A stretch of 64,000 nucleotides of DNA from assembly GCA_021769865.1 (NCBI GenBank), contig JAETSB010000003.1, positions 62,001-126,000 of the forward strand. Direction: 5' to 3'. Below the pieces are notes generated by a model. It saw only the letters and a program-made list of their open reading frames with translations. It did no database searches and was not told the origin of the DNA. Shown here in pieces: positions 1 through 64,000 of the stretch (its first letter is position 1; each line of letters opens with the position of its first letter). The position numbers and the translations under genes are program-made. The stretch is from Oscillospiraceae bacterium. Its GTDB lineage: Bacteria > Bacillota > Clostridia > Oscillospirales > Oscillospiraceae.

Positions 1-399
1 TTCCACCAGATCGAGGGCCTGGTGGTGGACAAGGGCATCACCATGGCGGACCTGAAGGGGACGCTGAACGCCGTCATCCGGGAGATCTACGGCCCGGAGA
101 CCGTCACCCGCTTCCGCCCCCACCACTTCCCCTTCACGGAGCCCAGCTGCGAGGTGGACATCCAGTGCTACAAATGCGCCGGCAAGGGCTGTCCCACCTG
201 CAAGGGCGAGGGCTGGATTGAGATTTTAGGCGCGGGCATGGTCCACCCCAAGGTGCTGCGGAACTGCGGCATCGACCCGGAGGAGTACTCCGGCTTCGCC
301 TTCGGCATGGGCCTGGAGCGCCTGGCCCTGGGCCGCTATAAGATCAGCGACATGCGCTTGATTTTTGAAAATGACATCCGCTTCCTGGAGCAGTTCTGA
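1..399 (+). CDS. pheS: phenylalanine--tRNA ligase alpha subunit, C-terminal part (5' end outside window)
   Basis: Open from base 1; [22 protein letters not shown]...[35 protein letters not shown] is the PheS C-terminal signature; followed by pheT. Confidence 0.97.
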
Positions 400-446
400 C
401 CCTGTACACGCCCTGACGGGCGGAGGAGTCAACAGCCATGAAGATG

Positions 447-906
447 GCTGGTCCAATGCACCCCCCATTCTCTCTTTTGCGAAAAGAGAGAATGCGCCGT
501 GCACGGTGGAAGAGAGAAAACGGGGGCGCGGAAGCAGTGCGGACTTTTTGATACGCAAGTCTCCAGCCCGCGGCGTGGTGCGAGCGGGGGTTTTGGAGGT
601 TGATGCAAGGCCCGTCCGGCCCTCCTCGCTGCCGCTAACCTGGCGTTTACGTCAGTTTCTTCTGCCGCCTTCTCTTTCAGTGCCCGCCGCATCAGCGGCA
701 GCGGAAAGAGCCGCTGGTCCATTCGATAATATCCAAACCTCCCGCTCAAGCTACGCCGCGGGCTAAAGACATTCGTGAAATCGGAAGCACTGCTTCCGCG
801 CCCCCGTAGCGTCCCTTTCGTCTTTTTCTCTCTTCCACCGTGCACGGCGCATTCTCTCTTTTTCTCCGGCGAGAAAAAGAGAGAATGGGGGGTGCAATGC
901 ACCAGC
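447..906. repeat. Long imperfect inverted repeat between pheS and pheT with nested hairpins
   Basis: 447-540 (gctggtccaatgcaccccccattctctctttt...gggggcgcggaagcagtgc) is matched by the reverse complement of ~787-906; the inner part agcccgcggcgtggtgcgagcggg is matched by the reverse complement near 735-770. Confidence 0.85.
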
Positions 907-945
907 TAGCATCCTAGCTGAATCCTTCTTTAAGGAGTTAAGAAT

Positions 946-3645
<2,700 letters not shown>

Positions 3646-3759
3646 GAGTCCGGCGGGTCTCCCAGTAAAAATCTTTCGTAAAAATCCCGCTGAAACCCTT
3701 TACAGTCTGAGAAAAATCGAGTATACTAGGACGTAACCAGAAAGGAAGGTGGTGTACCT

Positions 3760-4005
3760 ATGGACGATTTCACCAGAAAGTTCAGTCTCGCGTTGGAAAA
3801 GGACGAGGAGATCCATCAGATTCTCTCTTCCGTCTACAAGTCCCTGGAGGAGAAGGGTTATAACCCCATCAATCAGATCGTGGGCTATATCCTGTCCGAG
3901 GACCCCACCTATATCACCAACCACAACAACGCCCGGACTCTGATCCGCAAGATCGACCGGGACGAGCTGCTGCAGGTGCTGGTGCGGAAGTATCTGGGTC
4001 AGTAA
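3760..4005 (+). CDS. ireB: IreB family regulatory phosphoprotein
   Basis: 81 aa [69 protein letters not shown]... matches the DUF965/IreB family. Confidence 0.9.
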
Positions 4006-4042
4006 CAAAAAGAGTTACAAATTGTCATCAATTTCGACGCGC

Positions 4043-4102
4043 ATCCCGTGGAAGACGGCCTGCCGCCCCCTCTGGCGGAGGCCGTACTCCACGGGATTTT
4101 TT
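4043..4102 (+). terminator. Rho-independent terminator after ireB
   Basis: atcccgtgga...tccacgggat followed by T tract. Confidence 0.8.
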
Positions 4103-4167
4103 CGGTTTTTGTCAGAAGTGCTATGATGTTCAGCTGCTTTTTCGTCAAAATGCTCAGCTCAGAATGT

Positions 4168-4197
4168 TGACAAAACGGGAAAAAGATGTTACAATTT
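4168..4197 (+). promoter_or_regulatory. sigma70-type promoter
   Basis: TTGACA-N17-TACAAT upstream of the 4227 ORF. Confidence 0.6.
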
Positions 4198-4226
4198 GGT
4201 TACAAAATTTCTGAGGGAGGTTTTTT

Positions 4227-4535
4227 ATGGCTGGAAGCAAGAACAGCAAAACCGAGGGCCTCGTGTATAAGGGCCATCCGCTCCGCCGGGCAGGGAATTT
4301 GATCTACTACGGCACGATGGCTGAAAAATATATCATCATGATGCAGGTGCTGGAGACGAAGAAGGAGCAGGACCTGGACCTGGCCTCCAAGGTCTCCATC
4401 CAGCTCCAGCTTACGGACCCGGATTTGAAATCCCGGGACCGCGTTGTCAAGAAGAGCGAGAAGGACAGCCTTTACGCGGCGATGGACATCGCCACCGTCT
4501 GGCTGAACCGGGCCCTGGCGGGCAAGGAGAAATAA
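4227..4535 (+). CDS. conserved hypothetical protein (102 aa)
   Basis: ORF with SD gagggagg; no recognised family. Confidence 0.75.
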   Translation: MAGSKNSKTEGLVYKGHPLRRAGNLIYYGTMAEKYIIMMQVLETKKEQDLDLASKVSIQLQLTDPDLKSRDRVVKKSEKDSLYAAMDIATVWLNRALAGKEK

Positions 4536-4592
4536 AGCCGGCCGTTTCCCCCAACCGTTTTACAGAAGATACGAGAAAGGAAGCTACCACTT

Positions 4593-5504
4593 ATGAATCG
4601 ACTTGCAGGAAACGCCGCCAAGGTTCTGGCGCTCACCCTGATGACCATGCTGTTCCTGACCGTTACGGCCTTCGCCGCCGACGGCGACCCCCTGGTGGTA
4701 GGCATCGGCAAGACCACCGGCTCCTCCCTCCGCCTCCGGTCGGACCCCTCTTTGGACGCCTCCGTCATCACCATGCTGGACAAGGACTGGATCATCGCCG
4801 TGCTGGGCGAGGAGGACGGCTGGTACCACGTGGCCCACAACGGCAAGATCGGCTACGTCTCCGCCGACTTCTTCACCAAGGACGAGGCCACCGAGTTCGA
4901 GTACTACGGCCGGATCAATGCCCGGGGCGTCAACGTCCGGGCCGAGGGAAACCTGGACGCCGAGATTGTCAACAACCTGGGCCTGAACAGCGGCGTCACC
5001 GTTATCGGGATTGAGAACGGATGGTATAAGATCACCGGACAATACGGCGACGGCTATGTCCGCAGCGACTACATAAGCCTGACCAACGAGACTCCCCTGA
5101 CCCCCGGCGCCAGCGTGGGCGACAGCAATATCGTGGACTTCGCCCGTCAGTACCTGGGTACCCGGTACGCTTACGGCGGCGCGGCCCCCGGCGGCTTCGA
5201 CTGCTCCGGCTTCACCATGTACGTGTACAAGCAGTTCGGCGTGTCCCTGCCCCACACGGCCACCGGCCAGTGGCAGAGTGGCTTGGGCACCCGGGTCTAC
5301 AGCCTGGGCGAGCTCCAGCCCGGCGACCTGGTGTTCTTCAACGACCCCAGCCGGAACGCCGGCAAGGCGTGCTCCCACGCGGGCATCTACGTGGGCGGCG
5401 GCCAGATGATTCACTCCTCCTCCTCCCGGAGCGGCGGTGTGATCTACTCCGACCTGACCGACGGCTACTACAATACATACTTTGTGGGCGGCATCCATAT
5501 CTGA
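4593..5504 (+). CDS. secreted SH3-domain / NlpC-P60 (C40) cell-wall hydrolase
   Basis: Signal peptide, two SH3-like domains, YAYGGAAPGGFDCSGFTMYVYKQFGVSLPHTA catalytic motif with DCSG and later H. Confidence 0.92.
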   Translation: MNRLAGNAAKVLALTLMTMLFLTVTAFAADGDPLVVGIGKTTGSSLRLRSDPSLDASVITMLDKDWIIAVLGEEDGWYHVAHNGKIGYVSADFFTKDEATEFEYYGRINARGVNVRAEGNLDAEIVNNLGLNSGVTVIGIENGWYKITGQYGDGYVRSDYISLTNETPLTPGASVGDSNIVDFARQYLGTRYAYGGAAPGGFDCSGFTMYVYKQFGVSLPHTATGQWQSGLGTRVYSLGELQPGDLVFFNDPSRNAGKACSHAGIYVGGGQMIHSSSSRSGGVIYSDLTDGYYNTYFVGGIHI

Positions 5505-5523
5505 TGTTCTTCTGAATATGAGC

Positions 5524-5556
5524 AAGAGGCACGGCAAATGCCGTGCCTCTTTTTGT
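5524..5556 (+). terminator. Rho-independent terminator
   Basis: aagaggcacggc-aaat-gccgtgcctcttttt. Confidence 0.9.
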
Positions 5557-5562
5557 GTCTTC

Positions 5563-5648
5563 GTTGCCGTCGCTTTAGCCAGGTTTACCACCAGGCTGTC
5601 AGAGCGTGTTAAAGTTCCTTTGGTTACTTTCCTTTCAAGGAAAGTAAC
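5563..5648. repeat. dispersed intergenic repeat, copy 1 (ends in hairpin)
   Basis: gttgccgtcgctttagccaggttt...agagcgtgttaaag...gttactttcctttcaaggaaagtaac; related to 27841-27929. Confidence 0.75.
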
Positions 5649-5656
5649 GCCGTGCC

Positions 5657-5770
5657 TCAGCGGACAGCCACGGCCTTGCTCAGGTCGATGGGAGCCTCGA
5701 AGAGGCCGTATTCCTCGTTCCAGTTCTCGCCGCAGCAACCTAGAGGGTATCTTGAAATTCGAACAATTCA
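5657..5770 (-). pseudogene. orphan C-terminal coding fragment ...CGENWNEEYGLFEAPIDLSKAVAVR*
   Basis: In-frame tail of at least 25 plausible codons ending in TGA at 5659-5657, with no upstream gene body. Confidence 0.4.
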
Positions 5771-5870
5771 AACGAGGATGGCCTCACCGGTCAGCACCAG
5801 GTCAGCGGCAGTGGAAAGAGCAGCTGGTCCATTCGACAATCACCAAAACCCCCGCCTGCAAGGGCGACCA

Positions 5871-6485
5871 TCACCCCTCCGCCTCCGGCGGATTCTCCAA
5901 ATCCAGCACATACCGCTCATAAGCGTTAATAATCGTCGTCTCCCCCCGCCGGAGCACCCGGGGGATCTGAAACCCATAATTCACATGGACGTGTCCATGA
6001 ATCAGATACCTCGGCTGATACTTGTCCACAAGCGCCAGCAGGCTCTCAAACCCCCGGTGGGCATAGTCCTCCCCGTCCCCATAGCCCAGCATGGGGGAGT
6101 GCGTCAGCACAATATCCACGCCTCCCGCCCGCCAGAGGCGGTACCGGAGCCGCCGAATTCGGCGGGCCATCTGGGCCTCCGTGTACTGGTGGGGCCCGCC
6201 GCTGTACTCAATGCTTCCCCCCAGGCCCAGGATGCGGAGCCCCTTTATCGTCACCAGCTGGTCCTCCACGCAGTCGCAGCCCTCCGGCGGATGCTGGTCA
6301 TAGGTTTTATCATGATTCCCATGAACATACAGCAGGGGCTTCCCCGTCATGGTCACCAGAAAGGTGAGATACTTGGAGCTCAAATCCCCACAGGAGAGGA
6401 TCATGTCGATCCCGTCCAGGCGGCCGGGCCTGTAATAGTCCCACAGGTATTCGCTCTCTTTATCGGACAGTAACAGCAGCTTCAC
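5871..6485 (-). CDS. metallophosphoesterase (calcineurin-like)
   Basis: GTG start; LSCGDLSSKY, YVHGNHDKTYD, LTHSPMLG, LIHGHVHVNYG motifs. Confidence 0.88.
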   Translation of the reverse strand: MKLLLLSDKESEYLWDYYRPGRLDGIDMILSCGDLSSKYLTFLVTMTGKPLLYVHGNHDKTYDQHPPEGCDCVEDQLVTIKGLRILGLGGSIEYSGGPHQYTEAQMARRIRRLRYRLWRAGGVDIVLTHSPMLGYGDGEDYAHRGFESLLALVDKYQPRYLIHGHVHVNYGFQIPRVLRRGETTIINAYERYVLDLENPPEAEG

Positions 6486-8413
6486 AGAATGGGGTCCTCC
6501 TTCTCCGGGGGGATGGCGTCCCGATAGACGCCCTGGAGCCGGGCGAGGGAACGGGCCATGGGCAGCAGGTCCTCATATTTGGGAATGCTTCCATGGACGC
6601 AGTCCAAAAGGGCGTCCATGTGCAGGATCTTTTCCGGCGTGGCCCCGGGGAAGGGCTGGATGGACCCGTCAATAATTCCCTTGCGGAGAATGGCCGCCAG
6701 CTGGCGGACGCCGGCGGGGAGCTCGTCGCTCAGCAGAATGTCCACCGCCCGGATGTTCATGCCCCACCAGTAGTTGACCGCCTGGCCCTCCGGCGCGGCC
6801 AGGGACTCCCAGCCGCCGCTCAGAATGCCGCGGACCAGATTCGTGTAGACGTTGCCCCAGTGCCAGTAGGGGGAGGCCAGGGAACGAAACTTCCCGTTTT
6901 CAATGCGGCACAGGCCCCAGGGCTCCCGGACGCGGTCCGGCGTGGGGATGTCCCGGTTGGAGATCAGAGACACGCCCTCCCAGGCCAGGGCGTCCATGGC
7001 GTTCTCCTCCACACAGGACCAGCGGAGGGTAATCTCCGCCCGGGGATTCGTCAGCTGGGCTCCCAGGGCGAAGGCGTTGATACTGGCGGGAACGCCGAAA
7101 ATGGGGTTGCTGGCCACGTAACCGATGCGGCCGCTGCGGCTCAGGGCCCCGGCGATGGCGCCGGCAATATATTTTGCCTCGTAAATGCGGCTGTAATACG
7201 TGCGGACCCCGGCGTAGGGCATGGAGACCGAGCAGTTCAGAATGCGGACCTCCGGGTGCTTCGCCGCCGTCTTCCGGCAGGCCCCGATCAGCGGCGGCGT
7301 GATGGCAAAGAGGAGCTGGGCCCCGTGCTCGATGGCCTCCTCCATAGCGGCCTCCGCCTCCTCCCCGGGCCGGACGCCGTAAAAGGTTTCGGTCTCCACC
7401 CGGTCCTCCAAGACCGTCTCCAGATACTCCCGGCCCAGGTCGTGGGCCCGAGCCCAGTCGCTCTGGTCCGGCAGCTGGTCGCTGATGAAGGCCACGTGCA
7501 AACGGCTGAGCTGCTTGGGCTTGAAGATGCGGCCCAGAAGGTTCTCCTCCTTGGCCTCCGGCGTGTCCGTGCGGACGGCGATGGGCTCCGACAGGGCCTT
7601 CACGTCTGCCCAGACGGCCTTGACGCTTTTCAAAAGCTCCGCCGAGGGCAGGGAGATCAGGTCGTCAAAGCTGTAGACCTTCAGCCACACCAGCATGGCG
7701 TCCGCCGTGGTGATGGGCAGCTCTCCGCCGCCCAGCTTCAAAAAGGGCTCCTGGAAGTAGGTGTAGCCCGCGGCGAAGCGGCGGCGCTCGTCCTCCGTCC
7801 AGACGTGGTCCGGCTCATAGCCCAGGGCCTTCTGGAGCTTGACGAAGCTCCCCGCCCGGGTGAAGCGGGTCCGGTACAGCCGCGTCTTGGGGAAGGACTG
7901 CATAAAGTCGTAGTAGGCCGCCACCGCCGGGTCCTCCGTCCAGACGGGGATCATACGGATGACGTAGGCGGGAATGGTGGGCGCGTCGTAGCTCCGCAGG
8001 ACGCTGACCCGCTTGTTCCCCTCCTGAACGTAAAAGCGGCCGAAATACTCGTAGCACCGGATGGGGTCCCGGATGCCCTCGTCCCCCAGGTGGGCCTCGC
8101 AGAGGCTGATCCACTTTCCGGCGAACTCCGTGTCCGGGTCCAGCAGGGGCAGGAAGTCCGCCGAGAAGGCGGAGCGGCGGCCCGCCGTCTTGGTGCCCAC
8201 GATCTGGTCGATGGGAATCTCCATGACCCCCAGCTCCGTCTGACCCGCCACCATGGAGTCGCTGATGATTTCGTCCAACACCTGGGGATAGGGGTAGCGG
8301 CCCCGGACCAGGGCCTCCTTATAGGATTTTCGGCCCTGCTTCAAGGCGCTGGCGTACTGTGAAATTGCCTCCTGACGGCTCATGCGGACATCCTCCCTTG
8401 CGCTTCGATCCAT
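6482..8413 (-). CDS. ParB-like domain / BMP (PnrA/Med) ligand-binding domain fusion protein, no signal peptide
   Basis: N-terminal IPIDQIVGTKTAGR...FYVQEGNKRVSVLRSYDAPTIPAYVIR (ParB/sulfiredoxin-like); C-terminal HVAFISDQLPDQSDWARAHDLGREYLE...YIAGAIAGALSRSGRIGYVASNPIFGVPASINAFALGAQLTNP (BMP family). Confidence 0.8.
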   Translation of the reverse strand: MDRSAREDVRMSRQEAISQYASALKQGRKSYKEALVRGRYPYPQVLDEIISDSMVAGQTELGVMEIPIDQIVGTKTAGRRSAFSADFLPLLDPDTEFAGKWISLCEAHLGDEGIRDPIRCYEYFGRFYVQEGNKRVSVLRSYDAPTIPAYVIRMIPVWTEDPAVAAYYDFMQSFPKTRLYRTRFTRAGSFVKLQKALGYEPDHVWTEDERRRFAAGYTYFQEPFLKLGGGELPITTADAMLVWLKVYSFDDLISLPSAELLKSVKAVWADVKALSEPIAVRTDTPEAKEENLLGRIFKPKQLSRLHVAFISDQLPDQSDWARAHDLGREYLETVLEDRVETETFYGVRPGEEAEAAMEEAIEHGAQLLFAITPPLIGACRKTAAKHPEVRILNCSVSMPYAGVRTYYSRIYEAKYIAGAIAGALSRSGRIGYVASNPIFGVPASINAFALGAQLTNPRAEITLRWSCVEENAMDALAWEGVSLISNRDIPTPDRVREPWGLCRIENGKFRSLASPYWHWGNVYTNLVRGILSGGWESLAAPEGQAVNYWWGMNIRAVDILLSDELPAGVRQLAAILRKGIIDGSIQPFPGATPEKILHMDALLDCVHGSIPKYEDLLPMARSLARLQGVYRDAIPPEKEDPIL

Positions 8414-8627
8414 GTGTTTTCAGGGAATCATTGTACCCTGACGGCCCGGAAAATACAATGGTATTTTTGCCGAAAGCCCGGCTCTCCCGCCGGGAAGGTC
8501 CGGGCCTTTTTCCAAAAAATGACGGACGGGTCCCAAAAAGCGGAATTTGAAATTGGCGGTACCAAATCCCGGAGGGCTGTGCTATAATGAGGGGGACATC
8601 CCAAACAGAAAGGAACGGTGCCCTTAT

Positions 8628-9048
8628 GAAAGATCAAACCTGCGGCTACTGCACCCGGAAGCAGGAGCTCCTGGACGGCTTCGGCATCTACGTCTGCGAC
8701 CTGCCCTCCAGCGTCCTGGTCCTCTTCAAGGAGCAGAGCCACCCCGGCCGCTGCATCGTGGCCTACAAGGAGCACGTCAGCGAAATGGTGGACCTCACCG
8801 ACGAGGAGCGCAATGCCTTCTTCGCCGACGTGAACCGGGTGGCCAAGGCTCTCCACGCCGCCTTCCACCCCGACAAGGTCAATTACGGGGCCTACGGCGA
8901 CACCAGCGGCCACCTGCACTTCCACCTGGTCCCCAAGTACAAGGACCAGGCAGAGTGGAACACCACCTTCGCCATGAACCCGGGAACGGTCTTCCTCACC
9001 CAGCCGGAGTATGACGAGATCATCGCGAAGCTCAAGGCGAACCTGTAA
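8628..9048 (+). CDS. HIT family protein
   Basis: HLHFHLVPKY histidine-triad motif; SD aaagg upstream of ATG 8628. Confidence 0.93.
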
Positions 9049-9058
9049 GCGGTACATA

Positions 9059-9097
9059 AAAAGCGCCGGACGCGCTGCGTCCGGCGCTTTGCCGTTT
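9059..9097. terminator. bidirectional terminator between HIT gene and ptsI
   Basis: aaaaagcgccggacgcgctgcgtccggcgcttt. Confidence 0.85.
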
Positions 9098-9102
9098 TTT
9101 GG

Positions 9103-10737
9103 TCAGTCCTGGGTCTCCTTGCTCAGGTCCAGACTGCGGATGATCTTCCGCAGGGGCAGGACCGAGGCGGGGGAGACGCTCAGCTCGTCCACGCCGTAGC
9201 GGAGGAAGGTCTCCGTCAGAGTCTGGTCCGCGCCCAGCTCGCCGCAGATGCCCACCCAGCAGCCGTGGCGGTGGCCCGCCTCGATGGTGTGGCGGATCAT
9301 GCGGAGAACCGCCGGGTGATGGGAGTCGTAGAAGTTATCCAGCTTGGGGTTCTGCCGGTCGATGGCCAGGGTGTACTGGGTCAGGTCGTTGGTGCCCAGG
9401 GAGAAGAACTCCACCTCCTCGGCCAGCTCGTCGGCCATCATGACGGCGGCGGGGGTCTCCACCATGATGCCGATCTCCACCTCGCCGAAGGCCACGCCCC
9501 GCTCGGTCAGCTCCGCCTTGCACTCCTCCAGGATCTCCTTGGCGTCCCGGACTTCCCGGACGGAGATGATCATGGGGAACATGATGGACACGGTGCCGAA
9601 GGCGCTGGCCCGGAGAATGGCCCGGAGCTGGGTCTTGAAGACCTCCTTCCGGGTCAGGCAGATCCGGATGGCCCGGTAGCCCAGGGCCGGATTCTCCTCC
9701 TTGTCCAGCTCGAAGTAGTCCGCCTGCTTGTCCGCGCCGATGTCCAGGGTGCGGATGATGACTTTCTTCCCGGCCATGGTCTCCACCACCCGCTTGTACA
9801 GCATGAACTGCTGGTCCTCACTGGGGTAGTCCTGGGAGTCGAGGTAGATGAACTCGCTGCGGAACAGGCCGATGCCCTGGGCGTCGTTCTGGAGAACCAA
9901 ACCCACGTCCCCGGCGTTGCCGATGTTGGCGTAGACCTTGATCTCCTTGCCGTCCAGGGTGACGTTGGGCTTTTTCTTCAAGCTCTGGAGGAGGGCCTCC
10001 TGCTTGAGGTCGTTGGACCGCTTCTCCTCCATGGCGGTGAGGAGCTCCTGGGCGGGCTCGATGTAGACGCAGTGGTTATAGCCGTCGATGACGGCCAGCT
10101 TGCCGTCCCAGTCATCCTGGAAGTCCACGCCCACCAGGGCGGGGATGTTCATGGTCCGGGCCAGGATGGCGGTGTGGCTGTTGGAAGAGCCGTGGCGGGT
10201 GATGAAGCCCAGGAGCTTCGTCTTGTCCAGCTGCACGGTCTCGCTGGGGGTCAGGTCGTCCGCCACCAGGATGGCGGGCTTGTCGTCCATCATCTCCGCG
10301 TCGCCCACGCCCAGCAGCACGTTGACCACCCGGCGGGAGATGTCCTTCACGTCGGCGGCCCGGGCCCGCATGTACTCATCCTCCATGGCGGCGAAGGCGG
10401 CGGCGAAGTTCTCCCCGGTGGTGGACACCGCGTATTCGGCGGTGGCGTTCTGGGTCTCAATGATGCCCTTCACGGCGTCCAGGTAGTCGTCGTCATCCAG
10501 CATCATCTGGTGAATCTCAAAGATGGCGGCGTTGTCCTCTCCCACCTCGTCCAGGGCCTTGTCATACAGGCCCCCCAGCTGCTCCTGGGCCTTGACCCGG
10601 GCGGCGTCGAAGCGGGCGTACTCCTCCTCAGGGGTCAGCGTGGAGGTGACGGCGGTCTGGGCCTCCGCCTTCTTGTAGATGCGCAGGGGTCCGATGGCAA
10701 TGCCGTTCAGAATGGATTTGCCGGTTGCAACTTGCAT
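9103..10737 (-). CDS. ptsI: phosphoenolpyruvate--protein phosphotransferase (PTS enzyme I)
   Basis: GFITRHGSSNSHTAILARTMNIPALVG (active-site His), SLGTNDLTQYTLAIDRQNPKL, GICGELG. Confidence 0.97.
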   Translation of the reverse strand: MQVATGKSILNGIAIGPLRIYKKAEAQTAVTSTLTPEEEYARFDAARVKAQEQLGGLYDKALDEVGEDNAAIFEIHQMMLDDDDYLDAVKGIIETQNATAEYAVSTTGENFAAAFAAMEDEYMRARAADVKDISRRVVNVLLGVGDAEMMDDKPAILVADDLTPSETVQLDKTKLLGFITRHGSSNSHTAILARTMNIPALVGVDFQDDWDGKLAVIDGYNHCVYIEPAQELLTAMEEKRSNDLKQEALLQSLKKKPNVTLDGKEIKVYANIGNAGDVGLVLQNDAQGIGLFRSEFIYLDSQDYPSEDQQFMLYKRVVETMAGKKVIIRTLDIGADKQADYFELDKEENPALGYRAIRICLTRKEVFKTQLRAILRASAFGTVSIMFPMIISVREVRDAKEILEECKAELTERGVAFGEVEIGIMVETPAAVMMADELAEEVEFFSLGTNDLTQYTLAIDRQNPKLDNFYDSHHPAVLRMIRHTIEAGHRHGCWVGICGELGADQTLTETFLRYGVDELSVSPASVLPLRKIIRSLDLSKETQD

Positions 10738-10758
10738 AACGGTTCCCTCCCCGCAGCC

Positions 10759-11016
10759 TTACATATTTTCCTTGCAGAACTGCTCCATGGCGGCGGCGCT
10801 GGCCTCCTCGTCTCCGCCCTCGATGGTAAAGGTGATGGTCTCGCCGGTCTTGACGCCCAGGCCCATGACGGCCATCAGCTTGGTGGCGGCGGCGGACTTT
10901 TCGCCCTTGGTGATGGTGACGGTGCTGTCCAGGGCCTTGGCGGCCTTTGCCAGCATACCGGCGGGACGGGCGTGGATGCCCACAGGATCGGTAATGGTAT
11001 ACGTAAACTGTTTCAT
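10759..11016 (-). CDS. ptsH: phosphocarrier protein HPr
   Basis: MKQFTYTITDPVGIHARPAGMLAKAAK... with GIHARPA motif. Confidence 0.95.
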   Translation of the reverse strand: MKQFTYTITDPVGIHARPAGMLAKAAKALDSTVTITKGEKSAAATKLMAVMGLGVKTGETITFTIEGGDEEASAAAMEQFCKENM

Positions 11017-11131
11017 GAGACTGCTTCCTTTCTGATCGTGGTGGCCGGAGCGCCCGGCGTCTTGTCTATAGAATACCACGTCCCCGGCCCATTTGCAAAT
11101 ATAATTTAATCGATTACCTAAATTTTGCGTA

Positions 11132-11163
11132 AAAAACCCCGCCCCTTTCCGGGACGGGGCCAA
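11132..11163 (-). terminator. terminator after amylosucrase gene
   Basis: minus strand ggccccgtcccggaaaggggcggggtttttt. Confidence 0.85.
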
Positions 11164-11169
11164 ACATCT

Positions 11170-12996
11170 TTATTCCCGCAGCAGCCAGGCGAAGCCGTTG
11201 GGCCACAGCTCCACGTCCCGGAGGCCGTCGTAATGGGTTCCGTACATCAGCTCGGAGTAGCCGCCGTCCCGGTCCACTCGGGCATGGACGAACTCCCCGG
11301 CAAAGTTAAAGAGGCACACCAGCTCCCGGTCCTCGATCCTCCGGCAGAGGGCCAGAACATGGGGGCTTCCCGCGTCCTCCACCCGCACGTCCGCCCGGGC
11401 GTCGAAGCAAGGCTCGGCGGCCCGAAGCTCCTCCAGCCGCCGGAGGCCCCGGAAGAGCTTGCCCTGCCAGGCATCCGGGGCCGTCCGCCGCTCCGCCAGG
11501 TCCCACTGGAAATTCCCACGGTGGATATAGCGGCTGTCCTCCCGCCTGTCGGGGTCGTCCCGGTAGCTCCAGTCGTTGAGCCGCCCCACCTCGTCGCCGC
11601 TGTAGATCACCGGGATGCCGCTCTGGCTGAGCATCCAGGCGTGAAGGGTCAAAGCACAGGCCACGGCCCGTTCCAGCCGGAAGGGGTCGTCCTCCGCCGC
11701 CTCCACGCCGCAGAGGGAAGCGGTGGTGCCGCAGAGGCGGGCGTCCCCCAGGCGGGGGTCGTCGTTGTAGAGCTCGCCCCGGCTGGGGCTGCCGGGCCAT
11801 TTGCCGGTAAACCAGTCGTTGAGGTATTTCTTGTGGGCCACCTCATCCGTGCCGAAGGCCCGCGCCAGCCAGGGGTAATCCAGGCCCCAGCCGATGTCGT
11901 CGTGGCAGCGGAGATAATTCAAAAACAGGAAGTCCTTGGGCAGGCCGCAGACAATCTCCATCTGCCGCTTCAGCAGCGACGCGTCCCCGGTGGCCAGGGT
12001 GTGCCAGGTGGTGGCCATGGTGGTGACGTTGTAGAGCATATGGCACTCGGGCTTCTCCGGGGTGCCGAAGTAGGGGGCCACCTTGGCGGGCTCCATCACC
12101 ACCTCCCCCAGCAGCAGCACGCCGGGGCAGACGATCTCGCAGACCATCCGCAGCATCCGGGACAGCGTATGTACCTGGGGCAGATTCCGGCAGTCCGTCC
12201 CCAGCTCCTTCCAGATATACGGAATCGCGTCCAGGCGGATCACGTCGATGCCCCGGTTGGTCAGGTACAGCAGGTTCTCCGTCATGTCCCGGAACACCGC
12301 GGGATTGGCGTAATTCAGGTCCCACTGGTAGGGGTAGAAATTCGTCATGACCACGGAGCCGTCCGGGAGCTCCGTAAAGCTCCCCGGGGCGGTGGTGGGG
12401 AACACCTGGGGGATGGTCTTCTCAAACTCCCGGGGAACGTCCCAGGAATCGTAGAAGAAATAGCGGTCCCGGTACTCGGCCTCCCCGGCCCGGGCCCGCT
12501 TCGCCCAGGCGTGGTCCTCGCTGGTGTGGTTCATCACGAAGTCCAGGCACAAGCTGATCCCCCGGCGGCGGCAGGCGTCCGCCAGGGCCTCCAGGTCCTC
12601 CATGGTCCCCAGGGAGGGCTGGACCCTCCGGAAGTCGCTGACGGCATAGCCCCCGTCGCTGCGGCCCTTGGGGCTCTCCAGCAGGGGCATCAGGTGCAGG
12701 TAGTTCACGCCGCACTCCTGGAGGTAGCCCAGCTTTTCCTTCACGCCCCGCAGATTCCCGGCAAAGGCGTTCACGTAGAGCATCATCCCCAGCAGGTCCC
12801 GGCGGCGGTACCAGTCCGGGTCCGCCTCCCGCTTTCGGTCCTGGTCCCGGAGGGGCTTCTTCCGCTCCGCCCAGCAGCGGCGGAGCATTTCCACAAAGTC
12901 CGCGAAAGCCGCCTCGTCCCGGTAGAGCTCACAGTAGAGCCATTTCAGCTCGTCAACATGCCGGGCCAGGCGCCGGTCGAACACGGAGGCCCTCAC
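11170..12996 (-). CDS. amylosucrase-type GH13 alpha-glucosidase/glucosyltransferase
   Basis: GVNYLHLMPLLESPKGRSDGGYAVSDFRRVQPSLGTMEDLEAL..., DFVMNHTSEDHAW, IDVIRLDAIPYIWKELGT; GTG start overlapping the pfkB stop (GTGA). Confidence 0.85.
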   Translation of the reverse strand: MRASVFDRRLARHVDELKWLYCELYRDEAAFADFVEMLRRCWAERKKPLRDQDRKREADPDWYRRRDLLGMMLYVNAFAGNLRGVKEKLGYLQECGVNYLHLMPLLESPKGRSDGGYAVSDFRRVQPSLGTMEDLEALADACRRRGISLCLDFVMNHTSEDHAWAKRARAGEAEYRDRYFFYDSWDVPREFEKTIPQVFPTTAPGSFTELPDGSVVMTNFYPYQWDLNYANPAVFRDMTENLLYLTNRGIDVIRLDAIPYIWKELGTDCRNLPQVHTLSRMLRMVCEIVCPGVLLLGEVVMEPAKVAPYFGTPEKPECHMLYNVTTMATTWHTLATGDASLLKRQMEIVCGLPKDFLFLNYLRCHDDIGWGLDYPWLARAFGTDEVAHKKYLNDWFTGKWPGSPSRGELYNDDPRLGDARLCGTTASLCGVEAAEDDPFRLERAVACALTLHAWMLSQSGIPVIYSGDEVGRLNDWSYRDDPDRREDSRYIHRGNFQWDLAERRTAPDAWQGKLFRGLRRLEELRAAEPCFDARADVRVEDAGSPHVLALCRRIEDRELVCLFNFAGEFVHARVDRDGGYSELMYGTHYDGLRDVELWPNGFAWLLRE

Positions 12997-13937
12997 GGCA
13001 TGCGCCCTCCCTCCAGTTCCGCCAGGGTGGGCATGGCGGGGATGGCCCCGCTGCGGGAGCAGGTGAAGGCCGCCGCCCGGTTGGCGAAGGCCAAAATGCC
13101 CTCCAGCTCGCCCCGGGTCAGGCCCTCCAGGGGCTTCTCCCCCCGGGCACAGAGGCGGCTGAGAACGGCCCCCAGGAAGGTGTCCCCGGCGCCGTTGGTG
13201 TCCGCCACCTTCACGGGTACGCCGGGCTGACGCCAGGACTCCCCCTTCCAGCGGCAGAACACGCCCTCGCCGCCCAGGGTGACCATGATGAGGGACAGGC
13301 CCCGGTCCTCCAGAATGCGGGTCCCCGCCTCCAAATCCGAGGTGCCGGTGAGCAGGGGCAGCTCCTCCTCCGCCAGCTTGATGATGTCCACCAGGGGCAG
13401 GGGGATGGTCATCCACTCCGCCGCCTCGGCCTGACTGGCCCAGAGGGCGGGACGGTAGTTGGGATCATAGCTCACAAGGCCCCCATGTTTGTGGGCCGTC
13501 CGGGCGGCGAAGATGGTGGCGCTGCGGCTCATGCCCGCCGTCAGGCTGACGGAGCCGAAGTGGAGGATCTTCGTCCTCAGCACCGCGTCCTCGTCCACCT
13601 CCTCGGGACAGATGTCCCGGTCCGCCCCCCGGAGGAAGCGGAAGCTCCGCTCTCCGGTATCGTCCACAGAGACGACGGCCATGGTGGTGGGCTGGCTTCC
13701 GGTCCGCAGGCCGGAGTGGTCCACGCCGTTGTCCGCCAGCACCTTGCGGAGGTAGGCTCCAAAGGCGTCGTCCCCCACCTTGCCCCAAAAGGCGGACTTC
13801 GCCCCCAGGCGGGCCGCCGCCACCGCCGCGTTGGCAGGCGCCCCGCCGGGGTTGGCGGAGAACTGGGGCACCCCCGCCGCGTTGACCCCGGTCTGGGTCA
13901 AGTCAATCAAAATCTCACCGATCGCTGTTACGTCCAT
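12993..13937 (-). CDS. PfkB-family carbohydrate kinase, probable fructokinase
   Basis: GEILIDLTQ, NPGGAPANAAVAAARLG, ADTNGAGDTFLGAVLSRL. Confidence 0.93.
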   Translation of the reverse strand: MDVTAIGEILIDLTQTGVNAAGVPQFSANPGGAPANAAVAAARLGAKSAFWGKVGDDAFGAYLRKVLADNGVDHSGLRTGSQPTTMAVVSVDDTGERSFRFLRGADRDICPEEVDEDAVLRTKILHFGSVSLTAGMSRSATIFAARTAHKHGGLVSYDPNYRPALWASQAEAAEWMTIPLPLVDIIKLAEEELPLLTGTSDLEAGTRILEDRGLSLIMVTLGGEGVFCRWKGESWRQPGVPVKVADTNGAGDTFLGAVLSRLCARGEKPLEGLTRGELEGILAFANRAAAFTCSRSGAIPAMPTLAELEGGRMP

Positions 13938-14124
13938 GATTCCGGCCTCCTATCGTTTCAGTGTATGAGCCGAAGCGGATGAATGTCCTTTTTTTGCCAA
14001 TTGCCCGCTCCGTAATCGTTTTTCCCGGATTATATCAAACTTTTTCCTCCTTGTCTAGTACTTTGTCAAGGCTAACTTCCGGCATTTTTCGACGTTTCTT
14101 TTCCTGTTTTTAGGGAAAAAATAA

Positions 14125-14155
14125 AAGAAAGAGGCCCAGCAAGGCCTCTTTCCTA
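14125..14155 (-). terminator. terminator of liv-type operon
   Basis: aaagaggcc-ttgctg-ggcctcttt followed by T-rich stretch on minus strand. Confidence 0.75.
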
Positions 14156-14179
14156 ACAAATTTACATTTTTTGGAAAAT

Positions 14180-14890
14180 TTATCCGTTCTTGCCCAAGTA
14201 CGCCTCCCGGACCTTCTCATTGGCCAGGAGCTCCGCCCCGGTGCCGGACATGGTGATGTTGCCGGTCTCCAGCACATAGGCCAGGTCCGCGATCTTCAGG
14301 GCCATGTTGGCGTTCTGCTCGATGAGGAGCACCGTCACGCCCTGGCGGTTGATCTCGCCGATGATGGAGAAGATGTCCTGGACCACCAGCGGGGCGAGCC
14401 CTAAGGAGGGTTCGTCCAGCATCATCAGCTTGGGCCGGGACATCAGCGCCCGCCCCACGGCCAGCATCTGCTGCTCGCCGCCGGAGAGGGTTCCCGCCAG
14501 CTGCCAGCTCCGCTCCTCCAGCCGGGGGAAGAGGCTGTAGACCCACTTCACGTCCTCCTCCACCCCCGCCTTGTCCTTGCGGAGGTAGGCCCCGATGCGG
14601 AGGTTCTCCAGCACCGACATGTCGGCGAAGACCCGCCGCCCCTCGGGGCTCATGGCGATGCCGGAGCCCACGATCTTGTCGATGGACTTGCCCAGCAGCT
14701 CCTCCCCGTTCCACTGGATGGAGCCGGAGGAGGCCTTCACCAGGCCGGTGATGGTGCGGAGGGTGGTGGACTTGCCCGCGCCGTTGGCGCCGATCAGCGT
14801 GACGATCTTGCCGTCGGGCACCTCCAGGGAGATGCCCCGCAGGGCCTGAATGCCGCCGTAGCTGACGTGGAGGTTTTCAATTTTAAGCAT
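14180..14890 (-). CDS. livF: branched-chain amino acid-type ABC transporter ATP-binding protein LivF
   Basis: GANGAGKSTTLRTITGL, LSGGEQQMLAVGRALM. Confidence 0.93.
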   Translation of the reverse strand: MLKIENLHVSYGGIQALRGISLEVPDGKIVTLIGANGAGKSTTLRTITGLVKASSGSIQWNGEELLGKSIDKIVGSGIAMSPEGRRVFADMSVLENLRIGAYLRKDKAGVEEDVKWVYSLFPRLEERSWQLAGTLSGGEQQMLAVGRALMSRPKLMMLDEPSLGLAPLVVQDIFSIIGEINRQGVTVLLIEQNANMALKIADLAYVLETGNITMSGTGAELLANEKVREAYLGKNG

Positions 14891-15725
14891 CCTCGCTCAC
14901 CCCCAGATAGGCCTCGATGACCCGCTTGTCGTTCTGAATCGCCGCCGGGTCCCCCTGGGCGATCAGCTTGCCGAAGTCCAGGACGTAGATCCGCTCGGAG
15001 ATGTTCATGACCAGATTCATGTGGTGCTCGATGAGGAACACCGTCATGTGGAAGCGGTCCCGAATCTCGCCGATGAAGGCGGTCAGCTCCTCGGTCTCCT
15101 GGGGGTTCATGCCCGCCGCCGGCTCATCCAGCAGCAGCAGCTTGGGCTCCGCCGCCAGGGCCCGGGCGATCTCCAGCCGCCGCTGCTTGCCGTAGGGCAG
15201 GGAGGTGGCCAGCTCGTCTTTCACATCCGCCAGGCCCACGGTCTCCAGCAGCTCCAGCACGTTCTCCCGCTGCTGCGCCTCCTCCTTCCGGTTCAGGCGG
15301 AAGGCTGCGGAGAACACGTTGCTGGTGGTCCGGCAGTGCTTGGCGATCAGCACATTGTCAAACACCGTCTGGCTCTTCCACAGCCGGATGTTCTGGAAGG
15401 TCCGGGCCATTCCCAGGCGGGTCACCTTGTCGGGGGTGGGGGCCAGCACCTGGGTGTAGTCTCCGGCGTGCTCGCCCTTGTACTGCTGCTTCATCTTCCC
15501 CTGGGGGTGGTTCTCCACGATCTTTTCCCCCTGGAACCAGACGGCCCCGTTGGTGGGCTGGTACACGCCGGTGATGACGTTGAAGGCCGTGGTCTTCCCC
15601 GCGCCGTTGGGGCCGATGAGGGCCACGATCTCCCCCTGGTTGACCTCCAGGTTCAGGTTATCCACCGCCACCACGCCGCCGAACTGCATGGTGACGTTTT
15701 CCACTTTCAATACGTTCTCGCTCAT
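14883..15725 (-). CDS. livG: branched-chain amino acid-type ABC transporter ATP-binding protein LivG
   Basis: MSENVLKVENVTMQFGGVVAVDNLNLEV, GPNGAGKTTAFNVITGVY; ATG overlaps livM stop. Confidence 0.93.
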   Translation of the reverse strand: MSENVLKVENVTMQFGGVVAVDNLNLEVNQGEIVALIGPNGAGKTTAFNVITGVYQPTNGAVWFQGEKIVENHPQGKMKQQYKGEHAGDYTQVLAPTPDKVTRLGMARTFQNIRLWKSQTVFDNVLIAKHCRTTSNVFSAAFRLNRKEEAQQRENVLELLETVGLADVKDELATSLPYGKQRRLEIARALAAEPKLLLLDEPAAGMNPQETEELTAFIGEIRDRFHMTVFLIEHHMNLVMNISERIYVLDFGKLIAQGDPAAIQNDKRVIEAYLGVSEDA

Positions 15726-16867
15726 TTCACCGCGCCCTCCTTCCGGCGTTTCTTCAAGAGGTCCGGCAGCTCCTTGTCTCCCATGATGCCCCTCCGGAAG
15801 AACAGCACCACGATCATGATGACCACGGAGAACACCACCATGCGGAAGCCGTTGCGCAGCAGCGGCACCTTGACCCCGCCGATGAAGGTCTCCGCGTCCA
15901 GGAAGCGGAGCCACCACTCGCTGGCCGCCACGTACAGGAAGGCCGCGATGCAGCTGCCCGACACGGAGCCGATGCCGCCGATGACCACGATCAGCAGGAT
16001 CTCATAGGTCATGGCAGTGGTGAAGGTCTTGGCCTGGGCCTGGTTGGCGAACATGGCGAACATGCCGCCGCCGAAGCCCGCAAAGAAGGAGCTGATGACA
16101 AAGGCCAGCCGCTTGTGCCTGGAGAGGTTGATGCCCATGGCCTCGGCGGCTACCTCGTCGTCCCGGATGGCCTTGAAGGCCCGGCCGTAGGTGGAGTTGA
16201 TGAGGAGCACGATGACGGCAATGCAGACCCCCGCCAGCAGGAAGGCCACGAAGGTGGAGAGGCGCAGAACGGTCTCCCCATTGGCGTTCTGAATGTTGAA
16301 GCTGGTAAAGGTGGGAAAGTTTTTCAACGCGTTGGCGCCGTTGGTGACGGGGCCCAGCTTATCCCACTGGAACACCGCCCGGATGATCTCGCCGAAGCCC
16401 AGGGTGGCAATGGCCAGGTAGTCGCTTTTCAGCCGCAGCACGGGCAGGCCGATGAGCCACGCCACGACGGCGGCCACGCAGCCGCCCAGGATCAGCGCCA
16501 GCAGGACACCCAGCACCAGGCCCACCGCCCCGCCGCCGAAGAGCTCCGGCAGGGAGAAGTTGATGGCCGAGCCGTTGTAGATATAATACACGGCGTCCCG
16601 CTGGGACGTGGGAATGGTCAAAATGGCGTAGGTGTACGCGCCCAGCAGCATGAAGCCCGCCTGCCCCAGGGAGAACAGGCCCGTGAAGCCGTTGAGCAGG
16701 TTCATGGACACCGCCACCAGGGCGTAGACCGCGCCCTTTTTCAGGGCGGTGAAGACCATGATGTTCTTGTTGGGGTCCAGCACGTTCTCCAGGACCACCA
16801 CCGCCGCCAGCAGAGCCGCGATGCAAAGCAGGCCAATCCAGGCGCCTTTCTTGGAAGTGTTTTTCAT
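15722..16867 (-). CDS. livM: branched-chain amino acid-type ABC transporter permease LivM
   Basis: Multi-TM; GYGRAFKAIRDDEVAAEAMGINLSRHKRLAFVISSFFAGFGG. Confidence 0.92.
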   Translation of the reverse strand: MKNTSKKGAWIGLLCIAALLAAVVVLENVLDPNKNIMVFTALKKGAVYALVAVSMNLLNGFTGLFSLGQAGFMLLGAYTYAILTIPTSQRDAVYYIYNGSAINFSLPELFGGGAVGLVLGVLLALILGGCVAAVVAWLIGLPVLRLKSDYLAIATLGFGEIIRAVFQWDKLGPVTNGANALKNFPTFTSFNIQNANGETVLRLSTFVAFLLAGVCIAVIVLLINSTYGRAFKAIRDDEVAAEAMGINLSRHKRLAFVISSFFAGFGGGMFAMFANQAQAKTFTTAMTYEILLIVVIGGIGSVSGSCIAAFLYVAASEWWLRFLDAETFIGGVKVPLLRNGFRMVVFSVVIMIVVLFFRRGIMGDKELPDLLKKRRKEGAVK

Positions 16868-16881
16868 AACCGTCCGCCCCC

Positions 16882-17757
16882 TTACACTTTGTCGGTGACC
16901 TTTTCACCAAAGAGGCCCGTGGGCTTCACCACCAGGATGATGATGAGCAGGGCGAAGGTGAAGGCGTCGGAGAAAATGCTCCAGTTTGAGCCTTTAATAA
17001 TGCTCTCGCTGAGGCCGATGATGAAGGCCCCCACCACGGCCCCGGGGATGGAGCCGATGCCCCCGAACACCGCCGCCACGAAGGCCCGGAGCCCCGGCAG
17101 AGAGCCGGACAGGGGGACGATGGACTGGTAGTTGGTGAAGTACAGCACGGAGCCCACCGCCGCCAGGAAGGAGCCGATGATGAAGGTGACGGAGATGACG
17201 GCGTTGATCTTGATGCCCATGAGCTGGGCAGTCTCGAAGTCCTTGGCCACGGCCCGCATGGCCATGCCCACCTTGGTGTGATTGATGAGCTGGGTCAGGG
17301 CCGCCACCAGCACCAGCACCAGAACGGGGGTCACGATAGTAACCCACTTGGTGGAAACTCCGGCGATGCTCACCGTGGCGGAGATCCCCGGAATCTCCGG
17401 ATACATCTGGGGCAGGCCGCCGGTGATGTAGGTCGCCAGGTTCTGCAGCAGGTAGCTCACGCCGATGGCGGAGATCATGACGCTCATCCGGGGCGCTTCC
17501 CGCAGGGGCTTGTAGGCTGCCCGCTCGATGACGAAGCCCAGCAGTACCGTCAAAATCAGCACCAGAGGAATGGATACCGCCAGGGGCAGACTGGCGGTGA
17601 GGTAGACCATCATCAGGCCCGCCACCATGAACACGTCGCCGTGGGCGAAGTTGATCAGGCGCAGAATGCCGTAGACCATGGTGTACCCGATGGCGATGAG
17701 GGCGTACTGTCCGCCCAGGGACACGCCGGAGAGCAGGATGGAAATGGCGTATTGCAC
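16882..17757 (-). CDS. livH: branched-chain amino acid-type ABC transporter permease LivH
   Basis: VQYAISILLSGVSLGGQYALIAIGYTMVYGILRLINFAHGDVFM; GTG start preceded by SD agggagg. Confidence 0.92.
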   Translation of the reverse strand: MQYAISILLSGVSLGGQYALIAIGYTMVYGILRLINFAHGDVFMVAGLMMVYLTASLPLAVSIPLVLILTVLLGFVIERAAYKPLREAPRMSVMISAIGVSYLLQNLATYITGGLPQMYPEIPGISATVSIAGVSTKWVTIVTPVLVLVLVAALTQLINHTKVGMAMRAVAKDFETAQLMGIKINAVISVTFIIGSFLAAVGSVLYFTNYQSIVPLSGSLPGLRAFVAAVFGGIGSIPGAVVGAFIIGLSESIIKGSNWSIFSDAFTFALLIIILVVKPTGLFGEKVTDKV

Positions 17758-17930
17758 GAGGGAACCCTCCCTTGTCATTTTGATTATGGGAAAAGCGCGG
17801 GGACACGGGACCGTCCCGAAAGAAGCCGCCGGCCGGAAGCCTTTTTCGGGGCGCTCCCGTGAAACGCCGATGCCTGTCGGGGGATTTTCCCCCCGACAGG
17901 CCAACGGATTTAAGCGCGGGTATTCGGTTC

Positions 17931-19148
17931 TTATTTGGCGGTTTGGACGGTCTCCAGGGTCCAGGCGCCCGCGGCGTTGTCCGCCGTCTTGATATAGGCG
18001 GTGTCCCGGATGGCGTCGCCCACCTCGTCAAAGGCGATGTCGCCGGAGACGCCGGTGTAGGTCAGGCTGGGCAGGGCGGCCTTGACGGCGCCCTTGTCGG
18101 TGGACCCGGCGGCCTTCAGGGCCTCCAGGGCCACATAGTACGCGTCATAGCCCATGGCGGTGACGGCGGCGATGGTGTCGTTTCCGCCGTTGTTGGTCAT
18201 GGCGGTGGAGTCTTCCGCCAGCCACGCCTTGATGCCGTTATCGAAGTCCGGCGCGCCGCCCTCCTGGTAGAAGGTGGAGACGTAAATCTGGACGTTGGAG
18301 CCCTTGGCGGCCTCCAGGACCATGTTGCTGTCCAGGGTGTCGGAGCCCAGGATGGGGATCTCCAGGTTCATGGAGGCGGCCAGCTTCACGATCTGGGTGG
18401 AGTAGGCGATGGACACGGGGCAGAAGATGACGTCCGCGCCCTCGGCCACGGCCTTGTTCAGGTAGGTGGAGAAGTCGGAGGTGTTGGTGGGGAAGGAGTC
18501 CTTCACGCACGTGCCGTCAAACGCCTGCTCGAAGTAGTTCAGCAATCCCTGGTCGTAGTCGTTGCCCAGCTCGCCGAGGAGGTAGGCCTTTTTGGCGGAG
18601 AACTTCTCCTGGGCGAAGTTGGCCAGGACCGTGCCCTGGAAGGGGTCCAGGAAGCAGATGCGGAAGTAGTAGTCGTTGCCCGCGGTGACGCCGGGGTTCG
18701 TGCAGGTAACGCCGATGGCGGCAAGGCCCGCCTCGCCGAAGATGGGACCGCCGGCGATGGCGGAGCTGGAACCATAGGTGCCCAGCACCAGGCTCACGTC
18801 CTGGCTCACCAGCTGAGAGGCGGCCGTGGGGGCCTTGGAGGCGTCGGAGGCGTTGTCGGCGTAGACCAGCTCGACGGTATAGGTCTCGCCGCCGATCTCC
18901 ACCGTGGGAGTCTCCTTATTGCCGTACTGCATGCCCAGCATCTCCTGCTTGCCGCCGGCGCCGGAGTCGCCGGTGGCGGGCTCAAAGACGCCGATCCGGA
19001 CCACCTTGTCCCCGCCGGAGCTGCCGCCGCCGGAGGGCTGGGAGCTGCCGGAGCCGTCGGAACTGCCGCCGCTGCCGCCGCAGGCGGCCAGGCTCAGCAC
19101 CATGGCCAGAGCCAGAAGCATCGCGAAAAATTTCTTCATTCTTTTCAT
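17931..19148 (-). CDS. ABC transporter substrate-binding lipoprotein (LivK/J-like)
   Basis: Lipobox LSLAACGG, periplasmic type-1 binding fold, directly upstream of livHMGF. Confidence 0.93.
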   Translation of the reverse strand: MKRMKKFFAMLLALAMVLSLAACGGSGGSSDGSGSSQPSGGGSSGGDKVVRIGVFEPATGDSGAGGKQEMLGMQYGNKETPTVEIGGETYTVELVYADNASDASKAPTAASQLVSQDVSLVLGTYGSSSAIAGGPIFGEAGLAAIGVTCTNPGVTAGNDYYFRICFLDPFQGTVLANFAQEKFSAKKAYLLGELGNDYDQGLLNYFEQAFDGTCVKDSFPTNTSDFSTYLNKAVAEGADVIFCPVSIAYSTQIVKLAASMNLEIPILGSDTLDSNMVLEAAKGSNVQIYVSTFYQEGGAPDFDNGIKAWLAEDSTAMTNNGGNDTIAAVTAMGYDAYYVALEALKAAGSTDKGAVKAALPSLTYTGVSGDIAFDEVGDAIRDTAYIKTADNAAGAWTLETVQTAK

Positions 19149-19505
19149 CCTCCTATACAAATAGGACCTTCGTCCTGGTATGCCGCTTATTTTACGTCTT
19201 TTTCTCCGATTTGGCAAGGTAAATTCTTCACAGAAAGATTTCCCGGATTTTGCCACTCCCGGAGCGCCACGCTTTCAAACCGGTGGCCGATTGTCTTTCA
19301 ATGGAGGACAATCCAAAACACCGGGAAAAGATTTCCCTTTCAGCGTCTCTCTCCGGCGGACAATCGTTTTCGTGATTTTGCTGAACAGAAGGGGATTGGG
19401 AAAAAATTTCGATGTCATTTTCTCGGTTATTATTGCAATATCATGGAAATATGCTATAATAAAACCATTGCTCAATCGAAAACGGAGTGGGAGGATATAT
19501 CGTTT

Positions 19506-21167
19506 ATGAACATGAAAAAAAGCATTAAGAGAACCGTGTGGATCCGCACCGTTGCGGCCCTTGCCTCGATCCTGCTGTTCAGCTTCGTGACAACGGCGAA
19601 CATCCTGCGCATCCAGAGCGTGCAGGGCGCCAACACCCGGGCCGCCACCCTGCTCCAGCGGGCCCAGGGGGCGGAGACCGCCCACTATAAGTGGGCCAGC
19701 AGCCTCAGCAGCGCCCTCTACGCCGGAACGGAGTTCACCGGCAGCACGGATCCCACCGGATGCACCCTGGGGCAGTGGCTCTACGGCGACGCGGAGACCG
19801 ATGACCCCACCATTCTGGCCCTGCGCAGCGAGCTGGAGCCCTTACATAAGGAGATCCACCAGTCCGCCGCCCAGGTGCTGGATCAGCTGAAAACCAATCC
19901 CGCCCAGGCGCAAAACTACTATCACCAGACCATTCTTTCCAATATCAACACCCTGGTGGGCAAGCTGGACGAGGTGGTGAAGCTGGAAACCGAGGCTACC
20001 AACGCCGGCCTTGATAAGATGCACTCCCTCATCCTTCAGACGCAGCTGGTGTGCTTTATCTGCCTGGTGCTGGCCCTGACCTGCCTCATCAGCCTGGTCA
20101 CCTATGTGGGCAAGCATGTGGTGAAGCCCATCCTTCTCATCACCGACCGCGCCCGTCCCCTCCAGGAGGGCCATCTGGACCTGCAGATGGACTACCATTC
20201 CGAAAACGAGCTGGGCGAGCTGGCCGGCACCGTGGAGAAATCCATGGCCCTGATTCACAGCTATGTGGAGGATATCAACCGCGTTATGGGCCAGCTGTCC
20301 CAGGGGAATTTCGACGTCTCCACCTCCGCGCCCTACATCGGCGACTTCCAGTCCATTGAGACGTCCCTCAACAGCTTCACCGCCACCATCTCCGACACCC
20401 TGGGCAGCATCGTCCAGACCCAGGGCCGGGTCTCCAGCAACGCCGGCCAGCTCTCCAGCGGCGCCCAGGCCCTGGCTCAGGGCGCGACGGAGCAGGCCAG
20501 CGCCGTGGAGGAGCTGTACGCCACCCTGGACGACCTGTCCAAGGGCGCGACCCAGAACGTCCAGTCCGCCGCCGCCGCCCTGGAGAGCGCCCGTCTCACC
20601 GGCGAGCAGGTGACCATCAGCGGCCAGCAGATGGAGCAGATGGTCTCCGCCATGAGCGACATCACCAAGTCCTCCCAGGAGATCGGCCGGATCATCGCCA
20701 CCATCGAGGACATCGCCTTCCAGACCAACATCCTGGCTCTGAACGCCGCCGTGGAGGCCGCCCGGGCGGGCAGCGCCGGCAAGGGCTTCGCCGTCGTGGC
20801 CGACGAGGTGCGCTCCCTGGCCACCCGGTCTGACGAAGCCGCCAAGGCCACCAAGGACCTCATCGACAACTCCGTCCAGGCAACGGCCCAGGGCAGCCGC
20901 ATCGTGGGCCAGGTCTCCGAGTCCCTGAAGAAGACCCTGGACCTGGTGATGCAGTCCAACACCACCATTAACACCATTGCCGAGGCCGTCCGGGCGGAAT
21001 CCGCCTCCATCGCCCAGGTCACCGAGGGCATCGGCCAGATCTCCGCCGTGGTCCAGACGAACTCCGCCAGCAGCGAGGAGTCCGCCGCCGTCAGCTCGGA
21101 GCTCTTCGAGGAGGTCCACAAGCTGGAGGACGAGACCCGGAAGTTCCGTCTCAAAAAGGGCCGCTGA
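19506..21167 (+). CDS. methyl-accepting chemotaxis protein with CZB-like N-terminal sensor region
   Basis: TM-sensor-TM-HAMP, hairpin DIAFQTNILALNAAVEAARAGSAGKGFAVVADEVRSLATRS. Confidence 0.95.
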   Translation: MNMKKSIKRTVWIRTVAALASILLFSFVTTANILRIQSVQGANTRAATLLQRAQGAETAHYKWASSLSSALYAGTEFTGSTDPTGCTLGQWLYGDAETDDPTILALRSELEPLHKEIHQSAAQVLDQLKTNPAQAQNYYHQTILSNINTLVGKLDEVVKLETEATNAGLDKMHSLILQTQLVCFICLVLALTCLISLVTYVGKHVVKPILLITDRARPLQEGHLDLQMDYHSENELGELAGTVEKSMALIHSYVEDINRVMGQLSQGNFDVSTSAPYIGDFQSIETSLNSFTATISDTLGSIVQTQGRVSSNAGQLSSGAQALAQGATEQASAVEELYATLDDLSKGATQNVQSAAAALESARLTGEQVTISGQQMEQMVSAMSDITKSSQEIGRIIATIEDIAFQTNILALNAAVEAARAGSAGKGFAVVADEVRSLATRSDEAAKATKDLIDNSVQATAQGSRIVGQVSESLKKTLDLVMQSNTTINTIAEAVRAESASIAQVTEGIGQISAVVQTNSASSEESAAVSSELFEEVHKLEDETRKFRLKKGR

Positions 21168-21180
21168 GCACCGTAAATGG

Positions 21181-21214
21181 AGCCGCCTGGGCGTTTGCCC
21201 AGGCGGCTTTTCCC
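21181..21214 (+). terminator. Rho-independent terminator
   Basis: agccgcctgggcgtttgcccaggcggcttttc. Confidence 0.85.
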
Positions 21215-21396
21215 TACTCCATCAACCCGGCCCGCCGCATCTGGGCCGTCTTGGACTGGAGGCGGGCGAAGGAGGTCACGCTGTCGTCCTCCTCCAGCAG
21301 CTTCCTGGCCTCCGGGGACAGGGTCTGGAAGAATTTGTAAGCCGAGGGGTCCTGATCCAGCAGGTCCTCCAGGCTCAGATATTCCACGCCGTACAT
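21214..21396 (-). CDS. small conserved-looking protein (60 aa)
   Basis: MYGVEYLSLEDLLDQDPSAYKFFQTLSPEARKLLEEDDSVTSFARLQSKTAQMRRAGLME with perfect SD ggaggtga. Confidence 0.65.
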   Translation of the reverse strand: MYGVEYLSLEDLLDQDPSAYKFFQTLSPEARKLLEEDDSVTSFARLQSKTAQMRRAGLME

Positions 21397-21444
21397 CCAA
21401 ATCACCTCCGGGCCTAGTCTGCCCGGTTTTAAAGGGAGGGCTTC

Positions 21445-21891
21445 ATGGATTTTCGCACAATTTCTGACAACAAACGGGACTTTCTCCCCCTGCTCCTCCT
21501 GGGAGACGAGCAGGAGGACATGATAGCCCGCTACCTGGACCGGGGGACGCTGTGGACCCTCTGCGACGGCGGAGTTCTCCGCTGTGTGTGCGTGGTGACG
21601 GAGGAGGAACCCGGAACGTTTGAAATCAAAAACCTCGCCGTGGCTCCGGAGAGCCAGCGGCGAGGCTATGGGCGGGCTATGGTGGAGTATGCGGCCCGCC
21701 AGTGCCGGGGACGGGGAACACGCCTTCTGGTTGGCACCGGGGACAGCCCGCTGACGGTTCCGTTTTATGAGGCCTGCGGCTTCCGGGAGTGCGGACGGGT
21801 AAAGAACTACTTCACGGAACACTATGACCACCCCATCTTTGAGGCAGGACGGCAATTGACGGACATGGTACGGTTCTCCATGGAGCTATAA
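21445..21891 (+). CDS. GNAT family N-acetyltransferase
   Basis: IKNLAVAPESQRRGYGRAMVEYA acetyl-CoA binding motif. Confidence 0.9.
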   Translation: MDFRTISDNKRDFLPLLLLGDEQEDMIARYLDRGTLWTLCDGGVLRCVCVVTEEEPGTFEIKNLAVAPESQRRGYGRAMVEYAARQCRGRGTRLLVGTGDSPLTVPFYEACGFRECGRVKNYFTEHYDHPIFEAGRQLTDMVRFSMEL

Positions 21892-21892
21892 A

Positions 21893-21926
21893 CAGGAGGC
21901 GCGCCCGAAACAGGGCGCGCCTCCTT
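21893..21926 (+). terminator. hairpin terminator after GNAT gene
   Basis: ggaggcgcgccc-gaaaca-gggcgcgcctcc. Confidence 0.6.
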
Positions 21927-21930
21927 CGCT

Positions 21931-22060
21931 TGTATTATTTCCGAACTAAAAGTTCGGAAATAATACATTTGATTAGAGCCGTTTTTCTCGCCGCCGTTTA
22001 CGGCGGCAACCGAAAAACACGGCAATATTACTTCCTACCTTTCAGTTCGGAAGTAATACA
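21931..22060. repeat. 130-bp palindrome-rich element with 17-bp terminal inverted repeats (MITE/REP-like)
   Basis: Left end TGTATTATTTCCGAACT, right end reverse complement TGTATTACTTCCGAACT (16/17); internal hairpins 21931-21967 (perfect), central ccgccgtttacggcgg, and 22026-22058. Confidence 0.75.
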
Positions 22061-22063
22061 GGC

Positions 22064-23251
22064 TTACTCCTTCACGGCGGCCTTCAGGGCCTCCACCCGG
22101 TCGGTCTTCTCCCAGGCCACGCCCAGGTCCTCCCGGCCCATGTGGCCGTAGGCGGCCAGCTTGCGGTAGATGGGCTTGCGGAGGTCCAGGTCCCGGATGA
22201 TGGCGGTGGGGCGGAGGTCAAAGACCTTCGCTACGGCCTCCTCCAGCTTGCCGTCGCTGACGGTTCCGGTGCCGAAGGTGTCCACCATGATGCTGACGGG
22301 CTTGGCGACGCCGATGGCGTAGGCCAGCTCAATCTGGCAGCGCCGGGCCAGGCCCGCGGCCACGATGTTCTTGGCCACCCAGCGGGCGGCGTAGGCGGCG
22401 GAGCGGTCCACCTTGGTGGGGTCCTTGCCGGAGAAGCAGCCGCCGCCGTGGGGGGCGCTTCCGCCGTATGTATCCACGATGATCTTCCGGCCCGTCAGCC
22501 CCGCGTCGGCGGCGGGGCCGCCCTTGACGAAGCGGCCGGTGGGGTTCACATAGTACTTGGTGTTCTCGTCCAGCATGTCGGCGGGGAGAACCTCCTTCGC
22601 CACCAGGTTGATCATGTCCCGGCGGATCTGGTCCAGGGTCACGTCCGGGTTGTGCTGGGTGGAGATGACCACGGTGTCGATGCGGACGGGGTTGTTGTTC
22701 TCGTCGTATTCCACAGTGACCTGGCTCTTGCCGTCGGGGCGCATGTAGGACACCAGGCCGCTCTTGCGGACCTTGGTCATCTGGAAGCAGAGCTTCTGGG
22801 CCAGGGACAGGGGCAGGGGCATCAGCTCCGGGGTCTCGTCGCAGGCGTAGCCGAACATCATGCCCTGATCGCCCGCGCCGTGGTTCAGCTCGGACTCCTC
22901 GTTGTTCTTGTTCTCCAGGGATTTGTCCACGCCCAGGGCGATGTCGGCGGACTGCTCGTCGATGGAGGTGATCACGCCGCAGGTGTCGCAGTCAAAGCCG
23001 TACTTGCCCCGGTCGTAGCCGATGTCCCGGACCACCTCCCGGGCAATCTTGTCGATGTCCACATAGCAGGTGGTGGTGATCTCGCCCATGACGTGGATCA
23101 GCCCGGTGCAGGCCGTGGTCTCGCAGGCCACCCGGCCCTGGGGGTCCTGGGCCAGGATGGCGTCCAGGACGGCGTCGGAGATCTGGTCGCAGATCTTGTC
23201 GGGATGTCCCTCGGTAACGGACTCGGAGGTGAAGAGGTAATGTCTTGCCAT
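22064..23251 (-). CDS. metK: S-adenosylmethionine synthetase
   Basis: [62 protein letters not shown]. Confidence 0.98.
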
Positions 23252-23343
23252 AGCGTTCTCCTTCTCGCTTTCTCGGAAGCGGCGCGCTGTTTCCTCCCGC
23301 GCGCTGGGACGATTTTCTGCCGGCTGAAAGGCCCCTGAGCGGC

Positions 23344-23380
23344 AAAGAAAAACCGCGCGTTTCGACGCGAAACGCACGGG
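23344..23380 (-). terminator. riboswitch expression-platform terminator
   Basis: minus strand CCGTGCGTTTCG-CGT-CGAAACGCGCGGTTTTTCTTT. Confidence 0.85.
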
Positions 23381-23395
23381 AAGTTCTTTCTCGTT

Positions 23396-23485
23396 CCTCA
23401 TCTGTCGTTTCCGCCGGATTTGGCACCTTTCAAACGCAGGTTGCCGTGGCTTCATCGGGCCGTTCCCTCCGCCACTCTCGATAAG
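23396..23485 (-). promoter_or_regulatory. SAM-I (S-box) riboswitch aptamer upstream of metK
   Basis: minus strand CTTATCGAGAGTGGCGGAGGGAACGGCCCGATGAAGCCACGGCAACCTGCGTTTGAAAGGTGCCAAATCCGGCGGAAACGACAGATGAGG matches the S-box consensus. Confidence 0.95.
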
Positions 23486-23665
23486 GATATTTACTTAATT
23501 TCTATTGTATCAGGTCCGGGCGGTTTGTCAAGGGTCCCCGCGGCTTTTTTCGCCGGATTTTTTTGCCGTTCCCCCCCAATGTTCAAAAAATATTGGTGAC
23601 TTTTTCCTGGGAACGGGGTATAATGCTCTTTACTTCTAAAAAATTTGAACCGGGAGGGAGCTTCC

Positions 23666-24535
23666 TTGAGAAAGCTGAACAGCGCTATGGAGCGCTTCGC
23701 GCTCCGGCACCCCAACTTCGGCATCCCCAATCTCATGCTGTACATCGTCATTGGAAACGTCGCCGCCTTCTTCCTGCTGCGCCTGACCAATTACCAGGCC
23801 TACCTGGCCATGGTCTTCGAATGGAGCAGCATCCTGCATTTCCAGCTCTGGCGGCTGGTGTCCTTCATCTTCGTGCCCCAGTCTACGGAACCCTTCAGCC
23901 TGATTTTGTCCCTCTACTTCATGTACTTCATCGGCTCCATGCTGGAGCGGGAGTGGGGCACGCCGAAGTTCAACCTCTACTATCTCTCCGGCGTGGTTCT
24001 GACTATCCTCACCGGCATCATCAGCCACTACGCCTTCGGCGTGGGCATCCTGGCGGGGACCTATTATGTGAATATGTCCATGTTCCTGGCCTTTGCCGCG
24101 CTGTACCCCGACGCCCGGCTGATGCTGTTCTATATCATCCCGGTCAAGGCCAAGTGGTTGGCCTTGGCGGACGCGGCCCTCTTCGCCGTGGACACCGTCG
24201 CCGCCCTGCTGCGGGGGGACTGGCTCAGCGCCCTGCTGCCCGTCATCGCCCTCTTGAACTTCCTGATCTTCTTCTGGTGCGAGATCGTGGACCAGATCGA
24301 CCGGCGGCGGGGCTATGCCCGGCACCGGAACTCCCACCAGACCATCCAGTTCAAGTCCGCCGTCCGCCAGCAGCGGAAGAAGGAGGCCCAGCAGGGCTAC
24401 CGCCACAAGTGCTCCGTCTGCGGCCGGACCGACACGGACTATCCGGACCTGGAATTCCGCTACTGCTCCCGCTGCGCCGGATACCACTGCTTCTGCGCGG
24501 ACCACATTTTTAATCACGAGCATTTCAAGGAGTGA
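23666..24535 (+). CDS. rhomboid-like multi-pass membrane protein with C-terminal zinc-ribbon-like Cys cluster
   Basis: TTG start with SD gggaggg; MLYIVIGNVAAFFLLRL...RLVSFIFVP; C-terminus CSVCGRTDTDYPDLEFRYCSRCAGYHCFCADHIFNHEH. Confidence 0.7.
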   Translation: MRKLNSAMERFALRHPNFGIPNLMLYIVIGNVAAFFLLRLTNYQAYLAMVFEWSSILHFQLWRLVSFIFVPQSTEPFSLILSLYFMYFIGSMLEREWGTPKFNLYYLSGVVLTILTGIISHYAFGVGILAGTYYVNMSMFLAFAALYPDARLMLFYIIPVKAKWLALADAALFAVDTVAALLRGDWLSALLPVIALLNFLIFFWCEIVDQIDRRRGYARHRNSHQTIQFKSAVRQQRKKEAQQGYRHKCSVCGRTDTDYPDLEFRYCSRCAGYHCFCADHIFNHEHFKE

Positions 24536-24541
24536 GCCTGT

Positions 24542-26389
24542 TTGAAATATCGCCTTTCCCTGCCCCTCTCCCTCCTCGCCGCCGTACTCCTGTCGGGGGG
24601 GATCACCCTGCTGGCCCTCTGGTGCCAGCCCAATTCCTTCCGGGGGCTGCTGTCCGGCTTCCTCCGCCAGCCCCTGCTGATCGTCCTGAACGCCCTGCCC
24701 ATCGGCCTTTTGGTTCTGGCGGCGGCGGCGTTGTTTCGCAATGTCTTCTTCGGCGCGGCGCTGGTGAATCTGGCCGCCGGGGCATTGTCCATCGCCAACC
24801 GGGTGAAAATCGAGGTCCGGGACGAGCCGGTGTTCCCCCGGGACTTCGCCCTGCTCAAGGAGGTGGGCAGCGCCCTGGAGAGCTATGACATCCGCTTCCC
24901 CGTCCCGCAGATCGCGGCGGTGGTCCTGGTGACCGCCGCCCTGCTGGCACTGGGCGCGCTTGTCGGCTGCGAGCCCTTCCCTGTGAAGAGCCTCCGGGGC
25001 TGGGTGGGAAGCCTTTTGGGCTTTGCCGCCGGCTTCGCGGCCCTGACGGGGCTGATCTTCACCCTTTACGCCTCCAGGGACCTCTATCAGTCCTTCCACG
25101 TCAGCAACGCCGAGTATGTCCCCGCCGTCTTCAATGACCTGGGCTTTCCCTACGCCTTTTGCCACCACTTCACCACCTATCTCGTCGACCGGCCCGAGGG
25201 CTTCAGCCGCGCCGAGGCGGAGGGCTGGGAGACCGGGGACCTCCCCGGCCAGGGGAAGGCCGTCAGCGTCGTCATGGTGATGAACGAGGCGTTTTCCGAC
25301 ATCACCGACGCGGACGTATTCTCCTTCTCGGAGGAGGACGACCCCCTGCCCAACCTCCACGCCCTCCGGGAGGACCCCCACGCCCTCAGCGGCCACGTGA
25401 TCGTCCCCGGCTTCGCCGGGGGCACCGCCAACACGGAGTTCGACGTGCTGACCGGGATGCAGACCAACGCCCTCTCCGCCTCCACCACCTCCGCCATGCG
25501 GGTGGTGAACCGGAACCTGGACAGCCTGTTCCGGGTCTTCGGGAACGACGGCTATGAGACCTCCTTCTTCCACCCGGGGGACAACTGGTTCTACAACCGG
25601 GAAAACGTCTACCGCTGGTTCGGCGCGGAGGAGACCCGGTTTGTGGGGGACATGGAGGCCCCGGAGTACAAGGGCCGCTGGGTCACCGACGACTACGCGG
25701 CGGGCCTCATTGAGGAGGACTTCGAGCAGGCGGAGGGCCCCCTCTTTCACTTCACCACCACCATCCAGAACCACATGTCCTACACCGCCGACAAGTACGG
25801 GCCGGACTACGACTTCCCCCCCACGGGGGTCCCCGGCCTCTCGGAGGAGGTGGAGACGCTTCTCAACGTCTACGTGGAGGGTCTCCGGGACGCGGACGCC
25901 ATGCTGGGCCGCCTGTGGAACTACTTCAACACTCGGGAGGAGCCCATGGTCCTGGTCTACTGGGGGGACCACCTGCCCTACCTGGGAAACGACATGCTGG
26001 GCTACAAGCAGCTTGGGCTGGACGTGGCCCCCGGGCCGGAGGGGCAGGAGAACCTGGCGGCCTACCAGACCCCCTTCGTCATCTGGGCCAACGCCGCGGC
26101 GGCGGAAGCCCTGGACTGGGAAAACGCCGTGGAGGCCCTGGACCTTAAGGAGACCGTCTCCGCCTGCTTCCTGGGGGCGGCGGTACTGGAGCTGACGGGC
26201 CGGGGGGAGGAGAGCCCCTGGTTCTCTTTCCTGAACCAGCTCCGCCGGGAGCTTCCCGTGGTGCAGAAAACCGTCTGTCAGCTGCCCGACGGTTCCATGA
26301 CCGAAGAGCTAGGTCCCGAACAGCAAGACCTTCTTCAGAAGTGGCGGCGCTGGAGCTATTACAAGCTCCAGTACAAGGAGGTCCCATGA
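24542..26389 (+). CDS. LTA synthase/sulfatase-family membrane phosphoglycerol transferase-like protein
   Basis: N-terminal TM helices; MVMNEAFSDITD, GHVIVPGFAGGTANTEFDVLTGM, FHPGDNWFYNR, VYWGDHLPYLG. Confidence 0.88.
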   Translation: MKYRLSLPLSLLAAVLLSGGITLLALWCQPNSFRGLLSGFLRQPLLIVLNALPIGLLVLAAAALFRNVFFGAALVNLAAGALSIANRVKIEVRDEPVFPRDFALLKEVGSALESYDIRFPVPQIAAVVLVTAALLALGALVGCEPFPVKSLRGWVGSLLGFAAGFAALTGLIFTLYASRDLYQSFHVSNAEYVPAVFNDLGFPYAFCHHFTTYLVDRPEGFSRAEAEGWETGDLPGQGKAVSVVMVMNEAFSDITDADVFSFSEEDDPLPNLHALREDPHALSGHVIVPGFAGGTANTEFDVLTGMQTNALSASTTSAMRVVNRNLDSLFRVFGNDGYETSFFHPGDNWFYNRENVYRWFGAEETRFVGDMEAPEYKGRWVTDDYAAGLIEEDFEQAEGPLFHFTTTIQNHMSYTADKYGPDYDFPPTGVPGLSEEVETLLNVYVEGLRDADAMLGRLWNYFNTREEPMVLVYWGDHLPYLGNDMLGYKQLGLDVAPGPEGQENLAAYQTPFVIWANAAAAEALDWENAVEALDLKETVSACFLGAAVLELTGRGEESPWFSFLNQLRRELPVVQKTVCQLPDGSMTEELGPEQQDLLQKWRRWSYYKLQYKEVP

Positions 26390-26901
26390 GGGCCCGGCCC
26401 CTGGCCCTCTGCGGCGTGCTGACGGCCCTGGCGGTGGTGCTGCTGTGCCTTGGCGGCGTGATTCCCGGCGCGGTCTTCTGCGCCCCCATCCTGGCCATGG
26501 CCGCGCTCCTGCCGGTATTGGAGGAGCTGGGCCCCAAGGCCGCCGGGACGGCCTACGCCGCCGTGTCCATCCTGGCCCTGCTGCTGGTGCCGGACCGGGA
26601 GACCGCCTTCGTCTACCTGTTTTTCGGCTGGTACCCCATCCTCCGGCCCAAAATCGCCGCCCTGCCCTCCCGGCCCCTGCGGGTCCTGGCCCGGGTCGCG
26701 GTGTGCAGCGCCGCCGCCCTGGCGCTCTACGGGCTGGTCCTGCGGCTCATGGGCCTGACGGAGGACCTGCTGAATTCCGTCTGGTACGTCAACGCGGCGC
26801 TGCTGGCGGCGGGGAACGTGGTCTTCCTGCTGACGGATTCCACCCTGGCCCGGCTGACCAATATCTGGCACTGGAAGCTGAAAAAATATTTATACCGATA
26901 A
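26386..26901 (+). CDS. multi-pass membrane protein, unknown
   Basis: ATG overlaps previous stop (ATGA); hydrophobic throughout. Confidence 0.75.
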   Translation: MRARPLALCGVLTALAVVLLCLGGVIPGAVFCAPILAMAALLPVLEELGPKAAGTAYAAVSILALLLVPDRETAFVYLFFGWYPILRPKIAALPSRPLRVLARVAVCSAAALALYGLVLRLMGLTEDLLNSVWYVNAALLAAGNVVFLLTDSTLARLTNIWHWKLKKYLYR

Positions 26902-26922
26902 GGATTTTTATGAGGTGATACC

Positions 26923-27780
26923 ATGAAAACCGCGCTGGTCCTGGAGGGCGGAGCCCTGCGGACCATCTATTCCTCCGGCGTGTGTGACGCCTTTCTGGAC
27001 GGCGGTCTGCCCCTGCCGGACTACACCCTGGGGGTTTCCGCCGGGATCGCTTACGGCGTCAGCTACCTCTCCCGGCAGAGCCGCCGGAACCTGCAATTGA
27101 TCTGCCGCTACGCCGGCGACAAGCGCTATATGGGCTGGCGGAATCTGGCGAACCCCAGAAACCGTTCCTACTTCGGCCTCAAGTTCGCCTATGAAACCAT
27201 CCCCAACGAGCTGATCCCCTTTGACTACGACGCCTTCGCCGCCTATCCCGGCCGGGCGGAGGCGGTGGTGACAAACCTGATTACCGGGGAGGCGGAATAC
27301 CTGCCCGTCCCCCGGCGGGACTCCCCCAATCTGCTGCTGGAGGCCACCTGCGCCATTCCGCTGATGTTCCCCGTCATCCACATCGGCGGCCAGCCCTATC
27401 TGGACGGCGGCTGCGCCGACGCCATCCCCTGGCGGCGGGCCTTCCGGGAGGGCTGCGACCGGGTCGTCGTGGTGCTAACCCGGGAGCGGGACTACTACAA
27501 GAAGCCGGGCCGGTCCGACCGGGCCATTGCCCGGGCCTTCAAGCGCTACCCCAACTTCCAGGAGACCATGCGGACCCGGTCGGAGCGGTACAACGCCTGC
27601 CGGGAGGCGCTGTTCGATCTGGAGCGGCAGGGCCGGGTCCTGATCATCGCCCCGGAGGACACCTTGGGCTGCTCCCGGACGGAGAAGGACCTGGACACCC
27701 TCCGTTCCCTGTGGCAGGAGGGTTACTTCGACGGGCGGCGGGAGCTGGACCGGGTCCGAGAGTTCTGGACCAAAGAATAA
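26923..27780 (+). CDS. patatin-like phospholipase family protein
   Basis: ALVLEGGALRTIYSSGVCDAFLDGG..., LGVSAGIAYG (GxSxG), DGGCADAIPWRRA (DGG). Confidence 0.93.
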   Translation: MKTALVLEGGALRTIYSSGVCDAFLDGGLPLPDYTLGVSAGIAYGVSYLSRQSRRNLQLICRYAGDKRYMGWRNLANPRNRSYFGLKFAYETIPNELIPFDYDAFAAYPGRAEAVVTNLITGEAEYLPVPRRDSPNLLLEATCAIPLMFPVIHIGGQPYLDGGCADAIPWRRAFREGCDRVVVVLTRERDYYKKPGRSDRAIARAFKRYPNFQETMRTRSERYNACREALFDLERQGRVLIIAPEDTLGCSRTEKDLDTLRSLWQEGYFDGRRELDRVREFWTKE

Positions 27781-27781
27781 G

Positions 27782-27827
27782 GAACGCCCCCTGATGGAAT
27801 CCATTCCACCAGGGGGCGTTTTCTTCA
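27782..27827 (+). terminator. Rho-independent terminator
   Basis: gaacgccccctgatgga...tccaccagggggcgtttt. Confidence 0.85.
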
Positions 27828-27840
27828 CCTGAAAAACTGC

Positions 27841-27929
27841 GTTGCCGTCGCTCCGGCCCGGTTTCTCACCAGACCATCAGAGCGTGCTAAAGCTCTTTTT
27901 GCTAACTTTTTCTCTCGAGAAAAAGTTAG
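27841..27929. repeat. dispersed intergenic repeat, copy 2, ending in palindrome CTAACTTTTTCTCTCGAGAAAAAGTTAG
   Basis: gttgccgtcgctccggcccggtttctcaccagaccatcagagcgtgctaaag... aligns with 5563-5648; palindrome abuts the pta stop codon. Confidence 0.75.
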
Positions 27930-28906
27930 TCCTCGCACAAACCGGCGGTGATGATGGCCATGGAGTAGACCTCCTGGGCGTTGCAGCCCCGGGAGAGGTC
28001 GTTGATGGGGGCGTTCAGACCCTGGAGAATGGGGCCGTAGGCGTCGAAGGAGCCCATGCGCTGGCAGATCTTGTAGCCGATGTTGCCGGCGTTGATGTCG
28101 GGGAAGATGAAGGTGTTGGCCTGGCCGTGGACGGGGGAGTCGGGGCACTTGGTCTTCATGACCCGGGGAGACACGGCGGCGTCGAACTGCAGCTCGCCGT
28201 CCACCACCACGCCGGGGAGGGCGAACTTCGCCTTCTCGCAGGCATTGTGCATCTTCTCCACGTCCTCGCCGGCGCCGGAGCCGTGGGTGGAGTAGCTGAG
28301 GAACGCCACCTTGGGGTCGATGCCGAAGGTCCGGGCCGTCTGGACGGTCTCCACGGCGATCTCCACCAGCTCGTCCTCGGAGGGCTTGATGTTGATGGCG
28401 CAGTCCGCCATGGCAAAGACGTCCGGGTCGCCGGTGGCGGAGGGACGGACCAGAATGAAGCAGCTGGAGACAATCTTGCAACCGGGCTTCGTCTTGATGA
28501 GCTGGAGGGCGGGGCGGACGGTGTCGGCGGTGGAGTAGGTGGCGCCGCCCAGGAGGGCGTCGGCATAGCCCATCTTCACCAGCATGGTGCCGAAGTAGTT
28601 GCCCTGCTTCAGGGCGGCACGGCACTGGTCCTCGGTCATCTTGCCCTTGCGCAGGGCCACCATCTCGGCCACCATCTTGTCCATGTCCTCGAAGGTCTCG
28701 GGGTCCAGAATCTCCGCGCCCTTGACGTTGAAGCCCACTTCCTCGGCGGCGGCCAGGATCTCCTCCCGGTTCCCCACCAGCACGGGCATCAGAAACGTGG
28801 CGGACAGCAGGCGGGCGGCGGCCTCCAGAATGCGGGGGTCGGTACCCTCGGTGAACACGATCTTGCGGGGGTGGGCTTTCAGCTTTTTGATCAGAAATTC
28901 AAACAT
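27926..28906 (-). CDS. pta: phosphate acetyltransferase
   Basis: KIVFTEGTDPRILEAAARL..., LLGGATYSTADTVRPALQLI, SSCFILVR. Confidence 0.95.
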   Translation of the reverse strand: MFEFLIKKLKAHPRKIVFTEGTDPRILEAAARLLSATFLMPVLVGNREEILAAAEEVGFNVKGAEILDPETFEDMDKMVAEMVALRKGKMTEDQCRAALKQGNYFGTMLVKMGYADALLGGATYSTADTVRPALQLIKTKPGCKIVSSCFILVRPSATGDPDVFAMADCAINIKPSEDELVEIAVETVQTARTFGIDPKVAFLSYSTHGSGAGEDVEKMHNACEKAKFALPGVVVDGELQFDAAVSPRVMKTKCPDSPVHGQANTFIFPDINAGNIGYKICQRMGSFDAYGPILQGLNAPINDLSRGCNAQEVYSMAIITAGLCED

Positions 28907-29242
28907 GTCTCTTCCTCCAGATGTACAAGTCTTTGCCGGGGTTTTATGATTCCATTATACACCTTTGCCCGTTCCGGTCAATCCAAAATTTCGGGGATTC
29001 CCCATAAAAATTTACGGTTTTGTCACCAATTCCCAGCCCCGGTGTGGCACACTAAAGCCGCCGCCCGGGACGTTTTCCGTCGAAAATGCCGGAAAACTCC
29101 GGAAGGACCCCGTTTTTTTGCCCCTCCCGGGACTTGACGGACCGGGAAAAAAGCGGTATGATAGGCATTGGTAACAAATTGTAACTTTTTTAGGACATTC
29201 CACCCTCCCATTCTCCGGGAGGGCCCCATACAAGGAGACCTC

Positions 29243-31078
29243 ATGAGCGAAGACAGGAAAAAAACCACCGTCCAGGCCCCGCCCCCCCAGGGCGGCAGGC
29301 CGAAGCCGGAGACCGCCGGAGGGCGGGAGGATTTCCCGGAGGGCTGGAGCCCCTGGAAGGACTGGGACCTCCCCCCCTCGATCCGGGACTGGGAGCCGGA
29401 GGAGGGCGAACGCCGGCCCCCGGAGCGCCGCCGCGCCTCCGCCTCCCGCGGCCGGGACCGCCGGAGTCCCGCCCCCAGGAAGCCCCGCCCGCCGGAGCGG
29501 AAGGAGAGCCGTTCTCCCCGGCAGGCCATCGCCGAAAAGCGCCTGCACTTCCGCCGCCGCTGGCGGCGCATCGTCCGGGAGAACAAGGCCCACCGCTTCC
29601 CGGAGTCCGAGCGGCTGCCCATTCAGCTGATGCTGTTCTTCTGGGGGCTGCTGCCTATGTGGGCCAGCCTCCTCCAGGAGCGTGTGCTGCAAAAGAACAG
29701 CGCCTCCCGGCAGAAGAGCGCCCAGAGCGCCCAGAAAAAGCGCCGCTGGCGCATTCATCCCCTCGTCTTTCTGGGCGGGGGCTGCGTCCTGGCGGCGGCG
29801 GTGCTGTTCGTCTCCACTTACACCAACGGCGTCACCGTCACCTACGACGGAAAGGTGCTGGGGGCCCTCTCCAGCGAGGCGGAGGCCGAGGAGGCCCGGG
29901 CGGAGCTGGAAAAGGCCACCGCCCAGACCCTGGGCCGGAGCTTCACCATTGACGACTCCCTGATCCAATACTCCCCCGGCCTGCTCCGCCGCCAGGATCT
30001 GGTGGACAAGGCGGCCTATGAGGAGGCCCTGGGCCAGGAGGTGGGCATGGTCACCACCGCCTACTGCCTGTACGTGGACGGGGAGCGCATCGGCGCCACG
30101 CCCTACAAGGGGGCCCTGGAGCAGCTGCTGGAGCAGATGCAGCTCTCCGCCACCAACGAGGGCACCATCTCCGTCTCCTTCGCGGAGAACGTGGAGGTGA
30201 AGGAGGAGTTCGTCGCCACCGACAGCCTGATGAACCTGGGTTTCCTGGCGGAGACCCTGTACAGCACCAAGACCGCCGAGGTCACCTACACCGTGGCTAA
30301 GGGGGACACTTGGTCCGAGATCGCCGAGGATCACGGCCTCACCTCCAAGGAGCTGCTGTCCCTGAACCCCGGCTATGACATCGACAAGCTGCAGATCGGT
30401 GAAATTCTCACCATGTCCGCCTCCGTGCCCTACCTGACCATGACCGTGGTCCAGCAGGAGCGGTACGTGGACAGCGTGGCCTTCGACGTGGAGTACACCG
30501 ACAGCCCCGACATCTACGTGGGCGACTACCGGGTCACCTCCGCCGGGCAGTACGGCGCGGCGGACACTGTGGCCAACGTCACCTACGTCAACGGCGAGGA
30601 GACGGAGCGGACGGTCCTCTCCAGCGTCACCCTCCGCCAGCCCGTCACGGAGTACCGGCTCCAGGGCACCAAGCCCCGGCCCACCTGGCTGCCCACCGGC
30701 AGCTTCCGCTGGCCCACCACGGGGCGGATCAGCTCCCGCTTCGGCGGACGGCGCTCCCCCGGCGGTATCGGCTCCACCAACCACAAGGGCATCGACATCG
30801 CCGTCCCGAGAGGGACCCCCATCTACGCCGCGGACGGCGGCACCGTCACCTACGCCGGGTGGATGAGCGGGTACGGCTACCTGGTCCAGATCGACCACGG
30901 CAACGGCTTTGTGACCCGGTACGGCCACAACAGCAGCCTGACGGTCTCCGTAGGCCAGAAGGTCTACAAGGGCCAGCAGATCGCCCGGGCCGGCTCCACC
31001 GGCAACTCCACCGGCAACCACTGCCACTTCGAGATCCGCTACAACGGCGTGGCCCGAAACCCGCTGAACTACCTGTAG
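29243..31078 (+). CDS. LysM + G5 + M23 (LytM) peptidase, membrane-anchored
   Basis: Arg/Pro-rich cytoplasmic N-terminus, TM, LysM TYTVAKGDTWSEIAEDHGL, G5-like region, NHKGIDIAVPRGTPIYAADGGTV...GNHCHFEIRYNG. Confidence 0.92.
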   Translation: MSEDRKKTTVQAPPPQGGRPKPETAGGREDFPEGWSPWKDWDLPPSIRDWEPEEGERRPPERRRASASRGRDRRSPAPRKPRPPERKESRSPRQAIAEKRLHFRRRWRRIVRENKAHRFPESERLPIQLMLFFWGLLPMWASLLQERVLQKNSASRQKSAQSAQKKRRWRIHPLVFLGGGCVLAAAVLFVSTYTNGVTVTYDGKVLGALSSEAEAEEARAELEKATAQTLGRSFTIDDSLIQYSPGLLRRQDLVDKAAYEEALGQEVGMVTTAYCLYVDGERIGATPYKGALEQLLEQMQLSATNEGTISVSFAENVEVKEEFVATDSLMNLGFLAETLYSTKTAEVTYTVAKGDTWSEIAEDHGLTSKELLSLNPGYDIDKLQIGEILTMSASVPYLTMTVVQQERYVDSVAFDVEYTDSPDIYVGDYRVTSAGQYGAADTVANVTYVNGEETERTVLSSVTLRQPVTEYRLQGTKPRPTWLPTGSFRWPTTGRISSRFGGRRSPGGIGSTNHKGIDIAVPRGTPIYAADGGTVTYAGWMSGYGYLVQIDHGNGFVTRYGHNSSLTVSVGQKVYKGQQIARAGSTGNSTGNHCHFEIRYNGVARNPLNYL

Positions 31079-31087
31079 CCCATAGTA

Positions 31088-31124
31088 AAAGGACCGCCGG
31101 AAGAACTCCGGCGGTCCTTTTTCG
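31088..31124 (+). terminator. Rho-independent terminator
   Basis: aggaccgccggaagaactccggcggtccttttt. Confidence 0.85.
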
Positions 31125-31138
31125 TCTCTGCTCGAGCT

Positions 31139-32884
31139 TTAAGGAAGCTTGTACTTCTCCAGGTCCTTGTCCAGGGTCTCGGTAAACTCCCCGGCGGCCT
31201 TGAAGTCGTGGAGGTAGGCGTGGCGCTGCTCGGCGTGGTCCTCCCGCTCCTCGATGACGCAGACGGCGATGTTGGAGCAGTGGTCGGATACCCGCTCCAG
31301 GTTCGTCAGCAGGTCGTTCAGGATAAAGCCCAGCTGCACGGTGCACTCCCCACTCTGGAGCCGGTGGATGTGCCGGGCCCGGATCTCGTCGGTGAGCTGG
31401 TCAATGGTCTCCTCCAGGGGCTCCACCAGCTTGGCGGCGATGGGATCGTCGGCCTGGAAGCAGCTCACCGCGGCATTCAGGATGTCCTCCAGGGCCTGTT
31501 CCAGCACCCGGAGCTCCGCCTCCGCCGCGCCGGAGAAGCTGAGGCCCTTCTCGTGGAGCTCCCGGGCGGACTCCTGAATATTCAGGGCGTGGTCCCCGAT
31601 GCGCTCGAAGTCCCCGATGGCATGGAGCAGCCGGGAGACGGTGTGGATATCCTCCATGGAGAGGCCGTGCTGGGAAATCTGGACCAGATAGCCGCTGAGG
31701 CGGTCCTCGTAGATATCCAGCTTGTCCTCACTCTCCAGGAGCTCCGCCTCCAGGGTCCCGTCATAATTGGCAAGCTGGGCCAGGGAGGCAACCAGGCTCT
31801 TCCGGGCCAGGTCGCCCATCTTCCGGGTCATGGAGGCGCACTCGCTGACCGCCGCGCCGGGGGTGCGGAGCAACAGGGGGTCCAGGAAGGCAAACTGGGG
31901 AGTCTTGTCCTCTTCCTTGACAGCCGCCCGCGCCAGCCATTCCATCTGGCGGGAGAAGGGCAGCAGCAGGGCGGTGGTGCCGATGTTGAAAATCGTGTGG
32001 CACAGGGCCACGCCCACGGCCCCCACGGCGGAATCCATGAAGGGGAAGTGGAACAGCAGGTCCCCGCCGCAGAAGACGATGAGGCCGATGGCCGTGCCGA
32101 TGATGTTGAAGGCGATGTGGATGACGGACACCCGTTTCGCCCCCCGGGAGACCCCGATGGAGGAGATCAGCGCCGTGACGCAGGTGCCGATGTTCTGGCC
32201 CATGATGATGGGGATGGCCACGCCGTAGGTGATGGACCCGGTGAGGGCCAGCGCCTGCAAGATGCCCACGGAGGCCGCCGAGGACTGGATGATCCCGGTG
32301 AACACCGCGCCCACGGCCACGCCCAGCAGGGGATTGCGGAAGGCCGTCAGCAGGTCCGAGAAGCCCGGCATTTCCGCCAGGGGGCTGACGGAGTTCTTCA
32401 TCATCTCCATGCCGGACATCAGGATAGCGAAGCCGATGAGGATGCGCCCCACGTCCCGCCGCCGCTGGCGCTTGGAGCCCATGATCAGCAGGATGCCCGC
32501 CAGGGCGAAGAGGGGGGAGAAGTTCTCGGGCTTCAGGAGGTTCAAAAAGACGCTCTCGCTCTCAATGCCGGTGAGGGACAAAATCCAGGCCGTCAGCGTG
32601 GTGCCCACGTTGGAGCCCATGATGACCCCAATGGTCTGGCCCAGCTCCATGACGCCGGAGTTCACCAGGCCCACCAGCATCACCGTCACCGCCGAGGAGG
32701 ACTGGACGGCGATGGTGATGCCCGCGCCCAGGAGCAGGCCCTTCACGGGGTTGGAGGTCATGCGCTTCAAAAGGCGCTCCAGCCGGCCGCCGGCCATCTT
32801 CTCCAGGCTTTTGGACATGGTGGTCATGCCGTAGAGGAAGAAGGCCAGGCCGCCGCAGAGGGTAAACAGGGAGAAAATATCCAT
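31139..32884 (-). CDS. Na/Pi cotransporter family protein with PhoU-like C-terminal domain
   Basis: GITIAVQSSSAVTVMLVGLVNSG, GIIQSSAASVGILQALA, PhoU-like helical C-terminus. Confidence 0.93.
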   Translation of the reverse strand: MDIFSLFTLCGGLAFFLYGMTTMSKSLEKMAGGRLERLLKRMTSNPVKGLLLGAGITIAVQSSSAVTVMLVGLVNSGVMELGQTIGVIMGSNVGTTLTAWILSLTGIESESVFLNLLKPENFSPLFALAGILLIMGSKRQRRRDVGRILIGFAILMSGMEMMKNSVSPLAEMPGFSDLLTAFRNPLLGVAVGAVFTGIIQSSAASVGILQALALTGSITYGVAIPIIMGQNIGTCVTALISSIGVSRGAKRVSVIHIAFNIIGTAIGLIVFCGGDLLFHFPFMDSAVGAVGVALCHTIFNIGTTALLLPFSRQMEWLARAAVKEEDKTPQFAFLDPLLLRTPGAAVSECASMTRKMGDLARKSLVASLAQLANYDGTLEAELLESEDKLDIYEDRLSGYLVQISQHGLSMEDIHTVSRLLHAIGDFERIGDHALNIQESARELHEKGLSFSGAAEAELRVLEQALEDILNAAVSCFQADDPIAAKLVEPLEETIDQLTDEIRARHIHRLQSGECTVQLGFILNDLLTNLERVSDHCSNIAVCVIEEREDHAEQRHAYLHDFKAAGEFTETLDKDLEKYKLP

Positions 32885-33032
32885 GCAGAAACTCCTCACT
32901 TCCGCGCCCGCGCCAAGGCGGACGCTCCATCTTATGTGACGGCTCCATTATATATGTGGAGGGCGGGCGCGGGGAATCGGCGGAATGACCAAAACGCAAA
33001 CTTTGCGTAAAATTTTGGCATTTTAACCAAGA

Positions 33033-34562
33033 TCATTCTTTCTCTTTGGCGGTTTCGCTGGGTTCTTCCTCCTCCGGCTCCGGAATCCAGGGGCAGCGGC
33101 CGTAGAAGGATGTCTGTGAGCGGATCTCCTCCGCCAGCTCCGCCGTGATTTGGCCGGGCAGCAGGCGCCATCGCCAGTTGCCCTCCCCCACGCCGGGGAC
33201 GTTGATGCGGCTCTCGCTGCCAAGGCCCAGGTAGTCCTGCATCTGAGCCACGAAGAGCTCGGCGACGCTGCCCTGGCCCGCCCGGAGGAGGGCCTTCCGG
33301 ACGTTCTCCGCCCCGGAGACGCCCAGGTACTTCTCGGCGAAGGCCCGCTCCCGCCTGGGGGCGGCGGCGTACCACCCGGCGGCGGTGTCGTTGTCGTGAG
33401 TGCCGGTGTAGCAGACGCAGTTCGGCCGGTAGTTGTGGGGCAGGTAGGCGTTGGAGGGGTCGGAGAAGGCAAATTCCAGCACCTTCATTCCAGGCAGGCC
33501 GGACTCCTCCCGGAGCCGGTGGACATCCTCCGTCAGGATGCCCAGGTCTTCGGCGATGAAGGACACACCCTGGAACCAGGAGGACAGCACGCCCAGGAGG
33601 TCCATGCCGGGGCCCTTCTCCCAGGTCCCCACCCGGGCGGTCTCCGCCTCCGCCGGAACCGCCCAGTAGCTCTCCAGGCCCCGGAAGTGGTCGATGCGGA
33701 TGACGTCGAAGAGCTTGCCGGCTCCCTCCACTCTCCGAATCCACCAGCCGAAGCCGTTCCGCTTCATGGCGGCCCAGTTGTAGAGGGGATTTCCCCAGAG
33801 CTGGCCGTCCTCGGAGAAGTAGTCCGGCGGGACCCCCGCCACCTTGGTGGGCTTTCCCTCCTCGTCCAGAAGGAACTCCGTCCGCTCGCTCCACACGTCG
33901 GCGGAGTCCAAGGAGACGTAGATGGGCAGGTCCCCGATGAGGCCCAGGCCCAGATCGTTGACGTAGGTTTTCAGCGCCGCCCACTGGGTGAAGAACCAGT
34001 GCTGGACGCAGATTTGGAAGGCCGTCTCCTCCGCCAGCTCCACCCGCCAGCGCTCCACGGCCTCCGCCTCGTGGCGGCGGAGGCCCTCGTCGGGCCACTG
34101 GAACCAGGGGAGGTTCCCGAAATGCCGCTTGGCGGCCCGGTACAGGGCGTACTCCCGTACCCAGGGGTGTGCCTCGGCAAAGGCACGGGCGGCCTCCGCC
34201 GTCTCGCCGCTGACCCGGGAGAAGGCCGTCCGCAGCAGGGGCTCCCGGCTCTTTTTCAGGGCGGCGTAGTCGATCTTGTCCCGGTTGGGGACCCTGGCGG
34301 AGGCCAGCTCCCCCTCCGTCAGAAGGCCGTCCCTCGCCAAGAGGTCCAGGTCGATGAACAGGGGATTTCCGGCGAAGGTGGACTCGCTGGCGTAGGGGGA
34401 GTCTCCGGCCCCGGCGGGGCCCACAGGGAGAATCTGCCACCAGGACTGGCCCGCGTCCTGGAGGAAGTTGGCGAAGGCCCGGGCCTCCGCCCCCAGGGAC
34501 CCGATCCCGTACTCGGAGGGAAGGGAGAAGATGGGCAGGAGAATGCCCGCGGAACGTCTCAT
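33033..34562 (-). CDS. malQ: 4-alpha-glucanotransferase
   Basis: RSAGILLPIFSLPSEYGIGSLG, YASESTFAGNPLFIDLDLL, VIRIDHFRGLESYWAVPA; SD ggagg. Confidence 0.95.
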   Translation of the reverse strand: MRRSAGILLPIFSLPSEYGIGSLGAEARAFANFLQDAGQSWWQILPVGPAGAGDSPYASESTFAGNPLFIDLDLLARDGLLTEGELASARVPNRDKIDYAALKKSREPLLRTAFSRVSGETAEAARAFAEAHPWVREYALYRAAKRHFGNLPWFQWPDEGLRRHEAEAVERWRVELAEETAFQICVQHWFFTQWAALKTYVNDLGLGLIGDLPIYVSLDSADVWSERTEFLLDEEGKPTKVAGVPPDYFSEDGQLWGNPLYNWAAMKRNGFGWWIRRVEGAGKLFDVIRIDHFRGLESYWAVPAEAETARVGTWEKGPGMDLLGVLSSWFQGVSFIAEDLGILTEDVHRLREESGLPGMKVLEFAFSDPSNAYLPHNYRPNCVCYTGTHDNDTAAGWYAAAPRRERAFAEKYLGVSGAENVRKALLRAGQGSVAELFVAQMQDYLGLGSESRINVPGVGEGNWRWRLLPGQITAELAEEIRSQTSFYGRCPWIPEPEEEEPSETAKEKE

Positions 34563-34645
34563 AACGAAAACCTCCATGATGAGTAGTGTACCCTCCCATT
34601 GTAAAAAAACGCCCCCCGGTTGTCAAGAACCGGAGGACGTCGGAT

Positions 34646-35164
34646 TTACAGCTTTTTCTCGTAGCAGTTCAGGATCTCGTGGATGTAACCCTGGAAGAAA
34701 AACTCCGTGCTCCCGGCGAAGCGGTAGCCGATGGAGGGATATAGATGATTGGCGGGGATGTTTCCCTCCCAGGTGTCCAGGCGGATGACGGTCTTGCCTT
34801 GGGCCCGGGCGGTCTCCTCGCAGAAGGCCGCCATCTGCTTGGCGTACCCCTTCCCGGACCGGCCGGGGTGGATGCAGAGGGTGTGAATCACCCCCACCTC
34901 CTCCCGCTCCGCCGGGATGGACCAGGGGATGTTGTCGTACTCGGGAAGCTGAATCCCGTTGAGGTTCACCACGCCCCAGAGGGCGCCGTCCTCCTCCCCC
35001 ACGTAGAGGGTCCCGGCCTCCAGCACCTGGCGGGCGCTGTCCACGGTGGGATAGGTTCCCCGGAGCCAGTTGGTATAGACGGGGCCCTGGTCCTCCTTGT
35101 CGAAGATGGCCTCGTAGATGGCCCCGATCCCGGGCAGGTCAGCGGTCGTGGCTTTACGAATCAT
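34646..35164 (-). CDS. GNAT family N-acetyltransferase
   Basis: VIHTLCIHPGRSGKGYAKQMAAFCEE; start overlaps the ftsH 3' end. Confidence 0.9.
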   Translation of the reverse strand: MIRKATTADLPGIGAIYEAIFDKEDQGPVYTNWLRGTYPTVDSARQVLEAGTLYVGEEDGALWGVVNLNGIQLPEYDNIPWSIPAEREEVGVIHTLCIHPGRSGKGYAKQMAAFCEETARAQGKTVIRLDTWEGNIPANHLYPSIGYRFAGSTEFFFQGYIHEILNCYEKKL

Positions 35165-37361
35165 TCCGTTTCTCCTCTCCATCCGGTTCCGCTTCCGGGG
35201 ACGGCTCCGCGGCCTCCGCCCCGGGGGCCTCCTCCGGCTGCAAGGCGGCCTCCGCCTCCCCGGGGGCCAGAATCTTCTCGGAGATCATGTGGACCTTCTT
35301 CGCCGCCGGCTCGATTTCCGCCGGGCGGGTGGAGGCGTAGGGGTTCTCCACCAGGGCCGGGTCCCGGCCCTCGATGATGGCCACCATCTCCGCGCCGGTG
35401 ATGGTCTCCTTCTCCAGGAGGTAGGCCACCACCTTGTCCATGTCCTCCCGGTTCTCCCGGATGACCTCCACGGCGGTCTTGTACGCCTCGTCCAGCAGGA
35501 CCTTCACCGCCTTGTCCATCCGGGCGGCGGTGTCCTGGGCGCAGTCCATGCCGTAGCCCCCGTCCAGGTACTGGTTCCGCCGGGAGGCCAGGGCCATCAT
35601 GCCGAACTCCTCGCTCATGCCGAACATGGCCACCATGTTCCGCGCCACGTTGGTCGCGTCCTGGATGTCCTGGGACGCGCCGTTGGTCATGGTGTCCATC
35701 ACCACCTCCTCGGCGGCCCGGCCGCCCATGGAAACGGTGATCTTCGCCATCAGCTCTTCCTTCGTCCGAAGCTCCGTCTTGTCCTCCTCGGGCATCAGCA
35801 GAGTGTAGCCCAGGGAGCCCTGGGTGTGGGGGACGATGGTGATCTTCTGCACCGGCTCGGTGTTCTTCTGCTTATAGGCAACCATGGCGTGGCCCACTTC
35901 GTGATAGGCCACCAGCTTCTTCTCGAACTCCGTGAGGACGCTGCCCTTCTTCTCCGTGCCGGCGATGACCAGCTCGAAGGCGGCCAGCATGTCCTCCTGG
36001 CTCACCAGCTTCCGGCCCTTCCGCACGGCCCGGAGGGCCGCCTCGTTGACGAGGTTGGCCAGGTCCGCGCCCACGCACCCGGCCGTGGCCAGGGCGACCT
36101 TTTTGAGGTTCACGTCCTCCCCCAGCTTGATGTTCCGGGTGTGGACCTCCAGCGTCGCGATGCGCCCCGCCAGGTTGGGCCGGTCGATGGTGATGCGCCG
36201 GTCGAACCGGCCGGGACGGAGGAGGGCCTGGTCCAGCACCTCCGGGCGGTTGGTGGCCGCCAGAAGGATGACGCCCTTGGTGGGGTCGAAGCCGTCCATC
36301 TCCGCCAGGAGCTGGTTCAGCGTCTGCTCCCGCTCGTCGTTGCCGCCCATGCGGTTGTCCCGGGATTTGCCGATGGTGTCGATCTCGTCGATGAAGACGA
36401 TGCAGGGGGCGACCTTGGACGCCTCCTTAAAGAGGTCCCGGACCCGGGACGCGCCCACGCCCACGAACATCTCCACAAAGTCGGAGCCGCTGATGGAGAA
36501 GAAGGGCACGTTGGCCTCCCCCGCCACGGCCTTGGCAAGCAGCGTCTTGCCGGTGCCCGGAGGGCCCACCAGCAGGGCGCCCTTGGGCAGCTTCGCGCCG
36601 ATCTCCGTGTACTTGCCGGGGTTGTGGAGGAAATCGATGATCTCCGTCAGGGACTCCTTGGCCTCGTCCTGGCCCGCCACATCCCGGAAGGTGACGCCGG
36701 TCTGCTTTTCCATATAGACCTTGGCGTTGGACTTGCCCACGCCGCCGATGCCGCCGATGCCGCCCATGCCCTTTTTGGCCATCCAGTTCATCACCAGGCT
36801 CATCACCAGGATGATGATGAAGAAGGGGGCCAGGTTCACCAGGAACAGCAGAATGGGGCTCATGGGGGGCTGGTAGTCCTGGTTGATGCGGATGCCCTCG
36901 CCCTCGGCATAGTTTCCAGACTGCCGGTTCAACTCCTGAATGTGCTCCACAAGGGCGTCGTAAGACTGGAGCTGGACGGTGAAAAACTCCAGGGACAGCT
37001 TCAGCTCCCGGCCCTCTGCGTCCTTGTGGGTGTAAACGGCGGAGCCGTCCTCCAGGGTGGATTTGGTGTATTCCATCCCCTCGCTGTTGGTGTAGACGTA
37101 GCCGTCCACGGGGGTAATAATGATAATGGACTCGCTGTTGTCAAAGTCCACTCCGGCGACCTTGCCGAAGTCCAGCATGTCCAGGAACTCGCTGTACTCC
37201 AGCTCCACAGAGCTGGCCTGGTGGCCCATGCTGGTCATGTAGGTGGTGGCGTAGCTCACCAGCACCGCCAGCAGCACGGCCCAGCAGATCAGGTGGATAA
37301 AGCCCCGCCAGTTGCTGTTTTTGTTCTGGTCCGGCTTCTTTTTGTTGTTGTTTTGGTCCAT
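35154..37361 (-). CDS. ftsH: ATP-dependent zinc metalloprotease FtsH
   Basis: [21 protein letters not shown] region, HEVGHAMVA zinc motif. Confidence 0.98.
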
Positions 37362-37581
37362 GTATGCAATTGCTCCTTTCAAGGAAAAGCGCACGGTATC
37401 TGCAAAAGCGTGAAACCCGGCGAAATACTATCGCAGTATATCACAGAACCTGGAAACTCACAAGGAGGTTTCATGAAGTTTCTGTAAATTCCCGCTTTAT
37501 TATCCTCCCGGGTTATGGTATACTGAAGACGGTATCGACAAATTTTTCAGGCCGGGTCCCCCGGCCGGGAAGGAATCCCCT

Positions 37582-38349
37582 ATGGACGACCGCAGAACCC
37601 CCGCCCCCGAGGCCGACGGGATCATCGAGGGCCGGAACGCCGTCATCGAGGCCCTGCGGGCCGGGACGGCCATTGATAAAATCTACCTGCAAAAGGGCGA
37701 GACGGACAAGACCCTGGGCCATATCGCCTCCAGGGCCCGGGCCGCCGGGGCGGTGGTGGTGGAGGCGGATAAGCGGAAGCTGGATGCCATGAGCCGCACC
37801 CACGCCCACCAGGGCGTCATTGCCCTCAGCGCCGTCCGGGAGTACGCCACGGTGGAGGATATCCTCCGCTCGGCGGCGGACAAGGGGGAGCCTCCCCTGC
37901 TGGTCATTTGCGACGAGCTCTCGGACCCCCACAATCTGGGGGCCGTCATCCGCACGGCGGAGTGCGCCGGGGCCCACGGCGTCGTCATCCCCAAGCGCCG
38001 CAGCGCCGGGCTGACGGCGGTGGTGGCCAAGACCTCGGCCGGGGCCGTGGCCCACGTGCCTGTTGCCCGGGTGCCCAACCTCCCGGCCCTGCTGGACGAT
38101 TTGAAAAAGCAGGGCGTCTGGGTCTTCGGCACGGCGGCGGACGGGACCACGGCCCTCTACGACGCGGACCTCAAGGGCCCCGCCGCCATCGTCATCGGCA
38201 GCGAGGGCAGCGGCATGGGCCGGTTGGTTGCCGAGCGCTGCGACTTCCTCGTCAGCATCCCCATGCGGGGGAAGCTTAACTCCCTGAACGCCTCCGCCGC
38301 CGCCGCGATTCTGCTCTATGAGGCCGTGCGGCAGCGGTCGCTCTCCTGA
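37582..38349 (+). CDS. rlmB: 23S rRNA (guanosine-2'-O)-methyltransferase RlmB-like (SpoU/TrmH family)
   Basis: IIEGRNAVIEAL, DPHNLGAVIRTAECAGAHGVVIPKRRSAGLT, IVIGSEGSGMGRLV, SLNASAAAAILLYEAVRQ. Confidence 0.93.
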   Translation: MDDRRTPAPEADGIIEGRNAVIEALRAGTAIDKIYLQKGETDKTLGHIASRARAAGAVVVEADKRKLDAMSRTHAHQGVIALSAVREYATVEDILRSAADKGEPPLLVICDELSDPHNLGAVIRTAECAGAHGVVIPKRRSAGLTAVVAKTSAGAVAHVPVARVPNLPALLDDLKKQGVWVFGTAADGTTALYDADLKGPAAIVIGSEGSGMGRLVAERCDFLVSIPMRGKLNSLNASAAAAILLYEAVRQRSLS

Positions 38350-38397
38350 ACATTCACGGCGTCCATTCTTTAACTTTGTACCGCGGAGGGAATTTTG

Positions 38398-38964
38398 ATG
38401 GTGACGGTTCGCGATGCCACGGTGGAAGACGCCGGGCGTATCCTGGAAATCTACGATTACTATGTAAAAAACACCGCGATTACGTTTGAATACGAAACGC
38501 CCACCCTTGACGAGTTCAGGGGGCGGATGGAAAACACCATGCGGGCGTACCCGTATCTGGTCGTTTTGCAGGACGGCCGGATCGAGGGCTACGCTTACGC
38601 GGGCGCCTTTGTGGGCAGGGCCGCCTATGACTGGTCCTGCGAAACCACCATTTACCTTGACCGTAACGCCCGGAAATGCGGAATGGGCCGGATCATCTAT
38701 GAGGCGCTGGAAACAGCCCTGCGCGATATGGGGATTCTCAACCTGTACGCGTGCATCGGCTATCCGGAGCGTGAGGACGAGTACCTGACGGCAAACAGCG
38801 CCAATTTTCACGCGCATCTGGGCTATGTGAAGGTGGGCGAGTTTCACAGATGCGGGTATAAATTCGGCCGCTGGTACAACATGATCTGGATGGAGAAGGC
38901 CATCGGAGAACATCAAGCGAAACAATCCCCCATTACCCGCTATCCGGAATTGAGGAACGCCTGA
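38398..38964 (+). CDS. GNAT N-acetyltransferase, phosphinothricin acetyltransferase-like
   Basis: VTVRDATVEDAGRILEIYDYYVKNTAITFEYETPT..., GMGRIIYEALETALRDMGILNLYACIGYP. Confidence 0.9.
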   Translation: MVTVRDATVEDAGRILEIYDYYVKNTAITFEYETPTLDEFRGRMENTMRAYPYLVVLQDGRIEGYAYAGAFVGRAAYDWSCETTIYLDRNARKCGMGRIIYEALETALRDMGILNLYACIGYPEREDEYLTANSANFHAHLGYVKVGEFHRCGYKFGRWYNMIWMEKAIGEHQAKQSPITRYPELRNA

Positions 38965-39016
38965 CGGCAGCCAGGGCGCCTCTTTGATCTACCCCTTTCC
39001 TAAGGAGGGAACCCCC

Positions 39017-41152
39017 ATGACCCCGAAGGACAACAACATCAACGCCCCGGAGGAGGACTATTCTCTGGAGGAAATCCTGGCGGAGTACGGCGGCAGCCTG
39101 GAGCATCACCTGCTTCGGGAGGCCGAAGCCCCCGCGGAGCAAGAGCCGCCCGCCGCCTCGGCGGAGCCCGCTCCAACCCAGGAGCCGGAAGCGCCGCCCG
39201 TTCCCGAGCCCCCGCCGGAGGAGGAAGCGCCGCCGGCCCCGGAAGCCTCGCCGCCTCCGGCTCCAGCCCAAGAACCCCCTCCTACTCCGGACCCCCTTCA
39301 GGAGGCCGAGCGGGCGGCGGAGGCGGGCGTGGCCCGGCTGAACATCCCCCATCCCCGCCCCATCTCTCTGGAGGACGTGGTGGGCAGCACCGTGGACGCG
39401 GTGATGGAGGAGGCCAGGGAGCCCATCCTGCCCCCGAAACGGGGCCTGTTCTCCCGGAAGCCCCTGGAGGAGACGGAGTCCCTCCCCCCGCCGCCGGAAC
39501 CCGAGCCGGAATCCGACCCGGAGCCCATCGGCCCGGAACCCACCCTCTGGGAGGCGGCCCACGACGCCCGGCAGCTCTACATCCGCCGGAAACACACGGT
39601 GGTCCTGCCTCTGTTTACGGCCCTGCCCCCCACGCTGTTCCTGCTTCTGGAGCGGTATCAGGTGAAGGTGCCCTACTGGTCCGGGGACCGGGAGGTCCAG
39701 TGCGTGGTTTTGCTTGCCTGCCTGGGACTGACGGCGCTGCTGTGCCGCCATGTGTTCCTCAAGGGCTTCGGCATGCTGCTGCGCCGCCGCTGCGTGGCGG
39801 AACTGCTGGTGTCCCTCTCCGTTCTGGTCTCCGCCGCGGACTGTGCCGCCCGGCTTCTGGGCGGAGAGCCCGGCGAGGTCATGCCCTACGCCTCCGTCAG
39901 CTGTCTGGCCCTGGTCTTCGCCCAGTGGGGCGTCCGCCGGGAGAGCAAGGGGAACTACGACATGCTCCGGGCCGCGTCCCTGGACGAGGACCCGCCCTAT
40001 CTCGTCACCAACACCCCCCAGGGGGCCTGCAAGCAGCGGGGCTCCGTCCCCGGCTTCTTCACCACCGCCGCCCGCAGCGACGTCGCCGCCCTCTGGCAGA
40101 CGGCGCTGCTGCCCGCCTTCCTGGCGGCGGCCCTGGTCTTCGCGGCCTTAAGCTCCGCGGGGCAGGAGCGAAGCGGCGACTTCCTGCTGAACCTCTCCGC
40201 CATCCTTCCAGCGGCGGCCACCTTCTCCCTGCCCCTGTGCTGGGCCCTGCCCTGGTCCAAGCTGTCGGAGCACCTGCAGCGGACCGGCTGCGCCGTGGCG
40301 GGCTGGTCCGGGGCCCAGAAGATCAGCGCCCAGCGGCGGATGATCGTCACCGACGGGGACCTCTTTCCCCCGGGCACCGTCCAGCTCAACGGGCGGAAGC
40401 TCTACGCCGAGACCCAGGAGCAGGCCGTCTCCCTGGCGGCCTCCATGGCCCGGGCCGCCGGGTCCGGGCTGGAGCGGCTCTTCAACAACCTGGTCCGCAG
40501 CGAGGGGGGCCGCTATGAGAAGGTGGACGATTTCAGTTTCTATGAGGAGGGCGGCTGGTCCGGGACCATCAAGGGCGAGTCCGTGCTGATGGGCGGCGCC
40601 TCCTTCATGCGGAAGATGAACGTGCGGCTGCCGGCGGACGTAAACCTGCGCACCGGCGTGTTCCTGGCGGTGGACAAGGAGCTGACGGCGGCCTTCGCCG
40701 TGAAGTACAATCCCTCCGAGAACGTGGACTTCGCCATGAAGATGATGCAGCGCAGCCGTATCCAGCCCATTCTGGCCTCCCGGGACCCCAACATCACCCC
40801 CTCCCTCATCAAGCGGAAGTTCAACCGGGGCGTGCATATGGAATACCCCGGCCTCTCGGAGCGGATCGCCCTCAGCGAGGCGGAGAAGGACCGGGACCTA
40901 CCCCGGGCTCTGCTGTTCCGGGAGGGGCTGCTGCCCTACGCGGAGACGGTGGCGGGGAGCCTCCGGCTCTGCAAGGCCGTCCGCCGGGCGGCGGCCATCT
41001 CCCTGCTGGGAAGCTGGGCGGGGACCCTGCTGACCTTCTACCTCACCAGCCTGGGGGCCTACGAGCTGCTGCACCCCCTGGCGCTGGAGGTCTTCCTGCT
41101 GCTGTGGACCCTGCCGGTGCTGCTCATGGCGGACTGGACGGGACGTTATTAA
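39017..41152 (+). CDS. large membrane protein with Pro/Glu-rich N-terminus and degenerate P-type-ATPase-like architecture
   Basis: ~180-aa Pro/Glu-rich acidic N-terminus; TM pairs; LPAAATFSLPLCWALPWSKLSEHLQRTGCAVAGWSGAQKISAQRRMIVTDGDLFPPGTVQLNG aligns in order with P-type ATPase M4/phosphorylation region but lacks DKTGT. Confidence 0.6.
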   Translation: MTPKDNNINAPEEDYSLEEILAEYGGSLEHHLLREAEAPAEQEPPAASAEPAPTQEPEAPPVPEPPPEEEAPPAPEASPPPAPAQEPPPTPDPLQEAERAAEAGVARLNIPHPRPISLEDVVGSTVDAVMEEAREPILPPKRGLFSRKPLEETESLPPPPEPEPESDPEPIGPEPTLWEAAHDARQLYIRRKHTVVLPLFTALPPTLFLLLERYQVKVPYWSGDREVQCVVLLACLGLTALLCRHVFLKGFGMLLRRRCVAELLVSLSVLVSAADCAARLLGGEPGEVMPYASVSCLALVFAQWGVRRESKGNYDMLRAASLDEDPPYLVTNTPQGACKQRGSVPGFFTTAARSDVAALWQTALLPAFLAAALVFAALSSAGQERSGDFLLNLSAILPAAATFSLPLCWALPWSKLSEHLQRTGCAVAGWSGAQKISAQRRMIVTDGDLFPPGTVQLNGRKLYAETQEQAVSLAASMARAAGSGLERLFNNLVRSEGGRYEKVDDFSFYEEGGWSGTIKGESVLMGGASFMRKMNVRLPADVNLRTGVFLAVDKELTAAFAVKYNPSENVDFAMKMMQRSRIQPILASRDPNITPSLIKRKFNRGVHMEYPGLSERIALSEAEKDRDLPRALLFREGLLPYAETVAGSLRLCKAVRRAAAISLLGSWAGTLLTFYLTSLGAYELLHPLALEVFLLLWTLPVLLMADWTGRY

Positions 41153-41167
41153 GAAGGAGCTGCTTTT

Positions 41168-42013
41168 ATGGGAAAATTTGACGGCGTGCTGCTGGCCAGC
41201 GACTTTGACAACACGCTTCTCTACACGGAGGAGTCCCTCCGCACCGGCGCGCCGGTGCCACCCCTGCCGGAGCGGAACCGGGAGGCCCTGGAGTATTTCT
41301 GCGCCCAGGGGGGCCGCTTCGCCATCGCCACGGGCCGGGCCCTTCCGGCCTTCCTCCGCCACGCGGGGGATGTGCCCATGAACGCCCCCGGCGTGGTGTG
41401 CAACGGCGCGGCCATCTACGACTTTGAGAAGGGCGAATACCTGGAGGCCGCCATGCTGGACGCCGCCGCCCGGGACCGGGGCCAGGCGGTGCTGGACCGC
41501 TTTCCCGGCGTGGCGGTGGAGGCGTACCACATCGACAACGTGATTCACGTGGTCCGGCCCAATGAGATCTCCCGCCAGCACGAGCACATGACCCACGTAG
41601 AACTGACGGAGGCTCCCTCCCTGCCGGAGGTACCCCTGCCCCTGGGGAAGCTCCTCTTCGAGGCGGACCACGGGACTCTGGAGCAGGTCCTGGCCTTCCT
41701 CACCGAACAGGGCTGGGCGGAGGACTACGAGCTGATCTTCTCCGTCTCTCATCTGCTGGAAATGACCATTAAGGGGGCCAGCAAGGGCGGCATGGTCCGC
41801 CGCCTGGCCGCCCGTCTGGGAATCTCCATGGAGCACGTCTACTGCGCCGGGGACGAGGCCAATGACCTCTCCATGCTCCAGGCCGCCGCCGAAGGCTTCG
41901 CCCCCGCCAACGCCTCCCCCGCCGTCCTGGCCTCCGGGGCAACGGTGGTCTGCGACGTTCGGGAGGGGGCCATCGCCGACATCATCGGGATTCTGGATAA
42001 AAGGTACTCCTGA
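41168..42013 (+). CDS. HAD superfamily (Cof-type) hydrolase
   Basis: LLASDFDNTLLYTEESLR, ATGRALPAF, GASKGGMVRRLAARLGI, YCAGDEANDLSML. Confidence 0.93.
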   Translation: MGKFDGVLLASDFDNTLLYTEESLRTGAPVPPLPERNREALEYFCAQGGRFAIATGRALPAFLRHAGDVPMNAPGVVCNGAAIYDFEKGEYLEAAMLDAAARDRGQAVLDRFPGVAVEAYHIDNVIHVVRPNEISRQHEHMTHVELTEAPSLPEVPLPLGKLLFEADHGTLEQVLAFLTEQGWAEDYELIFSVSHLLEMTIKGASKGGMVRRLAARLGISMEHVYCAGDEANDLSMLQAAAEGFAPANASPAVLASGATVVCDVREGAIADIIGILDKRYS

Positions 42014-42042
42014 AATACCGCAAGCCCCGGCAAAGCCGGGGC

Positions 42043-42071
42043 TTGACAAGAGGGGCGGTGGGGCCTATAAT
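42043..42071 (+). promoter_or_regulatory. consensus promoter for rightward transcript (putative antitoxin RNA)
   Basis: TTGACA-N17-TATAAT. Confidence 0.75.
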
Positions 42072-42077
42072 GGATAC

Positions 42078-42165
42078 AAGAGGGTGCCGTCGGCAGGCGG
42101 TCGGCCCGGTTAGAGGTTTATCTTAACTGAGAAACCGTCACCGTGCGGGGTGGCGGTTTCTGCTC
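42078..42165 (+). ncRNA. putative antisense RNA (type I antitoxin-like)
   Basis: Starts after the consensus promoter; ends at hairpin agaaaccgtcacc-N6-ggtggcggtttct; complementary to the 3' part of the 42138-42215 peptide gene. Confidence 0.45.
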
Positions 42166-42215
42166 TTCACAATGATCGTAACGGTAAACCGCCCGATATG
42201 TAACGTGATTCGCAT
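42138..42215 (-). CDS. 25-aa peptide MRITLHIGRFTVTIIVKSRNRHPAR, putative type I toxin
   Basis: ATG 42215, SD ggggtgg on minus strand, hydrophobic core plus basic tail; own promoter TTGCCT-N17-TATAAT at 42304-42276. Confidence 0.5.
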   Translation of the reverse strand: MRITLHIGRFTVTIIVKSRNRHPAR

Positions 42216-42275
42216 ACAGCTCCACCCCCTTCCAAAAGGGAGTGACCCACCGCCTGCCGTTTGACACCCAGCGAT

Positions 42276-42304
42276 ATTATACCATAGCCCTCAAATAAAG
42301 GCAA
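42276..42304 (-). promoter_or_regulatory. promoter for leftward transcript (putative toxin mRNA)
   Basis: minus strand TTGCCT-N17-TATAAT. Confidence 0.65.
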
Positions 42305-42435
42305 GCCCGGCCTGGGCCTGCCTTTTTTCTTTCCCCGCCCCTTGCATTGCTCCATTTAAAGTGCTACAATAAACGCCGTAGTAAACGAGTGCGAACCTAC
42401 CAAACGATTCTTTAAGAGAGGGTGACACAAGCAGC

Positions 42436-44319
42436 ATGGAATGGACAATGACGGCCAACGCCCCCGGCCAGGTATGCCTGATGCAGGGCAACGAGGCCAT
42501 TGTGCGGGGCGCGGTGGAGGCCGGAATCAACTTCGCCGCCTCCTATCCCGGCTCTCCCTCCTCCCAGGTGCTGGGAATGCTGGGCAAGATTGCCCGGGAG
42601 CGGGGCTTTTACGCGGAGTGGTCCACCAACGAGGTCTGCGCCCTGCAGGCCTGCACCGGCGCGTCCCTGGCCAATGGCCGGGCCCTGTGCGTGGTGAAGC
42701 AGAACGGCCTTTTGTGCACGGCGGACGCGCTCCACTGCGCCGCCCAGGCCGGCGTGAAGGGGGGCCTTGTGATCGTCTCCAGCGACGACCCCAGCGCCCA
42801 CTCCTCCACCAATGAGTTCGACTCCCGCTGGCAGGCCATGTCGGCGGGCATCCCCCTGCTGGAGCCCACCACCATGCAGGAGGCCAAGGACATGATCCCC
42901 TACGCCTTCGAGCTCAGCGAAAAGGTGGGACAGCTGGTGCTGATCCGGGTGACCACCCGGGTCTGCCACGGCCGGGGCAACGTGACCCTGGGCCCCCTGC
43001 CGGAGAAGCCCCGGGCCCTAGAGCGGGTGAGGGAGTGGGACCGGATGGTCTGCGTCTCCTACATGCACGGCCCCGCTCTCCAAAAGCTGGAGTCCCTCCG
43101 CGAGTGCTTTGAGACCAGCCCCTGCAACCACTATGAGGGCCCCGAGGCCCCCAAGAAGCTCATCATCGCCGGGGGCACCGGCCGGCTCTACGGCCAGGAG
43201 GCCCTCCGCCGCCTGGGCGTGGACAAAGAGACCGGCTTTCTCTCCCTGGGCACCCTCTGGCCCTTGCCGGAGAGCTACATACTCAAACGCCTCCGCTCCG
43301 CGGAGGAGGTCCTGATCCTGGAGGAGGTGGACCCCTTCCTGGAGCGGGCCGTCCAGGCCCTGGCGGGCCGGGAGGGCCTGCGGGTCAAGTTCCTGGGCCG
43401 GGACAACGCCCTGCCTGCCGTTGGGGAGCTGGACCCGGACGTGGTCACGTCCGCCATTTGCGCGCTCACCGGCGCGGCCCTGCCGGAGAAGAAGCCCACC
43501 GGCGAGCTGGAGCTCCCCGTCCGGGAGATGAGCTTCTGCGCGGGCTGCCCCCACCGGGCGACGTTCTACCTCCTCAAGCGGGCCATGCGCCAGGAGAAGC
43601 ACCCCGGCGTCGTCGTGGGCGACATCGGCTGCTACTTCATGGCGGGCCAGTCTGCCGGGCAGTACGCCTGGCAGACCTGCAACTGCATGGGCTCCGGCGT
43701 GAACGTGGCCGAGGGCCTGGGCCAGCTGACCAACTACGGCCTGGACCAGAAGGTGGTCACCATGTGCGGCGACTCCACCTTCTTCCACACCATTCTTCCC
43801 GGATTGGTGAACGCCACCTATCATAACGCCAACATGCTCCTCATCGTTCTGGACAACTCCGCCACGGCCATGACGGGCTTCCAGCCCCATCCGGGCACGG
43901 GCCTCACCGCCATGGGGGACCACGTGAAGCCCATGGATATCCCCAAGATCCTGGACGCCGTGGGCTGTAAAGTAGAAGTGGCGGACCCCTTCGACGTGGT
44001 GGAGGCGGAGAAAACCCTCCGCTGGATGCTGGACCAGCCGGGGATGAACGTCCTCATCATGCGTCAGCCCTGCGCCACGCTGATGACCAAGGAGCGCAGC
44101 AAGAAGCCCGTCCGGGTCTACGTGGACCAGGACGTGTGCATCGGGGACGGCTGCGGCTGCGACAAGTACTGCTCCCGGGTCTGGGGCTGCCCCGGAAACA
44201 CCTGGGACTTCAAGAAGAACAAGGCGCTCATCGACCCCGTCACCTGCGTGGGCTGCGGCGTGTGCGCCAAGCTGTGCCCCTCCGGGGCCATTAAGGTGGA
44301 AGGAGGTGAGGAGGCGTGA
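42436..44319 (+). CDS. iorA: indolepyruvate ferredoxin oxidoreductase, alpha subunit
   Basis: GNEAIVRGAVEAGINFAASYPGSPSSQV, GDIGCYFMAGQ, GDSTFFHT, C-terminal ferredoxin CVGCGVCAKLCPSGAI. Confidence 0.95.
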   Translation: MEWTMTANAPGQVCLMQGNEAIVRGAVEAGINFAASYPGSPSSQVLGMLGKIARERGFYAEWSTNEVCALQACTGASLANGRALCVVKQNGLLCTADALHCAAQAGVKGGLVIVSSDDPSAHSSTNEFDSRWQAMSAGIPLLEPTTMQEAKDMIPYAFELSEKVGQLVLIRVTTRVCHGRGNVTLGPLPEKPRALERVREWDRMVCVSYMHGPALQKLESLRECFETSPCNHYEGPEAPKKLIIAGGTGRLYGQEALRRLGVDKETGFLSLGTLWPLPESYILKRLRSAEEVLILEEVDPFLERAVQALAGREGLRVKFLGRDNALPAVGELDPDVVTSAICALTGAALPEKKPTGELELPVREMSFCAGCPHRATFYLLKRAMRQEKHPGVVVGDIGCYFMAGQSAGQYAWQTCNCMGSGVNVAEGLGQLTNYGLDQKVVTMCGDSTFFHTILPGLVNATYHNANMLLIVLDNSATAMTGFQPHPGTGLTAMGDHVKPMDIPKILDAVGCKVEVADPFDVVEAEKTLRWMLDQPGMNVLIMRQPCATLMTKERSKKPVRVYVDQDVCIGDGCGCDKYCSRVWGCPGNTWDFKKNKALIDPVTCVGCGVCAKLCPSGAIKVEGGEEA

Positions 44320-44939
44320 AGCTGAAATACGATCCCCTGAACATCGTAGTCTGCGGCATCGGCGGGCAGGGCAACGTGCTGGCCGCCGAGACCCTGGGCA
44401 CCGCCATGTGCGACCGGGGCTGCCGGGTGGCCGTGGGAGAGACCTACGGCGCCAGCCAGCGGGGCGGCTCCGTCATGAGCCACGTCCGGGTCTCTGAAAC
44501 CTGGGACCCCAGCGTTCTGATTCCCGCCGGAGAGGCCCATATCATCATCGGCTTCGAGCCTCTGGAGACCCTCCGCATCGCCCGGAAGTATGCCGGGGCG
44601 GACACGGTCACCGTCTACGACCCCCGGCCCGTCTATCCCCTGGGCGTCCTCCAGGGCGTCCAGACCTACCCGCCCCTGGAGGAGCTCCAGGTGGAGATTG
44701 CGGACCTTTCCACCATGGCCCTGGCCATTCCGGCGGCGGATATCGCCATGGAGGCCGGGGACTCCCGGGCCGCCAACATCGCCCTGCTGGGGGCGTTCAG
44801 CACCCTGTCCGCCGCGCCGCTGAACGGCGAGGACCTGGAGAAAATCCTGGCCCAGCGCTTCCAGGGCAAGGTGCTGGAGCTGAACCGGCGGGCCTTCGCC
44901 ATGGGCCGGGAGGCCGCTAAGAAAGGGGGCGCGGTGTGA
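44316..44939 (+). CDS. iorB: indolepyruvate oxidoreductase, beta subunit
   Basis: NIVVCGIGGQGNVLAAETLGTAM, GETYGASQRGGSVMSHVR. Confidence 0.94.
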   Translation: MKLKYDPLNIVVCGIGGQGNVLAAETLGTAMCDRGCRVAVGETYGASQRGGSVMSHVRVSETWDPSVLIPAGEAHIIIGFEPLETLRIARKYAGADTVTVYDPRPVYPLGVLQGVQTYPPLEELQVEIADLSTMALAIPAADIAMEAGDSRAANIALLGAFSTLSAAPLNGEDLEKILAQRFQGKVLELNRRAFAMGREAAKKGGAV

Positions 44940-45196
44940 TGAAGACCATTCGCGTCGTATTCCGCCACCCTCAGGGCAAGGTTCCTCTGACCCTGGACCT
45001 GCCCCGGGACACCCCGTTTTCCGCCCTGACGCCGCTGCTCTACCAGCATGACTTCGTGGAGCGGCAGAAGCCCGGCTGGCGCTGCCTCTATCAGGAGCAC
45101 CTGTGCGGCATGAAGCACCGTCTCATGGACTACGTGCCGGAGGACGCGGAAGAGATCGCGCTGGACCTCTTCGGCTTCTCCCAGGTGCTGGTGTAA
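44939..45196 (+). CDS. 85-aa protein, possible ubiquitin-like beta-grasp fold
   Basis: TGATG overlap with iorB stop; MKTIRVVFRHPQGKVPLTLDLPRDTPFSALTPLLYQHDFVERQKPGWRCLYQEHLCGMKHRLMDYVPEDAEEIALDLFGFSQVLV. Confidence 0.75.
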   Translation: MKTIRVVFRHPQGKVPLTLDLPRDTPFSALTPLLYQHDFVERQKPGWRCLYQEHLCGMKHRLMDYVPEDAEEIALDLFGFSQVLV

Positions 45197-45211
45197 AGGA
45201 GGAGTGGAACC

Positions 45212-46330
45212 ATGTTAAGTACAATTGCACTGGACACTCAAGTCCTCCGCCCCGGCCTTTGCACCGGCTGCGGGGCCTGCCAGGGGCTGTGCCCCTACTG
45301 GGGCAGCGTGGATGGGCGGACCGTCTGCTTCTTCGACTGCGAGCGGACGGACGGCCGCTGCCAGCGCTTCTGCCCCCGGATGCCCACAGACCTGGACGCG
45401 CTTAGAAAGCAGTTCTTCCCCGAGGACACCATCCTCCCGGAGATCGGCCCCTTCCGGGGGCTGTACCTGACGCGGGCCGCCGACGAGTCCATCCGGGCCA
45501 AGGCCCAGCACGGCGGCAGCATGACCGCCCTGGTGGAGCTGGCCCTGAAGGAGGGCTTCCTGGACGCGGCGGTCCTCACCCGCTCCCGGGGCGGCCTGAA
45601 CCCCGAGGGCGTTCTGGCCACGACGCCGGAGGAGGTCCGGGCCTGCTCCGGCTCCAGCTTCCAGGTGCCGCCCACCCTGGCGGTGCTGAATCAGGCGCTG
45701 AAGGAAAACAAATACCACAGCATCGGCGTGGCGGGCACGCCCTGCAAGACCCTGGCGGTCTATAAAATGAAGGCGAATCCCCTGCCGGAGAACGACAACC
45801 ACGCCGGGAACATCGGCATGGTGTTCGGCCTCTTCTGCGGCTGGGGCCTGGACTGGGACGGTCTGAACGCCCTGGCGGCGAAGCACGCCGACCCGGCGAA
45901 GGTCTCCCATATGGACATCCCCCCCAGCAAGTACCACTCCCTGGAGCTCCGGGAGGACGGAGAAACCGTCTCTGTAAACCTGGACGAGGTAACGCCTCTG
46001 GTCCGCTCCGGCTGCCGGTACTGCGCCGACATGACGGCGGAGTTCGCGGACCTCTCCATCGGCGGGGCCCGAAGCGCCGACGGCTGGGATGTAGACAAAG
46101 GCTGGAACCAGATCATCGTCCGGTCGGAGAAGGGCCAGCAGCTTCTGGACCTGGCCCGTGAAAAGGGCGTGCTGGAGTTCAAAGACGCCATGGAGGGCGG
46201 CCTGGAGAAGCTGAAAAAGGCGTCTCTCGGCAAGAAGCGCACGGCGGTAAGGAACCTCCGGGAGCTCACCGGCAGGCCGGACGACCTGGGCTACCTGAAT
46301 CCCAACCGGGAGCTGTTCCAAGATCTGTAA
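45212..46330 (+). CDS. coenzyme F420 hydrogenase/dehydrogenase beta-subunit (FrhB)-like Fe-S flavoprotein
   Basis: LCTGCGACQGLCPYWG, AQHGGSMTALVELALKEGFLDAAVLT, GVAGTPCKTLAVYK, SGCRYCADMTAEFADLSIGG. Confidence 0.9.
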   Translation: MLSTIALDTQVLRPGLCTGCGACQGLCPYWGSVDGRTVCFFDCERTDGRCQRFCPRMPTDLDALRKQFFPEDTILPEIGPFRGLYLTRAADESIRAKAQHGGSMTALVELALKEGFLDAAVLTRSRGGLNPEGVLATTPEEVRACSGSSFQVPPTLAVLNQALKENKYHSIGVAGTPCKTLAVYKMKANPLPENDNHAGNIGMVFGLFCGWGLDWDGLNALAAKHADPAKVSHMDIPPSKYHSLELREDGETVSVNLDEVTPLVRSGCRYCADMTAEFADLSIGGARSADGWDVDKGWNQIIVRSEKGQQLLDLAREKGVLEFKDAMEGGLEKLKKASLGKKRTAVRNLRELTGRPDDLGYLNPNRELFQDL

Positions 46331-46446
46331 AAAGCCGCATCCCCTATAATCGCGAGGAAAAGGGTGTATGCGGGAAAAACCACGGCGGGTTTTCCTGCAT
46401 GTCCAATCACCCGCCGCATCGGCGTCTTTTGCCAAAGGCAAAAGAC

Positions 46447-46500
46447 GGTCACCAAAAAGAGAGAGACAGGCCAAAGCCTGTCTCTCTCTTTTTGGTGACC
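46447..46500. repeat. 54-bp perfect palindrome (25-bp arms, 4-nt loop) overlapping tRNA-Lys 3' end; contains a terminator
   Basis: ggtcaccaaaaagagagagacaggc-caaa-gcctgtctctctctttttggtgacc. Confidence 0.95.
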
Positions 46501-46568
46501 CAGCGGGGATTCGAACCCCGGACCCACTGCTTAAAAGGCAGTTGCTCTGCCGACTGAGCTACTGGATC
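46496..46568 (-). tRNA. tRNA-Lys (TTT)
   Basis: GATCCAGTAGCTCAG...CTTTTAA...GGTTCGAATCC...CTGGGTCA, CCA encoded. Confidence 0.95.
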
Positions 46569-46625
46569 ATCATCGTCGGAACAAACTGCACTCCATGAAT
46601 CCCGCCCTGCGGGCAGGCTTCACTC

Positions 46626-46801
46626 CGTTCCGTTTGTTCTTCCTCTCCCCACAAAATCTGCGGATTTTGTGGGGGGTACGCGGGGAAACGCTATGCACGG
46701 CTTCGCTGCGCTGCCTCCGTTCCAACTCCCGCCCTTCGGGGCCCCCGCCGCAAACCAGCGCAGCGTTTGCGGTGGGGAGAGGAGGGGCAAAGGAGCGGAA
46801 C
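46626..46801. repeat. nested hairpins/inverted repeat between tRNA-Lys and tRNA-Gln
   Basis: outer arms gttccgtttgttcttcctctcccc / ggggagaggaggggcaaaggagcggaac; inner acaaaatctgcggattttgt and ccgcaaaccagcgcagcgtttgcgg. Confidence 0.7.
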
Positions 46802-46871
46802 GCAGTCCTCGCCAGAAGCCGGAGGCTGGCGGTGGGGACGGAGTGGAGCGGATTTCGCCCCGACGACTTGG

Positions 46872-46943
46872 CAGGGACGGCTGGACTCGAACCAGCGCAT
46901 GAGGGAGTCAAAGTCCCTTGCCTTACCGCTTGGCTACGTCCCC
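46872..46943 (-). tRNA. tRNA-Gln (TTG)
   Basis: GGGGACGTAGCCAAGCGGTAAGGCAAGGGACTTTGACTCCCTCATGCGCTGGTTCGAGTCCAGCCGTCCCTG. Confidence 0.95.
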
Positions 46944-46998
46944 GTGCCGGAAATAAGCGCGGGGACCGGGGAAAAGCCCCGATCCCCTGCTCCTGTGG

Positions 46999-47073
<75 letters not shown>

Positions 47074-47124
47074 ACATATCAACTGTCTGGAAGCCGCTGG
47101 ACGAACGCCCTGGGAAGAGCTTGG

Positions 47125-47198
47125 CACGCCAGAAGGGACTCGAACCCCTGGCCTACTGCTTAGAAGGCAGTTGCTCTATCCGGCTGAGCTACTGGCGC
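47125..47198 (-). tRNA. tRNA-Arg (TCT)
   Basis: GCGCCAGTAGCTCAGCCGGATAGAGCAACTGCCTTCTAAGCAGTAGGCC... Confidence 0.95.
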
Positions 47199-47210
47199 AA
47201 ATTTGGATGG

Positions 47211-47282
47211 AGCAGGTGACGAGAATCGAACTCGCATCCCCAGCTTGGAAGGCTGGTGCCCTGACCATTGTGCTACACCTGC
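47211..47282 (-). tRNA. tRNA-Gly (TCC)
   Basis: GCAGGTGTAGCACAATGGTCAGGGCACCAGCCTTCCAAGCTGG...CACCTGCT, CCA encoded. Confidence 0.95.
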
Positions 47283-47405
47283 GTAAGTCCTGGCCGCAAG
47301 GGTTCGGCCTTCCCTGGAAATTGTCAGCTTGGATATCATACCATGAAAGCCTTCGACTGTCAAGCGTTCTTGGGCGGTTTTCCCGCGAATTTCGGAAATT
47401 TTTTC

Positions 47406-48029
47406 TCACCGCCTCCATTCCAAAAAGGCCCCCATCAGCCTCCGTCCCGGGGCGCGGTCCCCCAGGCGCTCCGGGTGCCACTGGACCGCCCACACCGGCA
47501 GCCGCTCATGGCACAGAGCCTCTACCACGCCGTCCCCCGCCCACTGGACGGCCCGGAGGCCGTTTCCCAGCCGGTCCGCCGCCTGGTGGTGAGCGCTGTT
47601 TACCGTCAGCTCCTCCCCGAAGAGGCGGCCCAGGGGCGAGGGGGTGGTCCTCACGGCGTGAAGCCGGTCCGTCCCCTCCACGGCCCCGTGGCCCGGGATG
47701 TCCTGAAGCAGGGTCCCGCCGAAGAAGACGTTGATCGTCTGGAGTCCCCGGCAGACCCCCAGCACCGGCTTTCCGGCGGCCATGAAGTCCTGGAGCAGCC
47801 GGAATTCCGCCTCGTCTCTCTCCGGCTCCAGCCCCCGGGAAGCCGTGTTCTCCTGCCCGTAGCGCCAGGGCTCCAGGTCCCCGCCGCCGGGGAGCAGCAG
47901 CGCGTCCCAGCGCAGTCCCTGCCCCCCGGCATCCTCTCCGAACACCGCCCGCCCCCCCGCGGACTCCACCCAGTGCCGGTAGTTGGCAAAGCGCCGGGGA
48001 CTCCCCCAGATATACACCGTCTTTCCCAT
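47406..48029 (-). CDS. gamma-glutamyl-gamma-aminobutyrate hydrolase (peptidase C26) family protein
   Basis: LLLPGGGDLEPWRYGQ, GKPVLGVCRGLQTINVFFGGTLLQDI, VWAVQWHPE; SD ggaggg. Confidence 0.93.
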   Translation of the reverse strand: MGKTVYIWGSPRRFANYRHWVESAGGRAVFGEDAGGQGLRWDALLLPGGGDLEPWRYGQENTASRGLEPERDEAEFRLLQDFMAAGKPVLGVCRGLQTINVFFGGTLLQDIPGHGAVEGTDRLHAVRTTPSPLGRLFGEELTVNSAHHQAADRLGNGLRAVQWAGDGVVEALCHERLPVWAVQWHPERLGDRAPGRRLMGAFLEWRR

Positions 48030-48114
48030 CCGCGTCCCTCCCAATTTGTCTCCCTCCAGCTTATGCGGCGGGCAATTTCCACGTTACGGATATTGACTTG
48101 AACGGCCGTCCGTA

Positions 48115-48223
48115 GTATGATTTTCTCCAGGCCGCGAGGCGTCTGAGGTTCTATGCGAACCTTGCGGAATTCCGCCGCCAAAGCAGCAACGCCCCGAGGA
48201 TATAGAATGGAGGATATTCTGCG
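48115..48223 (+). promoter_or_regulatory. structured 5' leader upstream of lipoprotein gene
   Basis: Possible three-way-junction stems ggcgtctg/cagcaacgcc, aggttc/gaacct, gcgg/ccgc; SD gagg in loop of agaat/attct. Confidence 0.3.
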
Positions 48224-48778
48224 ATGAAACGACTGTTTTCCCTGGCCATGGCGCTGGCGCTGCTCCTGGCTCTGGCCGCCTGCGGCTCCAGTGCATCCGG
48301 CAAAAGCAATGATATTTACGCCGAAAACGGCTATGCTGAGGCCCGCATCGGCGATCTGGTACATTCCTACTTCATGAACTTCACCGTAAACAGCGCCTAC
48401 ACCACCGCCGACTACCACGGCCACACCGCCCCGGAGGGCATGAAGGTGCTGGTGGTGGAAATGACCATTCAAAACACCTTCAGCGAGAGCCTTCCCATGT
48501 ACGACGACGACTTCCAGGGCCAGTGGACCGCCAGCTCCGACACCGACGAGTTCGCCTGGCCCATCACCGAGGGCGAGGGCGGCGGCGACCTGGACACCGT
48601 GGCGGAGGAACAGCTTCCCGCCGAATACGAGCTGGCGGTGAATGAGACCCGCACCGGCGCCCTGGTCTTCGACGTGCCCGCAGATGAGAAGGACTTCTCC
48701 ATCTCCCACCTGGAGCTCTTTGACGATGACAGCGAGGGGGACACCTTTTTCGTGTTCTTTACCGCCGAGGAGCGGTAA
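48224..48778 (+). CDS. lipoprotein, DUF4352-like
   Basis: Lipobox LLALAACGSS; beta-rich GMKVLVVEMTIQNTFSESLPMYDDDF...ETRTGALVFDVPADEKDFSI. Confidence 0.75.
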   Translation: MKRLFSLAMALALLLALAACGSSASGKSNDIYAENGYAEARIGDLVHSYFMNFTVNSAYTTADYHGHTAPEGMKVLVVEMTIQNTFSESLPMYDDDFQGQWTASSDTDEFAWPITEGEGGGDLDTVAEEQLPAEYELAVNETRTGALVFDVPADEKDFSISHLELFDDDSEGDTFFVFFTAEER

Positions 48779-48944
48779 GCCTGGCTGAAAAGCGGAGCGG
48801 CTTTGCCGTTCCGCTTTATTTTATCCCGGGGCAGCGGGACCCAATCCCGAAATTTTGCTGGTTGCTATTTCCAGCCGGGCTTGTTATAATGCCCTTAGAA
48901 AAACAGGCTCGATGGGCCAAAACGGATAGAGAGGAGACCGTTTT

Positions 48945-49412
48945 ATGGATCGCTGCGCACTGGCATATCAATATCACAAGGAGGGCTGGAACTGCGCCCA
49001 GTCCGTGGCGGCGGCCTGCGCCGACCTGGCCGGACGGACGGCGGAGGAGGTCCTGCCCCTGTTGGGCGGCTTCGGCGGCGGCATGGGCGGCAGCCACGAG
49101 GAGGTCTGCGGCGCCGTCAGCGGCGGCGCGCTGATCTTGAGCCTCTGCTTCCCCTTCGACAAGCAGGGAGACCTGGAGGCCAAGCGGAATGTCTACCGGA
49201 TCACCAAGGAGTTCCGCCGCCGCTTTTCCGAGGTCTTCGGCCACACCCGCTGCGGGGACCTCCTCCGGGCCCGGCCCGGCGTGACGGACAAGAACCCCGC
49301 CTCCCAGCGCCTGGGCGTCACCGCCCACTGCGACAACATGATCGTCACGGCGGTGGAGCTGCTGGAGGCCCTGGTCCAGGAGGAGCGGAACGCCCGGGGA
49401 GGTACGGCATGA
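48945..49412 (+). CDS. C-GCAxxG-C-C family (putative redox) protein
   Basis: EGWNCAQSVAAACADLAG, GGFGGGMGGSHEEVCGAVSGGALILS, HTRCGDLL. Confidence 0.9.
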   Translation: MDRCALAYQYHKEGWNCAQSVAAACADLAGRTAEEVLPLLGGFGGGMGGSHEEVCGAVSGGALILSLCFPFDKQGDLEAKRNVYRITKEFRRRFSEVFGHTRCGDLLRARPGVTDKNPASQRLGVTAHCDNMIVTAVELLEALVQEERNARGGTA

Positions 49413-50740
49413 GTCACGATCATAAGAAGCGCCAGTTCAGCAGCCAGTGGGGCTTTGTCCTCTCGGCGGTGGGGTCCGCGGTGGGCATGGCCAACGTGTG
49501 GGGCTTCCCGGCAAAAATGGGCAGCTACGGCGGCGGGGCCTTCCTCATCGCCTATCTGATCTTCATTGCCCTCTTCGGCACCGTGGGCCTGGCGGCGGAG
49601 TACGCCGTGGGCCGCCGGGCCCGGACAGGCACCCTGGGGGCCTATGAAATGGCCTGGAGCACCCGGAAAAAAGAGCTGGGGAAGGCCGGGGGCCTTTTGG
49701 GCTGGCTCCCCCTGGCGGGGTCCATGTGCATCGCCCTGGGCTACGCGGTCATCATCGCCTACGTGCTGAAGGCCTTTGCCAGCTCCCTCACCGGGGAGCT
49801 GATGACGGCGGACACCGCCGCCTGGTTCGAGAGCTTCTCCCTGGCGGACTACTCCGTCATCCCCTTCCACGCCATTGTGGTGGTGGGCACCCTGCTGACT
49901 CTGCTGCTGGGGGCCAAGAGCATTGAGAAGAGCAACAAGGTCATGATGCCCCTGTTCTTTCTGATCTTCCTGGTCCTGGCGGTGCGGGTGGCCTTTCTCC
50001 CCGGCGCGGCGGAGGGCTACCGCTACATGTTCTCCCCCCGGTGGGAGGAGCTGCTGGACCCCATGGTGTGGATCTGGGCCATGGGACAGGCCTTCTTCTC
50101 GTTGTCCATTACCGGCAGCGGCATGATCGTCTACGGGGCCTATCTGGACACGGCGGAGGACGTGGCGAAGCTGGCGAAGCGGACGGCCCTCTTCGACACC
50201 ATCGCCGCCTTGGTTGCCGCCCTGGTGATGATTCCCGCCTGCTTCGCCTACGGGCTGGACATCGGGGCGGGGCCCTCCCTGCTCTTCGTCACCCTGCCCC
50301 GGATTTTGCAGGACATCCCCCTGGGGCGGCTGTTCGCAGTGATTCTGTACGTGGCCATGATCTTCGCCGGGGTCAGCTCTCTCCAGAACATGTTCGAGGC
50401 GGTGGGGGAGTCCCTGCTCCACAAGTTCCCCAGGCTGAGCCGGAAGGCGATGCTGGTTCTGCTGTGCGTGGTGTGCCTTGGCATCGGCCTCCACATGGAG
50501 CCCATCTTTAAATGGGGCCCCTGGATGGACATCGTGTCCATCTATATCATCCCCATCGGGGCCACGCTGGGGGCGGTGAGCTGGTTCTGGATCATGCGCC
50601 GGGAGGATCTGATGGACGAGGTGGACAAGGGAGCGGAGAAGGCTCCCGGGGCCTGGTGGTACAACATTGGGCGGTATGTGTACGTGCCCTGCGCCATCAT
50701 CCTTTGTCTGGTGGCGCTGTGCATGAAAGTGGCCTTTTAA
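49409..50740 (+). CDS. sodium-dependent transporter (NSS/SNF family)
   Basis: FSSQWGFVLSAVGSAVGMANVWGFPAKMGSYGGGAFLIAYLIF; overlaps previous stop (ATGA). Confidence 0.94.
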   Translation: MSHDHKKRQFSSQWGFVLSAVGSAVGMANVWGFPAKMGSYGGGAFLIAYLIFIALFGTVGLAAEYAVGRRARTGTLGAYEMAWSTRKKELGKAGGLLGWLPLAGSMCIALGYAVIIAYVLKAFASSLTGELMTADTAAWFESFSLADYSVIPFHAIVVVGTLLTLLLGAKSIEKSNKVMMPLFFLIFLVLAVRVAFLPGAAEGYRYMFSPRWEELLDPMVWIWAMGQAFFSLSITGSGMIVYGAYLDTAEDVAKLAKRTALFDTIAALVAALVMIPACFAYGLDIGAGPSLLFVTLPRILQDIPLGRLFAVILYVAMIFAGVSSLQNMFEAVGESLLHKFPRLSRKAMLVLLCVVCLGIGLHMEPIFKWGPWMDIVSIYIIPIGATLGAVSWFWIMRREDLMDEVDKGAEKAPGAWWYNIGRYVYVPCAIILCLVALCMKVAF

Positions 50741-50754
50741 AAAAGGCATGAGAA

Positions 50755-50790
50755 GAGGCGGCGGGAAATTTCCCGCCGCCTCTTTCTTTT
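50755..50790. terminator. terminator between convergent NSS genes
   Basis: gaggcggcgggaaatttcccgccgcctcttt. Confidence 0.9.
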
Positions 50791-50800
50791 GAAAGCAGGC

Positions 50801-52153
50801 TCACAGCAGCCCTTGGATCAGAATGATCAGCACCAGCACCGGCAGCACAAACTGGAAGTAGGGCCACAGCCGCCGGGGCATCTTGATGCCCTCTCCGGTA
50901 TTGGCCTCCTCCAGGTAGCGGTCGTAGCCCCAGCCCTTTTTGCTGACGCAGAACAGCAGGTACACCAGGGAGCCCAGGGGCAGCAGCAGATTGCTGACGA
51001 TAAAGTCCTCGCTGTCCAGCACGTCCCGGCCGCCAATGAGATGCAGGCCGCTCCAAAGGTTGTAGCCCAGGACGCAGGGCATGCTGGCGCTGAGAATGAA
51101 GACGCAGTTGATCAGCGCCGCCTTCTTCCGGGTCCAGCCGAAGTTATCAATGGCGTTGGCCTGGAGGTTCTCAAAGACGGCGATGACCGTGGAGAAGCTG
51201 GCGAAGGTCATGAACAGGAAGAACAGCGCGCCCCAAAGGCGGCCGCCGTGCATGTTCATGAACACCTTGGGCAGGATCATGAAGATCAGGGTAGGGCCCT
51301 GGTCCGGCTGCACGTCAAAGGCGAAGCAGGCCGGGAAGATGATGAGGCCCGCCATCAGGGCCACGAAGGTATCCAGCACGCAGATGCGCACCGCCTCGCT
51401 GGTGAGGGTGTTGTCCCGGCTCATATAGCTGCCGAAGATCTCCATGGCGGCGATGCCCAGGCTCAGGGTGAAAAACGCCTGGTTCATGGCGGCGGTGGCC
51501 ACATGGCCCAGCCCCACCTCCGCCGCCCGGTGAAAGTCCGGCAGGAGGTAGAACTTCGTGCCCTCCATCCCGCCGGGGAGGGTCAGGCTGTGGACGGCCA
51601 GCACCACGATCAGGCACAGCAGGCCCAGCATCATCCACTTGGTAATCCGCTCCAGGCCCTTCTGCAGGCCGAAGCTCACCACCAGGAAGCCTGCCAGTAC
51701 CGTCATGGCCATCCAGGCGGTCATTTCCAGGGGATTTCCCAGCATGGAGAAAAACACGCTGTCCACCGCCTCGCCGTCAAGGCCCGAGAAGGCCCCGCCG
51801 GCGAATTTAAAGAAGTAGCCCAGCATCCAGCCGGACACGGTGGTGTAGTACATCATCAAAAGGCAGCAGCCCGCCACGCAGAACCAGCCGTGGATGTGCC
51901 ACTTGCTTCCCGCCGGCTGGAGGGCCTGATAGCCCTGGACGGCGCTTTTGCGGCTGGCCCGGCCCACCGCCAGCTCCATGGTCAGCACCGGCACGCCCAT
52001 AATCGCCAGGAAGAGCAGGTAAAACAGCACAAACACGCCGCCGCCGTTCTCCCCGGTGACATAGGGAAATTTCCACACATTGCCGATGCCGATGGCGCAG
52101 CCCGCGCTTACCAGAAGGAAGCCCAGGCGAGACTGAAAACGCTCCCGTTTCAT
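50801..52153 (-). CDS. sodium-dependent transporter (NSS/SNF family)
   Basis: FQSRLGFLLVSAGCAIGIGNVWKFPYVTGENGGGVFVLFYLLFL. Confidence 0.94.
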   Translation of the reverse strand: MKRERFQSRLGFLLVSAGCAIGIGNVWKFPYVTGENGGGVFVLFYLLFLAIMGVPVLTMELAVGRASRKSAVQGYQALQPAGSKWHIHGWFCVAGCCLLMMYYTTVSGWMLGYFFKFAGGAFSGLDGEAVDSVFFSMLGNPLEMTAWMAMTVLAGFLVVSFGLQKGLERITKWMMLGLLCLIVVLAVHSLTLPGGMEGTKFYLLPDFHRAAEVGLGHVATAAMNQAFFTLSLGIAAMEIFGSYMSRDNTLTSEAVRICVLDTFVALMAGLIIFPACFAFDVQPDQGPTLIFMILPKVFMNMHGGRLWGALFFLFMTFASFSTVIAVFENLQANAIDNFGWTRKKAALINCVFILSASMPCVLGYNLWSGLHLIGGRDVLDSEDFIVSNLLLPLGSLVYLLFCVSKKGWGYDRYLEEANTGEGIKMPRRLWPYFQFVLPVLVLIILIQGLL

Positions 52154-52310
52154 AAGATTCTCGTTCCTCTCTTGTATGTTTCATTGCAAAACCCACAGGC
52201 GGAAAACACGCCCCGGGCAGATTCTCTTATGATAACGGGCATTGGCGGAAATGTCAATCCTTTATAACGGAAAAGGGCCGCAAACGCAAGCCCCGGCCGA
52301 AGCCGGAACT

Positions 52311-52340
52311 TGACGGGCAGGCCATGCCGGCCTATAATGA
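52311..52340 (+). promoter_or_regulatory. promoter preceded by aagccccggcc hairpin
   Basis: TTGACG-N17-TATAAT. Confidence 0.6.
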
Positions 52341-52518
52341 GTCCGGGCGCCGCCGAGCGTCTCAAAAGGCGGCGGGCCCGCGGATGGACTTCCGGCCGGA
52401 GACCCGGAATGGCGAAGCGCGGATAAAAAACATCCGGATGTTCTGAATGGATTTCGTTTCGCCAATCGTATTAGTAGTGAAGCCGGAAACGGCTATCAAA
52501 ACGGAACGGAGGAACATT

Positions 52519-52947
52519 ATGAAGAAAGCGCTTTTAGGAGTTTTGTCCACGGCCATCGTCTTGTCCGTATGCGCGACCACCGCATTTGCGGCGGGCCCGG
52601 GGCACGGGCGCCATTTCATGGACGCGGACGGAGATGGGATCTGCGACAACGCCGGCCGCGGGTGCGTCTATGCCGACGCGGACGGCGATGGTCTCTGCGA
52701 TGTCTGCGGCGCGGAGCATGGAAGCTGCCTGACCGGGGAAGGAGCGGCCTTTGTGGACGCGGACGGAGACGGGGTCTGTGACAACTGCGGCGCGTCTCAC
52801 CGGTGCGGGACAGCCGTAGGCGGCAATTTTGTGGACACGGACGGCGATGGAGTCTGCGACAATTTTGGTTCCGGCCAGGGACGAGGCTGCGGACGCGGCG
52901 GCCACTGCGGCCGGGGAAGCGGATTCCGGGGAGGCCGGGGCCGGTAA
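52519..52947 (+). CDS. secreted DxDGDG-repeat (putative Ca2+-binding) protein
   Basis: Signal peptide; four DADGDG(I/L/V)CD-type repeats; Gly/Arg-rich tail. Confidence 0.8.
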   Translation: MKKALLGVLSTAIVLSVCATTAFAAGPGHGRHFMDADGDGICDNAGRGCVYADADGDGLCDVCGAEHGSCLTGEGAAFVDADGDGVCDNCGASHRCGTAVGGNFVDTDGDGVCDNFGSGQGRGCGRGGHCGRGSGFRGGRGR

Positions 52948-52966
52948 ACAAGCGGCAGGAGCGGGT

Positions 52967-53449
52967 ATGCGGAGCGAACAGGAGGCAGTTCGGGCCATTG
53001 AACGGTATTCCGATACCGTCCGGCGGCTCTGCGCGGTACATTTGAAAAATGAAGCCGACACCGAGGACATATTTCAAACCGTGTTTTTGAAATATGTCCT
53101 TAGCTCCGTTTCCTTTGAAAGCGACGAACATGAAAAGGCGTGGTTTATCCGCGTTACGATCAACGCCTGTAAGGATTTGCTGAAGAGTTTTTTCCGCCGC
53201 ACGGTCTCGCTGGACGAGCTGACGGAACGTCCGGCGGAGCCGCCCCCGGATTACAGAGACGTCCGGGAGGCTGTGTTCTCCCTTCCGCAGAAATACCGGG
53301 ACATTGTGTATCTCCACTACTTCGAGGAGTATACCGCTCCTGAGATCAGCCGGATCCTGGAAAAAAACGTCAATACAGTTTATACGCTCCTGACCCGATC
53401 CAAACAGATGCTGAGGGAAAAACTGGGAGGGGGGTATGATTATGAATAA
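52967..53449 (+). CDS. ECF-type RNA polymerase sigma factor
   Basis: Region 2 NEADTEDIFQTVFLKYVLS; region 4 LPQKYRDIVYLHYFEEYTAPEISRILEKNVNTVYTLLTRSKQMLREKL. Confidence 0.92.
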   Translation: MRSEQEAVRAIERYSDTVRRLCAVHLKNEADTEDIFQTVFLKYVLSSVSFESDEHEKAWFIRVTINACKDLLKSFFRRTVSLDELTERPAEPPPDYRDVREAVFSLPQKYRDIVYLHYFEEYTAPEISRILEKNVNTVYTLLTRSKQMLREKLGGGYDYE

Positions 53450-54227
53450 GGCGCTTAAAGAGCTCTTCGGCCCCATCCAGGCAGAGGAAGCGTTAAAGGA
53501 CCGCACCAGGGCGTTTCTTGCGGAGCGGATTCGAGGCTGTGCCCGCTCCGGCGCAAAGGCCCGCAGATATCATGCTTACGCCGCAGTCTGTGCGTGTGTG
53601 CTGCTGGCGCTGCTGGGGGGACGGCGGCTTTACTTCACGCCCACAGCGGAAATCAGCATTGACATCAACCCCTCCATAGAGTTGAGCGTCAACCGGTTTG
53701 ACCGGGTGATTCTTGTAAACGGATTGAACGAGGATGGGCAAGAGCTCTCCAGCCGGCTTGACATCAAATACAGACCGTACGCGGAGGCCGTCGAGCAGAT
53801 CCTGAACGATGACGGCGTAGCGGCGCTGCTGTCCGGCGATGAGATCATGACCATTACGGTTGTCGGCTCGAACGGGCGGCAGTCCGCCAGCATCCTTTCC
53901 GGTGTGGAGACGTGCGCGGCGGGCCGGCACAACATCGATTGCCACGCCGCCCTGCCGGAGGAGGCCGCCGCGGCCCATGAGGCGGGCCTTTCCTGCGGGA
54001 AATACAGGGCCTTTTTGGAATTGCAGCGTCTCGACCCGGATATCACGCCCGAAGCCGTGCAGGGCATGACCATGCGGGAAATCCGGGATAGGATTGACTG
54101 CCTGTCCTCTGGCGGCAGTGATTCCCCGCCGTCCGGCGGCTGGGGCGGCGGGCATCACGGCTATGGCGGCGGTCATGGAAACGAATGGAAAACCGCAGGC
54201 GCGGAACAGCGGAACGCCGGGGAATAG
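53436..54227 (+). CDS. RsgI-like anti-sigma factor with one TM segment
   Basis: TM ~aa 46-62 followed by AEISIDINPSIELSVNRFDRVILVNGLNEDGQEL, typical of RsgI; overlaps sigma gene. Confidence 0.82.
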   Translation: MIMNKALKELFGPIQAEEALKDRTRAFLAERIRGCARSGAKARRYHAYAAVCACVLLALLGGRRLYFTPTAEISIDINPSIELSVNRFDRVILVNGLNEDGQELSSRLDIKYRPYAEAVEQILNDDGVAALLSGDEIMTITVVGSNGRQSASILSGVETCAAGRHNIDCHAALPEEAAAAHEAGLSCGKYRAFLELQRLDPDITPEAVQGMTMREIRDRIDCLSSGGSDSPPSGGWGGGHHGYGGGHGNEWKTAGAEQRNAGE

Positions 54228-54275
54228 CAAAGGCCCCGGCGCGGCGCTCAGCGGCACAGGAAAGGAGGCCCTCTC

Positions 54276-55052
54276 ATGACGGACTGCCGGACCCGTTATC
54301 CCCTTTTGCTCATCCATGGACTGAACTGCCGGGACGACTGGATCTTCCCCTACTGGGGCCGGGTGGCGGACATTCTCCGCTCTCATGGGGCCTCGGTCTA
54401 CCTCAGCGGCCAGGACGCCTGGGGCAGCGTCCCCGGCAACGCCCGGGCCCTCCTCCGCCGGGGGGAGGACATCCTGACAGAGACAGGCGGCGAAAAGCTG
54501 AACTTCATCGCCCACTCCAAGGGCGGGCTGGAGGCCCGGTATCTCATCTCCTCCCTGGGCTTCGCCGGAAAAACCGCCTCCCTCACCACCATCTGCACCC
54601 CCCACCGGGGCTCCAGGGCGGCGGCGGAGTGGTTAAAACGGGAGCGGGTCTGCGGCTTCGCGGGCCGGGGAATGGAGGGCTTCTGGCGGGCCCGGGGGGA
54701 CCGGGACCCGGACTTCTGGGCGGCGGCGACCGCCTTAACCCCGGAGGCCATGACCCGCTTTAACGAGGAGAACCCGGACAGCCCCCTGGTCTACTATCAG
54801 AGCTGGGGCGCCCGGCTGGACCGCCCCGGCTGGGATCCCATGGACCGCTTCCAGCTCTGGCTGACAAAGGCCGACGCGCCCACCGACGGCCTGGTCTCCC
54901 CAGAGTCCGCCGTCTGGGGGCATTGGCGGGGGACCCTGGAGGGCGTGTCCCACCAGGACGGCGTGGGGGGCCGGCGGCGGAAGCGCCCCGGCTTCAATCC
55001 GGGGGAATTTTACATCCGCCTGGTCCGGGAACTGGCGGAGATGGGTTTTTAG
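54276..55052 (+). CDS. alpha/beta hydrolase, triacylglycerol-lipase-like
   Basis: YPLLLIHGLNCRDDWIFPYWGRV, FIAHSKGGLEARYLISSL, TICTPHRGSRAA. Confidence 0.88.
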   Translation: MTDCRTRYPLLLIHGLNCRDDWIFPYWGRVADILRSHGASVYLSGQDAWGSVPGNARALLRRGEDILTETGGEKLNFIAHSKGGLEARYLISSLGFAGKTASLTTICTPHRGSRAAAEWLKRERVCGFAGRGMEGFWRARGDRDPDFWAAATALTPEAMTRFNEENPDSPLVYYQSWGARLDRPGWDPMDRFQLWLTKADAPTDGLVSPESAVWGHWRGTLEGVSHQDGVGGRRRKRPGFNPGEFYIRLVRELAEMGF

Positions 55053-55140
55053 CGCGCTCTAGACCCCGGCGGGAATCAGGGCTCGCCGCACGACAACGAC
55101 AGTCCGGCAGGAAGCGGCCGTCTTGAAAGGAGAATCGCAC

Positions 55141-56004
55141 ATGAGGAAGATGCAAGCGGCCCCGGCGAAGGTCAACCTGGCCCTGGACGTCCTGGGCCGC
55201 CGCCCGGACGGCTATCACGACATGCGCATGGTGATGCAGACGGTCAGCCTCTGCGATACCGTCGCCCTGGAGGAGGCCGGGGAGGGCTTTGTCCTTTCGG
55301 CCCGGGGAATCATCCTCCCCTCCGGAAAAACTCTGGAGCAGCGGGCGGCGGAGGCGTTCTTCGCCGCCCTTGGGCGGCCGCAGCCGTCCCTCCGGGTGAC
55401 GCTGGAGAAGAAAACCCCGGCCTACGCGGGCCTGGGGGGCGGCAGCGCCGATGTGGCGGCCCTGCTGCGGCTGCTGCGGCAGCAGTACGCCCCGGCACAG
55501 TCGTCGGAGGACCTGGAGGCCGTAGGCGGGCAGATTGGCAGCGACATACCCTTCTGCATCCGGGGGGGCACCGCCCTGGCGGAGGGGCGGGGGGACCTTC
55601 TGACGGACCTGCGACCCCTGCCGGACTGCCGTTTTGTGATCTGCAAGCCGGACTTTGATCTACCTACAGGGCCGATGTTCGCCCGGCTTCGTTTTGACCA
55701 GGAACGTTTCCGCCCGGACGTGGACGGAATGCTTGCCGCCTTGGAGCGAGGGGACCTGGAGGGTGCGGCAAACTGTGTGGGCAACGTGTTCGAGGCGGTC
55801 CTGGAGCCGGACGAACGGCGGGAAATTGAGCGGATCAAGGAAGTACTTCTCCGCCAGGGGGCCCTGGCCGCCGCCATGTCCGGCTCCGGTCCGGCGGTCT
55901 TCGGCCTCTTCGCCCCGAACGCGGAGACCGCCGGGGCCATGGAGGAGCTGAAACGCCGCTATGCCCAGGTCTTTGAGGCCAAGCCGGTAAGCCGTCTGCT
56001 TTAG
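55141..56004 (+). CDS. ispE: 4-diphosphocytidyl-2-C-methyl-D-erythritol kinase
   Basis: APAKVNLALDVLGRRPDGYHDMRMVMQTVSLCD, PAYAGLGGGSADVAALLRLL, SGSGPAVFGLF. Confidence 0.96.
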   Translation: MRKMQAAPAKVNLALDVLGRRPDGYHDMRMVMQTVSLCDTVALEEAGEGFVLSARGIILPSGKTLEQRAAEAFFAALGRPQPSLRVTLEKKTPAYAGLGGGSADVAALLRLLRQQYAPAQSSEDLEAVGGQIGSDIPFCIRGGTALAEGRGDLLTDLRPLPDCRFVICKPDFDLPTGPMFARLRFDQERFRPDVDGMLAALERGDLEGAANCVGNVFEAVLEPDERREIERIKEVLLRQGALAAAMSGSGPAVFGLFAPNAETAGAMEELKRRYAQVFEAKPVSRLL

Positions 56005-56675
56005 AGCAAGACAGGGACCTCACGCCGGATCTCCAGACTCTCCGGCATGACGGTGCAGTCGTACGCGCACACCCGCACTCCGCGGGCCGCCGCCTCCCGC
56101 AGGGCCGCGCCGAAGGCGGGGTGGGTCTCGTCGTTGGGGGCCACGCTCCTCATCCCTTCCATCTGCACCACGAAGAACAGCGCCGCCCCCAAGCCGGCTT
56201 CCGCCGCCCCTTGCAGCTCTCGGATGTGCCTCACCCCCCGTTCTGTAGGGGCGTCGGGGAAACGGGCCGCGCCGCCCTCCTCCAGGGTGACGCCCTTGAC
56301 CTCGATCAGGAAGAGGCCCTGGGCGCTCTCTACACAGAAGTCCAGCCGGGAGTCCCCGTACCGGTATTCCCGCCGCAGGACCGCCCCCTCCGGGAGACGG
56401 GGAGTTAGCCACTCGGCAAAGACCCGGTTGGGGGCCTGGGCGTCCATGTTCACCAGCAGATCCCCCTTTCGGACGGCGATAAGGTCATAGGCCGTCTTCC
56501 GGCTGGGGTTCGCGCTTTTTTCAAGATACACGGCCGCTCCGGGGATCAGCAGCTCCCGGCAGCGGCCGGTGTTTTTTACGTGGACGGTCCGGACGGCCCC
56601 CTCCGTCTCTACCTGGGCGACGAAGCGGTTCGGGCGGCTCAGGAAGCGCCCCGGGACCACAGTTTGATACTGCAT
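56001..56675 (-). CDS. sfsA: DNA/RNA nuclease SfsA family
   Basis: GRFLSRPNRFVAQVETEGAVRTVHVKNTGRCRELLIPGAAVYLEKSANPSRKTAYDLIAV, LIEVKGVTLEEGGAARFPDAPTERG. Confidence 0.94.
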   Translation of the reverse strand: MQYQTVVPGRFLSRPNRFVAQVETEGAVRTVHVKNTGRCRELLIPGAAVYLEKSANPSRKTAYDLIAVRKGDLLVNMDAQAPNRVFAEWLTPRLPEGAVLRREYRYGDSRLDFCVESAQGLFLIEVKGVTLEEGGAARFPDAPTERGVRHIRELQGAAEAGLGAALFFVVQMEGMRSVAPNDETHPAFGAALREAAARGVRVCAYDCTVMPESLEIRREVPVLL

Positions 56676-56869
56676 GGCAAGCTCCTTTCCGGCGGCACGA
56701 AACCGCCAGGCGTTTTTCGGTCACGGCGGAATTGTACCATCTTTTGGGCCGTTCGTCGAGTTCTCTAAAAAAACCATGTAAAAGCCTTGATAAAATTTCC
56801 GCAAAGTCATTGTTTTTTTGGGCAGAAGTTGATACAATAGCCCTGCATCACATTTTTAGGAGGGAACAT

Positions 56870-57142
56870 ATGCCAGAATATGGAAGTTTATTTGTTTGCC
56901 TGATGGGCATGGGCACCGTGTTCTTTGGGCTCATCTGCCTCATCGTCCTGACGATGATCATGGGCAAGATCGTCGGCGGCCGCGCGGCCCCCGCCGCCGC
57001 TGCCCCCGTCCCGGCCGTGACGGCCCCCGCCGCCGCCGAGGGTAACCGTCAGGAGATTGCCGCCGCCGTCGCCGCCGCCGTCGCGGAGGAACTGGGCACC
57101 GGCATCACGGGCATCCGCATCGTATCCATGAAAAAACTGTAA
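56870..57142 (+). CDS. sodium pump decarboxylase gamma subunit (OadG-like)
   Basis: Single TM then Ala/Pro-rich linker; first gene of decarboxylase operon. Confidence 0.82.
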   Translation: MPEYGSLFVCLMGMGTVFFGLICLIVLTMIMGKIVGGRAAPAAAAPVPAVTAPAAAEGNRQEIAAAVAAAVAEELGTGITGIRIVSMKKL

Positions 57143-57164
57143 GGAACAAGAAGGAGAGAGCATC

Positions 57165-57512
57165 ATGAAAAAGTACAGAGTCACCGTCAACGGCACCGCC
57201 TATGAGATCGAGCTGGAGGAGCTGACCGGCGCCGCCCCTGCGCCGGCCGCCGCCCCCGCCGCCGCTCCGGCTCCCGCGCCTGCCGCGGCTCCTGCCGGAG
57301 GCGAGCAGGTCACCAGCCCCATGCCCGGCACCATCCTGGACGTGAAGGTCAGCCAGGGCGCCTCCGTGAAGAAGGGCGACGTGCTGATGATTCTGGAGGC
57401 CATGAAGATGGAGAACGAGATCATGTGCCCCTGCGACGGCAAGGTCGCCTCCATCCACGCCGCCAAGGGCGCGGCGGTGGAGTCCGGCACGCTGCTGTGC
57501 GTCATCCAGTAA
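57165..57512 (+). CDS. biotin carboxyl carrier (biotin/lipoyl attachment) protein of decarboxylase
   Basis: LMILEAMKMENEIMCP biotinylation motif; Ala/Pro linker. Confidence 0.95.
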   Translation: MKKYRVTVNGTAYEIELEELTGAAPAPAAAPAAAPAPAPAAAPAGGEQVTSPMPGTILDVKVSQGASVKKGDVLMILEAMKMENEIMCPCDGKVASIHAAKGAAVESGTLLCVIQ

Positions 57513-57530
57513 GGCGCTGGAGGGACACAA

Positions 57531-58793
57531 ATGGAAGCTATTCTCGATTTTGTAAACAGCTCGGGATTCGCGCTGTTTGCCCAGGGGGACAACTGGAAGT
57601 GCCTGTTGATGATCGGCATTGCCTGTATTCTTCTCTACCTGGGCATCGTCAAGAAATTTGAGCCGCTGCTGCTGGTGCCCATCGCCTTCGGCATGCTCAT
57701 CACAAACCTCCCCGGCGCGGACATGTACCACGAGATCTTCTTCGCCGGAGGCCACATTCACTGGGACCTCATCGGCGGCGCGCCGGTGACCCAGGAGTTC
57801 ATCAATGAGCTGGCCGCCGTGGGCGTCTCCGACGCGGTGCTGGCCACCGCCCCGGTGGGCGCGTCCATCACGGCGGGCCTCATCGACATCCTGTATCTGG
57901 GCGTGAAGCTGGGCATCTACCCCTGTCTGATTTTCATGGGCGTGGGCGCTATGACGGACTTCGGTCCCCTGATCGCCAACCCCAAGAGCCTGCTCCTGGG
58001 CGCGGCCGCCCAGCTGGGCATCTTCATGACCTTCGTGGGCTGCCGCATGTCCGGCATCTTCTCCTCCGCCCAGGCCGGGTCCATCGGCATCATCGGCGGC
58101 GCGGACGGCCCCACGGCCATCTACGGCGCCACGAAGCTGGCCCCGGAGCTGCTGGGCCCCATCGCCGTGGCGGCGTACAGCTACATGGCCCTGGTGCCCG
58201 TCATCCAGCCGCCCATCATGCGCCTCCTCACCACCGAGGCGGAGCGGAAAATCGTCATGAAGCCCCTGCGCCAGGTCTCCAAGACCGAGAAGATCATCTT
58301 CCCCATCATGGTGGCCGTGTTCGTGGCCCTGCTGGTGCCCTCCGCCGCTCCCCTGATCGCCTGCCTCATGCTGGGGAACCTCTTCCGTGAGTGCGGCGCG
58401 GTGGAACGCCTGAGCAAGACCGTGCAGAACGAGCTCATCAACATCGTCACCATCTTCCTGGGCGTGTCCGTGGGCGCCACCGCCACGGGCCGGACCTTCC
58501 TCAGCCTCCAGACCATCGCCATCATGGCCATGGGCATTGTGGCCTTCGGCTTCGGCACCGCCGGCGGCGTGGTCCTGGCCAAGATCATGAACCTCTTCCT
58601 GAAGGAGAAGATCAATCCCCTCATCGGCTCCGCCGGCGTGTCCGCCGTGCCCATGGCCGCCCGGGTCTCCCAGGTGGAGGGCCAGAAGGCCAACCCCGGC
58701 AACTTCCTCTTGATGCACGCCATGGGCCCCAACGTGGCCGGCGTCATCGGCTCCGCCATCGCGGCGGGCGTCATGATCTCCCTCTTCGGTTAA
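57531..58793 (+). CDS. oadB: sodium ion-translocating decarboxylase beta subunit
   Basis: [44 protein letters not shown]. Confidence 0.95.
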
Positions 58794-58808
58794 TAGGAGG
58801 TAGCGTAA

Positions 58809-60263
58809 ATGGCTATGGAATTTTTGTCTAAGAAGCCCCTGTATATCACCGACACCATTCTCCGGGACGCCCACCAGTCCCAGGCGGCCACCCGCATGCG
58901 GGTGGAGGATATGCTCCCCGCCTGCGAGGTGCTGGACTCCATCGGCTATTGGTCCCTGGAGTGCTGGGGCGGCGCGACGTTTGACTCCTGCATGCGCTTC
59001 CTCAACGAGGACCCCTGGGAGCGTCTGCGGAAGCTCCGCAAGGCTCTGCCCAACACGAAGCTCCAGATGCTCTTCCGGGGCCAGAACATCTTAGGCTACA
59101 AGCACTACGCCGACGACGTGGTGGACGCCTTCTGCCGCAAGTCCATTGAAAACGGCATCGACATCATCCGGATTTTCGACGCCCTGAACGACGTGCGGAA
59201 CCTGGAGCAGGCCATCAAGTCCACCAAGAAGTACGGCGGCATGGTGGAGGCCACCCTCAGCTACACCATCTCCCCCATCCACAGTGAGGAGTACTTCGTC
59301 AAGCTGGCCCAGGAGCTGGAGCAGATGGGCGCGGACGTGATCTGCGTCAAAGACATGGCGAACCTGTTGCTGCCCATGGACGCCTACTCCCTGGTGAAGA
59401 AGCTGAAGGAGACCGTCAAGATTCCCATTCACCTGCACACCCACAACACCACCGGCACCGGCGACATGGTGTATCTCATGGCGGCCTACGCCGGCGTGGA
59501 CATCGTGGACACGGCCCTGAGCCCCTTGGCCAACGGCACGGCTCAGCCCGCCACCGAGTCCCTGGTGGCCACGCTCCAGGGCACCGTCCGGGACACCAAG
59601 CTGGACCTGAACAAGATGAGCGAGGCCGCCGCCCACTTCCGCAAGGTGGCCCAGAAGCTCAAGGAGCAGGGCAGCCTGGACCCGAAGGTGCTGAACGTGG
59701 ACACCAACACCCTCCTCTATCAGGTGCCCGGCGGCATGCTGTCCAACCTGATCTCCCAGCTGAAGCAGGCCAACAAGGAGGAGAAATACTACGACGTGCT
59801 GGCGGAGATCCCCCGGGTCCGGAAGGACTTCGGCTATCCCCCGCTGGTCACCCCCACCAGCCAAATCGTCGGCACCCAGGCCGTCATGAACGTGGTGGTG
59901 GGCAAGTACAAGACCTTCCCCAAGGAATCCAAGGCCCTTTTGAAGGGCGAGTACGGCAAACTTCCCGGCGAGGTCAACGAGGAAGTCCGGGCCCTGGCGG
60001 GCATCAAGCCGGAGGAGGTCATCACCTGCCGCCCGGCGGACCTGCTCCAGCCGGAGGTGGAAAAGTACCGGGAGGAGTTCAAGGGCATCGCCAAGAGCGA
60101 CGAGGATGTGCTGTCCCTGGCCCTGTTCCCCCAGGTGGCCCCCAAGTTCCTGGCTTGGCGGGACGGGCCCCACGACGAGCCCGCCGCGCCTGCGGCCGCT
60201 CCGGCGAAGAAGCCGACGGACCCCAACGCCGTGCGGGAGCTGTTTGTGGAGTTTAAAGGCTAA
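58809..60263 (+). CDS. oadA: oxaloacetate decarboxylase alpha subunit-like carboxyltransferase (lacks fused biotin domain)
   Basis: ITDTILRDAHQSQAATRMRVEDMLPACEVLD, CVKDMANLLLPMDAYSLVKKLKE, IHLHTHNTTGT. Confidence 0.93.
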   Translation: MAMEFLSKKPLYITDTILRDAHQSQAATRMRVEDMLPACEVLDSIGYWSLECWGGATFDSCMRFLNEDPWERLRKLRKALPNTKLQMLFRGQNILGYKHYADDVVDAFCRKSIENGIDIIRIFDALNDVRNLEQAIKSTKKYGGMVEATLSYTISPIHSEEYFVKLAQELEQMGADVICVKDMANLLLPMDAYSLVKKLKETVKIPIHLHTHNTTGTGDMVYLMAAYAGVDIVDTALSPLANGTAQPATESLVATLQGTVRDTKLDLNKMSEAAAHFRKVAQKLKEQGSLDPKVLNVDTNTLLYQVPGGMLSNLISQLKQANKEEKYYDVLAEIPRVRKDFGYPPLVTPTSQIVGTQAVMNVVVGKYKTFPKESKALLKGEYGKLPGEVNEEVRALAGIKPEEVITCRPADLLQPEVEKYREEFKGIAKSDEDVLSLALFPQVAPKFLAWRDGPHDEPAAPAAAPAKKPTDPNAVRELFVEFKG

Positions 60264-60277
60264 TCCGAATTTCATGA

Positions 60278-60316
60278 AACGAGGACGGTATCGTACGATA
60301 CCGTCCTCGTTTTGTT
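60278..60316. terminator. terminator (perfect palindrome)
   Basis: acgaggacggtatcg-tacgataccgtcctcgtttt. Confidence 0.85.
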
Positions 60317-60325
60317 TCCCGCATA

Positions 60326-61495
60326 TCAGGTATAGGACCGCTCCACCCGGACCTTGGCCTGGAAGCCGCTGTCCAGCACTTGGACGGCGCTCTTGATCTT
60401 CTCCTCCACCTCCTGGTCGTTGAGGCGGAAGTCAAAGGGCACCGCCGCGTCAAAGATCACGTGGGTATGCCCTTTCCCCTCCCGGGGTACCATCCGGAAG
60501 TCGTGGATGGTGATGCCGCTGTCGATGCATCGGACCAGGGCCTCCACCCGCTGGCGGGTCTCCTGGGTGATGCCGTCGTCGGTGCACACCGGGTCCATGT
60601 GGATCACCGCCTCACAGCCCAGCCGCTCCCGGAGTTCCCGCTCCACGTGGTCGATGCGGCTGTGGAGCGCCAGCAGCTCCCCGCTGGCCGGAACCTCGGC
60701 GTGGAGGGAAATCATCCGCCGCCCGGGGCCATAATCGTGGACGATGATGTCATGGACCCCCAGGATGGGCTGGTGGGACAGGACCAGGGACCGGATCTCC
60801 TCCACAAACTCCGCCGAGGGCGGCGTGCCCAGCAGGGGGTCCATGGTAGTCTTGACCGCCTGGACGCCGGACCAGAGGATGAACAGGGCCACCAGCAATC
60901 CGCCCCAGCCGTCCAAAATCAAGTTCGTGTACCGCTCGATCAGGGAGGCGATGAGCACCACCGCCGTGGCGGCGCAGTCGCTGAGGGAGTCCAGAGCGGC
61001 GGCCTCCATGGCGGTGGAGTCGATGCGCTTCCCGATCCGGCGGTTATAGAAGGCCATGTAGAGCTTCACGACGATGGCGGCGCAGAGGATAACCGTCACC
61101 TGCCAGCCTCCCTCCGCCGGGACGGGGTGCAGGATCTTCCCCAGGGAGGATTGGGCCAGCTCAAAGCCCATCAGTAAAATCAGCATGGCCACCACCAGGC
61201 CGGAGAGGTACTCCATCCTCCCGTGGCCAAAGGGATGCTCGTGGTCCGGCTTCTGCTCTGCCAGACGGAAGCCCAGCAGGGTGACCACAGAGGACCCGGC
61301 GTCGGAGAGATTGTTCACGGCGTCGGCCACCACGGCGATGGACCCGGAGGCCAGACCCGCCGCCAGCTTGCCCAGGAACAGCAGCAGGTTCAAAAACACG
61401 CCCACCGCGCCGCAGAGAATGCCGTAGCCCCGCCGCAGCTGGGCCTCCGTCTTCCCCTCCGGCTTGAGAAACAGGCGGGTCAAAATCGAAATCAC
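60326..61495 (-). CDS. cation diffusion facilitator family transporter
   Basis: ADAVNNLSDAGSSVVTLLGFRLAEQKPDHEHPFGHGRMEYLSGL; GTG start with SD gaggggag. Confidence 0.93.
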   Translation of the reverse strand: MISILTRLFLKPEGKTEAQLRRGYGILCGAVGVFLNLLLFLGKLAAGLASGSIAVVADAVNNLSDAGSSVVTLLGFRLAEQKPDHEHPFGHGRMEYLSGLVVAMLILLMGFELAQSSLGKILHPVPAEGGWQVTVILCAAIVVKLYMAFYNRRIGKRIDSTAMEAAALDSLSDCAATAVVLIASLIERYTNLILDGWGGLLVALFILWSGVQAVKTTMDPLLGTPPSAEFVEEIRSLVLSHQPILGVHDIIVHDYGPGRRMISLHAEVPASGELLALHSRIDHVERELRERLGCEAVIHMDPVCTDDGITQETRQRVEALVRCIDSGITIHDFRMVPREGKGHTHVIFDAAVPFDFRLNDQEVEEKIKSAVQVLDSGFQAKVRVERSYT

Positions 61496-61575
61496 GAAAC
61501 CAACTCCCCTCTCAGGAACTTGCAAATACCACAGGATATGCGGGGCGGCGGTATGTTGATACCGCCGCTCTCCGA

Positions 61576-62178
61576 TTATTTCTTTCCCGGCAGGACCAAT
61601 TTCATGTGACAGCACAGATCGTCCAGGTCCCGGTCCGTGGCGGCGGGCACCCGGAGCTTGGCGCCGCAGTCCCGGCAGATGAGGTCCACGGCGGACCGCC
61701 GGATTTCCATGCCGTAACAACTGCTGCCGCAGGCGCAGGAGATCCCGCCCCGAGCGGCGATGTCCCGCAGCTCGGACAGGACCTCGTACATGATCACGTT
61801 GTCCAGGAACGCCTCGTTCTCCCCCTGCTTCTTCTCCTTCTCCGCCAGAATGGCCAGCTCCCGAAGCTGCTTCTCCACCGTTCCCTCGGGGCCGATGAAG
61901 CAGCAGAACTGCTTTGTCCCGGCGCAGGCCAAGGCGGTCCCGGCTCCCTCCAGCACCTGCTCCCGCGAGCAGACGGCGGTATGAGTCTCCCCGCAGAGGC
62001 CGCAGGGAACGGTCAAACGGTAGCGCTCCCCGTCAAAGACCGCCGTCAGGGCAGAGCCGCCGCAATCGCACTCTACCTCCGCGCCGGAGGCCTCCAGGGC
62101 AAAAACGGACCGGGTCCTCATCACCGTCTTTCCACATTTCGGGCAGAGATATCCAAAGGTGCGCATCTCCTCGCGCAT
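61576..62178 (-). CDS. zinc-ribbon-containing protein of unknown function
   Basis: CPKCGK, CDCGG, CGLCGETH, CACGSSC, CRDCGA motifs. Confidence 0.75.
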   Translation of the reverse strand: MREEMRTFGYLCPKCGKTVMRTRSVFALEASGAEVECDCGGSALTAVFDGERYRLTVPCGLCGETHTAVCSREQVLEGAGTALACAGTKQFCCFIGPEGTVEKQLRELAILAEKEKKQGENEAFLDNVIMYEVLSELRDIAARGGISCACGSSCYGMEIRRSAVDLICRDCGAKLRVPAATDRDLDDLCCHMKLVLPGKK

Positions 62179-62330
62179 ACCAAAGCACCTCGCTCAAGCT
62201 TTCCCGCAGAACCGGGAAACCGTATAGTTTGACTTTGAAGTATACCACAAAGCCGGACCGAAGTCCAGCTTTTTTACAGAGGGAGCGAGGCTTTTCTCCG
62301 GTCGTTCCAGCCCCCATCCCCCGCGTCCCA

Positions 62331-62441
62331 TTCGGCCGAAAATCCAGCGCAGCGGATTTCGGCCGAAAGCGAAGGAATTCCCCGTCCGGCGCAGTTTTCC
62401 GCCCCTGCGGGGCGGGAAACGAAGCGGTAAGGGGAATTCCT
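62331..62441. repeat. tandem hairpins downstream of tRNA-Arg(CCT)
   Basis: ttcggccgaaaatccagcgcagcggatttcggccgaa; aaggaattcccc...ggggaattcct enclosing gttttccgcccctgcggggcgggaaac. Confidence 0.7.
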
Positions 62442-62448
62442 GAGCTGG

Positions 62449-62522
62449 CACCCTTGAGAGGATTCGAACCTCCGGCCTGCCGCTTAGGAGGCGGCCGCTC
62501 TATCCTGCTGAGCTACAAGGGC
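62449..62522 (-). tRNA. tRNA-Arg (CCT)
   Basis: GCCCTTGTAGCTCAGCAGGATAGAGCGGCCGCCTCCTAAGCGGCAGGCC...CAAGGGTG, CCA encoded. Confidence 0.95.
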
Positions 62523-62646
62523 GGATAGCGTCTCTATTTTACCCGCTTTCCCCCCGTCTGTCAATCCCAAATCCCGAGCCGTCCCTCTGGACTTTTTCTC
62601 CCGCCCGCGCTATAATAAGGCCATTCCCAAAAGGAGGGTGACCACC

Positions 62647-63768
62647 ATGACCCCAGAGAAACACGACAACAAGCTGACCCGCTGGCTGCTGACGGCCACC
62701 ATCGCCCTTCTGGCGCTGGTTCTGTGCCTCCAGCTGTGGCAGATGTTTGGAAGAACAGCCCCCGGAAATGCCGTGAGCGCCCCGCCGCTTACCCAGAACG
62801 CCCCGGAACCTCCCCAGGCCGCCGGGCCCGCGCTTTCCTCCGGCAAGGCCGCCATGATCGAGGACGTGCGGGCCCTAAACGCGGACCTCTCCGCCGACGA
62901 CCTGGCAAAGCTCTCCGCCCAGGAACTGGAACAGCTCTGGGAGACCGGCGCGCCGGGCCTGCCCATTGGCGTTTCCGCCGCCGCCCAGGCCGCCGAGGAA
63001 TACGCCGGGACCCTGGCGGTGGATTCCGTCACCAGCGAGACCGACCCGGAGCTGGACGAGGCCCCCGCTCACTATGAGGTAGAGCTCCGCCACCCCACTC
63101 TGGGGGACTTCGAATATAAGATCGACGCCTACACCGGCGAGGTGCTGGAGGGCCTTCCCGACATCCTGCAAAGCGTCCAGACCTCCGGCGCGCCCCAGCA
63201 GGTCCCGGACGCCTCCCCTGAGCCCCAGACGCCCTCCCCCGCAGCTCAGGCCCCCAGCGCCCAAACGCCCTCTTCCGAGGCCCAGGCTCCCGCCTCCGGC
63301 GCGCCCGCCCAGCAGCCCGCCGCCGCCGGCGAGGAGACCGCCAAAAACGCCGCCTTCACCCATGCCGGGATCCCCGCCGACGACGCTGAGGCCGTCCGCT
63401 GCAAGCTGGACTGGGACGACGGCCGCCAGGTCTACGACATCGAATTCCGGGTGGGCAATATCGAGTACGACTACGAGATCGACGCCTCCACCAACGCCGT
63501 GCTGGAGGCCAAGCAGGAGCAAAGCGGCCATCACGGCGGGGCCGCCGCCCAGCAGCCCGGCGGTTTCGTCGGCGAGGAGGCCGCCAAGAGCGCCGCATTG
63601 GCCCATGCCGGAGTCTCCGCCGACGATGCGGGCTATGTCAAGTGCGAGCTGGACGAGGACGACGGTCGCTGGGTCTACGAGCTCGAGTTCCGGGTGGGAG
63701 GTGCGGAGTATGACTACGAGGTCGACGCCTCCTCCGGCGCGGTGATCAAGGCGGAACAGGACCACTGA
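62647..63768 (+). CDS. membrane-anchored PepSY-domain protein (about three PepSY-like repeats)
   Basis: N-terminal TM; HYEVELRHPTLGDFEYKIDAYTGEVLEG, VYDIEFRVGNIEYDYEIDASTNAVLEA, VYELEFRVGGAEYDYEVDASSGAVIKA. Confidence 0.9.
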   Translation: MTPEKHDNKLTRWLLTATIALLALVLCLQLWQMFGRTAPGNAVSAPPLTQNAPEPPQAAGPALSSGKAAMIEDVRALNADLSADDLAKLSAQELEQLWETGAPGLPIGVSAAAQAAEEYAGTLAVDSVTSETDPELDEAPAHYEVELRHPTLGDFEYKIDAYTGEVLEGLPDILQSVQTSGAPQQVPDASPEPQTPSPAAQAPSAQTPSSEAQAPASGAPAQQPAAAGEETAKNAAFTHAGIPADDAEAVRCKLDWDDGRQVYDIEFRVGNIEYDYEIDASTNAVLEAKQEQSGHHGGAAAQQPGGFVGEEAAKSAALAHAGVSADDAGYVKCELDEDDGRWVYELEFRVGGAEYDYEVDASSGAVIKAEQDH

Positions 63769-63903
63769 GGCCCCGATTGAAAAAGAACTGTAAACATTTG
63801 GGCTTTTTGTTGCGTTTTCCGAAAGGATACGCTATACTGGATTTTACGGACATGACTAAAACCGGACCCCAGCGGGTCCGGAATATGAAAGGGGTACAAC
63901 AAC

Positions 63904-64000
63904 CATGGCGTTTAATTTTGATGAACTGACCCGCAAAGCAAAGGACGTTGCCAACAGGGCCGCCGACCGCACCAAGGACGCCGCCGAGCTGGTGAAGCTC
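63904..64000 (+). CDS. start of a protein (MAFNFDELTRKAKDVANRAADRTKDAAELVKL..., truncated by window)
   Basis: ATG after SD aaagggg; open to window end. Confidence 0.7.

Follow-up and report, generated by a model that had tools for sequence, protein, structure and literature searches.

The gene and its product

The gene occupies positions 39,017 to 41,152 of the plus strand in the window, that is, in the whole stretch of 64,000 nucleotides of Oscillospiraceae DNA that was analysed, and its open reading frame is intact. The gene, the parts of its product and its two upstream neighbours are arranged as follows.

37,582-38,349, plus strand: rlmB, encoding a SpoU-type 23S rRNA methyltransferase, the constant upstream neighbour (Pfam)
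38,395-38,964, plus strand: gene of a GNAT acetyltransferase, between rlmB and the pseudo-ATPase gene and outside the constant pair (Pfam)
39,017-41,152, plus strand: the whole gene of the predicted pseudo-P1B-ATPase, 711 amino acids; ATG at 39,017, the stop codon ends at 41,152
39,017-39,565, plus strand: N-terminal tail, residues 1-183, acidic, rich in Pro and Glu and mostly disordered (composition; low AlphaFold2 confidence)
39,062-39,091, plus strand: tail motif 1, SLEEILAEYG, residues 16-25, a short predicted helix (conserved in the genus and in distant families; strict-pattern search)
39,362-39,460, plus strand: tail motif 2, ISLEDVVGSTVDAVMEE...RGLFSRK, residues 116-148 (conserved at the level of the genus)
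39,602-39,976, plus strand: MA, MB, M1 and M2, the first four transmembrane helices, residues 196-320 (AlphaFold2; LpCopA alignment)
39,977-40,081, plus strand: remnant of the A domain, residues 321-355, a hairpin without TGE (LpCopA profile alignment; AlphaFold2)
40,082-40,285, plus strand: M3 and the kinked M4, residues 356-423, without the CPC metal site (alignment; AlphaFold2)
40,349-40,375, plus strand: former phosphorylation loop, residues 445-453, TDGDLFPPG replacing DKTGTLTxG (alignment)
40,397-40,711, plus strand: N domain, about residues 461-565, with G513 and G526 kept and the His of SEHP lost (alignment)
40,712-40,927, plus strand: second part of the P domain, about residues 566-637, with SRDPN replacing TGDN and the GDGxND segment deleted (alignment)
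40,928-41,143, plus strand: M5 and M6, residues 638-709, with the conserved W697 (alignment; AlphaFold2)

Searched as a single sequence, the 711-residue protein gave no match in Pfam, which has no family for it, and phmmer matched no chain of the PDB. NCBIfam returned only P1B models below threshold (E = 0.033, residues 461-598). The homology described below is visible only with a profile of the family.

Descent from P1B-type ATPases

The family profile, A1, comprises 29 diverse members. It matched the copper ATPase LpCopA (PDB 3rfu) with an E-value of 4.7e-28 and other CopA, HMA4, CopB and ATP7B chains at 1e-10 or better; the match to Na,K-ATPase among the PDB chains was weaker. The alignment with LpCopA consists of three blocks, namely the M1/M2 region, the stretch from M3 to TGD, and M5/M6. 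Every segment quoted in the original prediction as evidence for the order of a P1B-type ATPase is present, and in that same order. MIVTDGDLFPPGTVQL (residues 442-457) lies at the phosphorylation loop and starts at 40,340, as had been placed, and GTIKGESVLMGGASFMRK, VFLAVDKELTAAFAV and ILASRDPN align to the N domain and the TGD strand of LpCopA.

The AlphaFold2 model of the core (residues 183-711, 53 sequences) has a pLDDT of 90.5 and a pTM of 0.86, and a Foldseek search of the PDB with this model put P1B ATPases at the top (4bbj, E = 1.4e-16; ATP7B, E = 3.7e-15) with KdpB next. The global TM-scores to the P1B structures are about 0.55 and the rmsd is large, as expected with missing or rotated domains. 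In the full-length model, eight long helices occupy the P1B positions, and the A domain is replaced by a hairpin. By the AlphaFold2 and Foldseek results, the eight helices and the N domain of the P1B fold are present and the P domain is partial. The structural match on which the original prediction had staked itself was found both by profile and by fold, and the respective E-values, 4.7e-28 and 1.4e-16, rule out a chance resemblance to P-type ATPases. The protein is a true homologue of the P1B-type (copper) ATPases, an identity that is solid and rather surprising.

With the P1B-1 copper ATPases (LpCopA, 3rfu and 4bbj; ATP7B) the family shares the eight-helix topology, the fold of the N domain, the aspartate of TGD and the order of the segments. 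In contrast to them it has no DKTGT, GDGxND, CPC or SEHP histidine, its A domain is a hairpin, and a long disordered tail stands in place of the metal-binding domains.

Catalytic parts lost and retained

Residues were counted in 83 aligned members sampled across Oscillospirales. Neither DKTGT nor GDGxN occurs in any of them (0/83 each); the absence of the latter, which had been noted for this copy, is due to a deletion that leaves 10 family profile positions against 42 LpCopA residues in the GDGxND segment. The A-domain region is represented by 45 profile positions against 119 residues of LpCopA, and TGE is missing together with most of this domain in both the LpCopA alignment and the AlphaFold2 model. 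The column of the SEHP histidine contains no His (0/83). The proline of M4 is kept in 60/83 members, but the flanking cysteines are unconserved and the CPx/SPC metal motif is missing. Two true P-type ATPases encoded in the same genome retain TGE, CPC, DKTGT, SxHP, TGD and GDGxND. The loss of the parts for phosphorylation, dephosphorylation and copper binding is well supported by these alignments.

Two of the replacements described in the original prediction are less complete than was thought. The catalytic loop indeed nowhere reads DKTGT, but an aspartate is found at the catalytic position or one residue from it in 73 of the 83 members (D at 445 or 446; none at either in the other 10). Similarly, ILASRDPN is present at the site of TGD, but the aspartate of that motif is retained (D590, 81/83). 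D446 itself occurs in 61/83, with the reservation that the alignment of the loop is ambiguous by one residue and that D446 may or may not correspond to the catalytic Asp; in some members, for example that at locus L038 (VDAKDLFPKG), an Asp falls exactly at the catalytic position. The loop also keeps D or E at 448 (74/83), F450 (72/83) and P451 (69/83). As judged from the alignment, what has been lost is the DKTGT context and not every acidic residue. In many members the loop begins with D-x-D/E, which is reminiscent of the DxD motif of HAD phosphatases, but the active-site residues on the GDGxND side of the HAD fold are deleted in the family, and the likeness is local and may be accidental.

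The conservation that survives is mostly in the cytosolic P/N region: G513, the second Gly of GxG, is kept in 80/83 members, G526, the Gly of GN, in all 83, Y564 in 78 and N592 in 66. The first Gly of GxG is not conserved, and with it and the SEHP histidine half of the nucleotide contacts of the ATP7B type are gone. Binding of a nucleotide by this remnant is conceivable, though we consider it somewhat improbable. In the membrane part, strong conservation is limited to Pro, Gly and Trp, including W697 of M6 (76/83).

An analogue is eukaryotic ERMA/TMEM94, which is likened to the family here through literature descriptions and not as a relative. It has a P-type architecture with a non-canonical phosphorylation loop and neither TGES nor GDGxND (PMC13322241, PMC12134183), but it keeps an A-like domain and DKQGI, and the loss of the A domain goes further in the present family. 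One group reported that ERMA, with DKQGI and GSSANL and without TGES, nevertheless takes up Mg2+ and that the D427N substitution abolishes this uptake (PMC13322241); another group, on the basis of TMEM94 structures, disputes both a P-type cycle and its classification as a P-type ATPase (PMC12134183). Because the activity of ERMA/TMEM94 is disputed, the loss of motifs alone does not settle activity in the family either. By analogy with the claim for ERMA/TMEM94, the protein could be an active, divergent transporter in which D446 or the D-x-D pair carries out phosphotransfer, and the frequency of acidic residues at 446 and 448 would fit such a mechanism. However, little of the A domain remains, the GDGxND segment has been deleted, the metal ligands of M4 are gone, the strongly conserved membrane residues are of three kinds only, and 10 of the 83 members have no Asp at 445 or 446. 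Active transport is, on balance, quite improbable. That the protein is derived from P1B ATPases and is not a canonical pump is very likely from its sequence, and the description "catalytically dead" is a strong inference from that sequence. The profile and fold matches and the family-wide absence of DKTGT support the pseudo-ATPase assignment as originally proposed.

The N-terminal tail

A Pro/Glu-rich region of about 180 residues had been predicted to precede the membrane part. The tail comprises about 183 residues before the first helix, of which 43% are Pro or Glu, and contains 42 acidic and 10 basic residues. The full-length model is mostly of low confidence here and places short helices at the conserved segments; because of this low confidence, docking cannot be read from the model. 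Two segments show strong conservation within the genus: SLEEILAEYG, close to the N-terminus, and ISLEDVVGSTVDAVMEE...RGLFSR, which precedes the membrane part. Motif 1 recurs in distant families as FSLEDILAEF, FSIDDILAEFG, ISIDDILSEFG and FTLESILAEFG. A loose pattern of this motif was found within the first 100 residues of 34/83 members against 0.6 in shuffled sequences, a count that is probably a lower bound, since reading-frame starts were assigned mechanically and the pattern misses some variants. The strict pattern gave one match per genome in six genomes, always in the family gene and in no other protein, while the loose pattern gave scattered matches. The stretch ahead of the core ranges in length from almost nothing to several hundred residues (median 273), and the tail is therefore not universal; it is nearly absent in five sampled reading frames, and motif 1 was undetected in many members. 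Recruitment of a partner through the tail may not be general.

Distribution and selection

A six-frame search found the family in 56 of 60 relatives and in 23 of 24 genera. Across Oscillospirales, A1 matched 142 of 147 genomes with E-values below 1e-69, and nearly all of these matches spanned the full core. In the other five genomes the best E-values, 1e-19 to 1e-30, are at the level of true P-type ATPases; these genomes may represent losses, strong divergence or assembly gaps. Both sampled genomes of one genus (G092 and G150, genus g49) contain no member at the usual score, and the gene may truly have been lost there.

Among 231 genomes that belong to the same class but not to the order, no score exceeded 123 bits, and the matches listed for them cover only about profile positions 180-479 and lie in reading frames as long as those of true P1B pumps. 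No match reached 1e-40 in 198 genomes drawn from the phylum outside the order. The two draws overlap by four genomes, so that about 425 distinct outside genomes contained no member. The lowest score of a member within the order is 233 bits, which leaves a clear gap to the outsiders. In a scan of contigs, for which an alignment of 10 rows was used as the 29-row version was too divergent, the named records were mostly Oscillibacter, Dysosmobacter and Oscillospiraceae; in a plasmid collection the best match was in Vescimonas fastidiosa, where it is annotated as "hypothetical protein".

Compared with eight relatives, the core has a dN/dS of 0.16-0.37, and the gene is under purifying selection. Orthologues with an intact DKTGT, which would have marked this copy as a decayed gene, were looked for and none was found among the 83 members. 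The loss of catalytic motifs is what one would see in a decaying pseudogene or a local artefact, but this explanation is refuted by the intact frame, the presence throughout the order, the constant synteny, the low dN/dS and the invariant G526, and hardly any weight is left to it. An assembly artefact was likewise considered and rejected. The gene is a core, syntenic and order-specific gene without annotation.

Gene neighbourhood

In 80 of the 81 loci with enough upstream DNA, the 3 kb upstream of the family gene contain an rlmB-type SpoU methyltransferase gene in the same orientation, usually no more than 50 bases away. The sole exception (locus L034 of genome G037) has an Obg GTPase gene directly upstream, the two genes being at 4137-5501 and 5523-7784. 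The downstream genes vary. A gene of an EF-G-like GTPase, either the housekeeping EF-G or a paralogue, immediately follows the family gene in 14 of 79 loci spread over the order (for example L035:4083-6167, L036:3859-6021 and L201:36-2114), and the other variable neighbours include Era, Lon, SpoIID and radical SAM genes. A second constant neighbour besides rlmB was not found. Co-expression with rlmB is probable.

The translation-linked neighbours are suggestive. The protein might link the membrane to translation or ribosome maturation by acting with RlmB or with the products of neighbouring translation genes, in keeping with the close and nearly invariant rlmB, the recurrent EF-G-like gene and the single loci with Era or Obg. 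A shared operon, however, may give only the expression of a housekeeping transcript, the remaining neighbours vary, and in the window the GNAT gene separates rlmB from the pseudo-ATPase gene; such a link is distinctly unlikely.

Another explanation is that the protein is a regulatory or chaperone-like subunit, the helices of which partner a true transporter or another membrane enzyme without any sensing of a ligand. The retention of all eight helices and of W697 although the metal ligands were lost is in keeping with this. The cytosolic part, however, carries the strongest conservation, and there is no constant transporter gene nearby, rlmB alone being constant. We regard a subunit of this kind as unlikely.

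Proposed function

The loss of the pump parts, together with near-universal retention in the order beside rlmB, makes a conserved job other than pumping probable. The best explanation, to which we assign a probability of about 0.6, is an order-wide P1B-derived family without the canonical pump cycle that serves as a membrane scaffold or sensor. The role of sensor or scaffold had already been suggested in the original prediction, and it remains an inference. That prediction did not include that the A domain is lost, that the gene is conserved throughout the order and syntenic with rlmB, or that the tail carries conserved motifs.

As a scaffold or sensor, probably co-expressed with rlmB, the protein would be a membrane module that transports nothing. 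Its remnant pocket (G513, G526, D590 and N592) and the conserved DxDLFP loop might hold or sense a ligand, such as a nucleotide or Mg2+, and the FSLEEILAEYG motif of the acidic tail might capture a cytosolic partner. A scaffold or sensor that recruits its partner through the tail falls somewhat short of an even chance. The fullest version, a membrane-anchored, ligand-responsive scaffold whose disordered, motif-bearing tail ties a cytosolic process to the membrane, possibly ribosome maturation or translation through the link with rlmB, is put forward tentatively and is doubtful as a whole.

Pseudoenzymes are well known among kinases and phosphatases. In the literature searched, in which coverage of subscription journals was thin, nothing on point was found on bacterial pseudo-P-type ATPases or on this family, and no bacterial P-type ATPase with lost catalytic parts fixed across a whole order. 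If the assignment is correct, current annotation overlooks a conserved membrane protein in a dominant order of gut bacteria. The family could then serve as an order marker and as a natural experiment on what the P-type membrane core can do when phosphorylation is absent, and it would be an obvious target for deletion and pull-down studies.

Other features of the window

Five tRNA genes (Lys, Gln, His, Arg and Gly) are clustered on the minus strand at 46,493-47,282. Two adjacent genes at 42,436-44,939 resemble, from a reading of the translations by eye, those of the indolepyruvate ferredoxin oxidoreductase subunits IorA and IorB.
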